From assembly GCF_900162665.1 (NCBI RefSeq), contig NZ_LT727811.1, forward strand, positions 562,063-626,062: a stretch of 64,000 nt of DNA, given 5' to 3'. Positions 1 through 64,000 of the stretch are shown one piece after another. The position numbers and the translations under genes were made by a program. The first letter of the stretch is position 1; the number at the start of each line of letters is the position of its first letter. The notes under the pieces were generated by a model. The model did not search any database and was not told the DNA's origin. It was given only the letters and a program-made list of their open reading frames with translations. This DNA comes from Oceanobacillus sojae. Lineage in GTDB: Bacteria > Bacillota > Bacilli > Bacillales > Amphibacillaceae.

Positions 1-1120
1 AACGTCCGCTTGGTGTTTCTAAAGTCAAACTAATCTCTTCAGGTGTGTACCCTGCTTCTTCAATCAGTTCAACAGCTTTATCCGGGTCATAACCATAATC
101 CTCTGTTTCTACATAGCCGGAGTTAACAGGTGACAATGGGCCGGTAATCTTTGTGCCGTACCCGTTTAAAACATTTTCCAGCAAAGAATCTACATCGACA
201 GCATAGTTAATCGCCTGACGTACCTTTTGATCCTGAAGAGGTCCATCATGAAATGTATTCAAAGCAACATAATTGATTCTTGATGAAGAAGCCTCTCCTA
301 TTTTAGAGTTATCATCATTTTCAATTTCTGCTACGGAGTCTACCGGGATATTTTTAAATAAATCAACTTCTCCACTTAAGAAGGCTGATAATCGGGAGCT
401 GAACTCCGGAATATAACGAAATTCAACATTCTTAATCTCCGGCTCTCCTTTCCAATAATCATCATAAGCTTCTAATTTCAGATGATTATCGCGTGACCAT
501 TCCACGAATTGATAAGGACCTGTCCCCACTGGCTCATTGGCAGCTGTATCGTTCCCAACGTCCTCAACATACCCCGGCTCCATAATCAGCAAATCCTCTG
601 TGATTCTCTCCATTAAATCCGGGAAGGGTCTGGATGTTGTTATTTCTATTTCATAAGGAGATATAACAGTTACTTCCTCAATGTCCACCCAGCGTGAACG
701 ATAAAAAGATTGATTGGATTCATCTAAAATATAATCAATACTGAACTTCACAGCATCTGCATTAAATTCAGCGCCATTATGAAAGGTTACCCCTTCCTTC
801 AGCTGAAAGCGCCATGTTAATTCATCGATATTCTCCCATGATTCCGCTAAATTAGGGACATAATCCTTTGTTTCTATATCACGCTCAATAAGAGGTTCAT
901 AGATATTCCTTATCTGTGCATCTGTGACGTAATTTACATCCGTGTTAGCCATCAGAGTTGCTGCATCGGATTCAAATCCAATGACAATTGAGTCCTTTGA
1001 GTCTCCTCCATCTCCGCTTCCCTCTCCTCCACTATCCTCTCCACCAGCAGTTTCTTCTGTACAAGCTGCTAAAACAAAAAACATCATTGAAAGTAATGCT
1101 AAGAAAAACATTTTTTTCAT
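1..1120 (-). CDS. Peptide-type ABC transporter substrate-binding lipoprotein (partial, C-terminus outside window)
   Basis: The reading frame is open from an ATG at 1120 to the left edge, giving about 373 residues without a stop. The N-terminus is a lipoprotein signal: MKK, a hydrophobic run, then LAAC with the lipidated cysteine at residue 20, followed by a Gly/Ser/Asp/Glu-rich linker. The mature part has SBP family 5 features (an early IYEPLIERD segment, ESWE, and a TFHNGAEFNADAVKFS-type segment). It should bind oligopeptides, dipeptides or another small ligand (some members bind nickel or opines) outside the membrane and deliver it to an ABC permease. It starts two bases after the MarR gene stop, so the two are probably co-transcribed. 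The permease and ATPase genes would lie left of the window. Family is clear; ligand is not. Confidence 0.88.
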   Translation of the reverse strand, partial: MKKMFFLALLSMMFFVLAACTEETAGGEDSGGEGSGDGGDSKDSIVIGFESDAATLMANTDVNYVTDAQIRNIYEPLIERDIETKDYVPNLAESWENIDELTWRFQLKEGVTFHNGAEFNADAVKFSIDYILDESNQSFYRSRWVDIEEVTVISPYEIEITTSRPFPDLMERITEDLLIMEPGYVEDVGNDTAANEPVGTGPYQFVEWSRDNHLKLEAYDDYWKGEPEIKNVEFRYIPEFSSRLSAFLSGEVDLFKNIPVDSVAEIENDDNSKIGEASSSRINYVALNTFHDGPLQDQKVRQAINYAVDVDSLLENVLNGYGTKITGPLSPVNSGYVETEDYGYDPDKAVELIEEAGYTPEEISLTLETPSGR

Positions 1121-1121
1121 T

Positions 1122-1559
1122 TCAATCTCTCCTATTCTTTGTTTCTAGTAAAGCTTCTATCTTATTCATAGACTCAATCAACACCCCGACATCCTGTTCA
1201 GAAATATCTTTAATCATTTCTTCTACTTTTTCATTTGCTCTGTCCTGAAGCTTCTTTAATTCCTCCCTTCCCTTTGACGTCAAATAAATATATTGCACTC
1301 TTCGATCCTTGCTGGAAGTAACTCTTTCTATGAGCTCTCTCTTCTCAAATTTTCGAAGAATCTTACTAATATATCCCTTATCCAGCACGAAATAATTGGA
1401 AAGATATTTGGCTGTGCAATCTTTCTTGTTGCTGGTTTCATACAGAATCATTGCCTCTGTGGCAGAAAAAGAACTGCCATCCGCATATAGTGATAAAATC
1501 CCCATTATTTTTATATAAAACCTATTAAATCGTTTTATTTCTTGAATCTGTTCTTCCAT
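1122..1559 (-). CDS. MarR-family transcriptional regulator
   Basis: A 145-residue protein with the MarR layout: N-terminal dimerisation helix, a winged helix-turn-helix over about residues 30-95 (SATEAMILYE, then a recognition region containing KGYISKILRKFEKRELIER), a wing with the typical SSKDRRVQYIYLT (DxR motif), and a C-terminal dimerisation helix. MarR proteins are small dimeric repressors that release DNA on binding a ligand. It is directly followed by the binding-protein gene, so it probably controls that transport operon, possibly together with the MFS gene upstream. No operator was assigned; the AT-rich 1560-1680 stretch upstream is the likely place. Confidence 0.85.
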   Translation of the reverse strand: MEEQIQEIKRFNRFYIKIMGILSLYADGSSFSATEAMILYETSNKKDCTAKYLSNYFVLDKGYISKILRKFEKRELIERVTSSKDRRVQYIYLTSKGREELKKLQDRANEKVEEMIKDISEQDVGVLIESMNKIEALLETKNRRD

Positions 1560-1733
1560 ACCTTTTCTGACACCGCCTATTGATAACTTAAGATTCTCTT
1601 AATAATAAATTTTCTAATAATTATTTTAATAATATGGATATTAGTTGCATTTGTCAACTATTATTTTATGAAATAATCCAGATAAAAAATCCACTTCATA
1701 GTAAAACAGAAGTGGATTCCTTATTAAGTCTAT

Positions 1734-2885
1734 TTATTTCTTTTTATTTAAATAATCCTTATAAACTAAAACAGCAACAACTAGAAAGCTAAAGCTTACA
1801 ATCCGAAAAATCATCTCTATACTAATCCACTCAGCCAGCATACCTAATATGAATGCACTGACTCCAACGCCGACATCGAAGCTGGAAAAGAAAGTTGCAT
1901 TAGCGGCACCACTTTTTTCTTCACTTACATTTTGAACAGTCCATGTTTGAAGACATGGCATTACTGTTCCATATCCTGCTCCAAATAAAATCGCCGAGAT
2001 AATAAGATAAACGTCGTTAATTGCAAAAGAGAGCACAACTAAAGATAAAAATCCTAAAATGGCTGAGACAATGATGATAGACCAAGGACCTTTTCTATCA
2101 TACCATTTCCCTGTATACGGACGTAAAAGAGTTGAGACTGTCGCATTGACAAGGAAAAACAGAAAAATATTATCCAGGTTCTGCTGTCCTCCAAAAACAA
2201 CTAAAAATGTAATAATTGCTCCAAAACCAAGTGTTGAAATAACTGTTAGTAATGCCGGAAACCATGCGTTTTTTTCAAAAATCATATCAAAGAAACGAAA
2301 TGGTTCTTTCTCTCTTTTTAACGGCACAGATGATTTAACAAATAAAAGCGCAGTGAGCGCTAATAGGCTGAGTATAACTGATGACCAAATTACAATGTCA
2401 AAAGAATAAAAATCATATATAAAAATACCCAGACTCTGCGCTATAATCGCCCCTACCGTTGTTGAAACAGAGAAATACCCTAACCCTTCTCCTAAGCGTG
2501 ACTTTGGAATTGAGTCGACTGCCATTGTACTATTGGTTGTGGTTGATACACCCCATGCAGCACCATGAAACAATCGTAACAATAACAGCATCCATATAAT
2601 GTTAAGAAAGGGATAAATAAACGTAATTAACATTAGCATTGCACTTGCAACGATGGCTAATGCTTTTCGTTTGTTATCAATTAAAAAGTACCCCGCGAAG
2701 GGTCTGATTAACACCGCTCCTACTGTGAATAATGTGGTTACTAAACCAACTTGAATGGGAGACGCATCAAGGCTGATCATATAAGCCGGTAAAATAGGAA
2801 GTAACATTTCAAATCCAATAAAAATTAAAAAGTTACTAGTAAATATAAAAAGAAATGATTTGTTAAATATTTTTTGATTTTCCAT
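1734..2885 (-). CDS. Major facilitator superfamily transporter
   Basis: A 383-residue, very hydrophobic protein with about 12 predicted membrane segments and MFS signatures: FNKSFLFIFTSNFLIF at TM1 and a loop 2-3 motif (VLIRPFAGYFLIDNKRKALAI), repeated in the second half as LLRPYTGKWYDRKGP. This two-fold repeat is typical of DHA1-type drug:proton antiporters and sugar-efflux relatives. The start is supported by GAGGAA about nine bases before ATG 2885. Same strand as the MarR gene, with about 170 bases between, so co-regulation is possible. The substrate cannot be read from the sequence; efflux of a toxic compound is the usual role. Confidence 0.82.
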   Translation of the reverse strand: MENQKIFNKSFLFIFTSNFLIFIGFEMLLPILPAYMISLDASPIQVGLVTTLFTVGAVLIRPFAGYFLIDNKRKALAIVASAMLMLITFIYPFLNIIWMLLLLRLFHGAAWGVSTTTNSTMAVDSIPKSRLGEGLGYFSVSTTVGAIIAQSLGIFIYDFYSFDIVIWSSVILSLLALTALLFVKSSVPLKREKEPFRFFDMIFEKNAWFPALLTVISTLGFGAIITFLVVFGGQQNLDNIFLFFLVNATVSTLLRPYTGKWYDRKGPWSIIIVSAILGFLSLVVLSFAINDVYLIISAILFGAGYGTVMPCLQTWTVQNVSEEKSGAANATFFSSFDVGVGVSAFILGMLAEWISIEMIFRIVSFSFLVVAVLVYKDYLNKKK

Positions 2886-3084
2886 ATAAAATTCCTCGCT
2901 TCTAAATTTTTTAAAATTTAATTCAGAAGCGCCTGGAACACTGAAACATTTCTATATTCCCTAAGGTTTTTTAACACTGACCTCACCCTTTCTAACGACA
3001 TCTTTCTATCTAACTTTTCATGTCTTTCTTCGAATAAGCTTCCTTGTATACATACTTAACTCAATTTTTTTCGCCCTTAAAATT

Positions 3085-3113
3085 AAAAAAGATGCCGACG
3101 ACAACCGGCATCT
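3085..3113 (-). terminator. Intrinsic terminator of the 56-residue ORF
   Basis: AGATGCCG and CGGCATCT form an eight-base-pair stem with an eight-base loop. Read on the minus strand it is followed by TTTTTT. It lies about 30 bases after the stop codon at 3143. Confidence 0.8.
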
Positions 3114-3142
3114 AGTAATTGTTTAGTTTTAATCAGAACGCA

Positions 3143-3313
3143 CTAACAATTATATTGTCTTCTATAAACGTAATAAAGAGACAAAAAGTTCCCGGAAACT
3201 GTTTTCCATATGAAGTTTACTAAAAAAGGACAGACTAATCCCGTCGCATGTAAATCTCCTAATTGTAAGAATAACTTTACTTCTTCTGCTATACTTCTGA
3301 AAACATTTCCCAT
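3143..3313 (-). CDS. Small hypothetical protein, 56 aa, with own promoter and terminator
   Basis: ATG at 3313 is preceded by GAAAGGAGG at good spacing, and the frame runs 56 codons to TAG. The peptide has a charged amphipathic N-terminus (MGNVFRSIAEEVKLFLQLGD), a hydrophobic centre containing one Cys and a Trp, and a Tyr/Arg-rich tail ending in RRQYNC. A sigma-A-like promoter lies just upstream (3351-3379) and a terminator just downstream (3085-3113), so the cassette is self-contained. I do not recognise the family. A membrane-associated or secreted small peptide is possible, but the hydrophobic stretch is interrupted. It may instead be a remnant; the strong ribosome site argues for real translation. 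Confidence 0.5.
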   Translation of the reverse strand: MGNVFRSIAEEVKLFLQLGDLHATGLVCPFLVNFIWKTVSGNFLSLYYVYRRQYNC

Positions 3314-3350
3314 TACTTTTTGCCTCCTTTCTCAAAGATTAATATTGTTC

Positions 3351-3379
3351 ATTTTAGTGCATCACGCTAAAAAAAGCAA
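3351..3379 (-). promoter_or_regulatory. Candidate sigma-A promoter for the 56-aa ORF
   Basis: On the minus strand TTGCTT (-35, at 3374-3379) and TAAAAT (-10, at 3351-3356) are separated by exactly 17 bases. Transcription would start about 25 bases before the ribosome site of the small ORF. Confidence 0.45.
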
Positions 3380-3564
3380 ATGCCACAGAGTTCATTATTG
3401 GCATTGTTGTCCTATTATCAAAAATAGAACTGATATCCTAACTGGATAACCATATTTAAAAATAAAGGAACCGTAAAAACTTCTCCTATCTCCACTCGTA
3501 ATTTTTTATGAAGCAATGCTTATCAGCTCTATAAGCACCACTTCATTCCTTACAAGCTCATTCC

Positions 3565-5286
3565 CTAAAGCTTAAACCGTCTCACCAATCCATTCAACTC
3601 TTCAGCAAGCTTCGATAATTGTTCAGAGCTCCCTGCTACCTCATCCATTGCACCGCTTGTCTGCTGGGTCGAAGCAGAAGTTTGCTCCACCCCTGCAGCT
3701 GCTTCTTCTGAAATGGAAGCTATTTCTGCAATCGATTCATTCATTTCCTTGGTATTTGCTGCAATATCAGCTAGATTACCAGATACCATATTAATATTTT
3801 CTGCCATTTTTGATATAGATTCATTAATTTCGTGAAAGGTTTTTCCTGTAGCAACGATTTGATCTGTTCCCTGCTCTACTTCGGTATATCCATCCTTTAA
3901 TGATTGAACAACTGTACTTGTTTCATTCTGGATATTCGCTACAATATCGGTAATATCAGTAACCGAGACGGCTACCTGCTCGGCAAGCTTTCTTACTTCA
4001 TCAGCTACAACGGTAAACCCTTTTCCATGTTCGCCTGCTCTTGCCGCTTCAATCGCTGCGTTTAATGCAAGCAGGTTAGTCTGATCTGCGATATCCTTAA
4101 TAACCGCAACAAGATGGGATATTTTTTGGGAATGCGTATCTAATGCTTCTACTTTGACTACTGCTCCCTGCACAATCTGGTCAATCCTGCCCATTTGTTC
4201 TGTGGAGGAGGTCATAAGCTCGCTACCGTTCGTTGTCATTTCAAGCACTTTATCGGAATATTGCTGAACACGTTCGCCATTATCATTTACTTCCTGTACT
4301 TTTGTAGTAAAGTTGCCGGTAATATCCGCTAGATCGCTGGCACTGTTTGCCTGTTTTTCAGAGCCTGCGGCCAGCTCCTGCATTGTGACAGCTACCTGCT
4401 CGGAGCCGGATTTGACCTCGTTCGCTGCCTGGGTTAATTCCTCACTTTGGTTTGTAACGGTCTCAGATACCTCGTTAATCTGTCTGAGCAAGTTCCGCGT
4501 ATTGCTTGCCATTTCATTGGTGGCTTCCACTAACTGTCCGACTTCATCTTTTGTCCTAGTCTGTAAAGCTTCCTGGCTCAGGTCACCGCTTGCGATCAGC
4601 TTCATCCGCTCCATGACTGCTTTAATTGGTTTTGAAATAACATTTCCGGTAACAAGTGCTGCTGTGACACTAAGTATAAGAATTAAAATCGAAACAGCAA
4701 CGACAATAATCACAGTTTGTTCCCCGTGAGCAATGATCTTTTCCCCGCCCTGATTAATGGCTGCTTCTGAATTTGCTGCCATCTCCTCATATTCTGCAGT
4801 AATATTATCAACCATAAATGACAGACCGTTCAGATTCGAAATTGCCTGCGCTTCATCGCCGCGGTCATATACGTCAAAGACATCACCGACAACAGCAGTC
4901 TGCCATACGTTAGTTGTACGGATTAAATTCTCCAATTCCTGCGAAGCGCCAATGCTATTTGCTAATTTCTCAAATTCTTCTCCCTGTGATGTAAGCGCTT
5001 CAAATTCTTCTTTGAAATCATCATTGCCGCTCAATACATACCCGCGGGCAGCTGATATCCGTTTAGTCATGATGGTATCCAATCCTGTATTTGCGATTAA
5101 CATTTGTAGATTGTCATCAATCATTTTGGTTGTTTCATCATTCATCTTTTTAATGGTAATGGAATTATAAGCGCCTAAAAAAAGAACTAATAAAATAACG
5201 ACGGAAAATGCAAAGATGATCTTGCTTTTAATGCTTTTCAGATTAAAAATAGGTTTCCTTTTCTTCCTCTTTCTAATTTTGAACAT
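3565..5286 (-). CDS. Methyl-accepting chemotaxis protein
   Basis: A transmembrane chemoreceptor that signals to CheA/CheW. The start is set at ATG 5286, preceded by GGGAGGAAG; the TTG at 5301 lies within that ribosome site. Layout: a very basic N-terminus, TM1 at about residues 30-50, an extracellular four-helix-bundle type sensor of about 140 residues, TM2 at about 195-215, HAMP, then a long coiled-coil signalling domain with the highly conserved hairpin tip ([20 protein letters not shown]). Gln/Glu pairs suited to methylation or deamidation flank the tip, and the protein ends in RRFKL. The ligand is unknown. It stands alone, with almost 400 non-coding bases upstream. Confidence 0.93.
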
Positions 5287-5680
5287 GCTTCTTCCTCCCA
5301 ATTTGATTTACAGTAGATTTCCACTGTTCTATTTTAAAAAACTTTTCTTCCTCAATCCGGTTTTCCCCGCATGAATTCTATATCTATTACAGAACACGGG
5401 TATTTTGTCTTGCTATGTAGGTTAATAGGTCCATCTTATATATCGGTATATTTAACCATTTATGAAGAGGTTTTTGATAAAAAACGACAGAATTTATGAA
5501 ATAGATGTATTATTTCCCAGTAATCAAAGGGTTATTTCCAGGTAATAACACTGTTTTACGGGTACTAAAAAAAGAATCCATCCGATATGAAATAATCAAA
5601 ATGAATTCCCTTTTCATTGAAACTTTTATTTTTTATAATACAGCACCAGATTGCTGAACAATATTTAAAAACTATAGTCC
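5287..5680. other. Intergenic region with a 14-bp direct repeat spaced 22 bp
   Basis: No convincing gene is seen. At 5510-5523 and 5532-5545 the related 14-mers TTATTTCCCAGTAA and TTATTTCCAGGTAA occur as direct repeats exactly 22 bases apart, two helical turns. That spacing suits a regulator bound to one face of the DNA, possibly controlling the chemoreceptor gene about 225 bases downstream. A weak hairpin (AATGAA/TTCATT near 5600-5620) could end the histidine kinase transcript. Confidence 0.3.
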
Positions 5681-6586
5681 TCATTGACTGCCCGTTTCCC
5701 ACCTGCACCTCATAACCAGCTGCCCCTTATCCAATTCCGCAGAAAGACTCCCATTCATTTTCTCCATTAAGCTTTTAGCAATCGATAATCCAAGCCCTGT
5801 TCCTTTCCCTTTTCTCGCTTGATCCGCTTTATAAAAGCGGTCAAACAAGTGGAAAAGATCCTCTTCCTTTAATTGTGGAGCGGGATTACGAACCGTCAGT
5901 TCAACAAAGTCTGGAGTGTTTTTTAATGCAACCGTTACATCGCCAGTCGAATGCTTTAGAGCGTTTGTAATTAAGTTTTCCATTACCCGCTTCACTGCAG
6001 AGGAATCAGCCTTCACCCTTATGTCATCCTCTGAGATATGGACATCCGGTTCTATATGCTTTTGATTGAATGCTTCATAAAAACTTACCAGAACCTCCAT
6101 AATCAAATCATTTAATGAAATAGACTCTATTTTTAAAGAATAATCCGCTGATTCAATAACGGATAGTTCAAAAAAGTCTTCTAGCAACACTTTTAGTCTT
6201 AATGCGCCATTTTTTACAATTAAGACATACTCTTGTCTTTGATCATGGGTCAAAGCGTCATCTTCCAAAAATTGAATATATCCTAAAATAGAAGTCATCG
6301 GTGTACGGATATCGTGTGAAATATTTGAAACGGCCTGCTTCAGCTCATTCTCTGTCCGTCTTTTTTGGGCGGTGGCATGCCTAGTTTCATCGATTTGGAG
6401 ATTGATTTCATTTGCTAACTTTTCCAAATCCTTATCGAAAAAAGCAAGACTTATTTTCTTATCAGTTTTATTTTGGTGTCTCTTCTGTAATTGTTTATTA
6501 ACACGTCGTATTTCTTTTTTCAGGAAAATAAAGCGGCAGAGAATAAATAATGCGATAAAAACTGAAAATATTGCCACATACATCAT
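5681..6586 (-). CDS. Sensor histidine kinase, intramembrane-sensing type
   Basis: A 301-residue kinase with one strong N-terminal membrane segment (residues 2-23) and no sizeable extracellular domain. It then has a HisKA domain with the phospho-acceptor in NISHDIRTPMTS near residue 95, and a HATPase domain with N box ENLITNALKHS, FDRFYKAD and the G box GKGTGLGLSIAK. It is the last gene of a response regulator / ATPase / permease / kinase cluster on the same strand. In related Firmicute systems such kinases sense antimicrobial peptides through, or alongside, the neighbouring transporter. Partner: the response regulator at 8353-9045. Confidence 0.88.
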   Translation of the reverse strand: MMYVAIFSVFIALFILCRFIFLKKEIRRVNKQLQKRHQNKTDKKISLAFFDKDLEKLANEINLQIDETRHATAQKRRTENELKQAVSNISHDIRTPMTSILGYIQFLEDDALTHDQRQEYVLIVKNGALRLKVLLEDFFELSVIESADYSLKIESISLNDLIMEVLVSFYEAFNQKHIEPDVHISEDDIRVKADSSAVKRVMENLITNALKHSTGDVTVALKNTPDFVELTVRNPAPQLKEEDLFHLFDRFYKADQARKGKGTGLGLSIAKSLMEKMNGSLSAELDKGQLVMRCRWETGSQ

Positions 6587-6607
6587 TTACCTCACCCACC
6601 CATTCTT

Positions 6608-7357
6608 TTATTTTATTTCCTTTTTCTGAAATAAGATGCTCCCCAAAATTCCGAAAGCGACAAAAGTTACAACCGGAACTACGACCAATTTAATCATTTC
6701 AGGAACATTAACTGAATCTACATTTACAATATCCAAAAATAATTTAAACACAGAGTAGTTAAACACAGCTTCCAATACAGGATTTAATTGGCTCAATATA
6801 AACAAAATACTATCAAAAAGAATAAAAAAGATAAGCATGAAGCCAATTGATTTTCCACTATCCGTAAAGATTGTGGCAAACACGGCCATGATTGACGCAA
6901 ACGCTACTGCATAAAGGATCGTTAATCCAATTGTTCCAGCAAAGTATCCAATTCCCGGCATTCCATTGAAATGAAGAAAAACAGAGGCAGCTCCCGTAAA
7001 TACAATTGGAAATATTAATGAAATAAAAATTGCCCCAATGGAGTAGACAATCAATTTTGCAAAATAAATACGGACTCTGCTATTTCCCGAAGCAGCAATA
7101 CTCTTCATGGTTCCAATGGCATATTCACTTGAAATAAAGAAGCCCGCTAATATACAGGGAACAAGCCTTAGCACGTAATTGTTTCCCCCGAGGATGCTAT
7201 TTCGATAAAAATCAATTACCATAACCGTATCTGCTCCTTCGTCAAATACAATTAACAAAGGGTACAAAAGGCTAACAGTCGTCAAAATGATGATTAATGT
7301 CCAGAGTGATCGATCCTTCCTAAGTTTAAACCATTCAGCCTTTATAAGATTATCCAT
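6608..7357 (-). CDS. ABC transporter permease, lantibiotic/bacitracin-resistance type
   Basis: About 249 residues with six predicted membrane segments and the ABC-2 permease pattern: a cytoplasmic start (DNLIKAEWFKLRKDRS), TM1, then a loop with RNSILGGNNYVLRL and SSEYAIGTMKSIAASG. The start is taken as ATG 7357, eight bases after GGGGG; the TTG at 7372 is part of that ribosome site. It overlaps the ATPase gene by eight bases (ATGGATAA), so the two are translationally coupled. With the ATPase it should form an exporter removing a membrane-active antibiotic or peptide. The actual substrate is not known. Confidence 0.8.
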   Translation of the reverse strand: MDNLIKAEWFKLRKDRSLWTLIIILTTVSLLYPLLIVFDEGADTVMVIDFYRNSILGGNNYVLRLVPCILAGFFISSEYAIGTMKSIAASGNSRVRIYFAKLIVYSIGAIFISLIFPIVFTGAASVFLHFNGMPGIGYFAGTIGLTILYAVAFASIMAVFATIFTDSGKSIGFMLIFFILFDSILFILSQLNPVLEAVFNYSVFKLFLDIVNVDSVNVPEMIKLVVVPVVTFVAFGILGSILFQKKEIK

Positions 7358-8273
7358 GATGAATACCCCCAATACGATTCATAAAATAAGACTCCAGATT
7401 CTGTCCCATTGGCATGAATTCCTCAATGATCAGTCCCTCATTTACAAGTATGGAAGAAACCTTTCCGGGGGTCTCAACATAGTCGAATAGTTTCATACAG
7501 CCATCCGGCATCACTTCAAAGTCATTTGTGGAAAGCTGCTTTTCCATAATCGTGGCAGCCTTTTCCGGATTATTTACTTTGATATGCAAAAATTGCTGGC
7601 ATTTTTTATTGAGCTCTTCTATCGTTAATTGCTCCAATAAATTCCCTTTATGAATTATCCCATAATGGGTCGCAAGTAAATGTAACTCACTCAAAATATG
7701 ACTGGAGATCAGAATGGTCATGCCATATTCCTGATTTAATTTTTTCAACAGCTCCCGGATTTCAACGACGCCCATCGGATCCAGGCCGTTGATCGGTTCG
7801 TCAAGAATTAAAAATTCAGGATCTCCGAGTAATGCAATCGCTATTCCCAATCGCTGCTTCATACCTAGTGAAAAGTTTTTTGCCTTCTTTTTGCCTGTAT
7901 CCTGAAGACCTACGATGGCCAGCGTTCTTTTCACACATTCTTTCCCTGGGATTCCTTTTAAAAGCCGGTGTGCTTCTAAGTTTTCAGCAGCTGTCATATG
8001 TGGATACAATGCAGGTCCTTCTATGATGGTGCCAATCCGCTTCCGGGCCTGATTCAGCTCCTGCCCGTGGCTGTACCCAAATAATTCCATCGATCCGGCA
8101 GTTGGGCGGGCAAGCCCTGTCACAAGTCGAATAAATGTGGATTTTCCAGCGCCATTTTGTCCGATAAAACCGTAAATGGAACCCTTTTTTACGGACAGAT
8201 TCACTTTATTAAGAGCAATTTGATTTTTGAATTGTTTGGTTAAGCTGTTTGTTTTCAGTACATAATCACTCAT
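7350..8273 (-). CDS. ABC transporter ATPase, antimicrobial peptide resistance type
   Basis: About 307 residues. Walker A GQNGAGKST near residue 40, a signature NFSLGMKQRLGIA, Walker B LILDEPINGLDP and the switch His in SSHIL are all intact, so it should hydrolyse ATP. A C-terminal extension of about 90 residues is typical of the BcrA/NatA-like drug and lantibiotic exporters. The start at ATG 8273 follows AAGGAGGG. It follows the response regulator gene after about 80 bases that hold four TTAAG repeats and a -10-like TATACT, so the transporter genes likely have their own regulated promoter. It pairs with the permease at 6608-7357. Confidence 0.88.
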   Translation of the reverse strand: MSDYVLKTNSLTKQFKNQIALNKVNLSVKKGSIYGFIGQNGAGKSTFIRLVTGLARPTAGSMELFGYSHGQELNQARKRIGTIIEGPALYPHMTAAENLEAHRLLKGIPGKECVKRTLAIVGLQDTGKKKAKNFSLGMKQRLGIAIALLGDPEFLILDEPINGLDPMGVVEIRELLKKLNQEYGMTILISSHILSELHLLATHYGIIHKGNLLEQLTIEELNKKCQQFLHIKVNNPEKAATIMEKQLSTNDFEVMPDGCMKLFDYVETPGKVSSILVNEGLIIEEFMPMGQNLESYFMNRIGGIHHG

Positions 8274-8317
8274 CAATTTCCCTCCTTCACATGATGCTTT
8301 TAGTATAGAAAGGAAAC

Positions 8318-8356
8318 CTTAACAAACTCTTAAGGAGATTCTTAAGAAAACCTTAA
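8318..8356 (-). promoter_or_regulatory. Four phased TTAAG repeats upstream of the ABC transporter
   Basis: On the minus strand TTAAG occurs four times (plus-strand CTTAA at 8318-8322, 8329-8333, 8341-8345 and 8352-8356), spaced 11, 12 and 11 bases. Direct pentamer repeats about one helical turn apart are typical of OmpR-family response-regulator sites. A TATACT -10-like element follows on the minus strand with no good -35, as expected of an activated promoter. The last repeat overlaps the stop of the response regulator gene. Confidence 0.6.
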
Positions 8357-9045
8357 GTTCTCAGCCGGTACCCCATTCCCCAGACAGTCTCAATATACTG
8401 CTCATCCGGGTTAATGGCTGCCAGCTTGTTTCGTATATTGCTTATATGCACATTAATGATATTATCATCGCCGTAATACGCTTCTTTCCAGACACTTTCA
8501 AACAAATTTTTCTTCGTAAAAACCTTCTTCGGTGATGACAGGAAAAGAACTAATATCTCATATTCCCGCGCTGTAAAATTCAGCTGCTCCCCTTTAAGAA
8601 ATACAACTTTCGCCTCCTGATCAATCTCGATGTCTTTATGGACAAGTCTCTTCATGTCTGTCAGTTTATTGATTCGCTGATATCTTCTCAAATGCGAGTC
8701 AATCCGGGCAGAAACCTCCTCAATATCAAAGGGCTTTGTAATATAATCGTCTGCCCCGGTTCTTAACATACCTATTTTTGTTTCCTGATCGATTTTTGCT
8801 GAAATGATAATAACCGGAGTATTACTTTGTTCGGCAATCTTTGTCAGGATTTCATCTCCGGACATTCCTGGAAGCATCAGGTCGAGCAGTATCATATCCC
8901 ATTCCTGCTTTTCCAGATACAGCATTGCTTCTGTACCGGAAAAGGCAGGCTGAGGAGAGTAGTCGCTTTTTCTAATGATGTCACATAGTAATTGATTGAT
9001 ATCATTATCATCTTCTACTACTAAGATGTGTATTTGTTCGCTCAT
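8353..9045 (-). CDS. OmpR-family response regulator
   Basis: About 230 residues from ATG 9045 (AAGGTGA nine bases upstream; the GTG at 9057 is less likely). The receiver domain has acidic residues EDD at 11-13, phospho-acceptor Asp55 in ILLDLMLPG and Lys in YITKPFD. The C-terminal winged-helix DNA-binding domain shows LNFTAREYEILVLFL, DNIINVHISNIRNKL and VWGMGYRL. It is the first gene of the four-gene cluster; the kinase at 5681-6586 is the likely partner. The phased TTAAG repeats immediately downstream are its probable target. Confidence 0.92.
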   Translation of the reverse strand: MSEQIHILVVEDDNDINQLLCDIIRKSDYSPQPAFSGTEAMLYLEKQEWDMILLDLMLPGMSGDEILTKIAEQSNTPVIIISAKIDQETKIGMLRTGADDYITKPFDIEEVSARIDSHLRRYQRINKLTDMKRLVHKDIEIDQEAKVVFLKGEQLNFTAREYEILVLFLSSPKKVFTKKNLFESVWKEAYYGDDNIINVHISNIRNKLAAINPDEQYIETVWGMGYRLRT

Positions 9046-9192
9046 GGTTGGTTTCACCTTCCATTTTTGAGAAATTCGTTTTAATACGTTACTATAATTA
9101 GATTATAACCCTGGTTAGGGAGAAATATCATTGGTTTTTTACTTCTTTAGAATTCACCGCTATTTTAAAAACATCATACGACCATTATCTTA

Positions 9193-9221
9193 TTGACAAT
9201 CCACAAACAAATCGTTAGAAT
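9193..9221 (+). promoter_or_regulatory. Sigma-A promoter of the pheA leader
   Basis: TTGACA (9193-9198, perfect consensus) and TAGAAT (9216-9221) are separated by 17 bases. Transcription would start near 9228, about 27 bases before the leader-peptide ATG. Confidence 0.8.
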
Positions 9222-9254
9222 TTATTTAACAATTAAAAGATTCGAGTGATCATT

Positions 9255-9308
9255 ATGTTAAAGCATACATCCCGACAATTAAATCGTTTCTTTTTTAGCT
9301 ATTTTTAG
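9255..9308 (+). CDS. Phe-rich leader peptide of the pheA attenuator
   Basis: A 17-codon ORF starts at ATG 9255, with GAGTGA seven bases upstream, and ends at TAG 9306-9308. It encodes MLKHTSRQLNRFFFSYF: four of the last six residues are Phe and one is Tyr. It lies between a consensus promoter and an RNA segment that can fold into alternative hairpins, directly in front of pheA. This matches leader peptides such as enterobacterial PheL, where slow translation of Phe codons reports low charged tRNA-Phe. The last codons and the stop form segment 1 of the attenuator. No transcript or translation data are available here. Confidence 0.75.
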   Translation: MLKHTSRQLNRFFFSYF

Positions 9309-9417
9309 ATAGCGTCTATAGGCCCTCACGGATATAGATGCCCTATATCTAAGATGGCTGATTGACATGTAAACATGTTTAACCAGTCCCAGGAGAAATC
9401 GAAGCGGCTGGTTTTTT
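9295..9417 (+). promoter_or_regulatory. pheA transcription attenuator (mutually exclusive hairpins)
   Basis: Three exclusive pairings are visible. 1:2 pairs 9295-9311 (the end of the leader peptide codons) with 9346-9361, about 16 pairs with one bulge. 2:3 pairs GGCTGATT (9356-9363) with 9381-9388, enclosing an ACATG/CATGT stem: the antiterminator. 3:4 pairs AACCAGTC (9381-9388) with GGCTGGTT (9406-9413), eight pairs followed by TTTTTT: the terminator. A ribosome stalled at the FFF codons (9288-9296) would cover segment 1, free segment 2 and favour read-through; completed translation would let 1:2 and 3:4 form and terminate. No T-box AGGGTGG sequence is seen, so this is not a tRNA-Phe T-box. 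Confidence 0.75.
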
Positions 9418-9426
9418 ATATTTTCT

Positions 9427-9480
9427 AGACCATTTTCGTTTCTCTCCTTTTTCAGGGCTGAAGCATAAATGGTCTTTTTT
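9427..9480 (+). terminator. Second terminator-like hairpin before pheA
   Basis: AGACCATTT (9427-9435) and AAATGGTCT (9467-9475) form a nine-pair stem followed by T5. The loop is large, about 31 bases, and contains TCTCTCC, which could also pair with the pheA ribosome site. It may terminate or modulate transcription after the attenuator. Confidence 0.5.
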
Positions 9481-9504
9481 ATTATCATCAGAGGAGTGAA
9501 TATA

Positions 9505-10374
9505 TTGTTAATTGGTTATCAAGGTGTGGAAGGCAGTTACAGTACAGTCGCATGCCAAAGTTTTAGCGGAGAAAATAATTATCAGACACAGGGGTTTCTT
9601 ACCTTTCAATCATTAGTGGATGCACTGCTTCATGGCGAAGTCGACTATATTGCCCTGCCGGTAGAAAACTCCACAAGCGGTCCTATTACAAGAACAATCG
9701 ATTTACTGAAGTATTTAGATATAACAGCTACAGATGAAATCTATGTCAAAGTTGATCATGCACTGATTACAAAGCATCCTATGGAGCTGTCGGAAATCAC
9801 AAAGGTGTATTCACATCCGGAAGCACTTGTGCAGTGTGATACATATTTTAGCCAGTACCCGCATATCGAGGTTCTCGAATATATGGATACTGCTGGTGCA
9901 GTGGAGAGGCTTAAGCATGCAGAGGATAATACCATCGCCGCCATCGCAGGCAGTCATGCTGCAGCATTGTATGGCATGACCGTGACTCAGGAAAATATCA
10001 GCGACAATCCATTCAATACCACACGTTTTTTATTTTTTAAAAAGAAAGAGGCTCCAGTGAATCAGGTACTGGATAAAACATCTATTTATGTTGAAGCCAA
10101 TCACAGCGTTGGCTCATTAAGTGATATGTTAAACATTTTTAAAAGGCATGATATTAATTTGCTGTACCTCATGCCCCGCCCCGTTCAATCTGAACCGTTC
10201 GCATATGGGTTCTTTATCGATATCGATAGCGGTGCTGGTTACGAGGCACTCCATATGGCATTAAAAGAGTTGGAAGATATCTGCACATATATAAATATTT
10301 TAGGCAACTACCGTAAAGGTAAAATCCCAGTATACAAAGGAGCCTTACAATATGAGACAACTTTTAACAGCTAA
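9505..10374 (+). CDS. pheA: Prephenate dehydratase
   Basis: This enzyme converts prephenate to phenylpyruvate, the committed step of phenylalanine synthesis. The start is taken as TTG 9505, eight bases after GAGGAG; it gives MLIGYQGVEGSYS, matching the family N-terminus, and a 289-residue protein. An upstream ATG at 9469 lies inside a hairpin stem and has no ribosome site. The catalytic domain (residues 1-180) has ENSTSGPITRTIDLL and the NTTRFLFF motif with the catalytic Thr. A C-terminal ACT domain (about 195-275) would bind Phe for feedback inhibition, although its usual GALY and ESRP motifs are diverged. It is controlled by the Phe-leader attenuator upstream and overlaps the symporter gene by 23 bases. 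Confidence 0.9.
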   Translation: MLIGYQGVEGSYSTVACQSFSGENNYQTQGFLTFQSLVDALLHGEVDYIALPVENSTSGPITRTIDLLKYLDITATDEIYVKVDHALITKHPMELSEITKVYSHPEALVQCDTYFSQYPHIEVLEYMDTAGAVERLKHAEDNTIAAIAGSHAAALYGMTVTQENISDNPFNTTRFLFFKKKEAPVNQVLDKTSIYVEANHSVGSLSDMLNIFKRHDINLLYLMPRPVQSEPFAYGFFIDIDSGAGYEALHMALKELEDICTYINILGNYRKGKIPVYKGALQYETTFNS

Positions 10375-11581
10375 AAAACACTTATTCACCCGAATTGCGA
10401 TTGGATTTGGACTCGGAATCCTGCTTGGTATCCTTTTACCCGAATTCTCTATTCAAACAAAATTCATCGGCGATATTTACTTAAATTTAATTCAGATGAT
10501 GATTATTCCAATTATTTTTGTAGCAGTATCCACCGGAATTATTAATATTGGCAGCTCCAGTGATCTCGGCCGAATTGGCTTTAAGAGTATTGTTGTCTTT
10601 GTTATCATGTTTATCAGCACAGCAGCAATTAGTCTAGCAATTTCCTACCTGATTCGTCCTGGTCAGAAAATTACTATGGATGCGGTTGGATATGATGGGG
10701 AAATCACCGAACCAAGCTTTGCGGATTTCTTTATGAATATTGTACCTAGTAATCTATTCCAAGCGATTTCGGAAGGGGATATTCTGGCAACCATTTTATT
10801 CACGCTTATTTTCTCTGTAGCCATTGTTGTGATTGGGAAAGAGGCGGACCCGGTCAAAACCTTTATCAACAGCTTGTCCAAGGTCATCTTTAAAATTCTT
10901 GATTTCATCATGGAACTGACACCAATCGGAATTATTTCCCTGATGGCCTTCGCTGTTGCTGAATATGGCGCTGGCATTTTCTCTGCACTCGGGTTGTATA
11001 TTTTCACAGCATATTTCGCATGTATTATTGTATTTATCCTTGTTATGTTAATCCCGGCCTGGTTATATAGTAAACTGCGTCCGGTTGATTTTATTAAAGG
11101 TATTTATAAAGTGTGGCTCGTATCTCTATCGACGACAAGCTCTGCCGTAACAATGCCGACAACCATGCGGGTAACCAGAAATGATTTTAAAGTTTCCGAA
11201 TCCATTACGAACTTTGTTGTACCGTTGGGAACGACCATTAATATGGCCGGCGGAGCAGTATCGTTTAGTCTGCTTGCTGTTTTTGTATCCGACTTTTACG
11301 ATATTCCGCTCGGTGTCGGCCAAATTATATATCTCGTCATTATTGCAACGATTTTAAATATGGCAGCACCCGGTATTCCAGGTGGCGGAATTGTACTCGG
11401 GGCATCATTCCTGACTCTACTTAACCTGCCGATTGAACTGATGGGCCCTATCGCAGCTATCTATCGTTTATTGGATATGGCTTATACGACCATGAACATT
11501 ACCGGCGATGCCACCGCAGCAGTTCTGATTGATAAATCGGAGGAAAAACGGGCATTACGATTAAAAGCTAGGAAAGCTTAA
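10352..11581 (+). CDS. DAACS-family sodium:amino acid/dicarboxylate symporter with altered substrate site
   Basis: A 409-residue protein of the GltPh/GltT fold, with about eight membrane helices and two re-entrant hairpins. Family motifs are present: the serine/threonine-rich HP1 tip (LSTTSSAVTMPT, 259-270), TM7 GTTINMAGG (293-301), HP2 GIPGGGIVLG (341-350) and TM8 DMAYTTMNITGD (375-386). Compared with GltPh, the Asp of NMDGT (Asp312, a sodium ligand) is Ala299, and Arg397, which holds the substrate side-chain carboxylate, is Tyr378, while Asp394 (amino-group ligand) is kept as Asp375. A neutral or aromatic amino acid is therefore likelier than glutamate. It overlaps pheA by 23 bases with its own AAAGGAG, so it shares the Phe attenuator. 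Confidence 0.85.
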   Translation: MRQLLTAKKHLFTRIAIGFGLGILLGILLPEFSIQTKFIGDIYLNLIQMMIIPIIFVAVSTGIINIGSSSDLGRIGFKSIVVFVIMFISTAAISLAISYLIRPGQKITMDAVGYDGEITEPSFADFFMNIVPSNLFQAISEGDILATILFTLIFSVAIVVIGKEADPVKTFINSLSKVIFKILDFIMELTPIGIISLMAFAVAEYGAGIFSALGLYIFTAYFACIIVFILVMLIPAWLYSKLRPVDFIKGIYKVWLVSLSTTSSAVTMPTTMRVTRNDFKVSESITNFVVPLGTTINMAGGAVSFSLLAVFVSDFYDIPLGVGQIIYLVIIATILNMAAPGIPGGGIVLGASFLTLLNLPIELMGPIAAIYRLLDMAYTTMNITGDATAAVLIDKSEEKRALRLKARKA

Positions 11582-11621
11582 AATATGTAGAAGGCTGGTA
11601 CTTAATAAGCCTAAAATAAAG

Positions 11622-11667
11622 AAAGAGGAATTTCACATTAAAACTTGATGCGAAATTCCTCTTTTTA
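11622..11667 (+). terminator. Terminator of the pheA-symporter operon
   Basis: AAAGAGGAATTTC and GAAATTCCTCTTT form a perfect 13-pair stem followed by TTTTT, about 40 bases after the symporter stop. Confidence 0.85.
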
Positions 11668-11850
11668 TTGGGGTTGTCCTAGTCTCTTTACTAATTGTAT
11701 CAAGCTTTATTATATTTAACTACATATCATATTTTTGAGACTTCTCTCCAAGCAAAAAGGATCTGGAAGCTTACTTTCAGCTCCTGTCCGTATCGAGGCT
11801 TTGAATTCCTTCATTTTCACATCTAACCCTTATGAATTTTTCAGTGGTAA

Positions 11851-12525
11851 CTAATTATTAATTCGTTTGTTAACTTCAATCGTAATGAACTCCGGCAAAT
11901 AATTAGGAGTACATCCTTTTGATACCATTTCATCTTTGTAAAGACCCGTTTTCTCACCAAGTTTCATACAACGTGCACGATTATTTTCATCATAAACGCC
12001 TATCCAGCCTGCGGTGAAATTCATAGCCCATTGAACTTCCGGTTCTTCCTGCGTAATATTAGCTTCTAATGTAGATAGTAAGTCTGCAGTGTTATCAGGC
12101 GGTGTTTTTCCAGTCCATCTCAATCGGCCTTGATAATACCAGAAAGCTCGCCTTTGAAGAGCAGAAGGGCTATTTTCCCATGACTCCATCAATGCAATTG
12201 TCTTCTTGGCTTTGGTGAGCTGATTAGCCATTAACCAATCCATTAAGTTATTTCGCTCATCCAATGTGTGAGCCTGCATATCCTTATCAAGCTTATCTAG
12301 TACATCTTGTGAGAGAAGATTCTTGTCCATAATTAAGGTTGCCAATAGTCTGGGCAAAAACTCTCCGGTTGACCAAAGTTCCATAGCTAGTTCGTGATCT
12401 TTTTTAATGTCCTTTGCGATTTTTCTTAAGTCGCCCAGCTTCGTTTTACTATTGATCTGAGATAGAATGTTTTCTGCTTTTGATGAGCGTTTTATTTCTG
12501 TGCTATTTTTATTCATTTGAGACAA
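11851..12525 (-). CDS. DNA alkylation repair-like HEAT protein (AlkD superfamily)
   Basis: A 224-residue, all-helical protein resembling AlkD-like proteins: an early segment LGDLRKIAKDIKKDHELAMELWSTGEF followed by LLATLIMDK, and later DWLMANQLTKAKKTIALMESWENSPSALQRRAFWYYQGRLRW. AlkD-type glycosylases remove bulky alkylated bases using HEAT-like repeats that cradle DNA. This subfamily (short HEAT proteins in bacilli) has not been shown to be active in every case, so the biochemical role is inferred. It stands alone between two terminator-rich regions, with no operon partners. Confidence 0.7.
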   Translation of the reverse strand: MSQMNKNSTEIKRSSKAENILSQINSKTKLGDLRKIAKDIKKDHELAMELWSTGEFLPRLLATLIMDKNLLSQDVLDKLDKDMQAHTLDERNNLMDWLMANQLTKAKKTIALMESWENSPSALQRRAFWYYQGRLRWTGKTPPDNTADLLSTLEANITQEEPEVQWAMNFTAGWIGVYDENNRARCMKLGEKTGLYKDEMVSKGCTPNYLPEFITIEVNKRINN

Positions 12526-12707
12526 CTCCTTATTAAAAGCACTGTTTCATAATATGTCATTGACGGGATATATCTATAACTAAATTTTGTTATAAGTCTT
12601 ATTGCACACAATTGTACCATAACAATGTAAAAGGAGTGATTCATTTCGCCGTTATTTATGATTGTATCTAAATGAGGATTCTTTCGCCGGCTTTCAATCC
12701 GTGATTT

Positions 12708-13604
12708 TTATCTCATATTTTCTTCCATAATGTCAACAAATCTTTCCGCAGCTCTATTTAAAGGAACATTTTTTAAATAACATATACCAATACTTCTTTT
12801 AGGTATAGGCTCCATTAAGGTTACTTCATGAAGCAGGCCACTTCTCAAAAACTGTTCAGAAAATTCTTTTGTAACGCAAGCAACACCAAGATTAATCTTT
12901 GCAAATTCTAACAGCAGTTCATGTGAGCCTAACTCAAATTCCGGCTGGATTGTAATTCCTTTTGTAAGAAAAAATTCTTCCACATATCTCCGGGAATTGG
13001 AATTGTCCAATAAAATAAGCGGAAACTTAACCAATTCTTCCAGTTCGATCGGCTTAGATAATTCTTTTCGATATTTTTCGCCATATACAAACGTATCCTG
13101 AATTTCCAATAAAGGCTTTACTTCTAATGACTTGTCATCAACAGGGAGGTTACAGATAGCAATGTTCACTTCTCCTGCTTTTAAGGCAGCTATAATTTCC
13201 CACGTTGTCCCATTGACTATTTTGAATTTGAGATTTGGATAGCGATTATGAAATGTTTCTAAGTAGGGAAGCAGAAAAAATCGCGAAATGGTATCACTGA
13301 CCCCTATTTTAAACTCACCAATGACTAAGTTTTTAAATTCTAAAAGCTTTTCTTCCCCAGCCTGTATAAATTGAAGTGCTGAACTGACGTATTCAAACAA
13401 TAAATTCCCTTCATCCGTTAGCGTTACCCCTTTAGACAGCCGATTAAACAGCCTTGTATCTAATTCCTTCTCTAATTGTGCCATTGATTGACTTATGGCC
13501 GGCTGTGACATATACAGCTCTTTAGCCGCCTTGGAAAAGCTTTTGTTTTTACTGACCGTATAAAAAAGATAATATAAATCCAATTTACCTATCATATAAC
13601 CCAT
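12708..13604 (-). CDS. LysR-family transcriptional regulator
   Basis: A 298-residue LysR protein. The helix-turn-helix is at residues about 8-65 (YYLFYTVSKNKSFSKAAKELYMSQPAISQSMAQLEKELDTRLFNR), followed by a linker helix and a two-lobed effector domain. It lies divergent from the CofE-like gene at 13767, with a 160-base AT-rich intergenic region between, the usual geometry for a LysR protein that activates its neighbour. A dyad-like sequence around 13690-13705 (TGTATTAGTACAATAC) could be part of its binding site. The effector is unknown. Confidence 0.9.
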   Translation of the reverse strand: MGYMIGKLDLYYLFYTVSKNKSFSKAAKELYMSQPAISQSMAQLEKELDTRLFNRLSKGVTLTDEGNLLFEYVSSALQFIQAGEEKLLEFKNLVIGEFKIGVSDTISRFFLLPYLETFHNRYPNLKFKIVNGTTWEIIAALKAGEVNIAICNLPVDDKSLEVKPLLEIQDTFVYGEKYRKELSKPIELEELVKFPLILLDNSNSRRYVEEFFLTKGITIQPEFELGSHELLLEFAKINLGVACVTKEFSEQFLRSGLLHEVTLMEPIPKRSIGICYLKNVPLNRAAERFVDIMEENMR

Positions 13605-13766
13605 CCTTATACCCCATATTAGATATATTAACTTTACTTATATCATTAAAAGCCGTATATTACAAGAGGAGACTATTTAGAATGTTAGTGTATTAGTACA
13701 ATACTTTTTAAAAAAAGTGAACCTTTTATCAAATATAGCCAGATTGCAAAGAAGGAGCGAATTATT

Positions 13767-14957
13767 GTGGAAAGAGTTGTAGGAACTATTGCCAGAGGAC
13801 TGCGTTGTCCCATCATCAATACGGGGGATCGTATCGAAGAAATCGTTGTGGATAGTGTATTAAAAGCAGCAGAGGTTGAGGGCTTTACCATTCAGGATAA
13901 AGATGTTGTAACTGTTACGGAGTCAGTTGTGGCCCGTGCACAAGGCAACTATGCTACCATTGACCATATTGCCAAAGATGTTGAAACCAAATTTGGTGAT
14001 GATACAGTCGGTGTGATTTTCCCGATCCTTAGCCGTAACCGTTTTTCTGTTTGCCTCAGCGGTATTGCAAAAGGAGCGAAGAAAATCGTGTTAATGCTAA
14101 GCTATCCTTCTGATGAAGTAGGTAATCATTTAGTGGATTTAGATACACTTGATGAAAAAGGGATAAACCCTTGGACAGATGTTCTAACAGAGAAGCAATT
14201 CCGGGAGCATTTTGGCTACAATAAACATACCTTCACAGGCGTAGATTATATCGATTATTACAAGTCCCTGATTGAAGAATATGGAATAGAATGTGAAGTC
14301 ATCTTTTCAAATGATTCAAAGACAATTTTGGAATACACAAAGAGTGTACTTTGCTGTGATATTCATTCACGGGAAAGAACAAAGCGAATTTTAAAGGCGA
14401 ACGGCGGCGAAAAAATTTATAGCCTTGATAATATCCTTTCTGAATCCATTGACGGAAGCGGCTTTAATGAGGCTTATGGCTTACTGGGCTCGAATAAAGC
14501 GACAGAAGTTAGTATAAAGCTATTCCCGCACAATTGCCAGCCTGTCGTTGATAGCATTCAAGAAATCTTGAAAGAAAAGACAGGTAAAACAGTTGAGGTT
14601 ATGATTTATGGTGATGGAGCCTTTAAAGATCCTGTAGGGAAGATATGGGAACTGGCAGATCCAGTTGTTTCCCCTGCTTACACAGTTGGATTAGAAGGAA
14701 CGCCAAATGAAATTAAATTAAAGTACCTGGCTGATAATCAATTTGCTGATTTAAAAGGGGACGAACTAAAAGAAGCTATCTCTAAGTACATTGATGAGAA
14801 AGAGGATGACTTAGTCGGAGCGATGGAAGCGCAAGGAACTACTCCACGGAGACTTACGGACCTTATCGGTTCACTGTCTGATTTAACTTCTGGCAGTGGT
14901 GATAAAGGGACGCCGATTGTTTTTATTCAGGGGTATTTTGATAATTATACGAAATAA
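13767..14957 (+). CDS. CofE-like protein (coenzyme F420-0:L-glutamate ligase family)
   Basis: A 396-residue protein from GTG 13767, preceded by GAAGGAG. The N-terminal 200 residues resemble the F420-0:gamma-glutamyl ligase CofE: an early GDRIEEIVVDSVLKA and DKDVVTVTESVVARAQG, then GVIFPILSRNRFSVCLSGIAKGAKKIVL. The C-terminal half contains EVMIYGDGAFKDPVGKIWELADPVVSP. CofE adds glutamate to F420-0 using GTP, but most Bacillaceae are not known to make F420, so this branch may ligate glutamate or another amino acid to a different substrate. It is divergent from a LysR regulator and followed by a strong terminator, so it is a single-gene transcript. Confidence 0.7.
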   Translation: MERVVGTIARGLRCPIINTGDRIEEIVVDSVLKAAEVEGFTIQDKDVVTVTESVVARAQGNYATIDHIAKDVETKFGDDTVGVIFPILSRNRFSVCLSGIAKGAKKIVLMLSYPSDEVGNHLVDLDTLDEKGINPWTDVLTEKQFREHFGYNKHTFTGVDYIDYYKSLIEEYGIECEVIFSNDSKTILEYTKSVLCCDIHSRERTKRILKANGGEKIYSLDNILSESIDGSGFNEAYGLLGSNKATEVSIKLFPHNCQPVVDSIQEILKEKTGKTVEVMIYGDGAFKDPVGKIWELADPVVSPAYTVGLEGTPNEIKLKYLADNQFADLKGDELKEAISKYIDEKEDDLVGAMEAQGTTPRRLTDLIGSLSDLTSGSGDKGTPIVFIQGYFDNYTK

Positions 14958-14978
14958 GTGTTACTGGGAAAAACATAT

Positions 14979-15013
14979 AGGACAAGGGAGCGGGGCTCCT
15001 TTGTCCTGTTTTT
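14979..15013 (+). terminator. Terminator of the CofE-like gene
   Basis: AGGACAAGGGAGC and GCTCCTTTGTCCT form a 13-pair stem with one G-T pair and a short loop, followed by GTTTTTG. Between here and 15273 I see no gene. Confidence 0.85.
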
Positions 15014-15273
15014 GTGGGGTGGCGGGTGCAAATGACGGATTCTAGAGTTATTTTCAACTTCGCAATAAACGGGTGGTTCTTTTCCCTCCATTAATTTGGA
15101 ATAAACACTAATTAATTTTTACATCAAAAGTGCTTTACAAATGTTATTTTCGTTTATGCAACGCTAATAAAATACATAACAGAAAATGAGATGAGAATGA
15201 TTTAACTTGCTGCGATAGCGATATGGTATTATAAAATTAATAATCTAATTTATACAGTCATTTTCTTGAAGGG

Positions 15274-15424
15274 TGTGTTCAAAAAGCCCCTAAATGTTTA
15301 CTCTTTTATCTAGTATGTGCTCTTGATCCATTTACGCAGTAAGGAGGTTCATACGAATGGATCAAACCCAGTTTTTCAGCAAATAATACGAGCAAGGATA
15401 AACTTATAATCACTTTTTGAACAC
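15274..15424. repeat. TGTTCAAAAAG-bounded repeat element with nested inverted repeat
   Basis: A 151-base element with terminal inverted repeats GTGTTCAAAAAG and CTTTTTGAACAC. Inside lies a perfect 10-base inverted repeat, TTGATCCATT (15323-15332) and AATGGATCAA (15356-15365). It has no coding capacity. The same arms recur at 40197, 40371 and 45657. It sits just in front of the pRiA4b-like gene, so it may affect its leader. Confidence 0.65.
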
Positions 15425-15465
15425 GATCTTGAAGTAAAATAGATAGGTTGAGAGGATGAAACCAC

Positions 15466-16617
15466 ATGTTAATCCAATGTACTAAGGCTTTACTTGATAA
15501 GATAGGTATAAAAGAAAATGAATTAGTTTCATCGGAAGACCATGAGCATTTTCCAAATAGCTTTATGGCGTGGCATGCAAATTTTGTCAGTATTAACAGA
15601 AGTAAAGCTATTATTTTAATGAATAATGAAACGAGGTACCCAGTCGTCATTTACAGACCGGTTAAAAAGGATTTTTCTAATTTAAAAGATTTAATTATTG
15701 AAGCAATTGCTGAGGCTTTACGTATCGAAGGTATCCATCAAGATCTCATTGAGGCTTATATTGCTACAGCAGGTGAAATTTATTTTTCTAAAACTGCTAA
15801 TAGAGCCATGGTAGCAAAGATGAATAATGTTGTAAGAGAAGTTGGATATATGAGTGAGTTTTTAAATAAGGATACTAAAATTCAAAAATATATAAGTCCC
15901 TTAGCAGGCAGGAACATTCAAAAATTCGGGGGTACAGATGAATATGAATATCCTATAGAAAAAATGCTGAATTGTTTTGGTTTACTTTATGATGATAAAG
16001 GGATTCATGCATTAGATATCGAACTCTATCAGCTTAAAATACAAATTGATTTAGATGATTATGACGTATGGAGGAGGGTTTCCGTGCCATCCACATTTTC
16101 ATTTAGACATCTTCATAATATAATTCAAACGGTCTTTGATTGGCAAAACTACCATTTGCATAAATTTACGGTGGAAACAGAAGAAAATAAGCCTGTTAAA
16201 ATAATAATGGACGATCATCCAGAAACACTGGAATTTTTAGATTATGAGGAATTTGATATTCGACAGGAACGGTTCATTTCATTAGAGGAGATTTTTTCAA
16301 AACACACCAAAGTTATGTATGAATATGACTTTGGTGATTCGTGGAACCATATTGTAACATTTGAAAAGACAAAAAGGTCTACTGAACTTAAAGCAACCAT
16401 CTTAGACGGAAATGGGGAAAGACCACCTGAAGATGTGGGTGGCTTATTTGGCTATAAAGAATATATGGAAGTCATGGCAAATGAAAATGATCCAAGATAT
16501 GACGAAATGAAGGTTTGGGCAGAAAGCCAAAGAGAAAGAAAGTTGAATTCCGAGCAAATTAACAAGCGCCTGACCCGAGTGTTCGGCAACTATTATCATT
16601 CACAAAGTTTCATTTAA
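15466..16617 (+). CDS. Plasmid pRiA4b ORF-3-like family protein with N-terminal extra domain
   Basis: A 383-residue protein of two parts. Residues 1 to about 175 resemble a domain of unknown function found next to pRiA4b modules (possibly DUF6933). Residues about 180-383 are the pRiA4b ORF-3 (IS1096 TnpR-like) fold, with YQLKIQIDLDDYDVWRRVSVPSTFSFRHLHNIIQ, then YEYDFGDSWNHIV and the closing GNGERPPEDVGGLFGYKEYMEV. The family is widespread in bacterial genomes and often near mobile elements, but its molecular role is unknown. The start follows GAGAGGATGAAACCAC. Just upstream lies the 151-base repeat element. Confidence 0.78.
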   Translation: MLIQCTKALLDKIGIKENELVSSEDHEHFPNSFMAWHANFVSINRSKAIILMNNETRYPVVIYRPVKKDFSNLKDLIIEAIAEALRIEGIHQDLIEAYIATAGEIYFSKTANRAMVAKMNNVVREVGYMSEFLNKDTKIQKYISPLAGRNIQKFGGTDEYEYPIEKMLNCFGLLYDDKGIHALDIELYQLKIQIDLDDYDVWRRVSVPSTFSFRHLHNIIQTVFDWQNYHLHKFTVETEENKPVKIIMDDHPETLEFLDYEEFDIRQERFISLEEIFSKHTKVMYEYDFGDSWNHIVTFEKTKRSTELKATILDGNGERPPEDVGGLFGYKEYMEVMANENDPRYDEMKVWAESQRERKLNSEQINKRLTRVFGNYYHSQSFI

Positions 16618-16776
16618 TTGTTTTGAAAGTCCCGGGGTTTGGACCTAGTCAATCTTGGTCCTCCTTATCCCCTTATTTGAATATTTTGATAAGAAGCGGG
16701 AAATGAAAGGAAACCTGAAATTGGCGGTGAATTTAGAAAGATGATTGTTCTTGCATCTTTATGCTGAAAAAATCAT

Positions 16777-17256
16777 TTACTTATGGTATGGTTCTCCCCG
16801 ATTAATCCGAAAACTCCGATAAACCTGCTCCAACAACACCAGCCGCATCAACTGATGAGGAAACGTCATCTTAGAAAACGACAAAGCCAAATCACTCCGC
16901 TTCCGCACGTCCTCACTAATCCCAAGCGAACCGCCAATCACAAATACAACCTTGCTCTTTCCGTAAGTCGCCAGTTCATCCAGCTTTTTGGCCAGCTGCT
17001 CCGAGCTCAGCATCTTTCCTTCAATCTCCAGCGTGATCACAAAAGCATCCGGATGAACCTGGGCAAGAATACGCTCGCCCTCCTTAAGCTTCACCTCTTC
17101 CATTTCCGCTTCACTCATCGTCTCAGGTGCTTTTTCATCAGCCACCTCAACAATATTCACTTTCGCATAAGCACCTAACCGCTTTTTATATTCATCAATA
17201 CCTTGCTTCAAATATTTTTCCTTCAGCTTCCCTACAGTGACAAGGGTTATATTCAT
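16777..17256 (-). CDS. rlmH: 23S rRNA (pseudouridine1915-N3)-methyltransferase RlmH
   Basis: A 159-residue SPOUT methyltransferase, the usual family length. The N-terminus [27 protein letters not shown], the SAM-binding [12 protein letters not shown] with its trefoil-knot glycine, and the C-terminal [28 protein letters not shown] are all textbook RlmH. It methylates pseudouridine 1915 of helix 69 in 70S ribosomes. In B. subtilis it lies close to the wal-htr genes; here about 27 kb of metabolic and transport genes separate it from htrA. Confidence 0.97.
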
Positions 17257-17339
17257 TCAAATCTTCCTTTTTGTTAAATTAATATTTATCGTCTTAATAT
17301 CCTTCTATTTTACCATACCTAATGTTATCTTTAACAAGA

Positions 17340-17393
17340 AAAAAACTGATGAAGTAATGCACTTTTAGCATGCTTTATTTCATCAGTTTTTTT
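17340..17393. terminator. Terminator after the hexuronate operon
   Basis: AAAAACTGATGAA and TTCATCAGTTTTT form a 13-pair stem with T runs on both strands and a loop of about 25 bases. On the minus strand it lies about 90 bases after the last operon gene and before rlmH, separating the two units. Confidence 0.75.
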
Positions 17394-17481
17394 GATTGCC
17401 AGCCATATTTTTTATTTAAAATGCACAGACAGCCTGCTTTCCGTCACACATTAGTGCGTTAAAGACACAGTTAAGCAAAAT

Positions 17482-18498
17482 TTAAAACGTTAGTACAACT
17501 TTTGTCACCTTCATTGGCTCTGTTTCGATAAAGTGGATGGCTTCATGAATTCCTTCAAATGGAAAGATATGTGAAATAAAGTTCTTTCCATTAATTTTAC
17601 CTTTTTCAAACCAATCAATAACTTCTGGGAATTTATTGCAATGCAACCTCGAACCACTAATATCTAACTCATCCTTCGTGATAAGCAATTGTGGAATACT
17701 TGATGGTTTATCGGTAAACCCTAACACTACAATTCGGCCGCCTTTCCCAACAACCTGAATGGCCTGTTCAAAGGATTCTTTATTTCCAACTGCATCTATG
17801 ACTACATCGACTCCAAGAAATTTAGTAAAGTTATTAAGAGCTTCTGTTACATTTGTATTTTTCGGATTAATAGTATAATCAGCACGAAGCTCTTTTGCAA
17901 TTTCCAATCTTTCATCTATGATATCTGACACAATACAGACAGCACCCTTCGTTTTAGCAACCTGCAAGGCGCATAACCCTGCAGGGCCGGAGCCCATTAT
18001 AAAAACATAGTCTCCTTTTTCAACTTTACCGCGTGAATTCACTTGAGCGGCAACTGTAAATGGTTCAATCATGACTGCTTCTTCATAAGATATCGTATCT
18101 GGAATTTTAAAGATACTTTTTTCTGGAGCTGCCGTATACTCTCTGTATCCACCATCCTCATGAACGCCTCTGACCTTTAAATTCACGCATAAATTCGGTC
18201 TTCCTTTATTACAATATTTACACTCGCCACAATTTATAATAGGGTCAATGACAACTCTGTCATTCACTTTAAATTGCTCCACTTTTTCACCAATTTCCAC
18301 TACTTCACCAGCGATTTCATGCCCTATAATTCTTGGATAAGTTGCAACAGGTGAAGTTCCATGGTAAATATGAAGATCAGATCCACAAATCCCTGCAGCC
18401 TTCACTTTGATTTTTACATCATCCGGATTTAATATTCCAGGCTCTTCAACTTCCTTTATTTCGAGTATCCCAGGGTTTGTTACATAAATTGCCTTCAT
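17482..18498 (-). CDS. Zinc-dependent sugar alcohol/aldonate dehydrogenase (MDR family)
   Basis: A 338-residue medium-chain dehydrogenase. Catalytic zinc ligands: Cys in AGICGSD (about residue 38) and His/Glu in GHEIAGEV (about 60). Structural zinc Cys in GECKYCNKGRPNLC (about 90-104). Rossmann motif GSGPAGLCALQ, then VSDIIDERLEIAKELRADYTI, so NAD(H) is preferred. It is related to sorbitol, galactitol and L-idonate/L-gulonate 5-dehydrogenases. As the last gene of a hexuronate operon, an attractive role is oxidation of L-gulonate (or another aldonate) to fructuronate, feeding UxuB. That role is inferred from context. Confidence 0.82.
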   Translation of the reverse strand: MKAIYVTNPGILEIKEVEEPGILNPDDVKIKVKAAGICGSDLHIYHGTSPVATYPRIIGHEIAGEVVEIGEKVEQFKVNDRVVIDPIINCGECKYCNKGRPNLCVNLKVRGVHEDGGYREYTAAPEKSIFKIPDTISYEEAVMIEPFTVAAQVNSRGKVEKGDYVFIMGSGPAGLCALQVAKTKGAVCIVSDIIDERLEIAKELRADYTINPKNTNVTEALNNFTKFLGVDVVIDAVGNKESFEQAIQVVGKGGRIVVLGFTDKPSSIPQLLITKDELDISGSRLHCNKFPEVIDWFEKGKINGKNFISHIFPFEGIHEAIHFIETEPMKVTKVVLTF

Positions 18499-18576
18499 CT
18501 TTCAGCTCCCCCTTTCAATTACTTTTGCGGCATGTTCAAGGAAAATATCCTCTTTTTCATAATCGCTTTTAGAACA

Positions 18577-19590
18577 TTATTTGGCCAGGGATAGAACCTC
18601 TTTCCAAATCTCTTCATCAACCGGTATTCCATGCTCCATGTTATCTTGACGATTTTTTGCGGAATTTTCACCAGGATAATACACTTCACCATTCTCCTTC
18701 TCCGGCTCTGAAGTTTTTATATATTCCACAATTCCATCCACAACTTTTTCTGAATGTTCTTCTCCATTAATTTGGGCAGGATCCATGGCAATAAATACTT
18801 GTGAACAGCCTCCGCAGCTGCCTGCTTGTTCTTTGTCAATTTCATTTGTAGACAGGCCGCCCGACATAGTTGCTGCGACAGCATCCAGCAAAATAGAAAA
18901 ACCAGAACCCTTCCAATAGCCGGTTGGTAATACCCTCATTGTTTTTTCGATTGGCCCTGGTTCACTAGTCAGATTGCCGTTTTCGTCAAATCCTCCTGGA
19001 TAGGGTAATAATTCATTTTTTAATCTTGTTGTTTGTAATTTCCCGTAAGAATATTGAGACATGGCCATATCCAGAATCACAGGCCCTTTTTTTCTCGGTA
19101 CAGCCATTACAAATGGATTATTACCTATTCTTGTATTTTTTCCTCCCCATGCCGGCATTACAGATTCCGTATTCGTCCAACAAATACCGATAAATCCTTT
19201 TTCGACAGCTTTTAACCCATATGTACCTCCACGCATCCAATGAGTTGTATTTTGCAAAGTAACAATCCCAACACCATAGTTCTTAGCGATTTCCATTGCT
19301 CTATCCATTGCTGATATCGCATTTAATATTCCTGGGCCCCTGTTTCCGTTGTATACTTCAATTGCTCCCAAAGATTTAATTAAAGAAGGCTCCGCATTAA
19401 CATCTACCAAGCCTTGTTTTACATAATCCACAAAACGTGCAACCCGGTTAAGGCCGTGAGAGAATACGCCGTCACAGCTTGTTTCAGTATGAACCTGAGC
19501 ACACATATCAGCCTTTTCCTCACTCATTCCCGCTGATACAAATGCCTGTTTTACTTCTCTTTTCATCGTTTCAAAGGGTATCCTTGTCAT
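18577..19590 (-). CDS. 2,3-diketo-L-gulonate reductase-like enzyme (YiaK/DlgD family)
   Basis: A 337-residue member of the malate/L-lactate dehydrogenase type 2 family. The match to E. coli YiaK is visible along the whole length: SHGLNRVARF, NTTHWMRGGTYGLKAVEKGFIGICWTNTES, then MPAWGGKNTRIGNNP, ILDMAMSQYSYGKL, PGPIEKTMRVLPTGYWKGSG and a closing ENRRN-equivalent AKNRQDN. YiaK reduces 2,3-diketo-L-gulonate to 3-keto-L-gulonate with NADH. Here no later steps of that pathway are seen, so a related 2-keto sugar acid may be the real substrate. The catalytic His in SHG (residue about 44) and in THWMRGG are kept. Confidence 0.78.
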   Translation of the reverse strand: MTRIPFETMKREVKQAFVSAGMSEEKADMCAQVHTETSCDGVFSHGLNRVARFVDYVKQGLVDVNAEPSLIKSLGAIEVYNGNRGPGILNAISAMDRAMEIAKNYGVGIVTLQNTTHWMRGGTYGLKAVEKGFIGICWTNTESVMPAWGGKNTRIGNNPFVMAVPRKKGPVILDMAMSQYSYGKLQTTRLKNELLPYPGGFDENGNLTSEPGPIEKTMRVLPTGYWKGSGFSILLDAVAATMSGGLSTNEIDKEQAGSCGGCSQVFIAMDPAQINGEEHSEKVVDGIVEYIKTSEPEKENGEVYYPGENSAKNRQDNMEHGIPVDEEIWKEVLSLAK

Positions 19591-19784
19591 TTTTTTACTC
19601 CTTTTTTGTTTTTTTAAGACAAAACGGTTGTTACCTTCTCATCCTTAATTTCATCACTTTCATTTCCTGAACAAATATCGGCCTTTTACTGGATAAGCCC
19701 AAAACTAGAATAGACTTATTGCCTTTTCATCAATTAAATTGCTTCCTGCTTGGATGAACAAACCTTTGTTATCTACGGAAATTT

Positions 19785-20633
19785 CTACACACCCGAATAC
19801 GCCATAAACCCGCCATCAACTGGTACAGTGATACCAGTAACAAATCCTGACATTTCTTTATCTGCGAGCCATAACATTGTACCTAACAAATCCTCAGGTG
19901 TTCCGAACCTTCTCATTGGTGTATGACTGATAATTTTATTTGATCTTTCTGTTAAGGAACCGTCTTCTTCTGTTAATAGATTCTTATTTTGCTCCGTTAA
20001 AAAGAACCCTGGTGCAATTGCATTTATACGTATTCCTGATTCGGCAAAATGGACGGATAACCACTTAGTAAGATTTTCTATACCAGCTTTTGCAGCGCTG
20101 TAAGCAGGTACTTTTGTCATTGGGGAGGGTGCACTCATGGAAGATATGTTAATGACGACTGCCCCTTCCCGCTTAACCATATCCCTGGTGAAAATTTGAG
20201 TAGGTATAAGCGTCCCTAGAATATTCAAGTCGAAAACAAACCCGAAGCCTTCTTTAGTTAAATCAAAAAAGGTTTTCGTTTCTTTGTCTTCAAGATCTGC
20301 CAATTGGAATTTTTCTTTTGATGTAATCCCATCAGGATGATTGCCTCCAGCACCATTGATTAGAATGTCGCAAACCCCGAGTTTTTCATTTATTAATGTC
20401 CTTGCCTCGTTAACATCCTCCTGATTCAGGACATCACAAGCGACAGCCAATGCTTCTCCACCCATATTGGTAATATCTTCTTCAACTATTTTTCCTTTTT
20501 CTATATTTCTATTTAATATAGCTACTTTAACGCCTTGTCTGCCTAATTCTCTGGCCATCGCTCCACATAGTACTCCGCTTCCGCCTGTGATAACAGCTGT
20601 TTTCCCTTTTAAATTCTCATTTAGTGTCAGCAT
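19785..20633 (-). CDS. uxuB: D-fructuronate (mannonate) oxidoreductase, SDR type
   Basis: A 282-residue short-chain dehydrogenase that interconverts D-fructuronate and D-mannonate with NAD(H). Rossmann motif [15 protein letters not shown] near residue 18, NNAG variant NGAGG, active-site Ser in NISSMSAP and YSAAK (Tyr/Lys). The insert [30 protein letters not shown] is characteristic of the UxuB/YjmF branch. It stands 16 bases upstream of the next gene in the operon direction, uxuA. About 190 non-coding bases separate it from the YiaK-like gene; I see no clear signal there. Confidence 0.87.
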
Positions 20634-20649
20634 TTCATATGCACCTCAC

Positions 20650-21711
20650 TTATCGTTGTAACGAATCCCAAATCCCCCACAAATACATAATCCCAAGTGC
20701 CCGGTCATACAGGCCGTAGCCTGGTCGGCATTTCTCGCCCCATATATGTCTGCCATGATCTGGTCGAGCATAACCAGTAAAACCAATATCATGGTAAGCC
20801 TTTACAATTTCAAACATATCAATAGAACCATCCTGTGTTCTGTGAGAGGTTTCTATGAAATCTCCATTCTCCATTCGCCGCACGTTTCGAATGTGTGCAA
20901 AATGAATTTTGTTTCCAAATTCTCTTATCATTTCTGGTAAATTATTAAGAGAATTAGCTCCTAAAGAACCTGTACAGAAAGTTAAACCATTAGAAGGGCT
21001 ATCGACCAGCTTTAAAAGTTTTTTTATATTTTCCTTCCTCGTTATAATCCTCGGCAAACCGAAAATAGACCAAGGTGGATCATCTGGATGGATGGCCATT
21101 TTAATATCATGTTCCTCAGCTACCGGAATAATCTCTTCCAGGAAGTACTTAAGGTTTTCCCACAGCTTTTCTTCTGTTACACTCTTATAGGATTCAAATA
21201 AATCAAATAATCTATCCAAACGTTCCGGTTCCCATCCTGGTAATGTAAACTCTTTCGTTTTTAAAAATTCCTCCACTAAGTCTGATGGATTCATATTTTC
21301 AAGCTTAGCTTTCTCATAGAACATTGCTGTGGAACCATCTTCCAGCTCCTTAAACAGGTCCGTTCGGATCCAATCAAACACAGGCATGAAATTATAACAA
21401 ATGACCTTCACACCTACTTTTGCTAAGTTTTTAATCGTTTCCTTATAATTCGCAATATACATATCCCGAGAATTTGTTCCCAATTTGATAGCCTCGTGAA
21501 CATTTACACTCTCCACAACATCTATATTAAGATCGAATTGTTCAGCCTGTTTTTTTACTTCAAGAATTTTCTCTATTGGCCACTTCTCTCCAGGTTCTAC
21601 ATCATGAAGAGCCCATACAACGCCTTTTACCCCTGGAATTTGTTTTATATGAGAAAGAGGAATATGGTCATTCCCCTCTCCAAACCATCTGAATACCATT
21701 TCCATGTTCAT
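20650..21711 (-). CDS. uxuA: Mannonate dehydratase
   Basis: This enzyme dehydrates D-mannonate to 2-keto-3-deoxy-D-gluconate. It is a TIM-barrel metal enzyme of about 353 residues (family about 355-395). Recognisable are the start MEMVFRWFGEGND, KVICYNFMPVFDW, metal-site segments around MAIHPDDPPWSIFGLPRI and TGSLGA, then HFAHIRNVRR, and PDHGRHIWGE near the C-terminus. The start is uncertain: two GTGs at 21717/21714 and ATGs at 21711 and 21705 follow a weak GTGGTGA site; ATG 21711 is chosen. It lies 12 bases after uxaC. Confidence 0.94.
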   Translation of the reverse strand: MNMEMVFRWFGEGNDHIPLSHIKQIPGVKGVVWALHDVEPGEKWPIEKILEVKKQAEQFDLNIDVVESVNVHEAIKLGTNSRDMYIANYKETIKNLAKVGVKVICYNFMPVFDWIRTDLFKELEDGSTAMFYEKAKLENMNPSDLVEEFLKTKEFTLPGWEPERLDRLFDLFESYKSVTEEKLWENLKYFLEEIIPVAEEHDIKMAIHPDDPPWSIFGLPRIITRKENIKKLLKLVDSPSNGLTFCTGSLGANSLNNLPEMIREFGNKIHFAHIRNVRRMENGDFIETSHRTQDGSIDMFEIVKAYHDIGFTGYARPDHGRHIWGEKCRPGYGLYDRALGIMYLWGIWDSLQR

Positions 21712-21723
21712 CACCACTAGTTT

Positions 21724-23127
21724 CTAAAAATTTAATTCTAAATAATTTTTTACATTAAAATAGCAGATATTTTTTACAATATTTCCTAATATCTCTATAT
21801 CTTCAGGGTATTCACCCTTTTCAACCCATTCTCCAATAACGTTGCATAGAATTCTTCTGAAATATTCATGCCTTGTAAAGGATAGTAAGCTTCTGGAATC
21901 AGTCAGCATACCAACAAAATTTGATAGCATACCGCAATTGGCTAATACATTGATTTGGTCTACCATGCCATTTCGTTGATCATTAAACCACCAGGCTGTT
22001 CCAAATTGAATTTTACCAGATACTTCCCCCTGGAAATTACCGATCATAGATGCAATCATATAATTATCCCTTGGATTTAAATTATATATAATCGATTTTG
22101 GCAAAGAATTATCAGCATTCAGTGAATCTAATAGATGAGATAAGTCAGCAGCATAGGTAAAATCAGCAATTGAGTCAAACCCTGTATTGGATCCAATTTT
22201 TTCGAACATCCTTGTATTATTATTTCGTATTGCTCCAATATGTAATTGCATCGCCCAGCCATACTGACGATAAAGCTTACCAAGAGATTTTAACATTGCC
22301 GTTTTATATTGAATCTTTTCCTCATTATTAAGAGCCTTATTCGCTAATCCTTTTAAGAAAATGGCGTTGACTTCTTCTTCACTTGCTTCTAAATAGAAGT
22401 TTGAATCCAGTCCATGGTCTGAAAGTCTACAGCCTGCCTTATTAAAGTAATCTACTCTTGTTTCAATTGCTTTCACTAAATTTGAAAATGAATCTATTTG
22501 TATATTAGATAATTCTTCTAATTTTCCGATCCACTCATAAAAAGATGGACTTTCAACAGTCAACGCACCATCTGGACGAAAAGTAGGAAGAACCTTAACA
22601 TTCAAATTGACATTTTCTTGTATTTTCTTGTGATACTTTAGGTCATCTAATGGATCGTCTGTAGTACATAAACTATCCACATTAAAGCTTTTGATTAGTT
22701 CTTGAGCAGTAAATGAAGAGGTACCTAATAACTCGTTGCAATGATTCCAGATTTCATCAGCCGTCACTGGATTAAGCGTTTTTTCTACATTAAAAACTCT
22801 TTTCAACTCCAGATGGGTCCAATGGTAAAGCGGATTTCCGAGCAGGTAGGGGACTGTTTCTGCCCATTTATTAAACTTCTCACGCTCTTCCCCGTCTCCA
22901 GTGACCCACTTTTCATCAACTCCATTACTCCGTAAAGCCCTCCATTTGTAGTGGTCTTCTTTTAACCAAATCTCTGTCAGATTTGAAAATGTTTTATTCT
23001 CAGCAATTTCCTTAGCAGAAAGATGGCAATGATAATCAATAATAGGCATATCCTTAGCAAAATTATGATACAACATCTTTGCCGTTTCAGTTTCTAATAA
23101 AAAATCTTTATCCATAAAAGCCTTCAT
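21724..23127 (-). CDS. uxaC: Glucuronate (uronate) isomerase
   Basis: UxaC isomerises D-glucuronate to D-fructuronate and D-galacturonate to D-tagaturonate. It has 467 residues, the family size, with IIDYHCHLSAKEIAENKTF near residue 30, TTDDPLDDLKYH, LPTFRPDGA, MQLHIGAIRNNNTRMF, and LTDSRSLLSFTRHEYFRRILCN in the C-terminal half. The start follows GGGAGTGA. It entails that imported hexuronates are processed in this operon. No tagaturonate reductase or altronate dehydratase is seen, so glucuronate is the likelier substrate. Confidence 0.96.
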   Translation of the reverse strand: MKAFMDKDFLLETETAKMLYHNFAKDMPIIDYHCHLSAKEIAENKTFSNLTEIWLKEDHYKWRALRSNGVDEKWVTGDGEEREKFNKWAETVPYLLGNPLYHWTHLELKRVFNVEKTLNPVTADEIWNHCNELLGTSSFTAQELIKSFNVDSLCTTDDPLDDLKYHKKIQENVNLNVKVLPTFRPDGALTVESPSFYEWIGKLEELSNIQIDSFSNLVKAIETRVDYFNKAGCRLSDHGLDSNFYLEASEEEVNAIFLKGLANKALNNEEKIQYKTAMLKSLGKLYRQYGWAMQLHIGAIRNNNTRMFEKIGSNTGFDSIADFTYAADLSHLLDSLNADNSLPKSIIYNLNPRDNYMIASMIGNFQGEVSGKIQFGTAWWFNDQRNGMVDQINVLANCGMLSNFVGMLTDSRSLLSFTRHEYFRRILCNVIGEWVEKGEYPEDIEILGNIVKNICYFNVKNYLELNF

Positions 23128-23147
23128 GATAATGCTTCACTCCCTGA

Positions 23148-23906
23148 TCAGTCCATTAATAATCCACCATTCATTTCCAATATTTCACCTATTATATAAC
23201 TTGCTTCATCTGATGCTAAAAACAAGGCCCCTCCTGCTATTTCTTTTGCTGTGCCTTCTCTTCCAAGCGGTACTTGAGCAGCCATTTGCTTGCGCATTTC
23301 AGCTGTTGTAAATTTTTCATGAAAAGGAGTGGAAATAACCCCTGGCGCTATCCCATTAACCCGTATATTAGAGTCAACCAGTTCTTTCGCAAGCCCTCTC
23401 GTTAATGTACTAACAGCTCCTTTTGCTGCTGCATAAGCTACAGCTCCCCCGCCACCGCCATTTCGAGCAGCGATGGATGTCATATTAATAATCGAGCCTT
23501 TCTTTTGTTTTTTCATGAAAGGGAGCACTGATTGTGTTACATGTAAAACAGATGTTAAGTTAAGATTGATAATTTTTGTCCACGTCTCTAAGTCTAAATC
23601 TTCTATCTTTGAACGCTTCACCATAGCTCCGGCATTATTCACTAAAACATCTATTTGCTTATATTTATGAATAATCTCAGCAGTCATCCGATCTACTTCA
23701 CTTCTATTTGTGACATCACCTAACACAAGAAGCGCACTCGCTCCTCTGTCTCGAACCTCTTTTAATGTTATTTCAGCTTCCTTCACACTCGAATTCCCAT
23801 GAACTATAACATTTGCTCCATTCTCAGCAAACGCTAAAGCAATTTCTCTCCCAATTCCTGTACTGCTTCCAGTAACCCAAACAACTTTCTCTTTAAAAGA
23901 AAACAT
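23148..23906 (-). CDS. Short-chain dehydrogenase/reductase of the hexuronate operon
   Basis: A classical SDR of 252 residues: TGSSTGIGREIALAF near residue 12, NNAGA, active-site Ser in NMTSIAA, YAAAK (Tyr/Lys), and a C-terminal GEILEMNGGLLMD. The start is the ATG at 23906, which follows GGAGG; the TTG at 23918 overlaps the ribosome site. It is close to 3-ketoacyl-ACP reductase and glucose/gluconate dehydrogenase-like SDRs. Its place between the TRAP genes and uxaC suggests a role on a sugar acid, possibly a 5-keto or 4-deoxy hexuronate. The exact substrate cannot be read from the sequence. Confidence 0.8.
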   Translation of the reverse strand: MFSFKEKVVWVTGSSTGIGREIALAFAENGANVIVHGNSSVKEAEITLKEVRDRGASALLVLGDVTNRSEVDRMTAEIIHKYKQIDVLVNNAGAMVKRSKIEDLDLETWTKIINLNLTSVLHVTQSVLPFMKKQKKGSIINMTSIAARNGGGGGAVAYAAAKGAVSTLTRGLAKELVDSNIRVNGIAPGVISTPFHEKFTTAEMRKQMAAQVPLGREGTAKEIAGGALFLASDEASYIIGEILEMNGGLLMD

Positions 23907-23957
23907 ATATACCTCCAAGTAATTTTAAATATTTAATAGAAATCTATTATGAAGAAA

Positions 23958-25238
23958 TCACATAAACATATTTGGTAAAAACATAACTAGTCCCGGGAAA
24001 AATGTTAATATCGCAATTAACACAAGGACACCGATTATAAAAGGAATGGATTCTTTCACATAATCCTCAATAGGAACATTCATTAATGAGGTTGTAGTGT
24101 ACATTGTGACACCTACTGGCGGGGTCATTCCTCCCATTGTCACAATAATCATCATCAAGATACCGAAATGTACTGGATCAATACCTATTTGCTTGATGAC
24201 AGGCAAAAAGATTGGCGTCAATAATAATACTAATACTGTTGATTCTATTAACATACCGGCAAAAACTAAAAAGATTAATATGATTATTAATATCAGGGTC
24301 GGGTTACTTGTGACCCCAATTAATAGTTCTGTCGCGTTCTGAGGCAATCTTGTATATGTAATAAGAAAGCCTAAAATAGCAGAAGCTGAAATGATTATCA
24401 ATATAGTAGCATTATCAATAACTGACTGTTCTATCGCTTTTATGAACCCTTTCCAATTCAATTCCTTATAAACAAAATATCCGATGACGAGAGCATAAAC
24501 TACTGCAAATGCGCCGGCTTCTGATGCAGTAAACACTCCAAAACGAATTCCAACAATTAAAATAACAGGAAAAAGCAAAGCCCAAATACTATCTTTGAAG
24601 GAAATAAGCACTTCTTTAAAGGTTGCTCTTTTTATATCTATGTTTTGATCATATCCTCTTTTTTTCGCAATAAGATAAGAGACAACCATTAAGAAGACCA
24701 TCATTAAGAATCCTGGAATAATACCTGCTAAGAACAGTTTACCTATGGAAACTTCACCTACGTAACCGTATAGAATAAGGCCTATACTTGGTGGAATAGT
24801 CGCTGTTATAAGAGAGCTGACAGCAATAATCCCTGCAGAGTAACCTCCAGAATATCCTCTTTCAATCATCTTATGTCCTAAAATTCTACTTTGCATGGCG
24901 GCATCTGCATTAGCAGACCCGGATACCCCTCCCATAATGGTGCTGAGGACAATGGAAACATGTGCTAAACTGCCTACAATATGTCCTGTCAATGCATTTG
25001 CAAAGCGAATCAGCCGATTAGTTATTCCAGAAGAGTTCATTAGATTACCAGCTAAAATAAAAAATGGAACGGCTAGTAATGGGAATGATTGTGTTCCAGT
25101 AACCATCCGCTGTATAACGATTTCAGTTGGCAAACCTGGTTCTAACAGAATAAAGCATAAACTTGCTATTCCAATTGCAAAGGCCACGGGCATGTTAAGG
25201 AGTAATAAAATCAAAAAAACAACCGCTACAATTAACAT
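23958..25238 (-). CDS. TRAP transporter large permease (DctM)
   Basis: A 426-residue protein with about 12 membrane segments. It has TRAP DctM hallmarks: LAVPFFILAGNLMNSSGITNRLI, GGVSGSANADAAMQSRI, ATIPPSIGLILYGYVGEVSIGKLFLAGIIPG, and MTPPVGVTMYTT near the C-terminus. It carries solute coupled to a sodium gradient, using the binding protein at 25735 and the small subunit at 25244. Position next to uxaC/uxuA/uxuB points to hexuronate uptake. Confidence 0.93.
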   Translation of the reverse strand: MLIVAVVFLILLLLNMPVAFAIGIASLCFILLEPGLPTEIVIQRMVTGTQSFPLLAVPFFILAGNLMNSSGITNRLIRFANALTGHIVGSLAHVSIVLSTIMGGVSGSANADAAMQSRILGHKMIERGYSGGYSAGIIAVSSLITATIPPSIGLILYGYVGEVSIGKLFLAGIIPGFLMMVFLMVVSYLIAKKRGYDQNIDIKRATFKEVLISFKDSIWALLFPVILIVGIRFGVFTASEAGAFAVVYALVIGYFVYKELNWKGFIKAIEQSVIDNATILIIISASAILGFLITYTRLPQNATELLIGVTSNPTLILIIILIFLVFAGMLIESTVLVLLLTPIFLPVIKQIGIDPVHFGILMMIIVTMGGMTPPVGVTMYTTTSLMNVPIEDYVKESIPFIIGVLVLIAILTFFPGLVMFLPNMFM

Positions 25239-25243
25239 TTATC

Positions 25244-25735
25244 TCACTCCCCTGATCCGGCAATTTTTAAAATTTTTTCTTTTATCTTAATTAAAATGGT
25301 AATTATCATTAAAGCGCTCCCAACAGGAACCGATAGGGTTACTATGGAATAACTAATTGTAAGATTGTTGATTAATCGTAAAGAGTTTTCAATACTGAGC
25401 AAAATTCCAAAATAAAAAATAAAACCAAGAAATCCTAATACTAATAAATCCATGATAATTTCAACAAATGCGCTTAATTTACCCGGCAATTTTCTTGTGA
25501 AAAAATCAACACCGATGTGCTTGTTTTCTCTAAGTGCCCGATTTGCTCCTAAAAAGATAACCCATACAAATAGTAATTGGGCAAATTCAACAGACCATAC
25601 GATGGGGTACCCCGCCCATCGCATGACTGCCGCAACGAATACAAATAAAACTACACCGATCATTAAGAGATTCGTAATGACATTTTCAGTTTTTACATAT
25701 CCTTGAGCAATTTTTTTAATCATATGATCACTCAC
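25244..25735 (-). CDS. TRAP transporter small permease (DctQ)
   Basis: A 163-residue protein with four membrane helices and the DctQ pattern: RWAGYPIVWSVEFAQLLFVWVIFLGANRALRENKHIGVDFF. It pairs with DctM, whose gene starts only five bases on. The start could be GTG 25735, which overlaps the stop of the DctP gene, or ATG 25723. Confidence 0.88.
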   Translation of the reverse strand: MSDHMIKKIAQGYVKTENVITNLLMIGVVLFVFVAAVMRWAGYPIVWSVEFAQLLFVWVIFLGANRALRENKHIGVDFFTRKLPGKLSAFVEIIMDLLVLGFLGFIFYFGILLSIENSLRLINNLTISYSIVTLSVPVGSALMIITILIKIKEKILKIAGSGE

Positions 25736-26751
25736 TATTTCCCTAGAATTTTATTAATTTCTTCACGAAGTTCCTCAAAACCATCAAATTCAGCGTAAAC
25801 TGTTTCTGTTGCTTCCTTGAATGGTTCGATGTCCACTTCATTCACTTCAACACCAGCATCTATTAAATCCTGCTCGTATTCTGCTAGTGAATCTACGATA
25901 TTTCCAGAAGCTTCTTCTGCAGCTTTCAAAGATTCTTCATATACAATTTCTTGGTATTCTTGAGGCAGGTTTTCCATCCAATTTGTTCCGGTAACAAGAC
26001 CTGTCAAGAGTTGAAAATGGCTTGTTTTTGTAATGTGGCTAATGACTTCTTGCAGATTTGCCCCAAAAGTTGCTGAGTGGTGAGCCTCTGCAGCATCAAT
26101 GACTCCCTGTTGCAACCCTGGATATACTTCAGACCATGCTAACCCTACCGGACTAGCTCCCATTGCTGACATTGACTCCAGAGATATTGGTGAACCCGCA
26201 GTTCTTAATTGAACCCCTTGAAGATCTTCCGGCTTTTCAATTTCCTTATTTGTAAGCAGGTGACGGTCTCCCTGATACCAATTAAATGATAAAACCTGTA
26301 AACCATGCTCTTGCGCCAGCTCCTCTTCCCAGCCTTTAAATAGATCAGACTGTACCAGCTCATTTGCTTCTTCATAACTATCAACAATGTATGGCGCTCC
26401 TAATATTCCAATTTCCGGAACCATCTCTGCTAGTCTTCCTCCGTCAGTTAATACAGCAACATTTGCTCCACCTTTTGCCTGCTCCAAAACATCCTTATCT
26501 TCACCTAATGATCCGTTTCCAAAAATCTCAAAAACGACTTCACCATTTGTTCTTTCTTCAACTCGCTCTTTTAATGTAACTAACCCCTGATAAATCGGGT
26601 CAGATTCAGCCAGAGCTGTTGCTACCTTCAATGTGTAAACTTCCCCTTCTTCCCCATCACCGGCAGCGCTTCCATTTCCACTGCCGCAAGCAGCTAGTAA
26701 TAACATGGCAAAAATCAGTACGCTTGAAAAAAATACCCCTTTAAATTTCAT
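25735..26751 (-). CDS. TRAP transporter substrate-binding lipoprotein (DctP), likely hexuronate-specific
   Basis: About 338 residues from ATG 26751 (GAGGAGG six bases upstream; the longer frame upstream is non-coding). Lipoprotein signal with LLLAACGSG, then the TRAP-T family fold: VATALAESDPIYQGL, NKEIEKPEDLQGVQLRTAGSPI, and GLAWSEVYPGLQQGVIDAAE. The conserved Arg in LRTAGSP normally pairs with the carboxylate of the ligand. It should capture an acidic sugar such as glucuronate outside the membrane. It is the first gene of the operon and is preceded by a cre site. Confidence 0.92.
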   Translation of the reverse strand: MKFKGVFFSSVLIFAMLLLAACGSGNGSAAGDGEEGEVYTLKVATALAESDPIYQGLVTLKERVEERTNGEVVFEIFGNGSLGEDKDVLEQAKGGANVAVLTDGGRLAEMVPEIGILGAPYIVDSYEEANELVQSDLFKGWEEELAQEHGLQVLSFNWYQGDRHLLTNKEIEKPEDLQGVQLRTAGSPISLESMSAMGASPVGLAWSEVYPGLQQGVIDAAEAHHSATFGANLQEVISHITKTSHFQLLTGLVTGTNWMENLPQEYQEIVYEESLKAAEEASGNIVDSLAEYEQDLIDAGVEVNEVDIEPFKEATETVYAEFDGFEELREEINKILGK

Positions 26752-26812
26752 GAGACTCCTCCTCATTTTTTGATTTTTTACTAAACGTAAATTAGGTAAC
26801 ATTCATTTTTAT

Positions 26813-26826
26813 ATAAAGCGCTTACA
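26813..26826 (-). promoter_or_regulatory. CcpA cre site upstream of the hexuronate operon
   Basis: The minus strand reads TGTAAGCGCTTTAT, a close match to the cre consensus TGWAANCGNTNWCA, about 60 bases before the DctP start. It predicts catabolite repression by CcpA with HPr-Ser-P. Confidence 0.65.
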
Positions 26827-26859
26827 AATAATATTAAAAAATTTTCTATGGCAGAAAAT

Positions 26860-27546
26860 TTATTTAAAATATCTCTTATACTCTTTCTTTAAGGACTCTT
26901 TTTCAAATAGCATTTTCCTTAGATGCTCTCCCATTACTCTGTCTGCTTTCTCCTCATCTTTTTCTTTGATTGCATGAATAATCTCCTCATGCTGCGATAG
27001 GATTAATTCCCAATTATAGTTAGCGGCTAAACTTAATAGTCTAAATCTATTTAGATGAGAATTCATCTGCTGAATAGTTTTCCATATAAGTTCTTTTCCA
27101 GATCCCGATGCAATAGTGTAATGAAATTGTTCATCTAATTCAAATAGCCTTGAATAATTTTTCTCCTCTACACTGATTTTCTGCATGCCCAGATTATTTT
27201 CCAGTAATAAAAGACTTTCTCTATCAAAACTTTTACAAGCTTCTTTCACAGATGCTCTTTCAAGAACTTCTCTTATATAACGTGCATCCTCTACATGATT
27301 TAAATCAATAAGTGCTACATAAGTACCTCTTTGAGGGTAAATTTCAAGTAATTCTTCCTGCGCTAATTTCATAAACGCTTCCCTTACAGGAGTTCTACTT
27401 ACTTGAATCATCTCAGAAATTTCTTTCTCAGAGATATTTGTACCTGGTTCTAGTTTTAATGAAATAATATTTTCTTTAAGAACCTCGTAAACATAATCCC
27501 TTGTTGAATAGTTTTGCTGTTTCTTTTTTGAATCCATTATTAACAT
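26860..27546 (-). CDS. GntR/FadR-family regulator of the hexuronate operon
   Basis: About 228 residues from ATG 27546, preceded by GGGGGG; an earlier ATG at 27585 overlaps the likely operator and lacks a ribosome site. The N-terminal winged helix has the GntR signature (LEPGTNISEKEISEMIQVSRTPVREAFMKLAQEELLE), followed by an FCD effector domain with metal-binding His/Asp positions. Members such as UxuR and ExuR in other bacteria sense sugar acids such as fructuronate or glucuronate. It is immediately upstream of the TRAP-uxaC operon, on the same strand, and is its probable repressor. Confidence 0.87.
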   Translation of the reverse strand: MLIMDSKKKQQNYSTRDYVYEVLKENIISLKLEPGTNISEKEISEMIQVSRTPVREAFMKLAQEELLEIYPQRGTYVALIDLNHVEDARYIREVLERASVKEACKSFDRESLLLLENNLGMQKISVEEKNYSRLFELDEQFHYTIASGSGKELIWKTIQQMNSHLNRFRLLSLAANYNWELILSQHEEIIHAIKEKDEEKADRVMGEHLRKMLFEKESLKKEYKRYFK

Positions 27547-27580
27547 TGGTTTTAATCCCCCCTTTTCTAAATACCATACT

Positions 27581-27596
27581 ACCATACTAGTGTGGT
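27581..27596. promoter_or_regulatory. Probable GntR operator palindrome
   Basis: ACCATACTAGTGTGGT matches its reverse complement at 14 of 16 positions and centres on ACTAGT. It lies just upstream of the GntR start and partly repeats ACCATACT at 27573. FadR-type regulators bind such short dyads and often regulate themselves. Confidence 0.5.
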
Positions 27597-27793
27597 TGCA
27601 TGCTAGTTATTTTTTAAAAATTTTTTACTTTTCCTATTTTTACAGTCTTTTTAATAGAGTTCTTTCCTGCTAAAGTAGAGCGTTTAACTTTCAATAAGAA
27701 TCATGAAAACTTCCTCTAATTCGGTATAATTGATTTGCCCAGACTCATGTCCAATCATTATCAAGATAGAGTTTTATCATATTTTCAATAAAA

Positions 27794-27840
27794 AAATCGA
27801 ACTCTCTAGCATTTATACAAAATGCAGGAAAGTTCGATTT
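27794..27840 (-). terminator. Terminator of the HAD phosphatase gene
   Basis: AAATCGAACT and AGTTCGATTT form a ten-pair stem, with an inner GCATT/AATGC stem, followed on the minus strand by T7. It lies just after the HAD gene stop at 27862. Confidence 0.85.
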
Positions 27841-27861
27841 ATCATTTTCTTTTTTTATCCT

Positions 27862-28638
27862 TTATTCAATCAGCCCACACATCTTCATTCCTTCCGCAAT
27901 CCCGTCATCATCATGCGATTTCGTAATATATGTTGCGGCTTCCTTAATTTCTTCTACAGAGTTTTCCATTGCTACCGATGTTTTCACAAACTGAAACATT
28001 TCTAAGTCATTCAACCCGTCGCCGAAAGCATATGTATTCTCTTTGGAAAATCCAGTGGCTTCTAAGAATTCCTTTATGCCTGTTGCTTTGGAGATGCCTT
28101 TTGGAAAAACATCACAGTTATAAGGTGAGTTACGGACAAATTGGAGCTCTGGGAATTTTTCCTGATACTCTTCTTCACCCTCTTCAATGAATATTTCGAC
28201 CTGATAGACCGGTTTATTCATATAGATGTCATCATCGACAACCGGGATCTCTCTGTCGCAATACTCACAGTCCTTTTTTAACAGCTCGGATTTATCATTT
28301 GTTGTGTAGATCCGTTCAGCTGTGTGATAACAGATTGTTACGCCTCTTTGTTCTGTATACTCTTCCAGTTTCTTTAATTCAACAGGGTTTATCCGGTTAC
28401 GGTAGATAACCTCTCCTTCATGTACAATGAACTGTCCATTCATTAATACAGCTGACTGAATCCCTGTTTCTGCCTGCAATTCCTTTGTTTCAAATACAGG
28501 TCTTCCTGTTGCGAGAACAGGTACTCCATTATTTTCGATTAATTTTCCGATCGCTTTTACGCTGCTTTCTGCTACTTTTTTTTCGCTTGTCAGTAATGTT
28601 CCGTCTAAATCAAAGAATACGATTGGTCTTTTTATCAA
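27862..28638 (-). CDS. Cof-type HAD family phosphatase
   Basis: A 258-residue haloacid dehalogenase-like hydrolase. Motif I FFDLDGTLL (Asp nucleophile and Asp+2) at residues 8-16, motif II ATGRP, Lys in motif III (KGISKATGI) and motif IV YAFGDGLNDLEMFQFV are all intact. The Cof/IIB cap domain lies between motifs II and III. Such enzymes dephosphorylate sugar phosphates, FMN or other phosphometabolites; the substrate cannot be assigned. It is a single-gene unit ending at its own terminator. No link to the hexuronate operon is evident. Confidence 0.88.
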   Translation of the reverse strand: MIKRPIVFFDLDGTLLTSEKKVAESSVKAIGKLIENNGVPVLATGRPVFETKELQAETGIQSAVLMNGQFIVHEGEVIYRNRINPVELKKLEEYTEQRGVTICYHTAERIYTTNDKSELLKKDCEYCDREIPVVDDDIYMNKPVYQVEIFIEEGEEEYQEKFPELQFVRNSPYNCDVFPKGISKATGIKEFLEATGFSKENTYAFGDGLNDLEMFQFVKTSVAMENSVEEIKEAATYITKSHDDDGIAEGMKMCGLIE

Positions 28639-28882
28639 TTTGCGACCTCCTCACATGTCCAGTTGGAGTAATGTACCCTTATTCTAAAAGATAACGGGAG
28701 GAAAAGCTAGGCTTTCTCTCTTTTTCCGAATTGTTTTCATTTCCAATTTTTCCTATGCTTGCAAGTTTCAAATTTTCCCTACCGTGGAATAGACTAACTA
28801 GGCAAAAAAAATGCAGTCTGAAGCCGTTTTACCGCTTCATTGATATAAGAACTAAAATGCTCATAAAAAGGAGATGTATTTT

Positions 28883-30604
28883 ATGTTTGATGATCGTGCA
28901 GGAAAAATACTCGTTGAGTTGCTCTCAGACTGGGGTGTGGACCATATTTACGGAATGCATGGGGATTCGATTAATCATCTGATGGAAGAGCTGCGGAAAG
29001 CAGAGGATAAGATAAAATATATTCAGGTTCGTCATGAAGAAGCCGGGGCACTGGCTGCCTCTGCTTATGCAAAATTGACCGGCAAGCTTGGTGTTTGTTT
29101 ATCAATCGCTGGACCTGGAGCAATTCATTTATTAAATGGCTTGTATGATGCGAAAAAGGATCACGCTCCTGTTCTAGTACTTGCCGGACAGGTCCCGACC
29201 GATCAGATTGGAACGGACAGCTTTCAGGAAGTGAATATGGAACGCATTTTTGATGATGTCGCAGTCTACAACAAACAGGTTGTCTCAGAGGAGCAGCTCC
29301 CTTCTATGGTCAACCAGGCCATCCGCACGGCTTATGCGGAAAAAGGCGTGGCTGTGTTAACCCTGCCGGATGATATTTCTGCAGAGAAAATTAAAAATAA
29401 GGTGCAGAAAAATGCCGTGATATATGAAGCACCAGAGCTTGCACCGGACACTGCTGCAATGCAGGAAGCTGTGTCTGCAATAGAAAAGGCGAAGAAGCCG
29501 ATTATTTTAGCGGGAACCGGAACGAAAAAGGCAAAGGAAGAGCTGGCGGCATTTTCCGATAAGATTGCAGCTCCTGTCGTTATTTCTCTTCCTGCTAAAG
29601 GGGTTATGGAGGATGAACATCCTAATTTCCTTGGCAACCTGGGGATGATTGGTACTAAGCCGGCTTATGAAGCGATGGAGGATACCGATTTACTGATATT
29701 GATCGGCACATCTTATCCATATACAGAATTTTTACCAGAGGATGTCACCTGTATTCAAATCGACAGTAATCCGCTTCAAATTGGTAAAAGATATCCTGTT
29801 GATATCGGTATAGCCGGTGATGCGAAAAAAACGCTCACCTGGTTCAATGAACAGCTGCATCAGACGGAGAAACGTGATTTCTTAGAAAAGTATCAGGAGA
29901 AAATGGCAGACTGGTGGGAAGAGATGAGGGGTGATGAAGAACAGACCTCCACACCTATTAAGCCGCAGCAGGTCATTCATGAAGTACAGAAAATTACAGC
30001 GGATGATGCTATCCTGTCTGTTGATGTCGGCAATGTAACTGTATGGGCAGCACGTCACTTCCGTATGAAAAGAACGCAGGATTTCCTAATCTCCAGCTGG
30101 CTTGCTACTATGGGCTGCGGACTCCCTGGAGCGATTGCAGGGAAGCTGGCTTTCCCTGACAGGCAAGTAATCGGTCTCTGCGGTGATGGCGGCTTTACAA
30201 TGAATATGCAGGATTTCCTGACTGCGGTGAAGTATAACCTGCCAATGATTATTGTCATTTTTAATAATGAACGGATCGGTATGATTAAATACGAGCAGGA
30301 GGCTGGGGGCAATTTGGATTATAAGACAGGCTTAGAAAGCTTTAACTTTGCCCGTTTTGCAGAAACCTGCGGCGGCAAAGGCTATCGCGTAGAGAAATTC
30401 GAGGAACTGAAGCCGTCTCTGGAGGCTGCTGCATCCTTTAACCAGCCGGCGATTATTGATGTCTGTATTGAGGATGAACCGCCGATTCCAGGCAAACTTT
30501 CTTATGATCAGGTAACCAGCTATTCCAAGCAGACGATTAAGAAGTTGTTTGAAAAAGGGAAACTGGAGCTTCCGCCGGTTCGTAAGGGGTTAAAGCGGAT
30601 GTAA
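28883..30604 (+). CDS. Thiamine-diphosphate pyruvate oxidase
   Basis: A 573-residue ThDP enzyme close to B. subtilis YdaP/PoxB. The start is ATG 28883, nine bases after AAAAAGGAG; the ATG at 28874 lies too close to that ribosome site. Three domains: ThDP-binding Pyr (HGDSINHLMEEL, catalytic Glu in RHEEAGALAASAYAKLTGKLGVC), central FAD-type domain (about residues 190-340), and PP domain with GDGGFTMNMQDFLTAVKYNLP and metal-binding NN. It probably converts pyruvate to acetate or acetyl-phosphate, with quinone or oxygen as acceptor. Usually stress-regulated in bacilli; no sigma-B promoter is claimed here. Confidence 0.9.
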   Translation: MFDDRAGKILVELLSDWGVDHIYGMHGDSINHLMEELRKAEDKIKYIQVRHEEAGALAASAYAKLTGKLGVCLSIAGPGAIHLLNGLYDAKKDHAPVLVLAGQVPTDQIGTDSFQEVNMERIFDDVAVYNKQVVSEEQLPSMVNQAIRTAYAEKGVAVLTLPDDISAEKIKNKVQKNAVIYEAPELAPDTAAMQEAVSAIEKAKKPIILAGTGTKKAKEELAAFSDKIAAPVVISLPAKGVMEDEHPNFLGNLGMIGTKPAYEAMEDTDLLILIGTSYPYTEFLPEDVTCIQIDSNPLQIGKRYPVDIGIAGDAKKTLTWFNEQLHQTEKRDFLEKYQEKMADWWEEMRGDEEQTSTPIKPQQVIHEVQKITADDAILSVDVGNVTVWAARHFRMKRTQDFLISSWLATMGCGLPGAIAGKLAFPDRQVIGLCGDGGFTMNMQDFLTAVKYNLPMIIVIFNNERIGMIKYEQEAGGNLDYKTGLESFNFARFAETCGGKGYRVEKFEELKPSLEAAASFNQPAIIDVCIEDEPPIPGKLSYDQVTSYSKQTIKKLFEKGKLELPPVRKGLKRM

Positions 30605-30623
30605 GGATTGTTCCTTTACTTCG

Positions 30624-30661
30624 AAAAAGAAGGCATGACCAATTGGTTATGCCTTCTTTTT
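30624..30661. terminator. Bidirectional terminator between pyruvate oxidase and licR-like gene
   Basis: AAAAAGAAGGCATGACC and GGTTATGCCTTCTTTTT form a near-perfect 17-pair stem with loop AATT. Both strands have T runs, and the genes on each side converge on it. Confidence 0.88.
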
Positions 30662-30688
30662 CTACTGCCATCAACATGACACATACGC

Positions 30689-32638
30689 TTATAATCTTTC
30701 TATTGTTTCCATCATACTCATAAACGACCTTTTATCTGTTATCTGAATAAGTTTCTGCAGACTTTCCGGATGCTCAATTAACTTGCTGATCATTTCATAA
30801 AGCGGCTGCAGGTCTTCTATGCTGTTCTTCTTCACACTGAGCAGCAGCACAAATTGAACTGTCTTTTCTGCTGTCCATGAAATTGGCTCTGTTAAGGTGG
30901 CAATCGAAATAAAGGTCTGCTGCGACTGCGGTGTTAATGGATGCGGAATTGCCACCAGGTTGCCAAAGGCAGTGGGGGCAATTTTTTCTCTTTCATAAAT
31001 GGATGCAAGAAATCGAGTTCTTTTTCTATCATCTGATTCTATTTTTCTGATCATAAATTCAAGAATATCTTCTTTGGCAGGGAATGATTGATTTAAAAAT
31101 AAATAGTCCTCTTGTAAATAATTCTGAATGACGTTGGATGAGGTTCCGGCTATATAGGATGAAATATGCTGAAGATCCTCCTTGCTGATGATTGCATTCA
31201 CTTCCACAATAGGAATACCTAAATCCTCATGAATCGGTATGGTCGTTATAATAAAATCAATATCTTCTAATGGATATGTGGATAAGCGATAATATTCTGT
31301 CGTTCCTGCGATATCCATTTTCCCATCAAATTTTGTCTTTAGCCGATAATAAATTAATTGCGACGTGCCCATTCCGGAAGCGCAGACAATCAGACAGCGC
31401 TTTGGCCCCTGCTTCAGCTTCTGTCTCTCCATTGCCGCTCCAATATGAAGCGCCAGATAGGCGATTTCATTTTCATCAATGGCGATCTCTGTATGTTTCT
31501 CAATAACAACTCCAGCATGTACTGCCGCCTGGAAAGCAAGCTGATAGTTTTTCTTAATGCTTTCCAGCATAGGGTTTCTAATATTCATCCCATATTTATA
31601 CCGATTCATTGCCGGTTTCAAATGAAGTCCCAGGTTAATCATCAGCTCCCTGTCATGGCGGATATTTAAGTGCATCTCCAGCTCAATCCGGTTTAACATG
31701 GCAATAACTAGTTCATAAATTACCGGATCAAGAAGGCTTTCTATATCCTGGTTTTCTCCTGTATCAGCAGCTGTAAGTATCTTTGTCCCCAATAAATGCA
31801 ATGCAATATAGGAGGTTTCCGTCGGAGGAAAGGTTACTCCTAACTCCTCCTCTATATCCTCGACAATTTTTTCTGCAACTCTGTATTCTTTTGTGCGATT
31901 TACCTCCTGCTTCGGATTAGCTTCATTATCGACCGGATGGCCGTTTTGAATACGCAGCACCGCAATAGCAATATGAATAAATAAATTCTGTATCGCTATA
32001 TCTGAAAGGGTCATATCCTGCTCATCCAGACGCGCAATAATCGTATGCTTAATAAAGTCTGTCTGTTCCTTTGGCAGCCTGATAAAGCCGTCATACATAT
32101 CGCCGCTAGAGTCACTTCCTCTTTGAATCAGGTATTCGGCCATACAAAACCGTATTTTAATCTCTTCCCCGATAATTCTAATCCCGTAATTCGGCTTCAC
32201 ATGAATATCCAGATAGAATTTAGATAGATGCTCTCTTACTAATTTCATATCGTTTTGAATGGTTGCTTTACTGATATACATCTCATCTGCTAAGTCTTCC
32301 AGCTTCCAGTAGTCCATGGTTACAAGTAATTTTTGAATAATATACCGTACACGCTGCTCTGGCGTATTTGGGATTTGTTCACGATTTTTATTTTCATGTA
32401 ATGCTGAGGTTAAGAAGTTATGAAATAAATGCTCATCCTCGATATGCAAGTGATACCCACGGCCTTTTATTGATTGAATCGATGCTCCATGCGAAAGAAG
32501 CTGCTGATTCAATTTTTTTATATCTTCTTGTGTGGTACGCGGAGTTACTTGATTAATATTTGCTATAAATTTGCTTGTCAAAGCTTTCTTTGCCTGAATT
32601 AATTCCTTCAATATAGAACGAAGCCGCCTGTCCATCAT
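30689..32638 (-). CDS. licR: LicR/BglG-type PTS-regulated transcription activator
   Basis: A 649-residue multi-domain activator. Layout: HTH domains in the first about 170 residues, PRD1 (about 180-285), PRD2 (about 290-395, with conserved His in YLALHIGAAMER), an EIIB-like domain with active Cys in CASGMGTSQ (about 410-500), and an EIIA2-like domain (about 505-645) with the phospho-His in AIPHPLTP. This is the domain order of B. subtilis LicR. Phosphorylation by PTS enzymes at PRD and EIIA sites should adjust its activity, so the local PTS controls its own operon. The palindrome at 36247-36266 is a likely target. Confidence 0.9.
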   Translation of the reverse strand: MMDRRLRSILKELIQAKKALTSKFIANINQVTPRTTQEDIKKLNQQLLSHGASIQSIKGRGYHLHIEDEHLFHNFLTSALHENKNREQIPNTPEQRVRYIIQKLLVTMDYWKLEDLADEMYISKATIQNDMKLVREHLSKFYLDIHVKPNYGIRIIGEEIKIRFCMAEYLIQRGSDSSGDMYDGFIRLPKEQTDFIKHTIIARLDEQDMTLSDIAIQNLFIHIAIAVLRIQNGHPVDNEANPKQEVNRTKEYRVAEKIVEDIEEELGVTFPPTETSYIALHLLGTKILTAADTGENQDIESLLDPVIYELVIAMLNRIELEMHLNIRHDRELMINLGLHLKPAMNRYKYGMNIRNPMLESIKKNYQLAFQAAVHAGVVIEKHTEIAIDENEIAYLALHIGAAMERQKLKQGPKRCLIVCASGMGTSQLIYYRLKTKFDGKMDIAGTTEYYRLSTYPLEDIDFIITTIPIHEDLGIPIVEVNAIISKEDLQHISSYIAGTSSNVIQNYLQEDYLFLNQSFPAKEDILEFMIRKIESDDRKRTRFLASIYEREKIAPTAFGNLVAIPHPLTPQSQQTFISIATLTEPISWTAEKTVQFVLLLSVKKNSIEDLQPLYEMISKLIEHPESLQKLIQITDKRSFMSMMETIERL

Positions 32639-32734
32639 GACACCCCTCGCGAAAGAGAAGACGTTTTAAAAACATCTTCTCCCTATCTTTGTAACGAATC
32701 TATCTACATTATACTTTTTTCTTCCATCTCGTAA

Positions 32735-34138
32735 TTATTTTTCTTCGACAAAACCATTTTCTTCACTTATGCGCTTAAACCAATGGGCACTTTTCTTTGG
32801 CGTACGCTCCTTCGTTTCCAGATTAACAGAGAAGAAACCATAACGATTTTTATAGGCATTCGCCCAGGACCAGTTGTCCATTGTCGTCCATAGATGATAG
32901 CCTCTTGCATGACAGCCTTCTTCTATCGCCTTATGCAGCCATTTTAAATGATCTCTGATAAACGTAATCCGGTAATCATCCTGGATTTGTCCATCTACTA
33001 TAAAGCGCTCTTCATTTTGCACACCCATCCCGTTTTCTGAAATAAACGAATCGATATTATGGTAGTTATCTTTTAAATTTATCATAATATCATAGATTCC
33101 CTTCTCGTAAATCTCCCAGCCGCGATATTCGTTCATCCGCCTTCCTGGCATTTCATAATTATCAAAGAACCAGTCCGGCATAAACGGTCCATGCGGATTT
33201 GGGAGATATTCCTTTGCCTTCACTCTTCTTGGCTGATAATAATTCACACCCAATAAATCAATCGTATTTTCTTTAATTAGGGCTGCGTCACCATCTTCTG
33301 TTTCAGGGAGATGGCTGTATTCATCCAGCAGTTGAATCAGATCCTTGGGATAATGCCCCAGAACAGACGGGTCTAAAAAGCTCCGGTTAAAGAATAGATC
33401 CGCAATATGGGCTGCCTTTTTATCCGCTGGATGTTCACTCCTTGGATAGGATGGGGTGAGATTAAGGATAATCCCGATTTTTCCGTCCTCTATATCAAGC
33501 TCTTTAAATACCTTCACTGCCTTCGCATGAGCAATAATTGTATGATAGGCTACCTGGAAGGCCCGTTTGGCATCGACAATATTCGGATAATGAAAATTAT
33601 ATAAATACCCGCCCTCCACAGGTACAATTGGTTCATTAAATGTAAACCACTTCTTGACACGATCCCCGAAAAGCTCAAAAGCTGTTTTGGCATATTGCTG
33701 ATACATATCGGTGACGTCACGGTTTTCCCAGCCGCCTGTTTCCTGCAGTTCAACCGGCATATCAAAGTGAAACAGATTAACAAAGGGTTCAATCCCATGC
33801 TTAATCAGTTCATCAATGACCTGGTTGTAAAAAGAAACAGCTTCCTGATTCACTTCACCTGTACCGCCTGGAATCAGCCTGGACCAGGAAATGGATAAGC
33901 GAAAAGAGTTATGCCCGTATTCCTTCATTAATGCAATATCCTCCTGATACCGATGATAAAAATCAGAAGTATGCTCCGGACCCACTTGGTTATAAAACCG
34001 CTCCGGTTCTATCTCGTACCAGTAATCCCAGATGTTTTTTCCTCTTCCGTCTTCATCAGCCGCCCCTTCAATCTGTGTTGCAGAGGTAGCACTTCCCCAC
34101 CAGAAATCTTTTGGAAATTGATATTGTTGCATTGTCAT
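32735..34138 (-). CDS. licH: 6-phospho-beta-glucosidase, GH1
   Basis: A 467-residue glycosyl hydrolase family 1 protein. The acid/base Glu169 is in TFNEP, the nucleophile Glu368 in ISENGMG, and the N-terminal FWWGSATSATQIEG is typical of the family. It should cleave phospho-beta-glucosides imported by the neighbouring PTS (cellobiose, lichenan fragments, aryl-beta-glucosides) into glucose 6-phosphate and aglycone or glucose. Gene placement as the last enzyme of the PTS operon supports the 6-phospho specificity. B. subtilis LicH is a GH4 enzyme, so the symbol is by role, not by homology. Confidence 0.88.
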   Translation of the reverse strand: MTMQQYQFPKDFWWGSATSATQIEGAADEDGRGKNIWDYWYEIEPERFYNQVGPEHTSDFYHRYQEDIALMKEYGHNSFRLSISWSRLIPGGTGEVNQEAVSFYNQVIDELIKHGIEPFVNLFHFDMPVELQETGGWENRDVTDMYQQYAKTAFELFGDRVKKWFTFNEPIVPVEGGYLYNFHYPNIVDAKRAFQVAYHTIIAHAKAVKVFKELDIEDGKIGIILNLTPSYPRSEHPADKKAAHIADLFFNRSFLDPSVLGHYPKDLIQLLDEYSHLPETEDGDAALIKENTIDLLGVNYYQPRRVKAKEYLPNPHGPFMPDWFFDNYEMPGRRMNEYRGWEIYEKGIYDIMINLKDNYHNIDSFISENGMGVQNEERFIVDGQIQDDYRITFIRDHLKWLHKAIEEGCHARGYHLWTTMDNWSWANAYKNRYGFFSVNLETKERTPKKSAHWFKRISEENGFVEEK

Positions 34139-34153
34139 ATAGAAAACCCTCCA

Positions 34154-34465
34154 TTACTTCATTCGATATAGCTCAATGATTTCAACTGCCAAATCGCGTG
34201 TCGTCATTGCATTCATTAAATGATCCTGCGAATGTACAAGCAGCAGATTAATTTCCTGCTTATCCCCCTTCGCCTCATCTTGCAATAATGCAGTTTGATA
34301 GTGATGTGCATTCGTTAATTCGTCTCCTGCTGCTTGAAGCAGCTTGTCTGCTTCATCGAATTTTCCTTCTTTGGCAACCTGGATTGCTTCCATGGCATTC
34401 GATTTGCCATTACCGGCATAAAGGATAATTTGAAAGGCGGTTTCTGTCATTTTTGATTGATCCAT
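34154..34465 (-). CDS. licA: PTS lactose/cellobiose-type EIIA
   Basis: A 103-residue, all-helical EIIA of the Lac family, normal length. The phosphorylated His78 lies in LLLVHSQDHLMNA. It has AGNGKSNAMEAIQVAKEG and an acidic DEAD trimer-interface helix. It takes phosphate from HPr and passes it to Cys8 of EIIB. It follows the EIIC gene after 50 bases. Confidence 0.93.
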   Translation of the reverse strand: MDQSKMTETAFQIILYAGNGKSNAMEAIQVAKEGKFDEADKLLQAAGDELTNAHHYQTALLQDEAKGDKQEINLLLVHSQDHLMNAMTTRDLAVEIIELYRMK

Positions 34466-34515
34466 ATTTATCTCTCCTACCTGTACAAGATTGCTTCTTT
34501 GGTGTATATTTTCAA

Positions 34516-35817
34516 TCAGCTTGCTTTGGTTTCTTCTCCTGATTTTTCTGTTTCATAATAGTTTTTATCGAGAATTTTCAGGAACGGCCACCAAATAATC
34601 ATCACAACGAAGAGATTAAACGCCTGCAGTACAGCGCCCTGCCAAGCATTTCCTGTAGCAAGAAAACCGCTGAGTAATGGCGGTGTTGTCCACGGTACGA
34701 TAATCCCCGCAGGTTTTGGTACGAGCCCCGTCGACATGCTTACATACGTTATGACAGTAACTACCACTGGTGCAATTAGCCATGGAATAAGCACTAACGG
34801 ATTCATAATAATTGGAAGCCCGAAAATAATTGGTTCATTCACATTAAAAACGCCTGGCGGGCCGCCTAATTTCCCCATTTCTTTTAATTGTCTGCTTCGT
34901 CCGATAAGTATAATCAAAATAATGACCGCTAAAGTCATTCCCGACCCGCCCATGCCGACAAGAAAGGAATCGATAAATTGCTTGGTAATAATGTTAGGTA
35001 ATTCTGCTCCAGCTTGAAAGGCAGATAAATTCTGTTCATTCAGGCTGTACCAGATAGGATCAAAAACAGAGTTTACGATAATTTGTCCATGCAATCCGAA
35101 GAACCAGAACACCTGGATAAGCAATACCGCAATAATCGTCGCCGGCAATCCGCTCCCTAATTGGGTCAACGGTTCCTGAACAACTGTGTAAATAAAGTTT
35201 TGGACGGTCTCAAACGGTGTAAAGCTCATCAGAATGCGTACAAGAAGAAAAACGGAAAGTGTGAACGCAATCGGCAGTAACGCACTAAATGACTTGGACA
35301 CTGCTCCCGGTACCCCGGCGGGCATTTTTATCATCCAATTCTTTTGTACAAAAAAACGATATAATTCAGCAGAAATAAAAGCAGTAAATATCCCTAAGAA
35401 CATCCCTTGAGCTCCCAATGCTGATGCAGGGATAACTCCGGCCACTCCCTCCAGCACCTGGGGAGTTAAGATAATAAATGCGGCAACCGCCACTACGCCG
35501 CCATAAATTGCTTCTCCTTTGTAATGCTCAATCAATTTATAGCCGATGCCTATAATGACAAACAGTCCCATGATACTTAACGTTGATGCGGAAGCAGGCC
35601 CCAGAGCCTCCTGATACCGTGCGAACGCATTCTCACTCATCACAGAATCCAGAAATGGGAAGTTGGCAATAACCACGAAGATCGAACCAAATATAATTAA
35701 TGGCAATGCGACCATAAAGCCATCCCTTAACGCAGATAAATAACGATTATTATTTAATTTATCGGCAATTGGAAGCAGTATATTCTCAAGCAGCTGCATA
35801 AATTTACTATTTTCCAT
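34516..35817 (-). CDS. licC: PTS cellobiose/lichenan-type EIIC permease
   Basis: A 433-residue, about ten-helix permease of the lactose/cellobiose family. Visible: NRYLSALRDGFMVALPLIIFGSIF near the N-terminus, FFGLHGQIIVNSVFDPIW, GGSGMTLA, the NVNEPIIFGLPIIMNP motif common to EIIC Lac-type proteins, and WTTPPLLSGFLATG. It brings in the disaccharide together with phosphorylation by EIIB. Start follows AGGAGG. Confidence 0.93.
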   Translation of the reverse strand: MENSKFMQLLENILLPIADKLNNNRYLSALRDGFMVALPLIIFGSIFVVIANFPFLDSVMSENAFARYQEALGPASASTLSIMGLFVIIGIGYKLIEHYKGEAIYGGVVAVAAFIILTPQVLEGVAGVIPASALGAQGMFLGIFTAFISAELYRFFVQKNWMIKMPAGVPGAVSKSFSALLPIAFTLSVFLLVRILMSFTPFETVQNFIYTVVQEPLTQLGSGLPATIIAVLLIQVFWFFGLHGQIIVNSVFDPIWYSLNEQNLSAFQAGAELPNIITKQFIDSFLVGMGGSGMTLAVIILIILIGRSRQLKEMGKLGGPPGVFNVNEPIIFGLPIIMNPLVLIPWLIAPVVVTVITYVSMSTGLVPKPAGIIVPWTTPPLLSGFLATGNAWQGAVLQAFNLFVVMIIWWPFLKILDKNYYETEKSGEETKAS

Positions 35818-35860
35818 CCGACTAAACCTCCTTTGTATTCAAAACATTTTTTATGCTATA

Positions 35861-36166
35861 TCAGGAAAGCAAAGACAGTGCTTTATCTAATACAGCTTCC
35901 CCATCTACTCTTCCATACGCTACAGGATCAATGACGTCGACAGGGATACCTTCCTCAGCGGCTGCTTTTTCAAATTTCTTTTTTAAGAACCGCATTTGCG
36001 GACCGATTAATAGAACGTTTGCCTTTCCTAATTCAGTAAAAGCTTTATCCTGTGCAACTGCCCAGATTTTTACATCTAATCCTTTTGCAGATGCTGCTTC
36101 TTCCATTTTGGATACAAGCAGGCTTGTTGACATTCCTGATGAACAGGCTAATAAAATATGCTTCAT
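35861..36166 (-). CDS. licB: PTS cellobiose/lichenan-type EIIB
   Basis: A 101-residue EIIB of the Lac family with the active Cys8 in LLACSSGMSTSLLV and the expected P-loop-like turn. First gene of the operon (B-C-A-hydrolase-regulator, as in licBCAH). AAGGAGGGG precedes the ATG. Upstream lie a -10 element, a cre site and a perfect dyad. Confidence 0.94.
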   Translation of the reverse strand: MKHILLACSSGMSTSLLVSKMEEAASAKGLDVKIWAVAQDKAFTELGKANVLLIGPQMRFLKKKFEKAAAEEGIPVDVIDPVAYGRVDGEAVLDKALSLLS

Positions 36167-36208
36167 TATGATTCCCCTCCTTGAATTTATCTTGTTTTCT
36201 CTACATTC

Positions 36209-36231
36209 ATTGTATTAAATAAGCGCTTACA
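36209..36231 (-). promoter_or_regulatory. licBCAH-type promoter -10 and overlapping cre site
   Basis: On the minus strand TACAAT (36209-36214) is a plausible -10 with no good -35, as expected for an activator-dependent promoter. TGTAAGCGCTTATT (36218-36231) directly upstream matches the cre consensus, so CcpA would block RNA polymerase there. The same core AAGCGCTTACA is used at the hexuronate operon. Confidence 0.65.
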
Positions 36232-36246
36232 TTAAAATCGATTGTT

Positions 36247-36266
36247 TTTCCGCTGCTTAGCGGAAA
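36247..36266. promoter_or_regulatory. Perfect palindrome, likely LicR-like activator site
   Basis: TTTCCGCTGCTTAGCGGAAA has perfect eight-base arms around a four-base centre, about 35-55 bases upstream of the -10. An 11-base match to its reverse complement (TTTCCGCTAAG) recurs at 36398-36408. A PTS-responsive activator encoded in the same operon is the likely binder. Confidence 0.6.
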
Positions 36267-36441
36267 TGGCTATACAATGGAATGGTACTTATTTTATTGC
36301 AGCATCATTGCCAATTTTGGGTGGCAAAAGCTTGTAAATTCACCCTTACTCAAACTATTCAAACCGTTACACTTACGCAATGAGAAGATTTTACACCTTT
36401 CCGCTAAGTAGATAAACTGTATACCTTTAACTACATAAATA

Positions 36442-36472
36442 GGGAGACAAGAATCATAAATTCTTGCCTCCC
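36442..36472. terminator. Terminator after hprK
   Basis: GGGAG-A-CAAGAA and TTCTTG-C-CTCCC form an 11-pair stem with one mismatch. The plus strand has TTTTATT, the minus strand TATTTAT, so termination of hprK (minus) would be moderate. Confidence 0.6.
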
Positions 36473-36493
36473 TTTTATTCTAAAAGAAAACGA

Positions 36494-37414
36494 TTAATCG
36501 TCTCCCTCTTCCCATTGCACGCGCTGCATAAACTCTGCCGAAGCTTTATAGCCCTGCTGCTGCAGGTACCAATTATTTGCAGCTGCTTCTACTAATCCAG
36601 CTACATCCCGCCCTGGCTGAAGCTGGATTTCAATCCTTGGGATTTTCACGCCCATGTACTCCTCATAATCTGTTTTTAATTCCAAATCATTGTTGAGTGC
36701 ATCCTTCTCCCATTTTGTCAGTTCAATATCCAGAGAAATACGTGATTCATCCTGGAATGCTTTTCTGCCGTACATACGGACAACATTTAATAGACCGACG
36801 CTGCGAAGAGCAAGAAATTCCCGGTTAATATCATTATGTGTCCCAAGAATTGTCTGATGGCTCACTTTTTTCAATATAACAATGTCATCGGAAACAAGGC
36901 GATGACCGCGTCCAATTAGGGTATGCGCCAGCTCACTCTTCCCTACACCAGACTCCCCGCGGATCAAAACGCCAATTCCGGAAACATTCAGGCATACACC
37001 ATGAACGGCAATTTCTGTTGCCAGCTGACGCGTTAAATAATTATCTACCTTCGCGATAAAATCAACTGCCGTATCCGCTGTACGCAGAAGAGGAATGTTC
37101 TCCTCCTGACAGAATTTAGTTAAATAAGTAAGTCCCTCCTGGTTTGAGGTAACAATAAAGCACGGTGGATGATAGCTCACCACATGATCTATCCGTTCCT
37201 TGCGTTCTTCAATATTCTGCTGCTTCAAAAAGTTAATTTCTTTTTTCCCTAAAATCTGTACACGTTCCATTGGGAAAAAATCAAAGTAACCGATAAACTC
37301 TAATCCCGGGCGATGTGTCCTGGCTTTTTTAATAGTACGTTCTAATTCGTCTCCTCCAGCCAGCACTTCTAATTGAAATTCTTTTACTAAGTCATTTACA
37401 CTGATAGATTTCAA
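36494..37414 (-). CDS. hprK: HPr kinase/phosphorylase, divergent member
   Basis: A 306-residue protein with the N-terminal HPrK domain and a C-terminal kinase domain. P-loop GESGVGKS at 153-160, His138 and Asp176-177 (HRLVSDD) are kept. The second HPrK signature is changed: where most members read LEIRGLGIINV, this protein reads LALRSVGLLNV (about 201-211), losing the Glu and the Gly. No lgt gene follows, unlike the usual hprK-lgt pair. From memory, Oceanobacillus carries two HPrK genes, so this may be the second. It should phosphorylate HPr Ser46, driving CcpA control, though the changed signature could bias kinase versus phosphorylase activity. The start appears to be TTG 37414 after GAGGAG. 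Confidence 0.85.
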   Translation of the reverse strand: MKSISVNDLVKEFQLEVLAGGDELERTIKKARTHRPGLEFIGYFDFFPMERVQILGKKEINFLKQQNIEERKERIDHVVSYHPPCFIVTSNQEGLTYLTKFCQEENIPLLRTADTAVDFIAKVDNYLTRQLATEIAVHGVCLNVSGIGVLIRGESGVGKSELAHTLIGRGHRLVSDDIVILKKVSHQTILGTHNDINREFLALRSVGLLNVVRMYGRKAFQDESRISLDIELTKWEKDALNNDLELKTDYEEYMGVKIPRIEIQLQPGRDVAGLVEAAANNWYLQQQGYKASAEFMQRVQWEEGDD

Positions 37415-37612
37415 AGCCCCACACTCCTCTGTATCCTGTTCTTTGCCCTATATTATAACGAATTATAGGATAAAGAGACAGGCTGATGTATGAGAAATCG
37501 CTATTTTACGCAATTTGGCATGTCATATTTTAGACACGATAAAAACAGTTTTCTCTTCATCGGTACTCAAGAGTATAAAAGCAGAGCGAAACACGAAACC
37601 TTTTCGTACGTT

Positions 37613-38833
37613 CTATTTAATAATCTGAACCCGCTTAATATAGCGGCCGTCTATTTCTAAAATACGGAAAGTCAGATTGTCGAGTTCCAAAATATCTCCT
37701 TCTATCGGGAAGGTGGTTAAGTTTCTCAATATATAGGCTGCAAGTACATCGTCTTCCTCTGGAATGTCGGTATCAAAGGTATTATTTAACTGATGCAGCG
37801 TAATTTTCCCATCACAAATAATTTCTGTTTCTGTCTGCTTTTCAATTAAAGCGTCCTCTTCTATGTCTGTTTCATCTTCAATCTCTTGCCCGATCATCAC
37901 TTCAATAATATCCTCCTGTGTTACAATACCTTCTGTGCCGCCATATTCATCCAAAACAATGGCCATATGTTTCTTTTCTTCCAGCATTTTATGAAATACC
38001 CATTCAATATTATTAAATTCATACACACGAAGTGGATCCATATCGCTATAATCTGCGAGCGTTTTTTCTTTATCATCGCTCCAGGCAATTAAGTATTTGG
38101 AATGAAAAATTCCGACAATATCATCGACATCCTCCCCAAAAACCGGATATCGTGTAAACGGACTGGAAAGAGCCAATTCCTTGACCTCCTGATAGGTTGC
38201 TTCATGCTCTACACCGACAATTTCGACACGGGGAGTCTTAAGCACATCCTTTACATTCAAATGATAAAAGTCAAATACACCGCGGATTCGGGAGGATTCT
38301 TCTTTTTGAAAAGCTCCCTCAGAATCAGCAATATCCACAATGGCCCGCAGCTCTTCCTTAGAAACGGACTCCGCCTGTATTTCTCCTTTTGATAGTGCGC
38401 TGGTAATAAATCCTGTTAAACCGTTTAATAAAAAGGTGATTGGCTTTAAGAAAAATACAACCGTCCGGATAATCGGATACACCAAGTTTGCAATCCTGTC
38501 CGGAAAGCTGGCAGCTACCGATTTCGGGATAACTTCTGAAAATATAATAATAGTAACTGTAAGAATGGCTGAAGCAATACCTACATTTAATCCATAGTCT
38601 ATCGCCATCATGGTGACCAGAGTTGGAAGCAGGATATTGGCTATGTTGTTCCCAATTAGTATAGCTGTAATAAATTCACTTGGTTTAGAGACAAGACGGA
38701 AAAGCTTTTCTGCTTTTTTATCTCCATCGTTTGCTTTGGCTTGCAGCTTCACCTTATTGGTTGCCGTTAATGCTGTTTCGCTTCCTGAAAAGAAAAAAGA
38801 AACAAATAATAAGAAAATGATCGCAATGATCAC
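37613..38833 (-). CDS. CNNM/CorC family membrane protein (DUF21-CBS-CorC_HlyC)
   Basis: A 406-residue protein: a DUF21 domain with three to four membrane segments (residues 1-180, with FFSGSETALTATNKVKLQAKA), two CBS motifs (about 195-320, HMAIVLDEYGGTEGIVTQEDI in the second) and a CorC_HlyC domain at the C-terminus. Members (B. subtilis YhdP, MpfA and YugS are relatives) are linked to Mg2+ efflux or homeostasis and, in some cases, cobalt; the nucleotide-binding CBS pair should sense ATP. The start is probably GTG 38833, preceded by TAGGAGGAAT. Alone in its transcription unit. Confidence 0.88.
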   Translation of the reverse strand: MIIAIIFLLFVSFFFSGSETALTATNKVKLQAKANDGDKKAEKLFRLVSKPSEFITAILIGNNIANILLPTLVTMMAIDYGLNVGIASAILTVTIIIFSEVIPKSVAASFPDRIANLVYPIIRTVVFFLKPITFLLNGLTGFITSALSKGEIQAESVSKEELRAIVDIADSEGAFQKEESSRIRGVFDFYHLNVKDVLKTPRVEIVGVEHEATYQEVKELALSSPFTRYPVFGEDVDDIVGIFHSKYLIAWSDDKEKTLADYSDMDPLRVYEFNNIEWVFHKMLEEKKHMAIVLDEYGGTEGIVTQEDIIEVMIGQEIEDETDIEEDALIEKQTETEIICDGKITLHQLNNTFDTDIPEEDDVLAAYILRNLTTFPIEGDILELDNLTFRILEIDGRYIKRVQIIK

Positions 38834-38968
38834 GAGTAAATTCCTCCTAATTGAGATAAGATTGTTATTTTGAATGTCATGGTTCTATTACTATGTAAGC
38901 TGGAAAAGACAGCCTTTTCCCATTTGAAAAACTATCTTCCCTTGTATATACGCTATTTAAACAAAAGT

Positions 38969-40138
38969 TTATAACAGGTTCTGAATAAATACACGGATGA
39001 CATCCGCCCCGCCGATAAGTGTTCCTAAGGAGCTGCCAAGGTTGGCAAACACGATAACAAGCAGGATACGTGTTACTTTATTATTCCAAAAACCTTTTAC
39101 AGAATGCACATCATCTGCTAATGAATCAAAATCGCCTACATTTGGCCGTTTAATATAAGCTTGAACGAAGCCTGCAAACCATCCTGCTGCGAGCAGCGGA
39201 TTCAACGAAGTAAAAGGTGCTGCAACAAATGCTGTCAGAGCAGCTAATGGATGTGCCAGTGCAGCAAACGCCCCTATCGCAGAGAGAGAACCATTCCACA
39301 GCACCCAGCTGATGGTTTGCTGCCAGCCTGCGGACGGATTTGTGATAAATGTGTAGGCAATGATTCCAATAATCAATATAGGAATCGCCCATCCAATTAC
39401 TTTTGGCCATTTGGATTTTGGCGGACGCACCCGTAATTTTTCTAAGTCCTGTTCATTCTCAATTTCTTTTGTAATACCTGGAACATGCGCTGCACCAAGA
39501 ATAGCTACAACCTTCTTACCGGGAGCTTCTTTAATTTTTTGCGATAAATACTGGTCCCGTTCATCAATTAATGGTTTCTTTAAATCTGGAAAATGTTCCG
39601 TAAACTCCTGCAGCATCGCATTAATTGTATCCTGCTGCTTCATCTTCTCTAATTCTTCTTCAGAAATTTCCTCTCTGCTGAAAATACTCCCAAATACCTG
39701 CATTAACAGCATTGCCTTCCCTTTAAAGCTGATATTCCCCCAAATTCTTGAGAATGTAATTTGGATATCCCGATCAGCTAATACAAGCTCTGCCCCCGTG
39801 TCTTCCGCAGATTCTATACCTTGTATCATTTCTTCTCCCGGACGAATGCCGAATTGCTTAGCCATCCGTTTCTGAAAGGAGGAAACAGCTAAGTTCATTA
39901 ATAGCATTACAGCTTTTTTATCACGGATGACTTGAAAGATATCTGTATTTTTCCATTTATTATTATCCTTCACAGATTGAAAACGCTGTGCATCCAGCTC
40001 GATACATACAGAATCCGGATGCTCTCTTTCAATGACTTCCTTGACCTGTTCAGCACTATTCTTTGAAACATGGGCTGTCCCAATTAAAATATATTCTTTC
40101 CCATTTAAATGGATCCTTGTGATGTTCTCCTCACTCAT
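38969..40138 (-). CDS. TraB-family membrane protein
   Basis: A 389-residue protein. The N-terminal half is a TraB domain, with LIGTAHVSKNSAEQVKEVIEREHPDSVCIELDAQRF near residue 18 and LGAAHVPGI near 217, which together hold the conserved Glu/His pairs of the family. The C-terminal half has three to four membrane segments (about 245-265, 280-330 and 360-385). TraB relatives include the enterococcal pheromone shut-down protein and eukaryotic TIKI-type metalloproteases; in bacilli the function is not established. A peptide-degrading membrane protease is plausible but unproven. Confidence 0.82.
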   Translation of the reverse strand: MSEENITRIHLNGKEYILIGTAHVSKNSAEQVKEVIEREHPDSVCIELDAQRFQSVKDNNKWKNTDIFQVIRDKKAVMLLMNLAVSSFQKRMAKQFGIRPGEEMIQGIESAEDTGAELVLADRDIQITFSRIWGNISFKGKAMLLMQVFGSIFSREEISEEELEKMKQQDTINAMLQEFTEHFPDLKKPLIDERDQYLSQKIKEAPGKKVVAILGAAHVPGITKEIENEQDLEKLRVRPPKSKWPKVIGWAIPILIIGIIAYTFITNPSAGWQQTISWVLWNGSLSAIGAFAALAHPLAALTAFVAAPFTSLNPLLAAGWFAGFVQAYIKRPNVGDFDSLADDVHSVKGFWNNKVTRILLVIVFANLGSSLGTLIGGADVIRVFIQNLL

Positions 40139-40196
40139 GTACCATCCTTCTTCCTGCTATGATAAAATCCAAAGCATTGTTTCCTTTTTAAAAGGA

Positions 40197-40257
40197 TGTT
40201 CAAAAAGTCCAATAAAAATGACACGATGAATTTCTGCGTTGACTAACTTTTTGAACA
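40197..40257. repeat. TGTTCAAAAAG inverted-repeat element (copy 2)
   Basis: TGTTCAAAAAGT and ACTTTTTGAACA are exact inverted repeats 12 bases long, 61 bases end to end. The element lies between divergent genes, so it is not a gene-end terminator. Confidence 0.65.
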
Positions 40258-40370
40258 CACATTTTAAGTTTGTATAACCTATTGTAATACATTTTCAACA
40301 AATAATTAAACAACAGCTCACAAATAACGTATGATATAGGAAGTAAGATAATAAAATGATTACAAGTGCA

Positions 40371-40428
40371 TGTTCAAAAAGCTGTTAAATAGAGTCTTAC
40401 AGGTTAATATGAAATGCCTTTTTGAACA
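40371..40428. repeat. TGTTCAAAAAG inverted-repeat element (copy 3)
   Basis: TGTTCAAAAAG and CTTTTTGAACA enclose 36 bases, 58 end to end, about 35 bases in front of the GNAT start. It lies 113 bases from copy 2 in the same intergenic region. The internal sequence is unlike copies 1 and 2. Confidence 0.65.
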
Positions 40429-40463
40429 TCCTCTAAAAAAGACACAAATATGGGGGATTACCT

Positions 40464-41006
40464 ATGTTTCACTATCAATTAAATGAAGATCTGGTGCTGC
40501 GGCAGCTGCAAATGCCGGATGCGAATGCCTTGTTTAGAACGGTAGAAAAGTCCAGAGGTGAACTCCGTGAATGGCTTCCCTGGATTGAAGCGACAAAAAA
40601 GCCGGCAGACTGCTTGGCCTTTATCGATCTATGCCTTCAGGGTGCCCAGCGCAGACAGTCGCTTAATCTCGGTATTTTTTATCAGGATAGGCTTATTGGT
40701 TGTGTAAATTATAATATGATTGATTGGCAAAATGGCAGCACCTCCATTGGCTACTGGTTAGATCCAGGCTATCAGGGGAAAGGAATTATGACATCAACTG
40801 TCCAGGTGATGATTGATTATGCCTTTTATACATTACAGCTAAACCGGATTGAAATCCGTGCATCAACACATAATAAAAAAAGCAGAGCCATTCCAGAACG
40901 GCTCCGTTTTCAAAAAGAGGGCATTATCCGGCAGGGTGAATGGCTATACGACCATTATGAAGATTTAGTTGTTTATGGTCTTTTGGCAAGGGACTGGACA
41001 CATTAG
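40464..41006 (+). CDS. GNAT family acetyltransferase (RimJ/RimL-like)
   Basis: A 180-residue GNAT protein. It has the RimL-type layout (LVLRQLQMPDANALFRTVEKSRGELREWLPW at the N-terminus), the acetyl-CoA motif with GYWLDPGYQGKGIMT near residue 95, and a C-terminal RLRFQKEGIIRQGEWLYDHYEDLVVYGLL. It closely resembles B. subtilis YdaF. It probably acetylates a protein N-terminus or an amine; substrate unknown. GGGGGATTACCT precedes the ATG. Confidence 0.88.
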   Translation: MFHYQLNEDLVLRQLQMPDANALFRTVEKSRGELREWLPWIEATKKPADCLAFIDLCLQGAQRRQSLNLGIFYQDRLIGCVNYNMIDWQNGSTSIGYWLDPGYQGKGIMTSTVQVMIDYAFYTLQLNRIEIRASTHNKKSRAIPERLRFQKEGIIRQGEWLYDHYEDLVVYGLLARDWTH

Positions 41007-41039
41007 TGATTTTATCATCCAATAATTTCCGACACTGCT

Positions 41040-41363
41040 TTATTTCTGCGTTTCTCTCATTTTCACTTCAATAATTTCTTTCGTACTGGATTTAAAATAA
41101 ATATCAATAATCACACCAAACTCTTTCTCTTTGCCAACCAGCCATAGCTTAAATGTTTCAACTGTTTGTTCTCCTTCGGTTTGTCTGCCTACATGCAAAT
41201 AATCTACAATTTTATCTTGAGGATATTTCGCCTTGACTTCTTTCATGGCAACCTGCCCCCATTCTGCATATTCCGGCTCCTCCGCATTCACCCAGGTTCC
41301 AATTAACAACGGAATGATAATAATACCGGCAAAAATAAGCGCTCGATACATTCGGTTCATCAT
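41040..41363 (-). CDS. Secreted small protein, DUF3889-like
   Basis: A 107-residue protein with an N-terminal signal peptide (MMNRMYRALIFAGIIIIPLLIGTWVNA, cleavage after NA) and a short mature domain with EWGQVAMKEVKAKYPQDKIVDYLHVGR, then FKLWLVGKEKEFGVIIDIYF and a charged tail. This matches the DUF3889 pattern in bacilli. Function unknown; probably wall- or membrane-proximal. AGGAGGTGGC precedes ATG ATG. Confidence 0.68.
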   Translation of the reverse strand: MMNRMYRALIFAGIIIIPLLIGTWVNAEEPEYAEWGQVAMKEVKAKYPQDKIVDYLHVGRQTEGEQTVETFKLWLVGKEKEFGVIIDIYFKSSTKEIIEVKMRETQK

Positions 41364-41500
41364 GCCACCTCCTAATTAAACTTAGCTTTTGTTGTTTTTA
41401 TGTTTTTATGCTAATCAGATGCACGTATTTATTTCCCGGGAAATGGGCGTAAAATAAGAAAAACCAAGAAAATCACTTGGTCTTTAAAATACTGGTGTTC

Positions 41501-41640
41501 TAGCCAAGGAGATGTCCGCTGTGGGAATGCGCAGTGGGAAGACCCCGCAGAAAAAAAGTGCTCTTCTTTTTTTCGAGGAGGCTGAGCTCAAGCCCACGGA
41601 AAGCGTAGTGTATTTCTGCAGCGGCTGACTTCAGCATTTT
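41501..41640. repeat. GC-richer structured intergenic repeat
   Basis: About 140 bases with segments typical of a repeat seen in many Bacillaceae intergenic regions: GTCCGCTGTGGGAATGCGCA, GTGGGAAGACCCCGCAG, CGAGGAGGCTGAGCTCAAGC, CCACGGAAAGCG and GCAGCGGCTGAC. A central hairpin GAAAAAAAG/CTTTTTTTC lies in it, and the outer CCGCTG/CAGCGG arms pair. It has no coding potential. A weak terminator (ACCAAG/CTTGGT, 41463-41481, T run on the minus strand) lies just to its left. Confidence 0.6.
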
Positions 41641-41667
41641 TATATACTTTCTTATCTTTGAACAAAA

Positions 41668-41693
41668 ACAGGCTGTGCTTTACCACAGCCTGT
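41668..41693 (-). terminator. Terminator of the ABC exporter gene
   Basis: ACAGGCTGTG and CACAGCCTGT form a perfect ten-pair stem with a six-base loop, followed on the minus strand by TTTTTG. It lies five bases after the gene stop. Confidence 0.88.
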
Positions 41694-41698
41694 CTCAA

Positions 41699-43414
41699 TT
41701 ATTTCATCTGCACTCCATGCAGGTGAGCAAAGATACCTTTTTTTTGTAAGAGTTCCTCATGTGTTCCTTCTTCTTCAATACCTTTTTTCGTCACAACCAT
41801 AATGCGATCTGCCTCTTTAATTGTAGCAAGACGATGCGCGATAACAATTGTCGTGCGGTTGGCTGCAAGCTCATTCAATGCTTTCTGGATAATCATCTCT
41901 GTTTCTGTATCCAGTGCAGAGGTTGCTTCATCCAAAATAAGGATTGGCGGATTTTTTAAAAACATACGTGCAATCGCTATGCGCTGTTTTTGACCTCCTG
42001 ACAACTTTAATCCTCTCTCCCCGACCTGTGTTTCATAACCATCCGGAAGTTCATTGATGAAGTCTTCCATATGAGCTCGTTTGGCAGCAAGCTCTATTTC
42101 TTCATTGGTTGCTTCTAAATTGCCATAAGCAATATTCTCACGCAGCGTTCCGGTAAATAGAAATACATCCTGCTGAACAACGCCTATATTACTGCGGAGG
42201 GATTCCTTTGTCATATCACGGATATCCATTCCATCAATCGTAATCGATCCCTCGTTCACATCATAAAATCTCGGGATTAACGCTGAGATAGTGGTTTTCC
42301 CTGCACCAGACGGCCCGACAAAAGCAATTGTTTCTCCTGGATTAATATGAAAGCTGATATCATTTAGAACAGGCTTTTTCGTTTTATCGTAACTGAAGCC
42401 AACTTGGTTAAATCGGATATCTCCTTTTAAACCGCTGACTACTTCAGCATCCTGCTTATCCTCCACGTCGGGATTCACGGCCATCATATCTGAAAAACGT
42501 TTGAAGCCTGCCATTCCTTTTGGATACAGCTCTAAGAGTGCTGTAATTTTATTGATCGGTGTTGTTAATACATTTACAAACAAGATGAAGCTGACTAATT
42601 CTCCATAGCTGAGACGGTCTGTATAGGTGAACCAGGCACCTACCACAAGTACAAGCAGTGTCATTAAACGCATAAGCAGAAAAATATTCGAATGAACAAT
42701 TCCCATTATTTTATACGCTCCTACCTTCACCAGGCGAAACTTTTCATTATTCTCCTGGAAGCGTTCCTTCTCAAATTCTTCATTTGTAAAGGATTGTACG
42801 ACACGTACACCTGAAACAGCATCTTCTATCCTCGCGTTAACGCCTGCAATATTCGCATACATTTTCCTCCATGCCTTATTCATGCGAATGTTTCCAAACG
42901 TAATAAGGAAAATCAAGAGAGGTACGGTAATAAGAACAATAAGTGCTAAAACTGGATTAATGGTGAACATAATAAAGAATGCACCCATAAATGTCATAAT
43001 TGAGATAAAGAAATCCTCCGGACCATGATGGGCAAGCTCCCCTAAATCGAATAAATCATTGGTAATACGGCTCATAATATGACCTGTTTTCGTATTATCA
43101 AAGAAACGAAAAGATTGTCTCTGTACTTGATAGAATAAATCCCGGCGCATGTCTGTTTCTATATTAATACCGAGCTTATGCCCTAAATAGGAAACGACAT
43201 ATTGCAAGTAAGTACTGATAATATAAATAATCAGCAGCAATACAGAGGTGACAACAATAGCATTCCAGTCCTGACCAGGCAACAGCTGATCGATAAACCA
43301 CTGAACAGCTACCGGAAATGCCAATTCAAGCAGCGCTACAACTACTGCAGCAGAAAAATCTATAATAAATAACCGCTTATGTGGTTTATAGTATGAAAAA
43401 AATTGACGCAGCAT
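41699..43414 (-). CDS. ABC exporter, MsbA/BmrA-like half-transporter
   Basis: A 571-residue fused transporter. Six membrane helices in residues 15-305 (ABC transporter type 1 fold), then an ATPase domain with Walker A GPSGAGKTTIS, Q-loop VQQDVFLF, signature LSGGQKQRIAIARMF, Walker B ILILDEATSALD and switch His IAHRL. It probably works as a homodimer, or with a partner elsewhere, and exports lipids, drugs or peptides. Related to B. subtilis YknU/YfiB/BmrA-type exporters; substrate unassigned. Confidence 0.92.
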   Translation of the reverse strand: MLRQFFSYYKPHKRLFIIDFSAAVVVALLELAFPVAVQWFIDQLLPGQDWNAIVVTSVLLLIIYIISTYLQYVVSYLGHKLGINIETDMRRDLFYQVQRQSFRFFDNTKTGHIMSRITNDLFDLGELAHHGPEDFFISIMTFMGAFFIMFTINPVLALIVLITVPLLIFLITFGNIRMNKAWRKMYANIAGVNARIEDAVSGVRVVQSFTNEEFEKERFQENNEKFRLVKVGAYKIMGIVHSNIFLLMRLMTLLVLVVGAWFTYTDRLSYGELVSFILFVNVLTTPINKITALLELYPKGMAGFKRFSDMMAVNPDVEDKQDAEVVSGLKGDIRFNQVGFSYDKTKKPVLNDISFHINPGETIAFVGPSGAGKTTISALIPRFYDVNEGSITIDGMDIRDMTKESLRSNIGVVQQDVFLFTGTLRENIAYGNLEATNEEIELAAKRAHMEDFINELPDGYETQVGERGLKLSGGQKQRIAIARMFLKNPPILILDEATSALDTETEMIIQKALNELAANRTTIVIAHRLATIKEADRIMVVTKKGIEEEGTHEELLQKKGIFAHLHGVQMK

Positions 43415-43688
43415 CCCTATCTCCCTTTCTTTTGTTTTTTATAATGGTAAAGCACATATTAATGAATTATATATTTAATCTCTTATGAAAACAATAACTT
43501 CACTTCGGATTCCAATAAAAAGCGCAAGTCACATCCAATTTAAAAATGCAGAGACTTGAAATCTTCATCTGCAACTGTATTTAGCTTCCTCTGAACAAAA
43601 ATAAATTTCCGTTAAAATAATACTTTTCCAATGTACTGAGAAAGTTTGTCCCAGTCCGCGCATACCATTAAAAAAGGAGGCGTTTCAC

Positions 43689-44060
43689 GTGAAACCATTG
43701 AAGCTTATTTGCTATCTGGTGGGATTTGTTTTTCTTGTTTCCGGACTGATGAAATTTATAGACCTGTCGATGGTCAGCAGTTTTGAACAGATGGGGGTGC
43801 CTTTATCTAATTATGTTTATTTTTTTGTAGCTCTTTTCGAAGTAATGGCGGGGATGCTATTAATCGGCAGAATATTTATCCACATATCCATTATTCCGCT
43901 TGTTTTTATTATGCTCGGCGCACTCTTTTTCACAAAGCTGCCTGTCCTGACGGGCGATGGAGTATTTGCATTTCTCTTCGTATCTCGATTAGATATTACG
44001 TTACTTATACTGCTCATCTACCTTTGGACACAACGCAAGGAAAAAGAAGCCTTTACTTAA
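43689..44060 (+). CDS. DoxX-like small membrane protein
   Basis: A 123-residue protein from GTG 43689, preceded by AAAGGAGG. Four membrane helices and the DoxX-family pattern: GFVFLVSGLMKFIDL, then FVALFEVMAGMLLIGR, and a last helix ending in a KEKEAF tail. Members are related to the DoxX subunit of thiosulfate:quinone oxidoreductase and may be oxidoreductase partners or membrane stabilisers. Function unknown here. Confidence 0.72.
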   Translation: MKPLKLICYLVGFVFLVSGLMKFIDLSMVSSFEQMGVPLSNYVYFFVALFEVMAGMLLIGRIFIHISIIPLVFIMLGALFFTKLPVLTGDGVFAFLFVSRLDITLLILLIYLWTQRKEKEAFT

Positions 44061-44077
44061 CTTTCCCACAGTCAGAT

Positions 44078-44270
44078 TGTGGACAACATCTGAGTAATTC
44101 TAAAAACCTGTATATATCCTATGGACAAACTGACATTATCCACAATTATATCCACATATGCACAAATGTTCGCCGTTATCTTGTATAGGAACATGTTTTC
44201 CACACCAAATATAGAAATAATGTTAATATTTATCCACCGTTTGTGTATAATTCTTTATTTCTGTGGATAA
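44078..44270. other. Cluster of DnaA boxes
   Basis: Within 193 AT-rich bases there are two perfect DnaA boxes, TTATCCACA (44136-44144) and TGTGGATAA (44262-44270). Five more match at eight of nine bases: TGTGGACAA (44078), ATATCCACA (44148), TTTTCCACA (44196), TTATCCACC (44230) and TGTGTATAA (44242). B. subtilis carries several such clusters that titrate DnaA or affect initiation. The wal-purA area is usually close to oriC. It is not oriC itself: no dnaA or dnaN is present. Confidence 0.65.
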
Positions 44271-44285
44271 TTAATGAACACAAAA

Positions 44286-44316
44286 AGAATGGATGATTTC
44301 TCTTTTCATCCATTCT
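44286..44316 (-). terminator. Terminator of htrA
   Basis: AGAATGGATGA and TCATCCATTCT form an 11-pair stem with a nine-base loop, followed on the minus strand by TTTTTG. It lies eight bases after the htrA stop. Confidence 0.88.
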
Positions 44317-44323
44317 TCTCACA

Positions 44324-45541
44324 CTATTCTTGAACATCCAGCACAATCTCCGTCTGGTTAAGCTCGCCGTCCCGATAATAGTCTACTTTTATATGATCTC
44401 CGACGTCTTTCTGCTCATAAAGGATTTTTCGCAAATCAATCGTGTTATACACAGGCTCGCCATCTAACGCTACAATAACATCATATTGTTCGATTCCTGC
44501 TTTATCAGCTGGAGATGCGTTTTCCACACTCCATACATATACACCGCCATCTACTTCTAATGGCAGCTGCAAAGTATTTCTCCATTCATATTGCGGCAGC
44601 TCCTCAATCGAATAAATCTCTACGCCTAAAAATGGACGGACAACTTCACCATGCTCCTCCAGCTCCTGCATAACAGGAAGAGCACTATCAATTGGAATCG
44701 CAAATCCGATTCCCTCTACTGCTTCTTCATTAATTTTCATGGAGTTAATCCCAATTAATTGTCCGTATAAATTAATCAGCGCGCCGCCACTATTCCCTGG
44801 ATTAATTGCTGCGTCTGTCTGCACAACTTCTGCTTGCCAATCAGGCTGCCCATCGAAATTAAAATCCATTGGAATTGTCCGCTCCGTCCCGCTGATGACA
44901 CCTTGCGTCACTGTGCTTGATAAGTATGCTCCTAACGGATTTCCAATAGCAATCGCCGGCTCTCCTACCTTCAAATTTGCTGAAGAGCCTACTTCCATCG
45001 CCTTATCTTTATTTCCGCTCTCCATTTTAAGTACTGCTAAGTCCGTAAATAAATCACTTCCAATGATATCTGCTTCCATATGTGTATCATCATACATAAT
45101 TACTTCCACAGCATCTGCATCTTCAATCACATGGTGGTTCGTTACAATATACGTTTCCCCGTTCTCTACTTTATAAATAACACCCGATCCGGTCCCAGCT
45201 TCAATGCCGTCTGCACCGGCTCCCCATGAAACATTCTGCTGTATATTGGTAATACCGACTACTGCCGGGGTTACTTGTTCAATAATATCTGTCAGCTGTG
45301 TGGAGACATCCACCTGCATTGGCTGACCTGCTGCATCATCATTACTGCCGGCATTTTCCTTGTTTTCTTCTTCAGCAAGGTTTGCCTGCTCTGCATTTTC
45401 ATTATTAAGAAAATCAGGATTAATAAGCATCACAAGTATTCCGCCAATAATAATACCTAGCAATAACGGGACAAGCCATTTATTTTTATTGCCCGGCGGT
45501 TGTGGTGGCTGCGGTTGATCCGGTTGATCATTATATTCCAT
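44324..45541 (-). CDS. htrA: HtrA/DegP-like membrane-anchored serine protease
   Basis: A 405-residue HtrA-family protease. A short proline-rich cytoplasmic N-terminus (residues 1-20), one membrane anchor (about 22-41), a linker rich in Glu, Asn and Asp, a trypsin-like domain with His137 (TNHHV), Asp167 (LFTDLAV) and Ser251 (NPGNSGGAL), and one PDZ domain (about 305-395). It degrades or handles misfolded exported proteins at the outer face of the membrane. It corresponds in place to B. subtilis htrC (yycK) next to walJ. A 12-base arm of the repeat family lies upstream. Confidence 0.94.
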   Translation of the reverse strand: MEYNDQPDQPQPPQPPGNKNKWLVPLLLGIIIGGILVMLINPDFLNNENAEQANLAEEENKENAGSNDDAAGQPMQVDVSTQLTDIIEQVTPAVVGITNIQQNVSWGAGADGIEAGTGSGVIYKVENGETYIVTNHHVIEDADAVEVIMYDDTHMEADIIGSDLFTDLAVLKMESGNKDKAMEVGSSANLKVGEPAIAIGNPLGAYLSSTVTQGVISGTERTIPMDFNFDGQPDWQAEVVQTDAAINPGNSGGALINLYGQLIGINSMKINEEAVEGIGFAIPIDSALPVMQELEEHGEVVRPFLGVEIYSIEELPQYEWRNTLQLPLEVDGGVYVWSVENASPADKAGIEQYDVIVALDGEPVYNTIDLRKILYEQKDVGDHIKVDYYRDGELNQTEIVLDVQE

Positions 45542-45656
45542 ATACCCTTCTCCTTATCGATTTATCTACTAATATCTACCTAAGTATTCCCAAAATTCAT
45601 TTAGTACTAAACCCATCATTCTTTTTTCTTTATTAACGAAACGTTATATAAGAGGG

Positions 45657-45668
45657 TGTTCAAAAAGT
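45657..45668. repeat. Single TGTTCAAAAAGT arm (copy 4, half)
   Basis: Identical to the left arm of copy 2 (TGTTCAAAAAGT), but no matching right arm is found downstream. It abuts the long hairpin that ends the wal operon. Confidence 0.5.
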
Positions 45669-45692
45669 CCTGTAAGGATAAAATAAAAAGGA

Positions 45693-45749
45693 CTGCATTG
45701 GGCGGCTAATTTCAGTTTATGCATAAATGAAATTTTTATCCCAATACAG
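45693..45749 (-). terminator. Long hairpin terminator of the wal operon
   Basis: CTG-C-ATTGGG pairs with CCCAAT-A-CAG, and an inner AATTTCA/TGAAATT stem encloses the palindrome TTTATGCATAAA. On the minus strand CCTTTTTATTTTA follows, so it can end the walJ transcript. Confidence 0.7.
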
Positions 45750-45786
45750 ACCTCTGTACCTTTTCCTTTGAAAAATTCTATTCCGT

Positions 45787-46590
45787 TCAGACACGCTCTG
45801 TTACAGTACTGACCTCGTAAAGTGGTGTTGGTGTTTCGGGGTCTGTATCATGCAGTTCTATCTCTATTCCCCGTTCAGCCAGAATCTGATTGACAGACAT
45901 GCGCGCCAGATCCTTCATATTATTATCTAAGCTGAGGTGGGCTAAATAAATCCGCTTGGTGCGGTTAGAGATAACGTCTGACAGAGCAAGGCCGGAGTCT
46001 TCATTGGAAACGTGTCCCGAGTCTCCCAGAATACGTCTTTTTACATTCCATGGATAGCGCCCCATCCGCAGCATCTCTACATCATGATTCGCTTCAAATA
46101 TATAAGCATCTGCATCTTCGACAGTTTTCTTAATCCGTTCAGACACATAGCCTAAATCCGTAACAAGTGCAACCTTCTGCCCGTTATTGCGGAAGGTATA
46201 AAACATTGGTTCTGCAGCATCATGAGATACACCAAACGATTCGACTTCTATATCACCAAAGCTCCGCACAGATGCCATATCAAATTGAAACTTTTGGTCA
46301 ATTGTCAGTTTACCAAGAGAATGATCCATAGCCTGCCATGTTTTCTCATTTGCATAGATAGGAAGATTATACTTCCGGGCAAAGATTCCCAGCCCCTTAA
46401 TATGATCACTATGCTCATGTGTTACAAGAATTCCGTCGAGTTGTGACGGGTCAACATCAATTTTCCCGAAAAGCCCTTCCATCTTTTTTCCGCTTAAGCC
46501 GGCATCTACCAGCAGGCGCTGCTGTTCTGATTCTATATAAAATGCATTGCCTGTACTCCCTGATGCAAGCACACTAAAACGTAAGGTCAT
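45787..46590 (-). CDS. walJ: WalJ (YycJ) metallo-beta-lactamase fold exonuclease
   Basis: A 267-residue metallo-beta-lactamase protein with [24 protein letters not shown] at the start and the metal motif [11 protein letters not shown] (about 57). Later metal ligands are in [15 protein letters not shown], and EANHD. It is the YycJ/WalJ family, the co-ordinately transcribed partner of walRK; relatives have 5'-to-3' DNA exonuclease activity and link to DNA repair and cell-division coordination. It overlaps the walI stop by four bases (ATGA). Confidence 0.95.
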
Positions 46591-47522
46591 TCTAAATCAC
46601 TCCTAAAAGGCTCAATCTTATCCTCTATGACAGAAATAAGGCTATCTGCCATAGAATCATCCTCATCCGCCATTAAATTAAGCTTTCTTAAATAATTTCC
46701 CGCTAACATTTTCACAAGATAATCTCTATAGTTGCCGGAATAGGTAGTGGACTCTGCTGCGTTTACAAAATAATCACTCTCGCCATTTACAGTTATTTTA
46801 TAGGTCGGGGCGAAGACTTGCGTTCCCTCTTCCGCTTCCGCAATTCTTGAGTAATAGCCGTAGCTGACATCTGTTATATTATCTTCTGCATTTAAATAAC
46901 GGCTTTGCAGCAAGGAACTAATAGCAATCTTAGGGGTATTTAAGGTTGGGTTTCCCTGTGGATCGGTATCCCCTAACATGGTTTGTGTATAATGTGTAAT
47001 TTCATTATTATCATTAACATAAAAAGTAAGCATTGCATGTCGATTTAAGTAAATTGGATTCCCTTCCTTATTTTGAAAGAAAACAATAATATTTAAATCA
47101 TCATCCCATGCTCCAAAGGAAAAGTCAGATGAATCTAGAATATAAGGGCTAACCAGACTGGAAAGCGTTTCTTCATCTGCATTGTCAGGAATCTTTAATG
47201 GAGAAGAAAACGCTGCTATTAATAATTGACTATCTGGACTCTTCTCAGCATTGATATGCTTGTTATCATTTAAATCACTGATTTCCGATTCTGTAAATTT
47301 CTTTTGGGCGGATGAAATATAACTCAGTTCCGGAACCTCAAAATCAACATCCGCAGAAATAGAAATGTCTTCATCTCTCAGCTCTTCGTCCAAATCCATA
47401 CTACTCGTATCCAGCTCTGGAATATTCATTTCATCCTGGTTGCTGATAAATTGATATAGTAAATAACCGTTCAGGATAAGGAAGCTAAGGATAAACAGTG
47501 TTTTAATATGTGACCATCGCAT
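46587..47522 (-). CDS. walI: WalI (YycI) regulator of WalK
   Basis: About 311 residues from ATG 47522 (GGGGGA seven bases upstream; TTG at 47540 is inside the ribosome site and within walH). One N-terminal membrane helix (about 8-24, [22 protein letters not shown]), then an extracytoplasmic YycI domain of mixed beta/alpha structure. WalI and WalH associate with WalK in the membrane and restrain its kinase activity. Sequence is diverged, as usual for this family; the gene order supports the call. Confidence 0.9.
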
Positions 47523-47523
47523 C

Positions 47524-48825
47524 TCAGCTTCCCCCTTCAATATTCTGTGTTCCTGTGTTTTTTTCTGGTACTACTGACCAGCTGTCATTCACACGCTGGT
47601 ACCAATCCGGTTCTAATAATACATATTCCTCCCCATTAACATCCTTTTCAACCGTCAAACGATACCCAATCTGCACATCCTGAATATCTGCTATATTTTT
47701 ATTCTGCTGGATGGTCGAAATGATTTCATCACTGTCTCTTAATTCTTTGCTGGATGTATTAGCAACCGTATCCAATGATATCAAGGAGCGGGTGTATTCA
47801 CTCAATTGTTCACTCTGCCATTTTTGATAAATCGTGGATAAATCCATATAAGAATTATTTATAACAGGATATTGGAACCGGTACAGCCGGTAAGTAATAC
47901 TGTCATCCGTATAGCTGTCCAATCGATAATCATCAGTAAACCCTGCATGCTCATTAATATTTTCCAGGCTTTGCTGAAAGACACTTTTATCTGCCGGTTC
48001 TTCTTTATTCCACTCAGCAACATTGATAAAGCTCATCCCATTTCCAGTATAATTTAACTGTCTATCATCTGTCCGATACATCAATGATTCCCCAGATTTC
48101 GATTCACTCACCAGATTGGGGCGGGTGAACATGATATTTCTAACATCAGCAGACTTAATTGTATTAAAGGTATACTTAAAGGATTGCATTGTTTTTTCTT
48201 CAACTGGAATATATATATTTCTGGCAGTCTCCGTCAATAAATGATTTTCTTCATATTCCTCGTCTGACAGGTTACTAAACATTGACAGCAGCTGCTCATA
48301 ATTTGCCGAAGAATGGATAGTACCTTCAACTGCTTCATCCCCATCCAAAGAAACAAAATAAACCTTTAATAACTGATCTTCTTCTTGTAATTGAATATAA
48401 AACCGGTCCACATAAAAGTTCCTGTTACTCGTCAATGTACGATCCGTATTTAATATGTTTTCAAATAAAGATAATGGAACTCCTGTCGGAAATATAATTT
48501 CTACTTCTGCATCAGCCGTCTTTTCTTCTGTATCTGTACTTTGCAGATCTGTCATTTCCCATGTCTGGATATCTTCAAATAAATTGGCACTATCTTCTGG
48601 GTTCTCATAGCTGTAGAATTCTCCATTTATTTTAAAAACAACGTTATTCGGTTTCACAACATCATTTGCATTCTTTTGCCCGCCGCCCAGATCAGCTTTA
48701 TCAATCGACTCATCATCATTTAACGGTTCATATTCTGCCCGGTAATTCCACATCCCAAAAGTAAGGATTAAGCTTGTTCCTATTAATATAATCAGCAACA
48801 ATGATTTTGCAGTCTCTAACTTCAT
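47524..48825 (-). CDS. walH: WalH (YycH) regulator of WalK
   Basis: A 433-residue protein with one N-terminal membrane helix (residues 7-26, SLLLIILIGTSLILTFGMWN), followed by the YycH extracytoplasmic domain. The start (ATG 48825) overlaps the walK stop by four bases. The short NYRAEYEPL segment after the helix is family-like. It works with WalI to set WalK output. Confidence 0.93.
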   Translation of the reverse strand: MKLETAKSLLLIILIGTSLILTFGMWNYRAEYEPLNDDESIDKADLGGGQKNANDVVKPNNVVFKINGEFYSYENPEDSANLFEDIQTWEMTDLQSTDTEEKTADAEVEIIFPTGVPLSLFENILNTDRTLTSNRNFYVDRFYIQLQEEDQLLKVYFVSLDGDEAVEGTIHSSANYEQLLSMFSNLSDEEYEENHLLTETARNIYIPVEEKTMQSFKYTFNTIKSADVRNIMFTRPNLVSESKSGESLMYRTDDRQLNYTGNGMSFINVAEWNKEEPADKSVFQQSLENINEHAGFTDDYRLDSYTDDSITYRLYRFQYPVINNSYMDLSTIYQKWQSEQLSEYTRSLISLDTVANTSSKELRDSDEIISTIQQNKNIADIQDVQIGYRLTVEKDVNGEEYVLLEPDWYQRVNDSWSVVPEKNTGTQNIEGGS

Positions 48826-50654
48826 TTGCCTTTCCCCCGCTTCGAACCCATGAGCGGCAAGGTAAATAGAATGGTTGTTCCTCGTCCTTCTTTACTTTGC
48901 GCCCATATTTTTCCATGATGGGCTTCCACAAGCTCTTTCGTGATAGCCAGGCCAAGACCTGTGCCTCCAAGCTTTCTCGTTCTGGCGCGATCGGCACGGT
49001 AGAAACGGTCAAATATTTTATCGAGCTTATCATATGGAATACCCACGCCTTCGTCCAGAATACTGACAATCACAATATGGCGTCTTACATCGAGATTTAC
49101 ACGAACCTTTCCGCCCTCTGGTGAGTATTTGAAAGCATTGGTAATAATGTTGTCAAACACCTGGGTAATTTTATCTCTATCCATCCATACAAATGATTTT
49201 CCTTTTGGTATATTACGCTCTAACGTAATGGTTTCCGGCAGGTTCATTTCGTACCGGTCAAGAACCTGCTGCACATAGCCCATGAACTCGGTTCTTTCTT
49301 TGTGCATCGGCAATTCATCAGAATCCATTTTAGACAGCTGCAGCAGGTCGTTTACCATCCGGATCATACGGTCCGTTTCTTTCTGTGTAACCTCTAGAAA
49401 TCGCGGCGCAATTTCTTTGTTTTCCCAAGCTCCGTCAGATAACGCTTCTAGATAACTTTTCATGGTTGTCAGCGGTGTCCGGAGCTCATGTGACACATTC
49501 GACACAAAGTCTCTGCGTTCCTGATCAATTTTCTCCTGCTCGGTAACATCACTAATCACGGTGATAAAACCAGTCGTTTCTTCTTCCTCATCAACAACTG
49601 TAGAAAAATTCGCCCGTATAATAAATGGTGTTTCTTCATCACTGAAATCAATAATTATCGAACCGCTGTCCGGCAGCTTACTGATATCGACAACTTTTTC
49701 TTCCAGCTTCAGAACATCAATTAAATCTTCTCCAATGACATCATCCGGATTTAATCCAATCATTCTGGCTGCGGCATCATTCATCAATGTTACGGCCCCA
49801 GAATCGTCTGTAGCAATAACACCGTCACTCATATAGGATAGAACAGAGCTTAATTTCCTCCGTTCCTCTTCAATGGTGGCATAGGAATGCTTCAGTCTGC
49901 TGTTTAAATCATTAAATGCCTCCGCAAGCTGCCCGATTTCATCCCGGCCATAAATCTCGAGCTGCTGTGTAAAGTCTCCATTCGACATAATCAATGCTTG
50001 TTCACGCATTTCCTGAATCGGTTTGGTAATCGTACGTGCTACCAGAATCCCGAGTATTGCAGAGATACTTATTGCTAAGATGGAGCCCTGGAGAAAGATA
50101 TTATTAATACCTTCAATCTGATCATAAACCTCCTCCATAGAGGCTTTAAATTGAATCGCACCAACAGTTTTTCCATCATTTCCGACCAACGGTTCCACAT
50201 ATACATAGACTCTGCTGTCTGTCTCCCGGTCAAAATACGGTTTTTTCTGGGACGTATCAAAAAGCAAGGTATTCTTTACATCGATATCTGTGGTTTTTCT
50301 CCCAATTTCTGATCTTCCATCGAGCCGGTTTGTCCCTAAAATCCTTCTTTGGTTATCATATACATGGATCGTCGTTGCCAGATTATCTGTATTAACATCC
50401 TCAATAATTGTCTGAATCCCCTGCTCTAAACTAGGATCTTCTTCAGAACGCTCTCTTATAAAGGCTTGTTCCAGATTATAGCTCAGCATCTCGACACGCT
50501 CATTAATGGATTGTTTAAAGGTTGTTGTCAAGTCATCTTCCAACCGGCTTGTAAAAAAAGATCCAATAACCTGTACTGCTAAAATCAGCAGCAGGATGTA
50601 AATAATAATAAATTTTAACTGGATCGACCTGAAAAAACCAACTTTATTCATCAT
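48822..50654 (-). CDS. walK: WalK (YycG) cell-wall sensor histidine kinase
   Basis: A 610-residue kinase, the family size. TM1 (about 12-32), an extracytoplasmic PAS/Cache-like domain, TM2 (about 185-207), HAMP, a cytoplasmic PAS (about 265-370), HisKA with His389 in FVSNVSHELRTPLT, and HATPase with NAFKYSPEGG, FDRFYRADRART and GGTGLGLAI. It phosphorylates WalR to set autolysin and wall-synthesis genes; the system is essential in most Firmicutes. Intergenic distance to walR is three bases. Confidence 0.97.
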   Translation of the reverse strand: MMNKVGFFRSIQLKFIIIYILLLILAVQVIGSFFTSRLEDDLTTTFKQSINERVEMLSYNLEQAFIRERSEEDPSLEQGIQTIIEDVNTDNLATTIHVYDNQRRILGTNRLDGRSEIGRKTTDIDVKNTLLFDTSQKKPYFDRETDSRVYVYVEPLVGNDGKTVGAIQFKASMEEVYDQIEGINNIFLQGSILAISISAILGILVARTITKPIQEMREQALIMSNGDFTQQLEIYGRDEIGQLAEAFNDLNSRLKHSYATIEEERRKLSSVLSYMSDGVIATDDSGAVTLMNDAAARMIGLNPDDVIGEDLIDVLKLEEKVVDISKLPDSGSIIIDFSDEETPFIIRANFSTVVDEEEETTGFITVISDVTEQEKIDQERRDFVSNVSHELRTPLTTMKSYLEALSDGAWENKEIAPRFLEVTQKETDRMIRMVNDLLQLSKMDSDELPMHKERTEFMGYVQQVLDRYEMNLPETITLERNIPKGKSFVWMDRDKITQVFDNIITNAFKYSPEGGKVRVNLDVRRHIVIVSILDEGVGIPYDKLDKIFDRFYRADRARTRKLGGTGLGLAITKELVEAHHGKIWAQSKEGRGTTILFTLPLMGSKRGKGK

Positions 50655-50657
50655 ACC

Positions 50658-51359
50658 TTACTCCTGCTCAGGATTACGCAGATAATATCCGACACCTCTT
50701 CTTGTTACAATCCACAATGGGTTACTAGGGTTTTCTTCAATTTTTTCACGTAAGCGGCGAACGGTAACATCTACGGTACGCACATCTCCAAAATAATCAT
50801 AGCCCCACACAGTTTCCAACAAGTGTTCCCGTGTCATTACCTGTCCAATATGACGTGCCAAATAGTGTAAGAGTTCAAATTCACGATGGGTTAATTCTAT
50901 CTCTACTCCTTTACGAGAAACAACATACGCATCTGGATGAACGACTAAATCTCCGATAACAATATCCTTCGTTGTTTTTGACGGCTCCTCCGTAACATTT
51001 TCACGACGCAGATTTGCTTTGACACGTGCAATTAATTCACGATTGCTGAATGGTTTGGTTACATAGTCATCTGCACCCAGCTCTAATCCAAGCACTTTAT
51101 CAATTTCCGCATCCTTTGCAGTCAGCATAATAACCGGGATACTCTGTGTTTTACGCACTTCACGCAAGACCTCATTCCCGTCTTTTCCAGGCAGCATGAT
51201 ATCCAGTAAAATTAGATTAGGGCGCTCTGATTCTGCGAGTTCAATCGCTGTATCTCCATCATTTGCCACCACTACCTGATAGCCTTCTTTTTCTAAGTTA
51301 AATTGTAATATATCTGCAATTGGCTGTTCATCATCGACAACTAATATTTTTTGACTCAT
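50658..51359 (-). CDS. walR: WalR (YycF) essential response regulator
   Basis: About 233 residues from ATG 51359 (AAAAGGA upstream; the GTG at 51368 is less like the family start). Receiver domain with Asp53 ([10 protein letters not shown]) and YVTKPFS, and an OmpR-type C-terminal domain with [28 protein letters not shown] and [13 protein letters not shown]. WalR activates autolysin genes (lytE, cwlO-type) and represses wall-modifying inhibitors in B. subtilis. Head of the walRKHIJ operon. Confidence 0.97.
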
Positions 51360-51666
51360 TGGTTGCACATCCTTTTAGTTAAATAATTTATAAAAATGTT
51401 ATTAGATTGGAATTAAAATTTTGCCTCTATAGCCTTCGCTGCGGAAAAACACTTCGCTGGTTATAGTGTTTAATTATGGATTATTCATTTTATCGTAAAA
51501 AAAATTTTGTTACAGAAAATGAACAATTAATTAACTATCTTGTTATTATAACGTTAATGATTTAATTAATTGCTACTCTCTATTTTAACGTAAAACAGCG
51601 CTTCTGTCTTGTGGGCTGAATATAAATATACTTTAGAAAAAATTGGATGCGTTATTTTTGCAAAAT
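51360..51666. other. walR upstream region with a stem-loop
   Basis: No ORF is supported. On the minus strand TATAAT (complement at 51544-51549) is a candidate -10 without a good -35, about 185 bases before walR. A stem CTATAACC/GGCTATAG (plus-strand 51427-51466) lies in the predicted leader, enclosing two copies of CTTCGCTG-like sequence 20 bases apart. It might affect walR mRNA stability. Confidence 0.35.
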
Positions 51667-51957
51667 CTATTTTGCTTTATTTTTACGGAGTGCCAGAAAA
51701 ATAATTAGTCCAAAGATAAGATAGATGATTATTGCCGCTATCGCTAACCATGTATAAAGCTGGAAAAGCCTAATTAATTGAAAAATAACACCAAAGAGTA
51801 TAAAAGCATAAAAAATATAATACCCCGGCTTCTGCCTGTCTCTTTTTAAGAAAGTATATACAAGCGCCGCTGCCAAAAAGGTGAAAATGATTAATATAAG
51901 AATCGATAACACTAGCATAAAAACATCATAATCTGCCCCTGGCCGAACAAAATTCAT
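51667..51957 (-). CDS. Small membrane protein of unknown function
   Basis: A 96-residue protein of three predicted membrane helices (about 14-35, 45-62 and 66-90), a KRDRQKPGYY cytoplasmic loop and a basic RKNKAK tail. It lies between purA and walR on the same strand. I do not recognise a family. The ribosome site AAAGGAG lies about seven bases before the ATG. Confidence 0.7.
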   Translation of the reverse strand: MNFVRPGADYDVFMLVLSILILIIFTFLAAALVYTFLKRDRQKPGYYIFYAFILFGVIFQLIRLFQLYTWLAIAAIIIYLIFGLIIFLALRKNKAK

Positions 51958-52040
51958 CGCTATCTCTCCTTTATCACTTTCCCTTCATCTTATCATAAAG
52001 TGAAGCTTCATTCAGTGAGGAGTTTTTTCCCTCACAGGAA

Positions 52041-52069
52041 AAGGAGCTGATTTCCACAATCAGCTCCTT
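52041..52069 (-). terminator. Terminator of purA
   Basis: AAGGAGCTGATT and AATCAGCTCCTT form a perfect 12-pair stem with a five-base loop, followed on the minus strand by TTTTCC. It lies about 20 bases after the purA stop. Confidence 0.88.
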
Positions 52070-52090
52070 CTCTCTATATTCATTATTTTA

Positions 52091-53401
<1,311 letters not shown>

Positions 53402-53483
53402 TTATATATGAAGCTTCTTGCCCAGCATGTAAACATGCCCAAGCAATCACTTATCATCATTTGTATTTTACTCACTATTTGTT

Positions 53484-53512
53484 ATTTTATCAGTAAAAAA
53501 AACAAACGTCAA
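53484..53512 (-). promoter_or_regulatory. Sigma-A promoter of purA
   Basis: TTGACG (-35, complement at 53507-53512) and TAAAAT (-10, complement at 53484-53489) with a 17-base spacer, in the correct orientation about 100 bases upstream of purA. Confidence 0.7.
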
Positions 53513-53516
53513 TGTA

Positions 53517-53560
53517 AAACACGAACGTTGCATGTTGTTTCCGCATTATCATTCGCTTCA
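53517..53560. promoter_or_regulatory. Candidate PurR box pair upstream of purA
   Basis: Two CGAA-containing boxes in inverted orientation lie just upstream of the -35: AAACACGAACGTT (53517-53529, ten of 13 matches to the PurR box) and TGAAGCGAATGAT on the other strand (53548-53560, about eight of 13). Geometry resembles B. subtilis purA control. Confidence 0.45.
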
Positions 53561-53694
53561 TTCCTCTTTATTTTTGAATATATCTCTTTGGAAAATCCAA
53601 ATGAAATTCATTAAGAAATCATTTGCATCCTGTTTTCCACTTATGGATAGCTCTATGATTAATAATACCTGTTCTGATAAATCTGTAATCAAAA

Positions 53695-53737
53695 AACTTC
53701 CCTTTCTGCAAACTGTTGTCTGCTTGAAAGGGAAGTT
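53695..53737 (-). terminator. Terminator of the opuA operon
   Basis: AACTTCCCTTTC and GAAAGGGAAGTT form a 12-pair stem with a 19-base loop, followed on the minus strand by TTTTTTG. It lies about 40 bases after the opuAC stop. Confidence 0.85.
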
Positions 53738-53778
53738 CTATCAAGGTATTATGTCACCTTCACAATCAGATCAGGTAA

Positions 53779-54726
53779 TTATTCACCTAATCCTTCTGTC
53801 CATTTTTCCAGAAGATCCGGATTTTCTTCAAGGAACTGACTTGCTGCTTCTTCCTCAGAAGCACCGCCATTAATATTCACAAGCAGCTCATTCTCAATTT
53901 CACCATCATAATCTTCTGTAAAACGTTGAATCACTTCATAAGCTGCTGGTGAGTCTTCCTTGAAGTCTTTATTTGCTACAGCTTCAATACGGTCACCGTC
54001 ACCGCCATAAACCTCTTTAGGATCGTCCAACATTTTCAAATCCATTTCCGCAAATGCCCAGTGCGGTTCCCAAAGTGGTACAATAATTGGTTCTTCGTTG
54101 GCAATACTTGATTGTAATTCAGAAAGCATTGCTGCTTCAGAGCTTGTCATAAGCTCCCAATTGTCTAATTCATATTCTTCCATTGCTGTTTCTGTATTTT
54201 GCATAATACCTGCACCAGAGTCGATACCTGTAATAGTCCAATCTACGGATTCACCAAGTTCTTCATTATCCTTAAGATCTTCGATAGAATTGACGTCCTC
54301 CATATAAGCTGGAACTGTCAAAGCAAGTGGTGCCTCTGCTACGAATTCGCCTATAACTTCTACATCATCTTCATACTGTTCCCAATAAGATTGGTGTGTT
54401 GCCGGTAACCAGGAAGCTGTCATAAATGCTGCATCTCCGCTCGCCACACTTGACCACATAGCCCCTGCTTCTACCTGTGTATCTTCTACATTGTACCCAA
54501 CTTCTTCAAGCACCTGCTTCAATAACGGTGTACGTGCAAGTGCACCTGCCCAGGCAACATATGGAACGGTAAGATCTGTTTCACCAAGCTCCGTGCCTGA
54601 AGCTTCTTCACCGCCGCCATTGTCATCCGATCCTGCATCTTCTTCATCTCCGCTACCGCATGCAGCTAATAAAAGAACTAGCGCAAGCATTGCGATAAAA
54701 CTTAGAAATTTAACGTTCTTAAACAT
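53779..54726 (-). CDS. opuAC: Glycine betaine-binding lipoprotein OpuAC
   Basis: A 315-residue binding protein of the ProX/OpuAC class. Lipoprotein signal ending LLLAACGSG (Cys about 23), an acidic linker, then VPYVAWAGALARTPLLKQVLEEVGY, GAMWSSVASGDAAFMTASWLPATH (Trp residues that form the betaine cage) and a closing GASEEEAASQFLEENP. It binds glycine betaine, and likely proline betaine, outside the membrane. The gene is last in the operon, 77 bases after opuAB, and ends at a terminator. Confidence 0.92.
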   Translation of the reverse strand: MFKNVKFLSFIAMLALVLLLAACGSGDEEDAGSDDNGGGEEASGTELGETDLTVPYVAWAGALARTPLLKQVLEEVGYNVEDTQVEAGAMWSSVASGDAAFMTASWLPATHQSYWEQYEDDVEVIGEFVAEAPLALTVPAYMEDVNSIEDLKDNEELGESVDWTITGIDSGAGIMQNTETAMEEYELDNWELMTSSEAAMLSELQSSIANEEPIIVPLWEPHWAFAEMDLKMLDDPKEVYGGDGDRIEAVANKDFKEDSPAAYEVIQRFTEDYDGEIENELLVNINGGASEEEAASQFLEENPDLLEKWTEGLGE

Positions 54727-54803
54727 ATTAAGAATGTCCCCCTTTTTAAAATTTTATATTATATAGTAAGGATTCTCAGATGAACTAAAAATCCTTTTAC
54801 TAA

Positions 54804-55646
54804 CTACTTTTTATTGAATCCTTGTGTAAAGCGATCAAGTAACATGGCTAAAATAACCAGTGATAGACCACCCTCAAACCCGGATCCGATATTAACCTGT
54901 GTAACAGCTCTATATACAACAACACCCAAACCTGGCGCTCCTACCATTGATGCAATAACAACCATGGAAAGAGAAAGCATAATCGTCTGGTTAATACCAG
55001 CCATAATTGTTGGCATGGCCAGGGGTATTTGCACTTTCCCGAGCCGCTGTCCCGTAGTCGCACCAAAGGATTCAGCTGCTTCAACCAATTCCGCATTTAC
55101 TTGTCTAATACCCAAGTTGGCCATTCTGACAGTCGGCGGCATAGAGAAAATAATTGTTGCCACCACTCCAGGCACCATGCCAAGGCTGAAGAAAACAACG
55201 GCCGGAATTAAATAAACAAATGCCGGCATGGTCTGCATAAAGTCCAAAATTGGTGTAATAATCGATTGAACGGTTGCCTTTTGTGACATCCAAATCCCAA
55301 TCGGTATCCCGATAATCATCGAAATAAGTACAGAAACAATCACCAATGATACCGTTTCTAGTGTCTCTGGCCAATAACCAAGGTTATTAATCAGCCCCAG
55401 ACCAATTAAGGCAAACAGTCCCAGCTTCCAGCTGATAAGCCACCATGCCAGTAAAGCAACGACTACAACCAGTACAAGCGCCGGAATCATTTCCAGTATG
55501 GAAACAAAGTTTCCCGTAATAAATTCAATCACATTAGAAATAACATCAAATAATGTTGATAAGTAAGTTGTCAGGAAATCTTCAAATGACTCTATCCATT
55601 GATCTAAAGGTAATTTTGGGAATAACGCACCTTCTGCCTTATCCAT
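54804..55646 (-). CDS. opuAB: Glycine betaine ABC permease OpuAB
   Basis: A 280-residue permease, with five to six membrane helices and the family EAA motif [25 protein letters not shown]. The N-terminal [17 protein letters not shown] amphipathic segment is typical of OpuAB/ProW. Starts inside opuAA (ATGGATAA, an eight-base overlap), so translation is coupled. Takes up betaine against osmotic stress. Confidence 0.93.
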
Positions 55647-56853
55647 TTCCGTTCACCTCCCCGTTTCCGTTCAGCACTTGTTCATCACCTGCAAGTGCAC
55701 CGATAACGGAGCCTCTTACGATAATACCAATCAGTCTGCCATTATCGTCCACTACAGAGAGTGGCGCCTTTTGATCAGCCATCGGCTCAAATAAATCTGT
55801 CAGTAACGTATCCGCCTTAACCGTTGGTAAATCCGTTACCATGACATCTTCTATTGTTTTACCTTCTTTATTGGCTTCATCTGCCTGTTCTGCAGTTACA
55901 TAACCAAGTAATTTTTTCTTTTTATCTACCACATAAATCGTAGATACACCAAATTCTTTCATCTGTCTTAAAGCCACTTTTGGCCCTCTGTCAAGCCCTA
56001 CCGTTTCCGGCGGCTTCATAATATGTCCGGCTGTGAGCACCTTCGAACGGTCTACATCCTCTACGAATTTCTCAACATAGTCATTCGCAGGGTTCATTAA
56101 TATTTCTTCCGGTGTTCCAATCTGAACAATGGAACCATCCTTCATTAATGCAATCCGGTCTCCTATACGAAGTGCCTCATCCAGATCATGCGTAATAAAA
56201 ATGATTGTTTTCTGCATAGAATCCTGTATATCAATCAGTTCATCCTGCATGTCTTTACGGATAAGCGGATCAAGCGCAGAGAAAGCCTCGTCCATCAAAA
56301 GTACCTTCGGGTCATTTGCAAGTGCCCTGGCAAGACCGACACGCTGCTGCATCCCGCCGGATAATTGACCTGGCTTCTGATGCAGATAGCTTCCTAAACC
56401 GACCATATTCAGGGATTCTTCAGCCCGTTTTTCCCGTTCCGTCTTATCCATGCCTTGTATCTCTAATCCGAACGCTGCATTTTGCAGAATCGTGCGGTGC
56501 GGGAAAAGTGCAAATTGCTGGAATACCATTCCTAATTTTTGTCTGCGTACTTGTCTTAATGCCTTTTTATCTAATGTTGCTAATTCTTTTCCGTCAATAA
56601 TTATAGACCCTTCACTAGGCTCTATTAAACGATTTATCAACCGGACTAAAGTAGACTTACCGCTGCCTGAAAGCCCCATTATGACAAATATTTCTCCCTC
56701 TTCTACTGAGAAACTGGCACGATTTACTCCGACAGTATTTCCTGTCTTCTTCAATATCTCTTCTTTGGTCATACCCTGATCTAACATTTTGATAGATTGG
56801 CTGATGTTTTTACCAAAGATTTTAGACAGATTTTTTGCTTCAACTACTGCCAT
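55639..56853 (-). CDS. opuAA: Glycine betaine ABC ATPase OpuAA
   Basis: A 404-residue ATPase with Walker [10 protein letters not shown], signature [15 protein letters not shown], Walker [14 protein letters not shown], switch His in [10 protein letters not shown] and C-terminal CBS domains (about 280-395, with [27 protein letters not shown]). The N-terminal extension with [27 protein letters not shown] is typical of ProV/OpuAA. CBS domains couple transport to ionic strength in related proteins. First gene of the operon; its upstream region holds unusual palindromes. Confidence 0.94.
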
Positions 56854-56942
56854 GTAATCACCTCTTTATTTAATTTTGATTTAAAATACGTTTGAAGGTA
56901 AATTAATCTTTGGTACTCCCGAACCATTTATGCTGTAAACAA

Positions 56943-56994
56943 AAATAAATGAATCAACTATCGACTCATTTATTTTACGGCATCTATATAGATG
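56943..56994 (-). promoter_or_regulatory. Palindromic region upstream of opuA
   Basis: AAATAAATGA (56943-56952) and TCATTTATTT (56966-56975) form a ten-pair AT-rich stem followed on the minus strand by TTTTTG, resembling a terminator. Next to it lies the perfect palindrome CATCTATATAGATG (56981-56994). Both lie 90-140 bases in front of opuAA, where osmotic regulators often bind. Otherwise I see no gene in 56854-57216. Confidence 0.4.
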
Positions 56995-57216
56995 TGTTTA
57001 CCTTTTTCCAGGCAACTTTGTTTATTATAGGTAATTTTCGGAGAAATCTCAAACAGCCTGTAGCGCCGTTTCTCAAGAGTTTTAAGCAGTTTAACTCGTC
57101 TATGCCATAGAAGATGATCTTTTCTGCCTTTTCCTGCAGTTTACTTTTAAATACTCCCTTACATTACAATTCGGCATGTTTTATTGCTCTAATATTTCTA
57201 TTTATTTTCACTTTTA

Positions 57217-57744
57217 TTACATGTTTTTCAGATTATACTGTCTGTACTTGTTTAAAATATACAAAGCCAGTATTAGGATAAACGTGATTCCTCCCATAAT
57301 AATTCCACCGAGCAGAACCATTTTTAGCAAAGCCCAGCCTGCTTTTATATGTAAAATAAAGAAAACGATTAAAAAAATGCTGGAAAGAATCGTATATTTA
57401 CCAAGGAGGCGCCCTTCCTGATTCAATTGCTCCAGCAGCTGCTCCTCGTGGCCCTCCATTGGCGAAGCTTCCGGCGATCCCTGAAAAATCTCCATGTAAT
57501 CAAGTGCATCGACCAGTTCCCATTCTTCGTCTATTTGCGTTATATCTTCCTCTGTATTTTGAAAAGACTGAAAATCTATATGATACTGGACTTCCTTAGG
57601 CTCATCTTCTTTTAGTTGAAAAAGCAGGCCGCCCAATCGCAACTTCTCTACACTCCAGCCTTCTTTCGCAAGAGCTTCCAGTTTCTCTGTGCCCGTATTA
57701 TGGAAGAAGATTCTAGCAGGATTCCAAACAAATTTCTTTTTCAC
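57217..57744 (-). CDS. DUF2812-like membrane protein
   Basis: About 175 residues from GTG 57744, preceded by AGAGGTGG. N-terminal soluble part with the DUF2812 pattern (a segment LEALAKEGWSVEKLRLGGLLFQLKE followed by YHIDFQS and a glutamate-rich helix), then two membrane helices at about 120-140 and 146-168. Such proteins often lie beside PadR regulators, but none is seen here. Function unknown. Confidence 0.68.
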   Translation of the reverse strand: MKKKFVWNPARIFFHNTGTEKLEALAKEGWSVEKLRLGGLLFQLKEDEPKEVQYHIDFQSFQNTEEDITQIDEEWELVDALDYMEIFQGSPEASPMEGHEEQLLEQLNQEGRLLGKYTILSSIFLIVFFILHIKAGWALLKMVLLGGIIMGGITFILILALYILNKYRQYNLKNM

Positions 57745-58016
57745 GAAATTCCACCTCTTTATAATCACTTAATCATGATACTTATCTTAAATTATTTATC
57801 ATTATACTAGATTTTTAACAATCCTTCCTGCCTCTTATATAAGAAAGCATCAGATTCATTTAAATAAATCCTCTTGTATCAATTATTTACATTTTTCCGC
57901 AATTTTCAAAACTGTGTATCTTTTCACGTTTTTCAAATCAATTATATTTCTCTAAACTTTTTCATGATATAATCAAAACTGACCTATAACAACGAGAGAA
58001 AGGATGAAAAAACCCG

Positions 58017-58922
58017 ATGAGTCGTTCAAACGAATATATCGAAAAGCCGCAGACGGCTGTCAGGCCGCCTAATCCCCGACTTAAAAGCTGGAAAAGCGTC
58101 TTTAATAAACTTAAGAAAAATAAGTCGGCTGTTGTCGGCGGTATTTTAATCATTTTACTTATTATTATTGCTCTTGTCGGACCATACTTAACCCCTTATG
58201 ATCCTCTATATGATCAGGATGTCACCAATAAACTGGCTACACCAACTTCTGATCATTGGTTTGGAACAGATAACTTTGGAAGAGACATATTCAGCAGGGT
58301 AATTCAAGGAACTGGATTAACACTGATGATAGGTTTTTTCTCTATTTTACTTGGGGCAACTGTCGGGGTATTCCTCGGTATTATCGCAGGATATTATGGG
58401 AAACGGACAGACAGCATTATCATGCGGATAATGGATGTACTATTAGCATTCCCTAGTATTCTATTAGCATTAACTATTGTAACAGTGCTGGGCGGAAACA
58501 TGTTTAACGTCATCATTGCTGTTGCTGTTTCGTCTGTACCTATCTTTGCCAGAATTGTTCGGGGATCTACTTTATCTGTGAAAAAGCTGGAATATATTGA
58601 TGCTATGAGAGCATTGGGAGCCAGCGACTCCAGAATTATTTTCAAACATATTTTACCTAATATCACCTCTCCAATAATCGTTCAAGCTACGTTAAGTATT
58701 GCTACAGCGATTCTATCAGCCAGTGGACTTTCCTTTTTAGGTTTGGGTGCACAGCCTCCTACACCAGAATGGGGAGCAATGCTGAGTGACGGCAGAAACT
58801 ATTTATACAACGCCCCCCATGTGGCATTATTCCCGGGGCTTGCTATTGTCGTAGCTGTATTAGCATTTAACTTACTTGGAGATGGATTACGTGATGCATT
58901 TGATCCAAAAACGAGAGAATAG
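58017..58922 (+). CDS. Peptide ABC transporter permease (DppC/OppC type)
   Basis: A 301-residue permease. A basic cytoplasmic N-terminus with LKSWKSVFNKLKKNKSAVVGG, TM1, GTDNFGRDIFSRVI, and the EAA loop EYIDAMRALGASDSRIIFKHILPNITSP. The C-terminal LGLGAQPPTPEWGAMLSDGRNYL is typical of DppC. It precedes the DppB-type gene, reversing the usual B-C order. No binding-protein gene accompanies this set in the window. Confidence 0.92.
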   Translation: MSRSNEYIEKPQTAVRPPNPRLKSWKSVFNKLKKNKSAVVGGILIILLIIIALVGPYLTPYDPLYDQDVTNKLATPTSDHWFGTDNFGRDIFSRVIQGTGLTLMIGFFSILLGATVGVFLGIIAGYYGKRTDSIIMRIMDVLLAFPSILLALTIVTVLGGNMFNVIIAVAVSSVPIFARIVRGSTLSVKKLEYIDAMRALGASDSRIIFKHILPNITSPIIVQATLSIATAILSASGLSFLGLGAQPPTPEWGAMLSDGRNYLYNAPHVALFPGLAIVVAVLAFNLLGDGLRDAFDPKTRE

Positions 58923-58938
58923 AAAGAGGTGAACCATT

Positions 58939-59895
58939 TTGTTTCAATTTATCATTCGACGTATTTTACAAACGATACCCGTCTTAATTGGTGTATCTAT
59001 TATCGTATTTAGCATGATGCATTTGGTTCCCGGGGACCCTGCACAAGTAATTGCCGGCGAAGGTGCTCCACAGGAACAAATTGATAATATCAGAGAACGG
59101 CTGGGTTTAAATGATCCGCTTCCAAAACAGTACTTAGATTATGTAACCAACGCTGTTCAAGGTGATTTGGGAACTTCGATGCGAAGCGGACGGGATGTTT
59201 CATCTGAAATCGGCGCCAGATTTTGGGTAACTGTTGAACTGGCCTTTTATAGTACAGTATTAGCTGTCTTTGTAGGATTAATTGTCGGTATTATTTCTGC
59301 AACACGTAAATATTCTGCAATTGATACAACACTCATGCTGGCAGCTTTATTCGGTTTATCCATGCCAAACTTTTGGCTTGGGTTAATGTTAATTCAATGG
59401 TTTGCAATTGGAATTGATTTACCATCGTGGGTTCCATTCTTTAGTGACACGGCCTGGTTCAGTCCTTCAGGCTGGGGCAGCTTCAGTCAGGTTGTCCTGC
59501 CTGTTATCACATTAGGTACAAGCAGTGCTGCCATTATTGCACGTATGACCCGCTCCAGCATGCTGGATGTTATTGGACAGGATTATATCCGGACTGCCCG
59601 TGCCAAAGGGGTTAAAGAACAAATCGTTATTTATCGGCACGCATTGAAAAATGCGCTGATTCCTATTGTTACCGTGGTTGGTTTACAGTTCGGCGGACTT
59701 CTGGGAGGAGCTGTATTAACAGAGTCTGTATTCGCTGTTAACGGAATGGGTAAATTAATTATTGATTCGATTCAAGCCCGTGATTTCCCGGTTGTTCAAG
59801 GTACTATTTTAGTTGCGTCACTTCTTTTCGTTTTTGTAAACTTAGTTGTAGACGTCGCTTACCGTTTCCTGAACAAACGCATTGATTTAGACTAG
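58939..59895 (+). CDS. Peptide ABC transporter permease (DppB/OppB type)
   Basis: A 318-residue permease from TTG 58939, preceded by AAGAGGTG. It has FIIRRILQTIPVLIGVSIIVF, MMHLVPGDPAQVIAGEGAP, RERLGLNDPLPKQYLDY and the EAA loop (QDYIRTARAKGVKEQIVIYRHALKNALIP). About six membrane helices. Forms the translocation pore with the DppC-type subunit. Confidence 0.92.
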   Translation: MFQFIIRRILQTIPVLIGVSIIVFSMMHLVPGDPAQVIAGEGAPQEQIDNIRERLGLNDPLPKQYLDYVTNAVQGDLGTSMRSGRDVSSEIGARFWVTVELAFYSTVLAVFVGLIVGIISATRKYSAIDTTLMLAALFGLSMPNFWLGLMLIQWFAIGIDLPSWVPFFSDTAWFSPSGWGSFSQVVLPVITLGTSSAAIIARMTRSSMLDVIGQDYIRTARAKGVKEQIVIYRHALKNALIPIVTVVGLQFGGLLGGAVLTESVFAVNGMGKLIIDSIQARDFPVVQGTILVASLLFVFVNLVVDVAYRFLNKRIDLD

Positions 59896-59935
59896 TATTC
59901 TCTAATTACTAGATTTTAGAAAGGAGCTGCTTACT

Positions 59936-60982
59936 ATGACAGGTGCACCTGACACTTCATATGATAATATATTAGAAATTAAAAATTTACAGACTTCTTT
60001 CTTTACTAAAGATTTAGAAGTAAAGGCTGTAGACGGTGTTTCATTTAGTATTCCAAAAGGAAAAGTACTAGGTGTTGTTGGGGAATCTGGTTCCGGTAAA
60101 AGTATTACCTCCCTATCTATTCTTCGCCTAATTGAAGAACCAGGGAAGGTCAAAGGAGGAGAGATTCTCTTCAAGGGAGAAAATCTCTTAGATAAAAGCG
60201 AAGCACAGATGCGTAAAATCCGTGGTAATGAAATATCAATGATTTTTCAGGAACCAATGACTTCTCTTAATCCAACCTTTACTGTTGGACAGCAAATTGG
60301 AGAATCATTCCGTATCCACCAGGGACTCAGTAAGAAAGAAGCAAAGAAAAAATCGGTTGATATGTTAAAGCTTGTAGGAATTCCTTCTCCGGAAAAACGC
60401 GTCGACCAATATCCTTTTGAATTATCCGGCGGAATGCGTCAACGTGTAATGATTGCCATTGCCCTTGCATGTAACCCTGATTTACTTATTGCTGATGAAC
60501 CGACAACAGCCCTGGATGTAACCATTCAGGCACAAATTTTAGATTTAATGAAAGATTTGCAGGAAAAATTGGATATGGGTATTTTATTAATTACGCATGA
60601 CTTGGGAGTTGTTGCCGAGACCTGTGATTATGTTGCTGTTATGTATTGCGGTAAAGTAGTTGAATTTACTGATAAGAAAACATTATTCACGAAACCAAAA
60701 CATCCATACACTGTCGGCTTAATGGAATCTATTCCACAGTACGATCAAGATGTTGAAGGAGACTTAGCAGTTATAAAAGGATCTGTTCCCAGTCCCGCAG
60801 ATATGCCTGAAGGCTGCCGTTTTGCGCCAAGATGCCCATTCGCAACCGACTTATGCCGAAATAAATTACCTGATTTGGAAACAGATGAAGATGGTAACCA
60901 GATTCGTTGCTGGATTTATTCTGATGAATGGGATGGAGATCCGGAGGTGAACGTTTATGAGCGATCAGAAAGTACTTCTTAA
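59936..60982 (+). CDS. Peptide ABC transporter ATPase (DppD/OppD type)
   Basis: A 348-residue ATPase with GESGSGKS (Walker A), LSGGMRQRVMIAIAL (signature), LLIADEPTTALDV (Walker B) and ITHDL (switch His). The C-terminal oligopeptide domain contains CRFAPRCPFATDLCR, the cysteine cluster of the DppD/OppD branch. It overlaps the OppF-type gene by 26 bases. Confidence 0.94.
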   Translation: MTGAPDTSYDNILEIKNLQTSFFTKDLEVKAVDGVSFSIPKGKVLGVVGESGSGKSITSLSILRLIEEPGKVKGGEILFKGENLLDKSEAQMRKIRGNEISMIFQEPMTSLNPTFTVGQQIGESFRIHQGLSKKEAKKKSVDMLKLVGIPSPEKRVDQYPFELSGGMRQRVMIAIALACNPDLLIADEPTTALDVTIQAQILDLMKDLQEKLDMGILLITHDLGVVAETCDYVAVMYCGKVVEFTDKKTLFTKPKHPYTVGLMESIPQYDQDVEGDLAVIKGSVPSPADMPEGCRFAPRCPFATDLCRNKLPDLETDEDGNQIRCWIYSDEWDGDPEVNVYERSESTS

Positions 60983-61979
60983 AGTAAATGAATTAAAGCA
61001 ATATTTCCCGATTAAAGGCGGGATTTTCGGACGAACCATTAACCACGTAAAGGCAGTAGACGATGTATCCTTTGAAATTTTTGAAGGAGAAACACTTAGT
61101 ATTGTAGGGGAATCCGGCTGCGGGAAATCAACAACTGGCCGGGCGATTCTCCGGCTAGATGAGCCGACTGCAGGAGAAGTAGAATTCGATAATACCAATA
61201 TTCTTGAGCTGAACAAAAAAGAAATGAATAAATTCCGTAAAGATATGCAGATTATCTTCCAGGATCCATATGCTTCGATTAACCCCCGTCATACTGTACG
61301 ACAAATCTTAACAGAAGCGATGGAAATTCAAAATGCTGTACCGAGAAAAGAAAGAAATGACCGTGTCAAAGAATTAATGGACACAGTTGGTCTCGGACCG
61401 CACCAGGCAGACCGGTATCCGCATGAGTTCAGTGGCGGACAGCGGCAGCGTATCGGAATTGCCCGGGCATTATCAGTAAATCCAAGGTTAATTATTGCAG
61501 ATGAAGCCGTTTCTGCGCTTGATGTATCTATTCAGGCTCAGGTAATCAACCTGTTAAAGAAACTGCAGCGCGATTTTAAATTAACATATCTTTTCATTTC
61601 TCATGATTTAGGTGTGGTCCGTCATATTTCCGATCGAATTATAGTGATGTATTTAGGAAAAGTAGTCGAAATAGCAGATAAAAATTCACTATTTACAAAT
61701 AATATGCATCCTTATACAAAGGCTCTGCTATCCGCTATACCTAGTACAGACGTTGAGAAGAAAAAAGAACGCATTATGTTAAAGGGAGACGTACCTTCTC
61801 CGATTGATCCTCCAGAAGGCTGCCGTTTCCATACCCGCTGTCCATTTGCAACGGATTTATGCCGCACAAAAGTACCTGAACTTCGTAACACAGAAGGTAT
61901 GAAGGACGGCCATCGTGCAGCTTGTCACCATATGGAAGCTATCCGTTCCGGTGAGCATCAGCCAAAGGTACATGCTTAA
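60957..61979 (+). CDS. Peptide ABC transporter ATPase (DppF/OppF type)
   Basis: A 340-residue ATPase; GESGCGKST, FSGGQRQRIGIARAL, LIIADEAVSALDV and ISHDL are intact, and a C-terminal CRFHTRCPFATDLCR cysteine cluster is present. Note GxxDEAVSALD rather than the usual DEPVSALD: Pro after DE is Ala, a small departure in Walker B. It starts inside the OppD-type gene. Completes a C-B-D-F operon. Confidence 0.93.
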   Translation: MSDQKVLLKVNELKQYFPIKGGIFGRTINHVKAVDDVSFEIFEGETLSIVGESGCGKSTTGRAILRLDEPTAGEVEFDNTNILELNKKEMNKFRKDMQIIFQDPYASINPRHTVRQILTEAMEIQNAVPRKERNDRVKELMDTVGLGPHQADRYPHEFSGGQRQRIGIARALSVNPRLIIADEAVSALDVSIQAQVINLLKKLQRDFKLTYLFISHDLGVVRHISDRIIVMYLGKVVEIADKNSLFTNNMHPYTKALLSAIPSTDVEKKKERIMLKGDVPSPIDPPEGCRFHTRCPFATDLCRTKVPELRNTEGMKDGHRAACHHMEAIRSGEHQPKVHA

Positions 61980-62106
61980 GTAATTTATATAAGCAGGCGT
62001 GAAGAGATTTTATATTTGCTTGTTATGTATGATTATAATCAAAATAGAGCAAACCCTCATACTTTCCGTTAGTGAAAGCATGACCTTCTATACATGATTA
62101 CCACTT

Positions 62107-62155
62107 AAATACCCCGTATCAAACCAGCAAAAGCTTGGTTCGATACGGGGTATTT
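62107..62155. terminator. Bidirectional terminator between two opp gene sets
   Basis: AAATACCCCGTATC and GATACGGGGTATTT form a 14-pair stem with further inner pairing (ACCA/TGGT). It lies between converging OppF genes. Confidence 0.8.
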
Positions 62156-62172
62156 AAGCGGGTTTAAAATGT

Positions 62173-63114
62173 TTACTTTTTATGATTATAGTTTGCTTTA
62201 TATTGTTCAAACTCTTTTTCTGAGCAGTTAACAAAATGTCCTGGAGAAATTTCACGCATGCGGACATCCTCTCCATCCTCATACTGATGAATGTCTGGAC
62301 GGTATGCCTTCCGTTTCCTTGAGCGTTCATATTCCGGATCTGGGAGTGGTATGGCGGAAAGCAGTGATTGCGTGTAGGGATGAACCGGATTCCGATACAA
62401 ATCATCTGCAGGTGCCAGCTCAACCAATTTTCCGAAGTACATGACGCCGATCCGATCACTGATATATTTGACCATGGATAAATCATGGGCGATAAACAAA
62501 TAGGTTAATCCACGTTCTTTTTGCAATTTTTTCAGCAGGTTAACTACCTGTGCCTGAATGGATACATCCAATGCTGATATTGGTTCGTCAGCGATAATAA
62601 ATTCCGGCTCTACTGCAAGCGCACGGGCAATTCCGATACGTTGCCGCTGTCCTCCGGAAAATTCATGCGGATAACGGTTCGCGTGCTCCTTATTCAGACC
62701 TACTGTTTTCAGAAGCTTGTAAACCTTCTCTGATCGTTCTTTTGGTGATTTAGCCAGACCATGAATATCGATACCCTCTGCAATAATATCAGATATCTTC
62801 ATTCTCGGATTTAAGGATGCGTAAGGGTCTTGGAAAATCATCTGCATTTTCCGGTTAAATTCTTTTAGTTGCTTTCCAGATTTCTTTCCATGAACATTTA
62901 CACCATCGTATAAAACTTCTCCGCCTGTAGCATTATACAAACGAATCAACGTTCTCCCTGTTGTTGACTTTCCACAGCCTGATTCGCCAACCAGCCCCAG
63001 TGTCTCACCTTTATAAATATCAAAGCTTATATCATCAACAGCCCGTACTTCTTTGGGCTTGCCGATATTAAAATATTGCTTCAGGTTTTTTACCTCTAAC
63101 AATTTCTCTGCCAT
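62173..63114 (-). CDS. Oligopeptide ABC transporter ATPase (OppF type, second set)
   Basis: A 313-residue ATPase with GESGCGKST, FSGGQRQRIGIARAL, FIIADEPISALDV and IAHDLSMV. The C-terminus reads SPGHFVNCSEKEF, the OppF style, without the CRF-x-CPF cysteine cluster of the first set. The start (ATG 63114) lies one base from the OppD-type stop. With it this forms a second peptide importer, of the AppF/OppF kind. Confidence 0.92.
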   Translation of the reverse strand: MAEKLLEVKNLKQYFNIGKPKEVRAVDDISFDIYKGETLGLVGESGCGKSTTGRTLIRLYNATGGEVLYDGVNVHGKKSGKQLKEFNRKMQMIFQDPYASLNPRMKISDIIAEGIDIHGLAKSPKERSEKVYKLLKTVGLNKEHANRYPHEFSGGQRQRIGIARALAVEPEFIIADEPISALDVSIQAQVVNLLKKLQKERGLTYLFIAHDLSMVKYISDRIGVMYFGKLVELAPADDLYRNPVHPYTQSLLSAIPLPDPEYERSRKRKAYRPDIHQYEDGEDVRMREISPGHFVNCSEKEFEQYKANYNHKK

Positions 63115-63115
63115 C

Positions 63116-64000
63116 TTACTTGTCCCCCTTTATAGAAGCGTGGAACTTGGCCTGCCGCTCTTGAACTGCCAATGGGGGCTCTACTTTAGGTGCATCTGGA
63201 TGCAGCAGCCAGGTTGCCGCATAATGCGTGTCGGATACTTTAAACATTGGCGGCTGTTCTTCTTTATCTATTTTCATAGCATAAGGATTTCTTGGTGCAA
63301 ACGCATCTCCCTTAGGTGGATGGAGTAGATCCGGCGGTGTACCGGGAATCACAAACAGCTCCTCATCCTGTGAATCCAGACTCGGCATCGAGCTGATTAA
63401 TCCCCATGTATATGGGTGCTGTGGATTATAGAATATTTCATCTACAGTTCCAACTTCGACAATCTTGCCGCCATACATAACTGCTACACGATCAGCAACA
63501 TTGGCTACGACACCTAAATCATGCGTAATAAATATAATAGATGTTTCAATTTTCTTTTGCAGATCCTTCATCAAATCCAGTATTTGCCCTTGTATCGTTA
63601 CATCCAGAGCAGTTGTCGGTTCATCAGCAATTAATACTTTTGGTGCACAAGCCAGCGCAATAGCGATAACCACACGCTGTCTCATTCCACCTGAAAATTG
63701 ATGCGGATATTGTTTTAAACGCGTCTCCGGTTTTGGAATACCAACTAAATCCAGTAATTTTATGGCGCGTTCCGCTGCTTCTTTTTTACCTAAATTTCGA
63801 TGCTTGATTAATGGTTCCATAATCTGTTTGCCAATCGTCATCGTAGGGTTCAGTGACGTCATTGGATCCTGGAAGATCATTGAAATATCCTTCCCGCGGA
63901 TTTTTTGCATTTTCTTTTCAGACGCCGTTGCAAGATTTTCCCCGTTAAAAAGAATCTCTCCTGATTTAATTTCAGAATTCCCTTGCGGCAGCAATCTCAT
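63116..64000 (-). CDS. Oligopeptide ABC transporter ATPase (OppD type, partial)
   Basis: The frame runs from the right edge to a stop at 63116. The start is not in the window: the family start and Walker A should lie upstream of 64000. Visible: DISMIFQDPMTSLNP (Q-loop), FSGGMRQRVVIAIAL, VLIADEPTTALDV and ITHDL. The C-terminal GDAFAPRNPYAM has Asn where the cysteine cluster would be, as in OppD/AppD of bacilli. Other components are outside the window. Confidence 0.9.
   Translation of the reverse strand: MRLLPQGNSEIKSGEILFNGENLATASEKKMQKIRGKDISMIFQDPMTSLNPTMTIGKQIMEPLIKHRNLGKKEAAERAIKLLDLVGIPKPETRLKQYPHQFSGGMRQRVVIAIALACAPKVLIADEPTTALDVTIQGQILDLMKDLQKKIETSIIFITHDLGVVANVADRVAVMYGGKIVEVGTVDEIFYNPQHPYTWGLISSMPSLDSQDEELFVIPGTPPDLLHPPKGDAFAPRNPYAMKIDKEEQPPMFKVSDTHYAATWLLHPDAPKVEPPLAVQERQAKFHASIKGDK

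Follow-up and report, generated by a model that had tools for sequence, protein, structure and literature searches.

In enterobacteria, a Phe-rich open reading frame (ORF) precedes pheA, and segment 1 of the leader overlaps the control codons. In the his operon, a stalled ribosome goes with hairpins B:C and D:E and with read-through, a finished peptide leads to the E:F terminator, and untranslated RNA terminates (PMC4046918). In Bacilli, leader-peptide attenuation is described for several genes, including the antibiotic-sensing bmrB and vmlR of B. subtilis (PMC5864092, PMC5794164, PMC2965389, PMC4191407, PMC9226507); for Listeria Rli60/ilvD and Staphylococcus ilvD it comes with reporter or mutant data (PMC5864092, PMC5794164), and in Bacillus histidine leader peptides have been predicted before a duplicated gene, hisS*/hisZ (PMC2965389). 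Two attenuators within one leader are described for mgtCBR (PMC3641672). In the preliminary description of the present locus, leader-peptide attenuation was regarded as best known from Proteobacteria and Actinobacteria, and bacilli as relying mostly on T-boxes or TRAP; the taxonomic surprise is smaller than stated there, because amino-acid leader-peptide attenuators were already reported in Bacilli (PMC2965389, PMC5864092, PMC5794164). In the open-licence literature, as judged by titles and the beginnings of abstracts, no leader-peptide attenuator of pheA was found for Bacillota.

The stretch analysed here, called the window throughout, is 64 kb long and belongs to the 4.8-Mb genome of Oceanobacillus sojae, labelled own in the comparisons below. 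Before pheA stands what is very probably a ribosome-mediated transcription attenuator, predicted to sense charged tRNA-Phe through a leader peptide. As an observation, the attenuator of the preliminary description is confirmed as a whole, and its interpretation is supported with two corrections, namely a switch that appears to be his-like, with a relay hairpin and possibly a second gate, and the precedent in Bacilli given above.

A DNA search of 159 genomes of the family gave matches in nine; seven of these are real and carry the leader together with pheA, six of them from the genus and one (G127) from another genus, and two 25-base matches (L018 and L019) were dropped as chance after they had been read. 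The seven carriers compared are own, G025, G008, G019, G127, G018, and G014, with G008 and G019, which appear identical to L009 and L010, counted once. Accessory PheA was present at an identity of at least 82% in 6 of the 28 genus genomes sampled (own included); a protein search of 397 genomes of the order, a sample evidently without the other known carriers, returned own and two matches at 31–32% identity. The covariance model R1, searched with strict filters, recovered known carriers only, one among the 397 order genomes (own) and six among 156 family genomes; the known carrier G014 was absent from the matches and may not have been drawn. The elements around the leader are as follows.

9193–9221, forward strand: sigma-A-type promoter, TTGACA-17-TAGAAT (11 of 12 matches; both hexamers identical in all seven genomes)
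9244–9251, forward strand: SD-like site GAGTGATC of the leader ORF (-10.4 kcal/mol with the 16S tail)
9255–9308, forward strand: leader peptide ORF MLKHTSRQLNRFFFSYF, 17 codons, stop TAG (kept in all seven genomes)
9491–9496, forward strand: SD of accessory pheA, GAGGAG
9505–10374, forward strand: accessory pheA (prephenate dehydratase), TTG start (PF00800 180.8 bits, no ACT match)
10352–11581, forward strand: SDF-family (Na+:dicarboxylate-type) symporter (PF00375 361.9 bits)

The promoter, reported earlier as a consensus promoter and borne out here, is the best of 11 matches in 2 kb, where shuffles average 7.6. The leader ORF begins about 27 bases past the expected transcription start and encodes the 17-residue FFFSYF peptide that had been claimed, with Phe codons at positions 12–14 (9288–9296) and 17 (9303–9305). 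The pairing energy of its SD-like site compares with -11.0 kcal/mol for the SD of pheA, both obtained with an assumed 16S tail; -9 kcal/mol is reached by 4.0% of 3000 random 20-mers of the window. The pheA and symporter genes overlap by 23 bases, so they are probably co-transcribed as one operon, and a transporter gene was read behind pheA in own, L009, L010, and G127.

The upstream neighbours are a two-component system and an ABC transporter in own and L010, and other genes in L009 and G127; since these neighbours differ, leader and genes look like one travelling unit. In own, the upstream set (5681–9057, reverse strand) comprises a sensor kinase (by eye), a permease, an ABC ATPase closest to lantibiotic-protection types (under the curated cut-off), and a response regulator; it is present in L010 and is not in the 5 kb upstream in L009. 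Behind the operon lies a DNA_alkylation-family protein (PF08713; 11851–12525, reverse strand), found also in L010, while L009 has another ORF there. A stand-alone F420-0:gamma-glutamyl-ligase-like protein (PF01996; 13767–14957) adjoins a LysR regulator (12708–13604), and is kept in L009 and L010. On the reverse strand of L015 (G127), about 90 bases are inserted between the hairpin T2, treated below, and the SD of pheA, with leader and gene conserved.

The genome holds two prephenate dehydratase (PDT) genes, the accessory one at 9505–10374 and a canonical one at L020:1207–2058 on the reverse strand, which adjoins an obg-like gene (by eye). The two proteins are 31% identical; canonical PheA matches Pfam ACT at 32.9 bits, and accessory PheA has no match. 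The ESRP of canonical PheA, which we take to be a Phe-binding motif, corresponds to MPRP in accessory PheA and to MSRP, MPRP, or ISRP in its relatives. Accessory PheA may have lost feedback inhibition, and, as it has no ACT match, control by attenuation would be the more needed. The presence of two PDT genes in one genome was not among the points of the preliminary description; neither were the hairpin 1b:2 and the T2 hairpin (9427–9480). The pairing segments of the leader, with the letters of the his-type segments to which they correspond, are the following.

9295–9311, forward strand: segment 1 (A), overlapping the last leader codons; joined to segment 2 by 16 pairs (109 of 109 cells paired)
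9312–9320, forward strand: segment 1' (B), pairing with 1b by folding; inner hairpin 9312–9341
9321–9341, forward strand: segment 1b (C), with 1' and 2 as alternative partners; in 1b:2, 93 of 98 cells paired
9344–9363, forward strand: segment 2 (D); 0 of 20 columns vary
9381–9388, forward strand: segment 3 (E); 0 of 8 columns vary
9381–9417, forward strand: terminator T1, formed by segment 3 and segment 4 (9406–9413), with a T-run at 9412–9417; 55 of 56 cells paired

The three mutually exclusive pairings of the preliminary description, 1:2 with 16 pairs, 2:3, and 3:4, were recovered where it had placed them, and segment 1 (9295–9311) does reach over the last leader codons, the ORF ending at 9308. 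Computation puts segment 3 in both 2:3 (49 of 49 cells paired) and 3:4, which makes antiterminator and terminator alternatives to each other. The six T described as following 3:4 are present, but two of them lie inside the stem as drawn. T1 has an energy of -10.6 to -14.5 kcal/mol across the seven genomes (own -10.6); it was not found by a terminator scan that accepts loops of 3–8 bases only, because its loop has 17. The stretch 9228–9420 folds at -50.6 kcal/mol (z -3.9) and 9295–9380 has a z of -4.95, with 0 of 200 shuffles as good in either case.

The transcript was folded to just before segment 4 with the ribosome footprint masked codon by codon (3' footprints 8–13), and the probability of GGCTG:CAGTC (2:3) was taken as the measure of the antiterminator. 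Computed in this way, the antiterminator depends on the ribosome in most genomes. In own, at footprint 10, the probability of 2:3 is 0.02 without a ribosome, 0.01–0.07 over codons 3–11, 0.88–0.91 at Phe12–14, 0.91–0.92 at S15 and Y16, 0.21 at F17, and 0.09 at the stop codon; 2:3 forms only with codons 12–16 (FFFSY) in the A site. The earlier proposal that stalling at Phe codons lets 2:3 form agrees with this prediction for own. A folding of the three states had been suggested there as a check; at footprint 10, 2:3 peaks at the Phe codons in six of seven genomes, with at most 0.02 without a ribosome and at most 0.11 at the stop codon (at F13: own 0.91, G025 0.91, G019 0.96, G127 0.58, G018 0.94, G014 0.82), but G008 never switches. 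There, 2:3 stays at or below 0.02 wherever the ribosome stands, since 1b and 2 form a perfect hairpin of 16 pairs.

The stop codon lies 35 bases from segment 2, so a ribosome at the stop cannot cover that segment. The fall of 2:3 is explained by the covering of 1', which frees 1b (9321–9341) for segment 2: in own, 1':1b stands at 0.99 and 1b:2 at 0.00 with the ribosome at Phe13, and at the stop codon the values are 0.00 and 1.00. At the stop codon, 1b:2 reaches 0.99–1.00 in all seven genomes with footprints 8–13, and in G008 it does so at every position. Because termination would return at the stop by way of a further hairpin (1b:2), the logic resembles that of the his operon, and a his-like relay through 1b is rather likely.

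Some of these values change with footprint and measure. With footprints of 12–13, 2:3 is open in own as early as codon 11 (0.45, 0.88), and it opens again at the stop in G127, G018, and G014 (0.47–0.86). In the codon-by-codon masking of G019, placing codon 3 or codon 4 in the A site gives 2:3 a probability of 0.26 or 0.38, respectively. When any upstream pairing of segment 3 is counted (the broader measure), well-separated states are found only in own and G025 (without ribosome 0.17 and 0.22, at F13 0.95 and 0.95, at the stop 0.68 and 0.68), the stop-state value of 0.68 being mostly a weaker pairing with GATTG, at -5.0 instead of -9.7 kcal/mol. By the same measure, segment 3 is engaged without a ribosome in G008 (0.99), G019 (0.97), and G127 (0.71); in G018 and G014 it is so with the ribosome at codon 8 (0.73 each). 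In the folding, only a ribosome at the control codons favours the antiterminator in own and G025 by both measures and in six of seven genomes by 2:3, the broader measure being unclear in five of seven. The switching amplitude was defined as segment 3 held upstream at Phe13 minus the highest value among no ribosome, codon 4, codon 8, and stop; own has 0.26, which was reached by 4 of 800 dinucleotide shuffles of 9309–9380, and another form of the amplitude measure, with the ORF placed one base off, was matched by 1 of 600 shuffles.

As soon as the transcript includes segment 4, the equilibrium lies on the side of T1 in all seven genomes, wherever the ribosome stands (P34 0.72–0.95), so read-through must be kinetic. 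The path barriers to the terminator state, which are upper bounds from a narrower path search, are lower at the stop codon (5.8–5.9) than in the stalled state in all seven, in G019 by only 0.1. In three genomes, the untranslated barrier is not below the stalled one (untranslated/stalled: own 9.3/8.3, G008 11.1/7.6, G019 11.6/6.0).

We infer that the leader ORF is translated, and that response to Phe, termination, and timing would run as follows. RNA polymerase would start near 9228, a position suggested by the promoter, and make the leader. If no ribosome loads, or if one stalls early, 1:2 would form and segment 3 would be left for segment 4, with a stop at T1. A ribosome waiting at Phe codons 12–14 would cover segment 1, so that 1' closes on 1b and segment 2 stays free; free segment 2 would then pair with segment 3, T1 would be blocked, and pheA and the transporter gene would be read. 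After completing the peptide, the ribosome would stand at the stop codon and cover 1' as well, 1b would take segment 2, and T1 would form again. TTNTTT is a motif of NusG-dependent pausing, and the Phe codons TTCTTTTTT hold it at 9288 and 9291. A pause there could make RNA polymerase wait for the ribosome, which is only an idea, because this strand of the window has 5.7 such motifs per kb.

Conservation is higher in the leader than in its gene. Across the seven genomes, 48 of 259 leader columns vary, against 287 of 867 in pheA and 47 of 66 at fourfold sites of pheA; between own and the six others, identities are 90.3–98.8% for the leader, 84.0–87.5% for pheA, and 63–73% for the fourfold sites (own and G025: leader 98.8%, pheA 86.4%). 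Loops vary (6 of 11 columns at 9321–9331, 5 of 17 in the AT1 apical loop), and segments 2 and 3 together do so at 0 of 28 columns. Conservation of the leader peptide, on which the preliminary description had let its claim stand or fall, is found: all seven genomes retain the ORF, its ATG start, and the SD-like GAGTGAT, with FFF in six and CFF in G019. In three of the seven, a one-base T deletion shifts the frame after Phe17, places the stop one codon later, and removes the bulge of helix 1:2 (bulge by eye). Among the first six genomes five leader codons differ (by eye), and each difference is nonsynonymous, so that apart from the Phe run no conservation of the peptide itself is seen. Compensatory changes are absent among the seven genomes, where a few one-sided changes occur, for example G-T to G-C in 1':1b; as the arms hardly vary, covariation neither supports nor refutes the pairings.

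Downstream of T1, two further elements come into consideration.

9427–9480, forward strand: second terminator-like hairpin T2 with T6 (-19.3 kcal/mol, z -5.05)
9391–9448, forward strand: candidate second antiterminator AT2, in which the T1 loop and segment 4 pair with the 5' half of T2 (by folding)

The outer arms of T2 are paired in 63 of 63 cells, and its 3' arm is invariant (0 of 11 columns). In a free fold from segment 2 on, AT2 appears in six of the seven genomes (not in G014). T1 and AT2 are mutually exclusive, so RNA polymerase let through T1 would find T2 disarmed too. A second leader ORF (AGGAG-8-GTG in the T1 loop, followed by the Phe-rich VAGFLYF... across T2) was considered in L007, L009, and L010 and rejected as a conserved feature, because own and G025 have GCG for GTG and because its lengths differ (8 codons in G014, 21 in G008 and G019; others by eye). 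The AGGAG of the T1 loop is better explained by AT2 pairing than by such an ORF. The Phe-rich ORF seen across T2 in several relatives, and not in own, is possibly a remnant or chance.

Whether T2 belongs to the switch bears on how far the attenuator extends. It is possible, and we advance it tentatively, that a T1 switch is followed by a T2 gated by AT2, which would extend the attenuator and does not exclude it: RNA polymerase leaking past T1 would meet T2, and RNA polymerase let through T1 would also pass T2. T2 is the stronger hairpin in all seven genomes (own -19.3 vs -10.6), in all seven the RNA folds as AT2 until the 3' arm of T2 has been made, if segment 3 is taken as held (-17.3 to -21.4 kcal/mol), only 3 of 17 columns vary in the T1 loop, which a plain terminator does not need, and the heuristic barrier to T2 is 12.0–20.3 kcal/mol with AT2 against 2.4–5.0 with T1, again in all seven. 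However, with the T1 loop shuffled the AT2 energy is attained by 55, 63, 20, 4, 15, 5, and 28 of 1000 sequences (own, G025, G008, G019, G127, G018, and G014), with the T2 middle shuffled by 17 to 84 of 1000, and the energy of the duplex that T1 loop and T2 middle form by themselves by 31 to 284 of 1000; the barrier is reached in 4, 2, 43, 44, 103, 37, and 59 of 400 (same order). These controls are not independent across genomes, because the genomes are related. The T2 state is also 2.7–7.2 kcal/mol more stable than AT2, and a wider path search gave about 12.9 instead of 20.3 (own) and 18.9 (G025). With chance controls that are moderate to weak for AT2 and T2, a coupled second gate is suggestive only, and a complete cascade, in which one Phe leader peptide and a his-like relay would open two terminators serially and take over control of a PheA without recognisable ACT domain, we consider unlikely. 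T2 could instead serve to stabilise the 5' end of a pheA message cleaved between the two hairpins, or hide the start region, with T1 alone attenuating; its great stability and its position just before the SD (9491) fit this, but the six-T run directly after its stem, kept in seven of seven genomes, does not, and we hold the proposal doubtful.

Two further explanations would dispense with the leader peptide altogether. The FFF ORF could be a by-product of T-rich sequence, with T1 and T2 constitutive or answering another signal (protein or ligand). FFF is indeed not rare by itself, being found in 7 of the 802 ATG ORFs of 10–30 codons in the window, G008 shows no switch, and the broader measure is clear in only two of seven genomes. 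An ORF with an SD-like site in every carrier, a Phe run (CFF in its one variant form) placed where a stalled ribosome frees segment 2, and a downstream gene that makes Phe speak against a by-product, which we regard as very unlikely. That a T-box or another Rfam class senses Phe here might be expected, since Bacilli use T-boxes and the own genome has 26 T-box matches, 20 of them over the cut-off; none of these lies in the window, and the absence of a T-box claimed earlier is upheld by the covariance-model search, which found no T-box (RF00230) and 0 Rfam families in the 64 kb at gathering score. Within 9180–9510, with E up to 5, the only matches were the trpB motif at 20.2 bits (cut-off 59, E 1.6) and, on the opposite strand, SAM-II at 14.4 bits (cut-off 44, E 4), both far below their cut-offs; no model of an Rfam amino-acid leader family, such as Phe_leader, matched. 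We give this explanation next to no probability.

The Phe attenuator bears upon a question of timing. RNA polymerase of Bacillus subtilis is reported to outrun the ribosomes in what is called runaway transcription (PMC9226507), so the timing of an attenuator becomes a problem: leader-peptide attenuation needs a ribosome that keeps pace with RNA polymerase, which conflicts with runaway transcription. A conserved Phe attenuator in a Bacillaceae relative with T-box matches in such number makes that conflict testable, and the switch is small, self-contained, and transferable to B. subtilis. Such an attenuator would point to his-like logic having arisen independently for Phe, possibly with two gates, and to an enzyme copy without ACT match under RNA control.

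Compared with the enterobacterial pheA leader, the likeness consists in a Phe-rich ORF before pheA and in segment 1 lying over the control codons, an overlap already noted in the preliminary description and indeed shared; the O. sojae leader differs by the 35 bases between stop codon and segment 2 and by the lack of an Rfam match. The likeness to the his operon attenuator of Salmonella and E. coli (hairpins A–F) is one of roles, with 1, 1', 1b, 2, 3, and 4 playing A to F, whereas codons and gene differ (here Phe codons and pheA) and no relation in sequence is claimed. As in the his type, where C:D forms once B is blocked by a ribosome at the stop codon, 1b:2 forms at the stop in all seven genomes; the untranslated his RNA has A:B and C:D, which own does not form, pairing instead A with D around B:C (1:2 around 1':1b). 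Because this untranslated wiring differs, though it works alike, the pheA leader is not filed as a member of the his type. With Listeria Rli60/ilvD and Staphylococcus ilvD it shares leader-peptide attenuation of an amino-acid operon in Bacilli; these have branched-chain codons and other genes, and their descriptions are not known to include a relay hairpin or a second gate (PMC5864092, PMC5794164). With the predicted Bacillus hisS*/hisZ leaders it shares a leader peptide before a duplicated gene, and differs from their His codons and hisS paralogues; mgtCBR has two ORFs and two signals, whereas in the pheA leader there is a single ORF, possibly with a single pair of coupled terminators (PMC2965389, PMC3641672). 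The kind of attenuator is known; new are the amino acid, Phe, the gene, pheA in a Bacillaceae relative, and the wiring, with its relay and a possible second gate.
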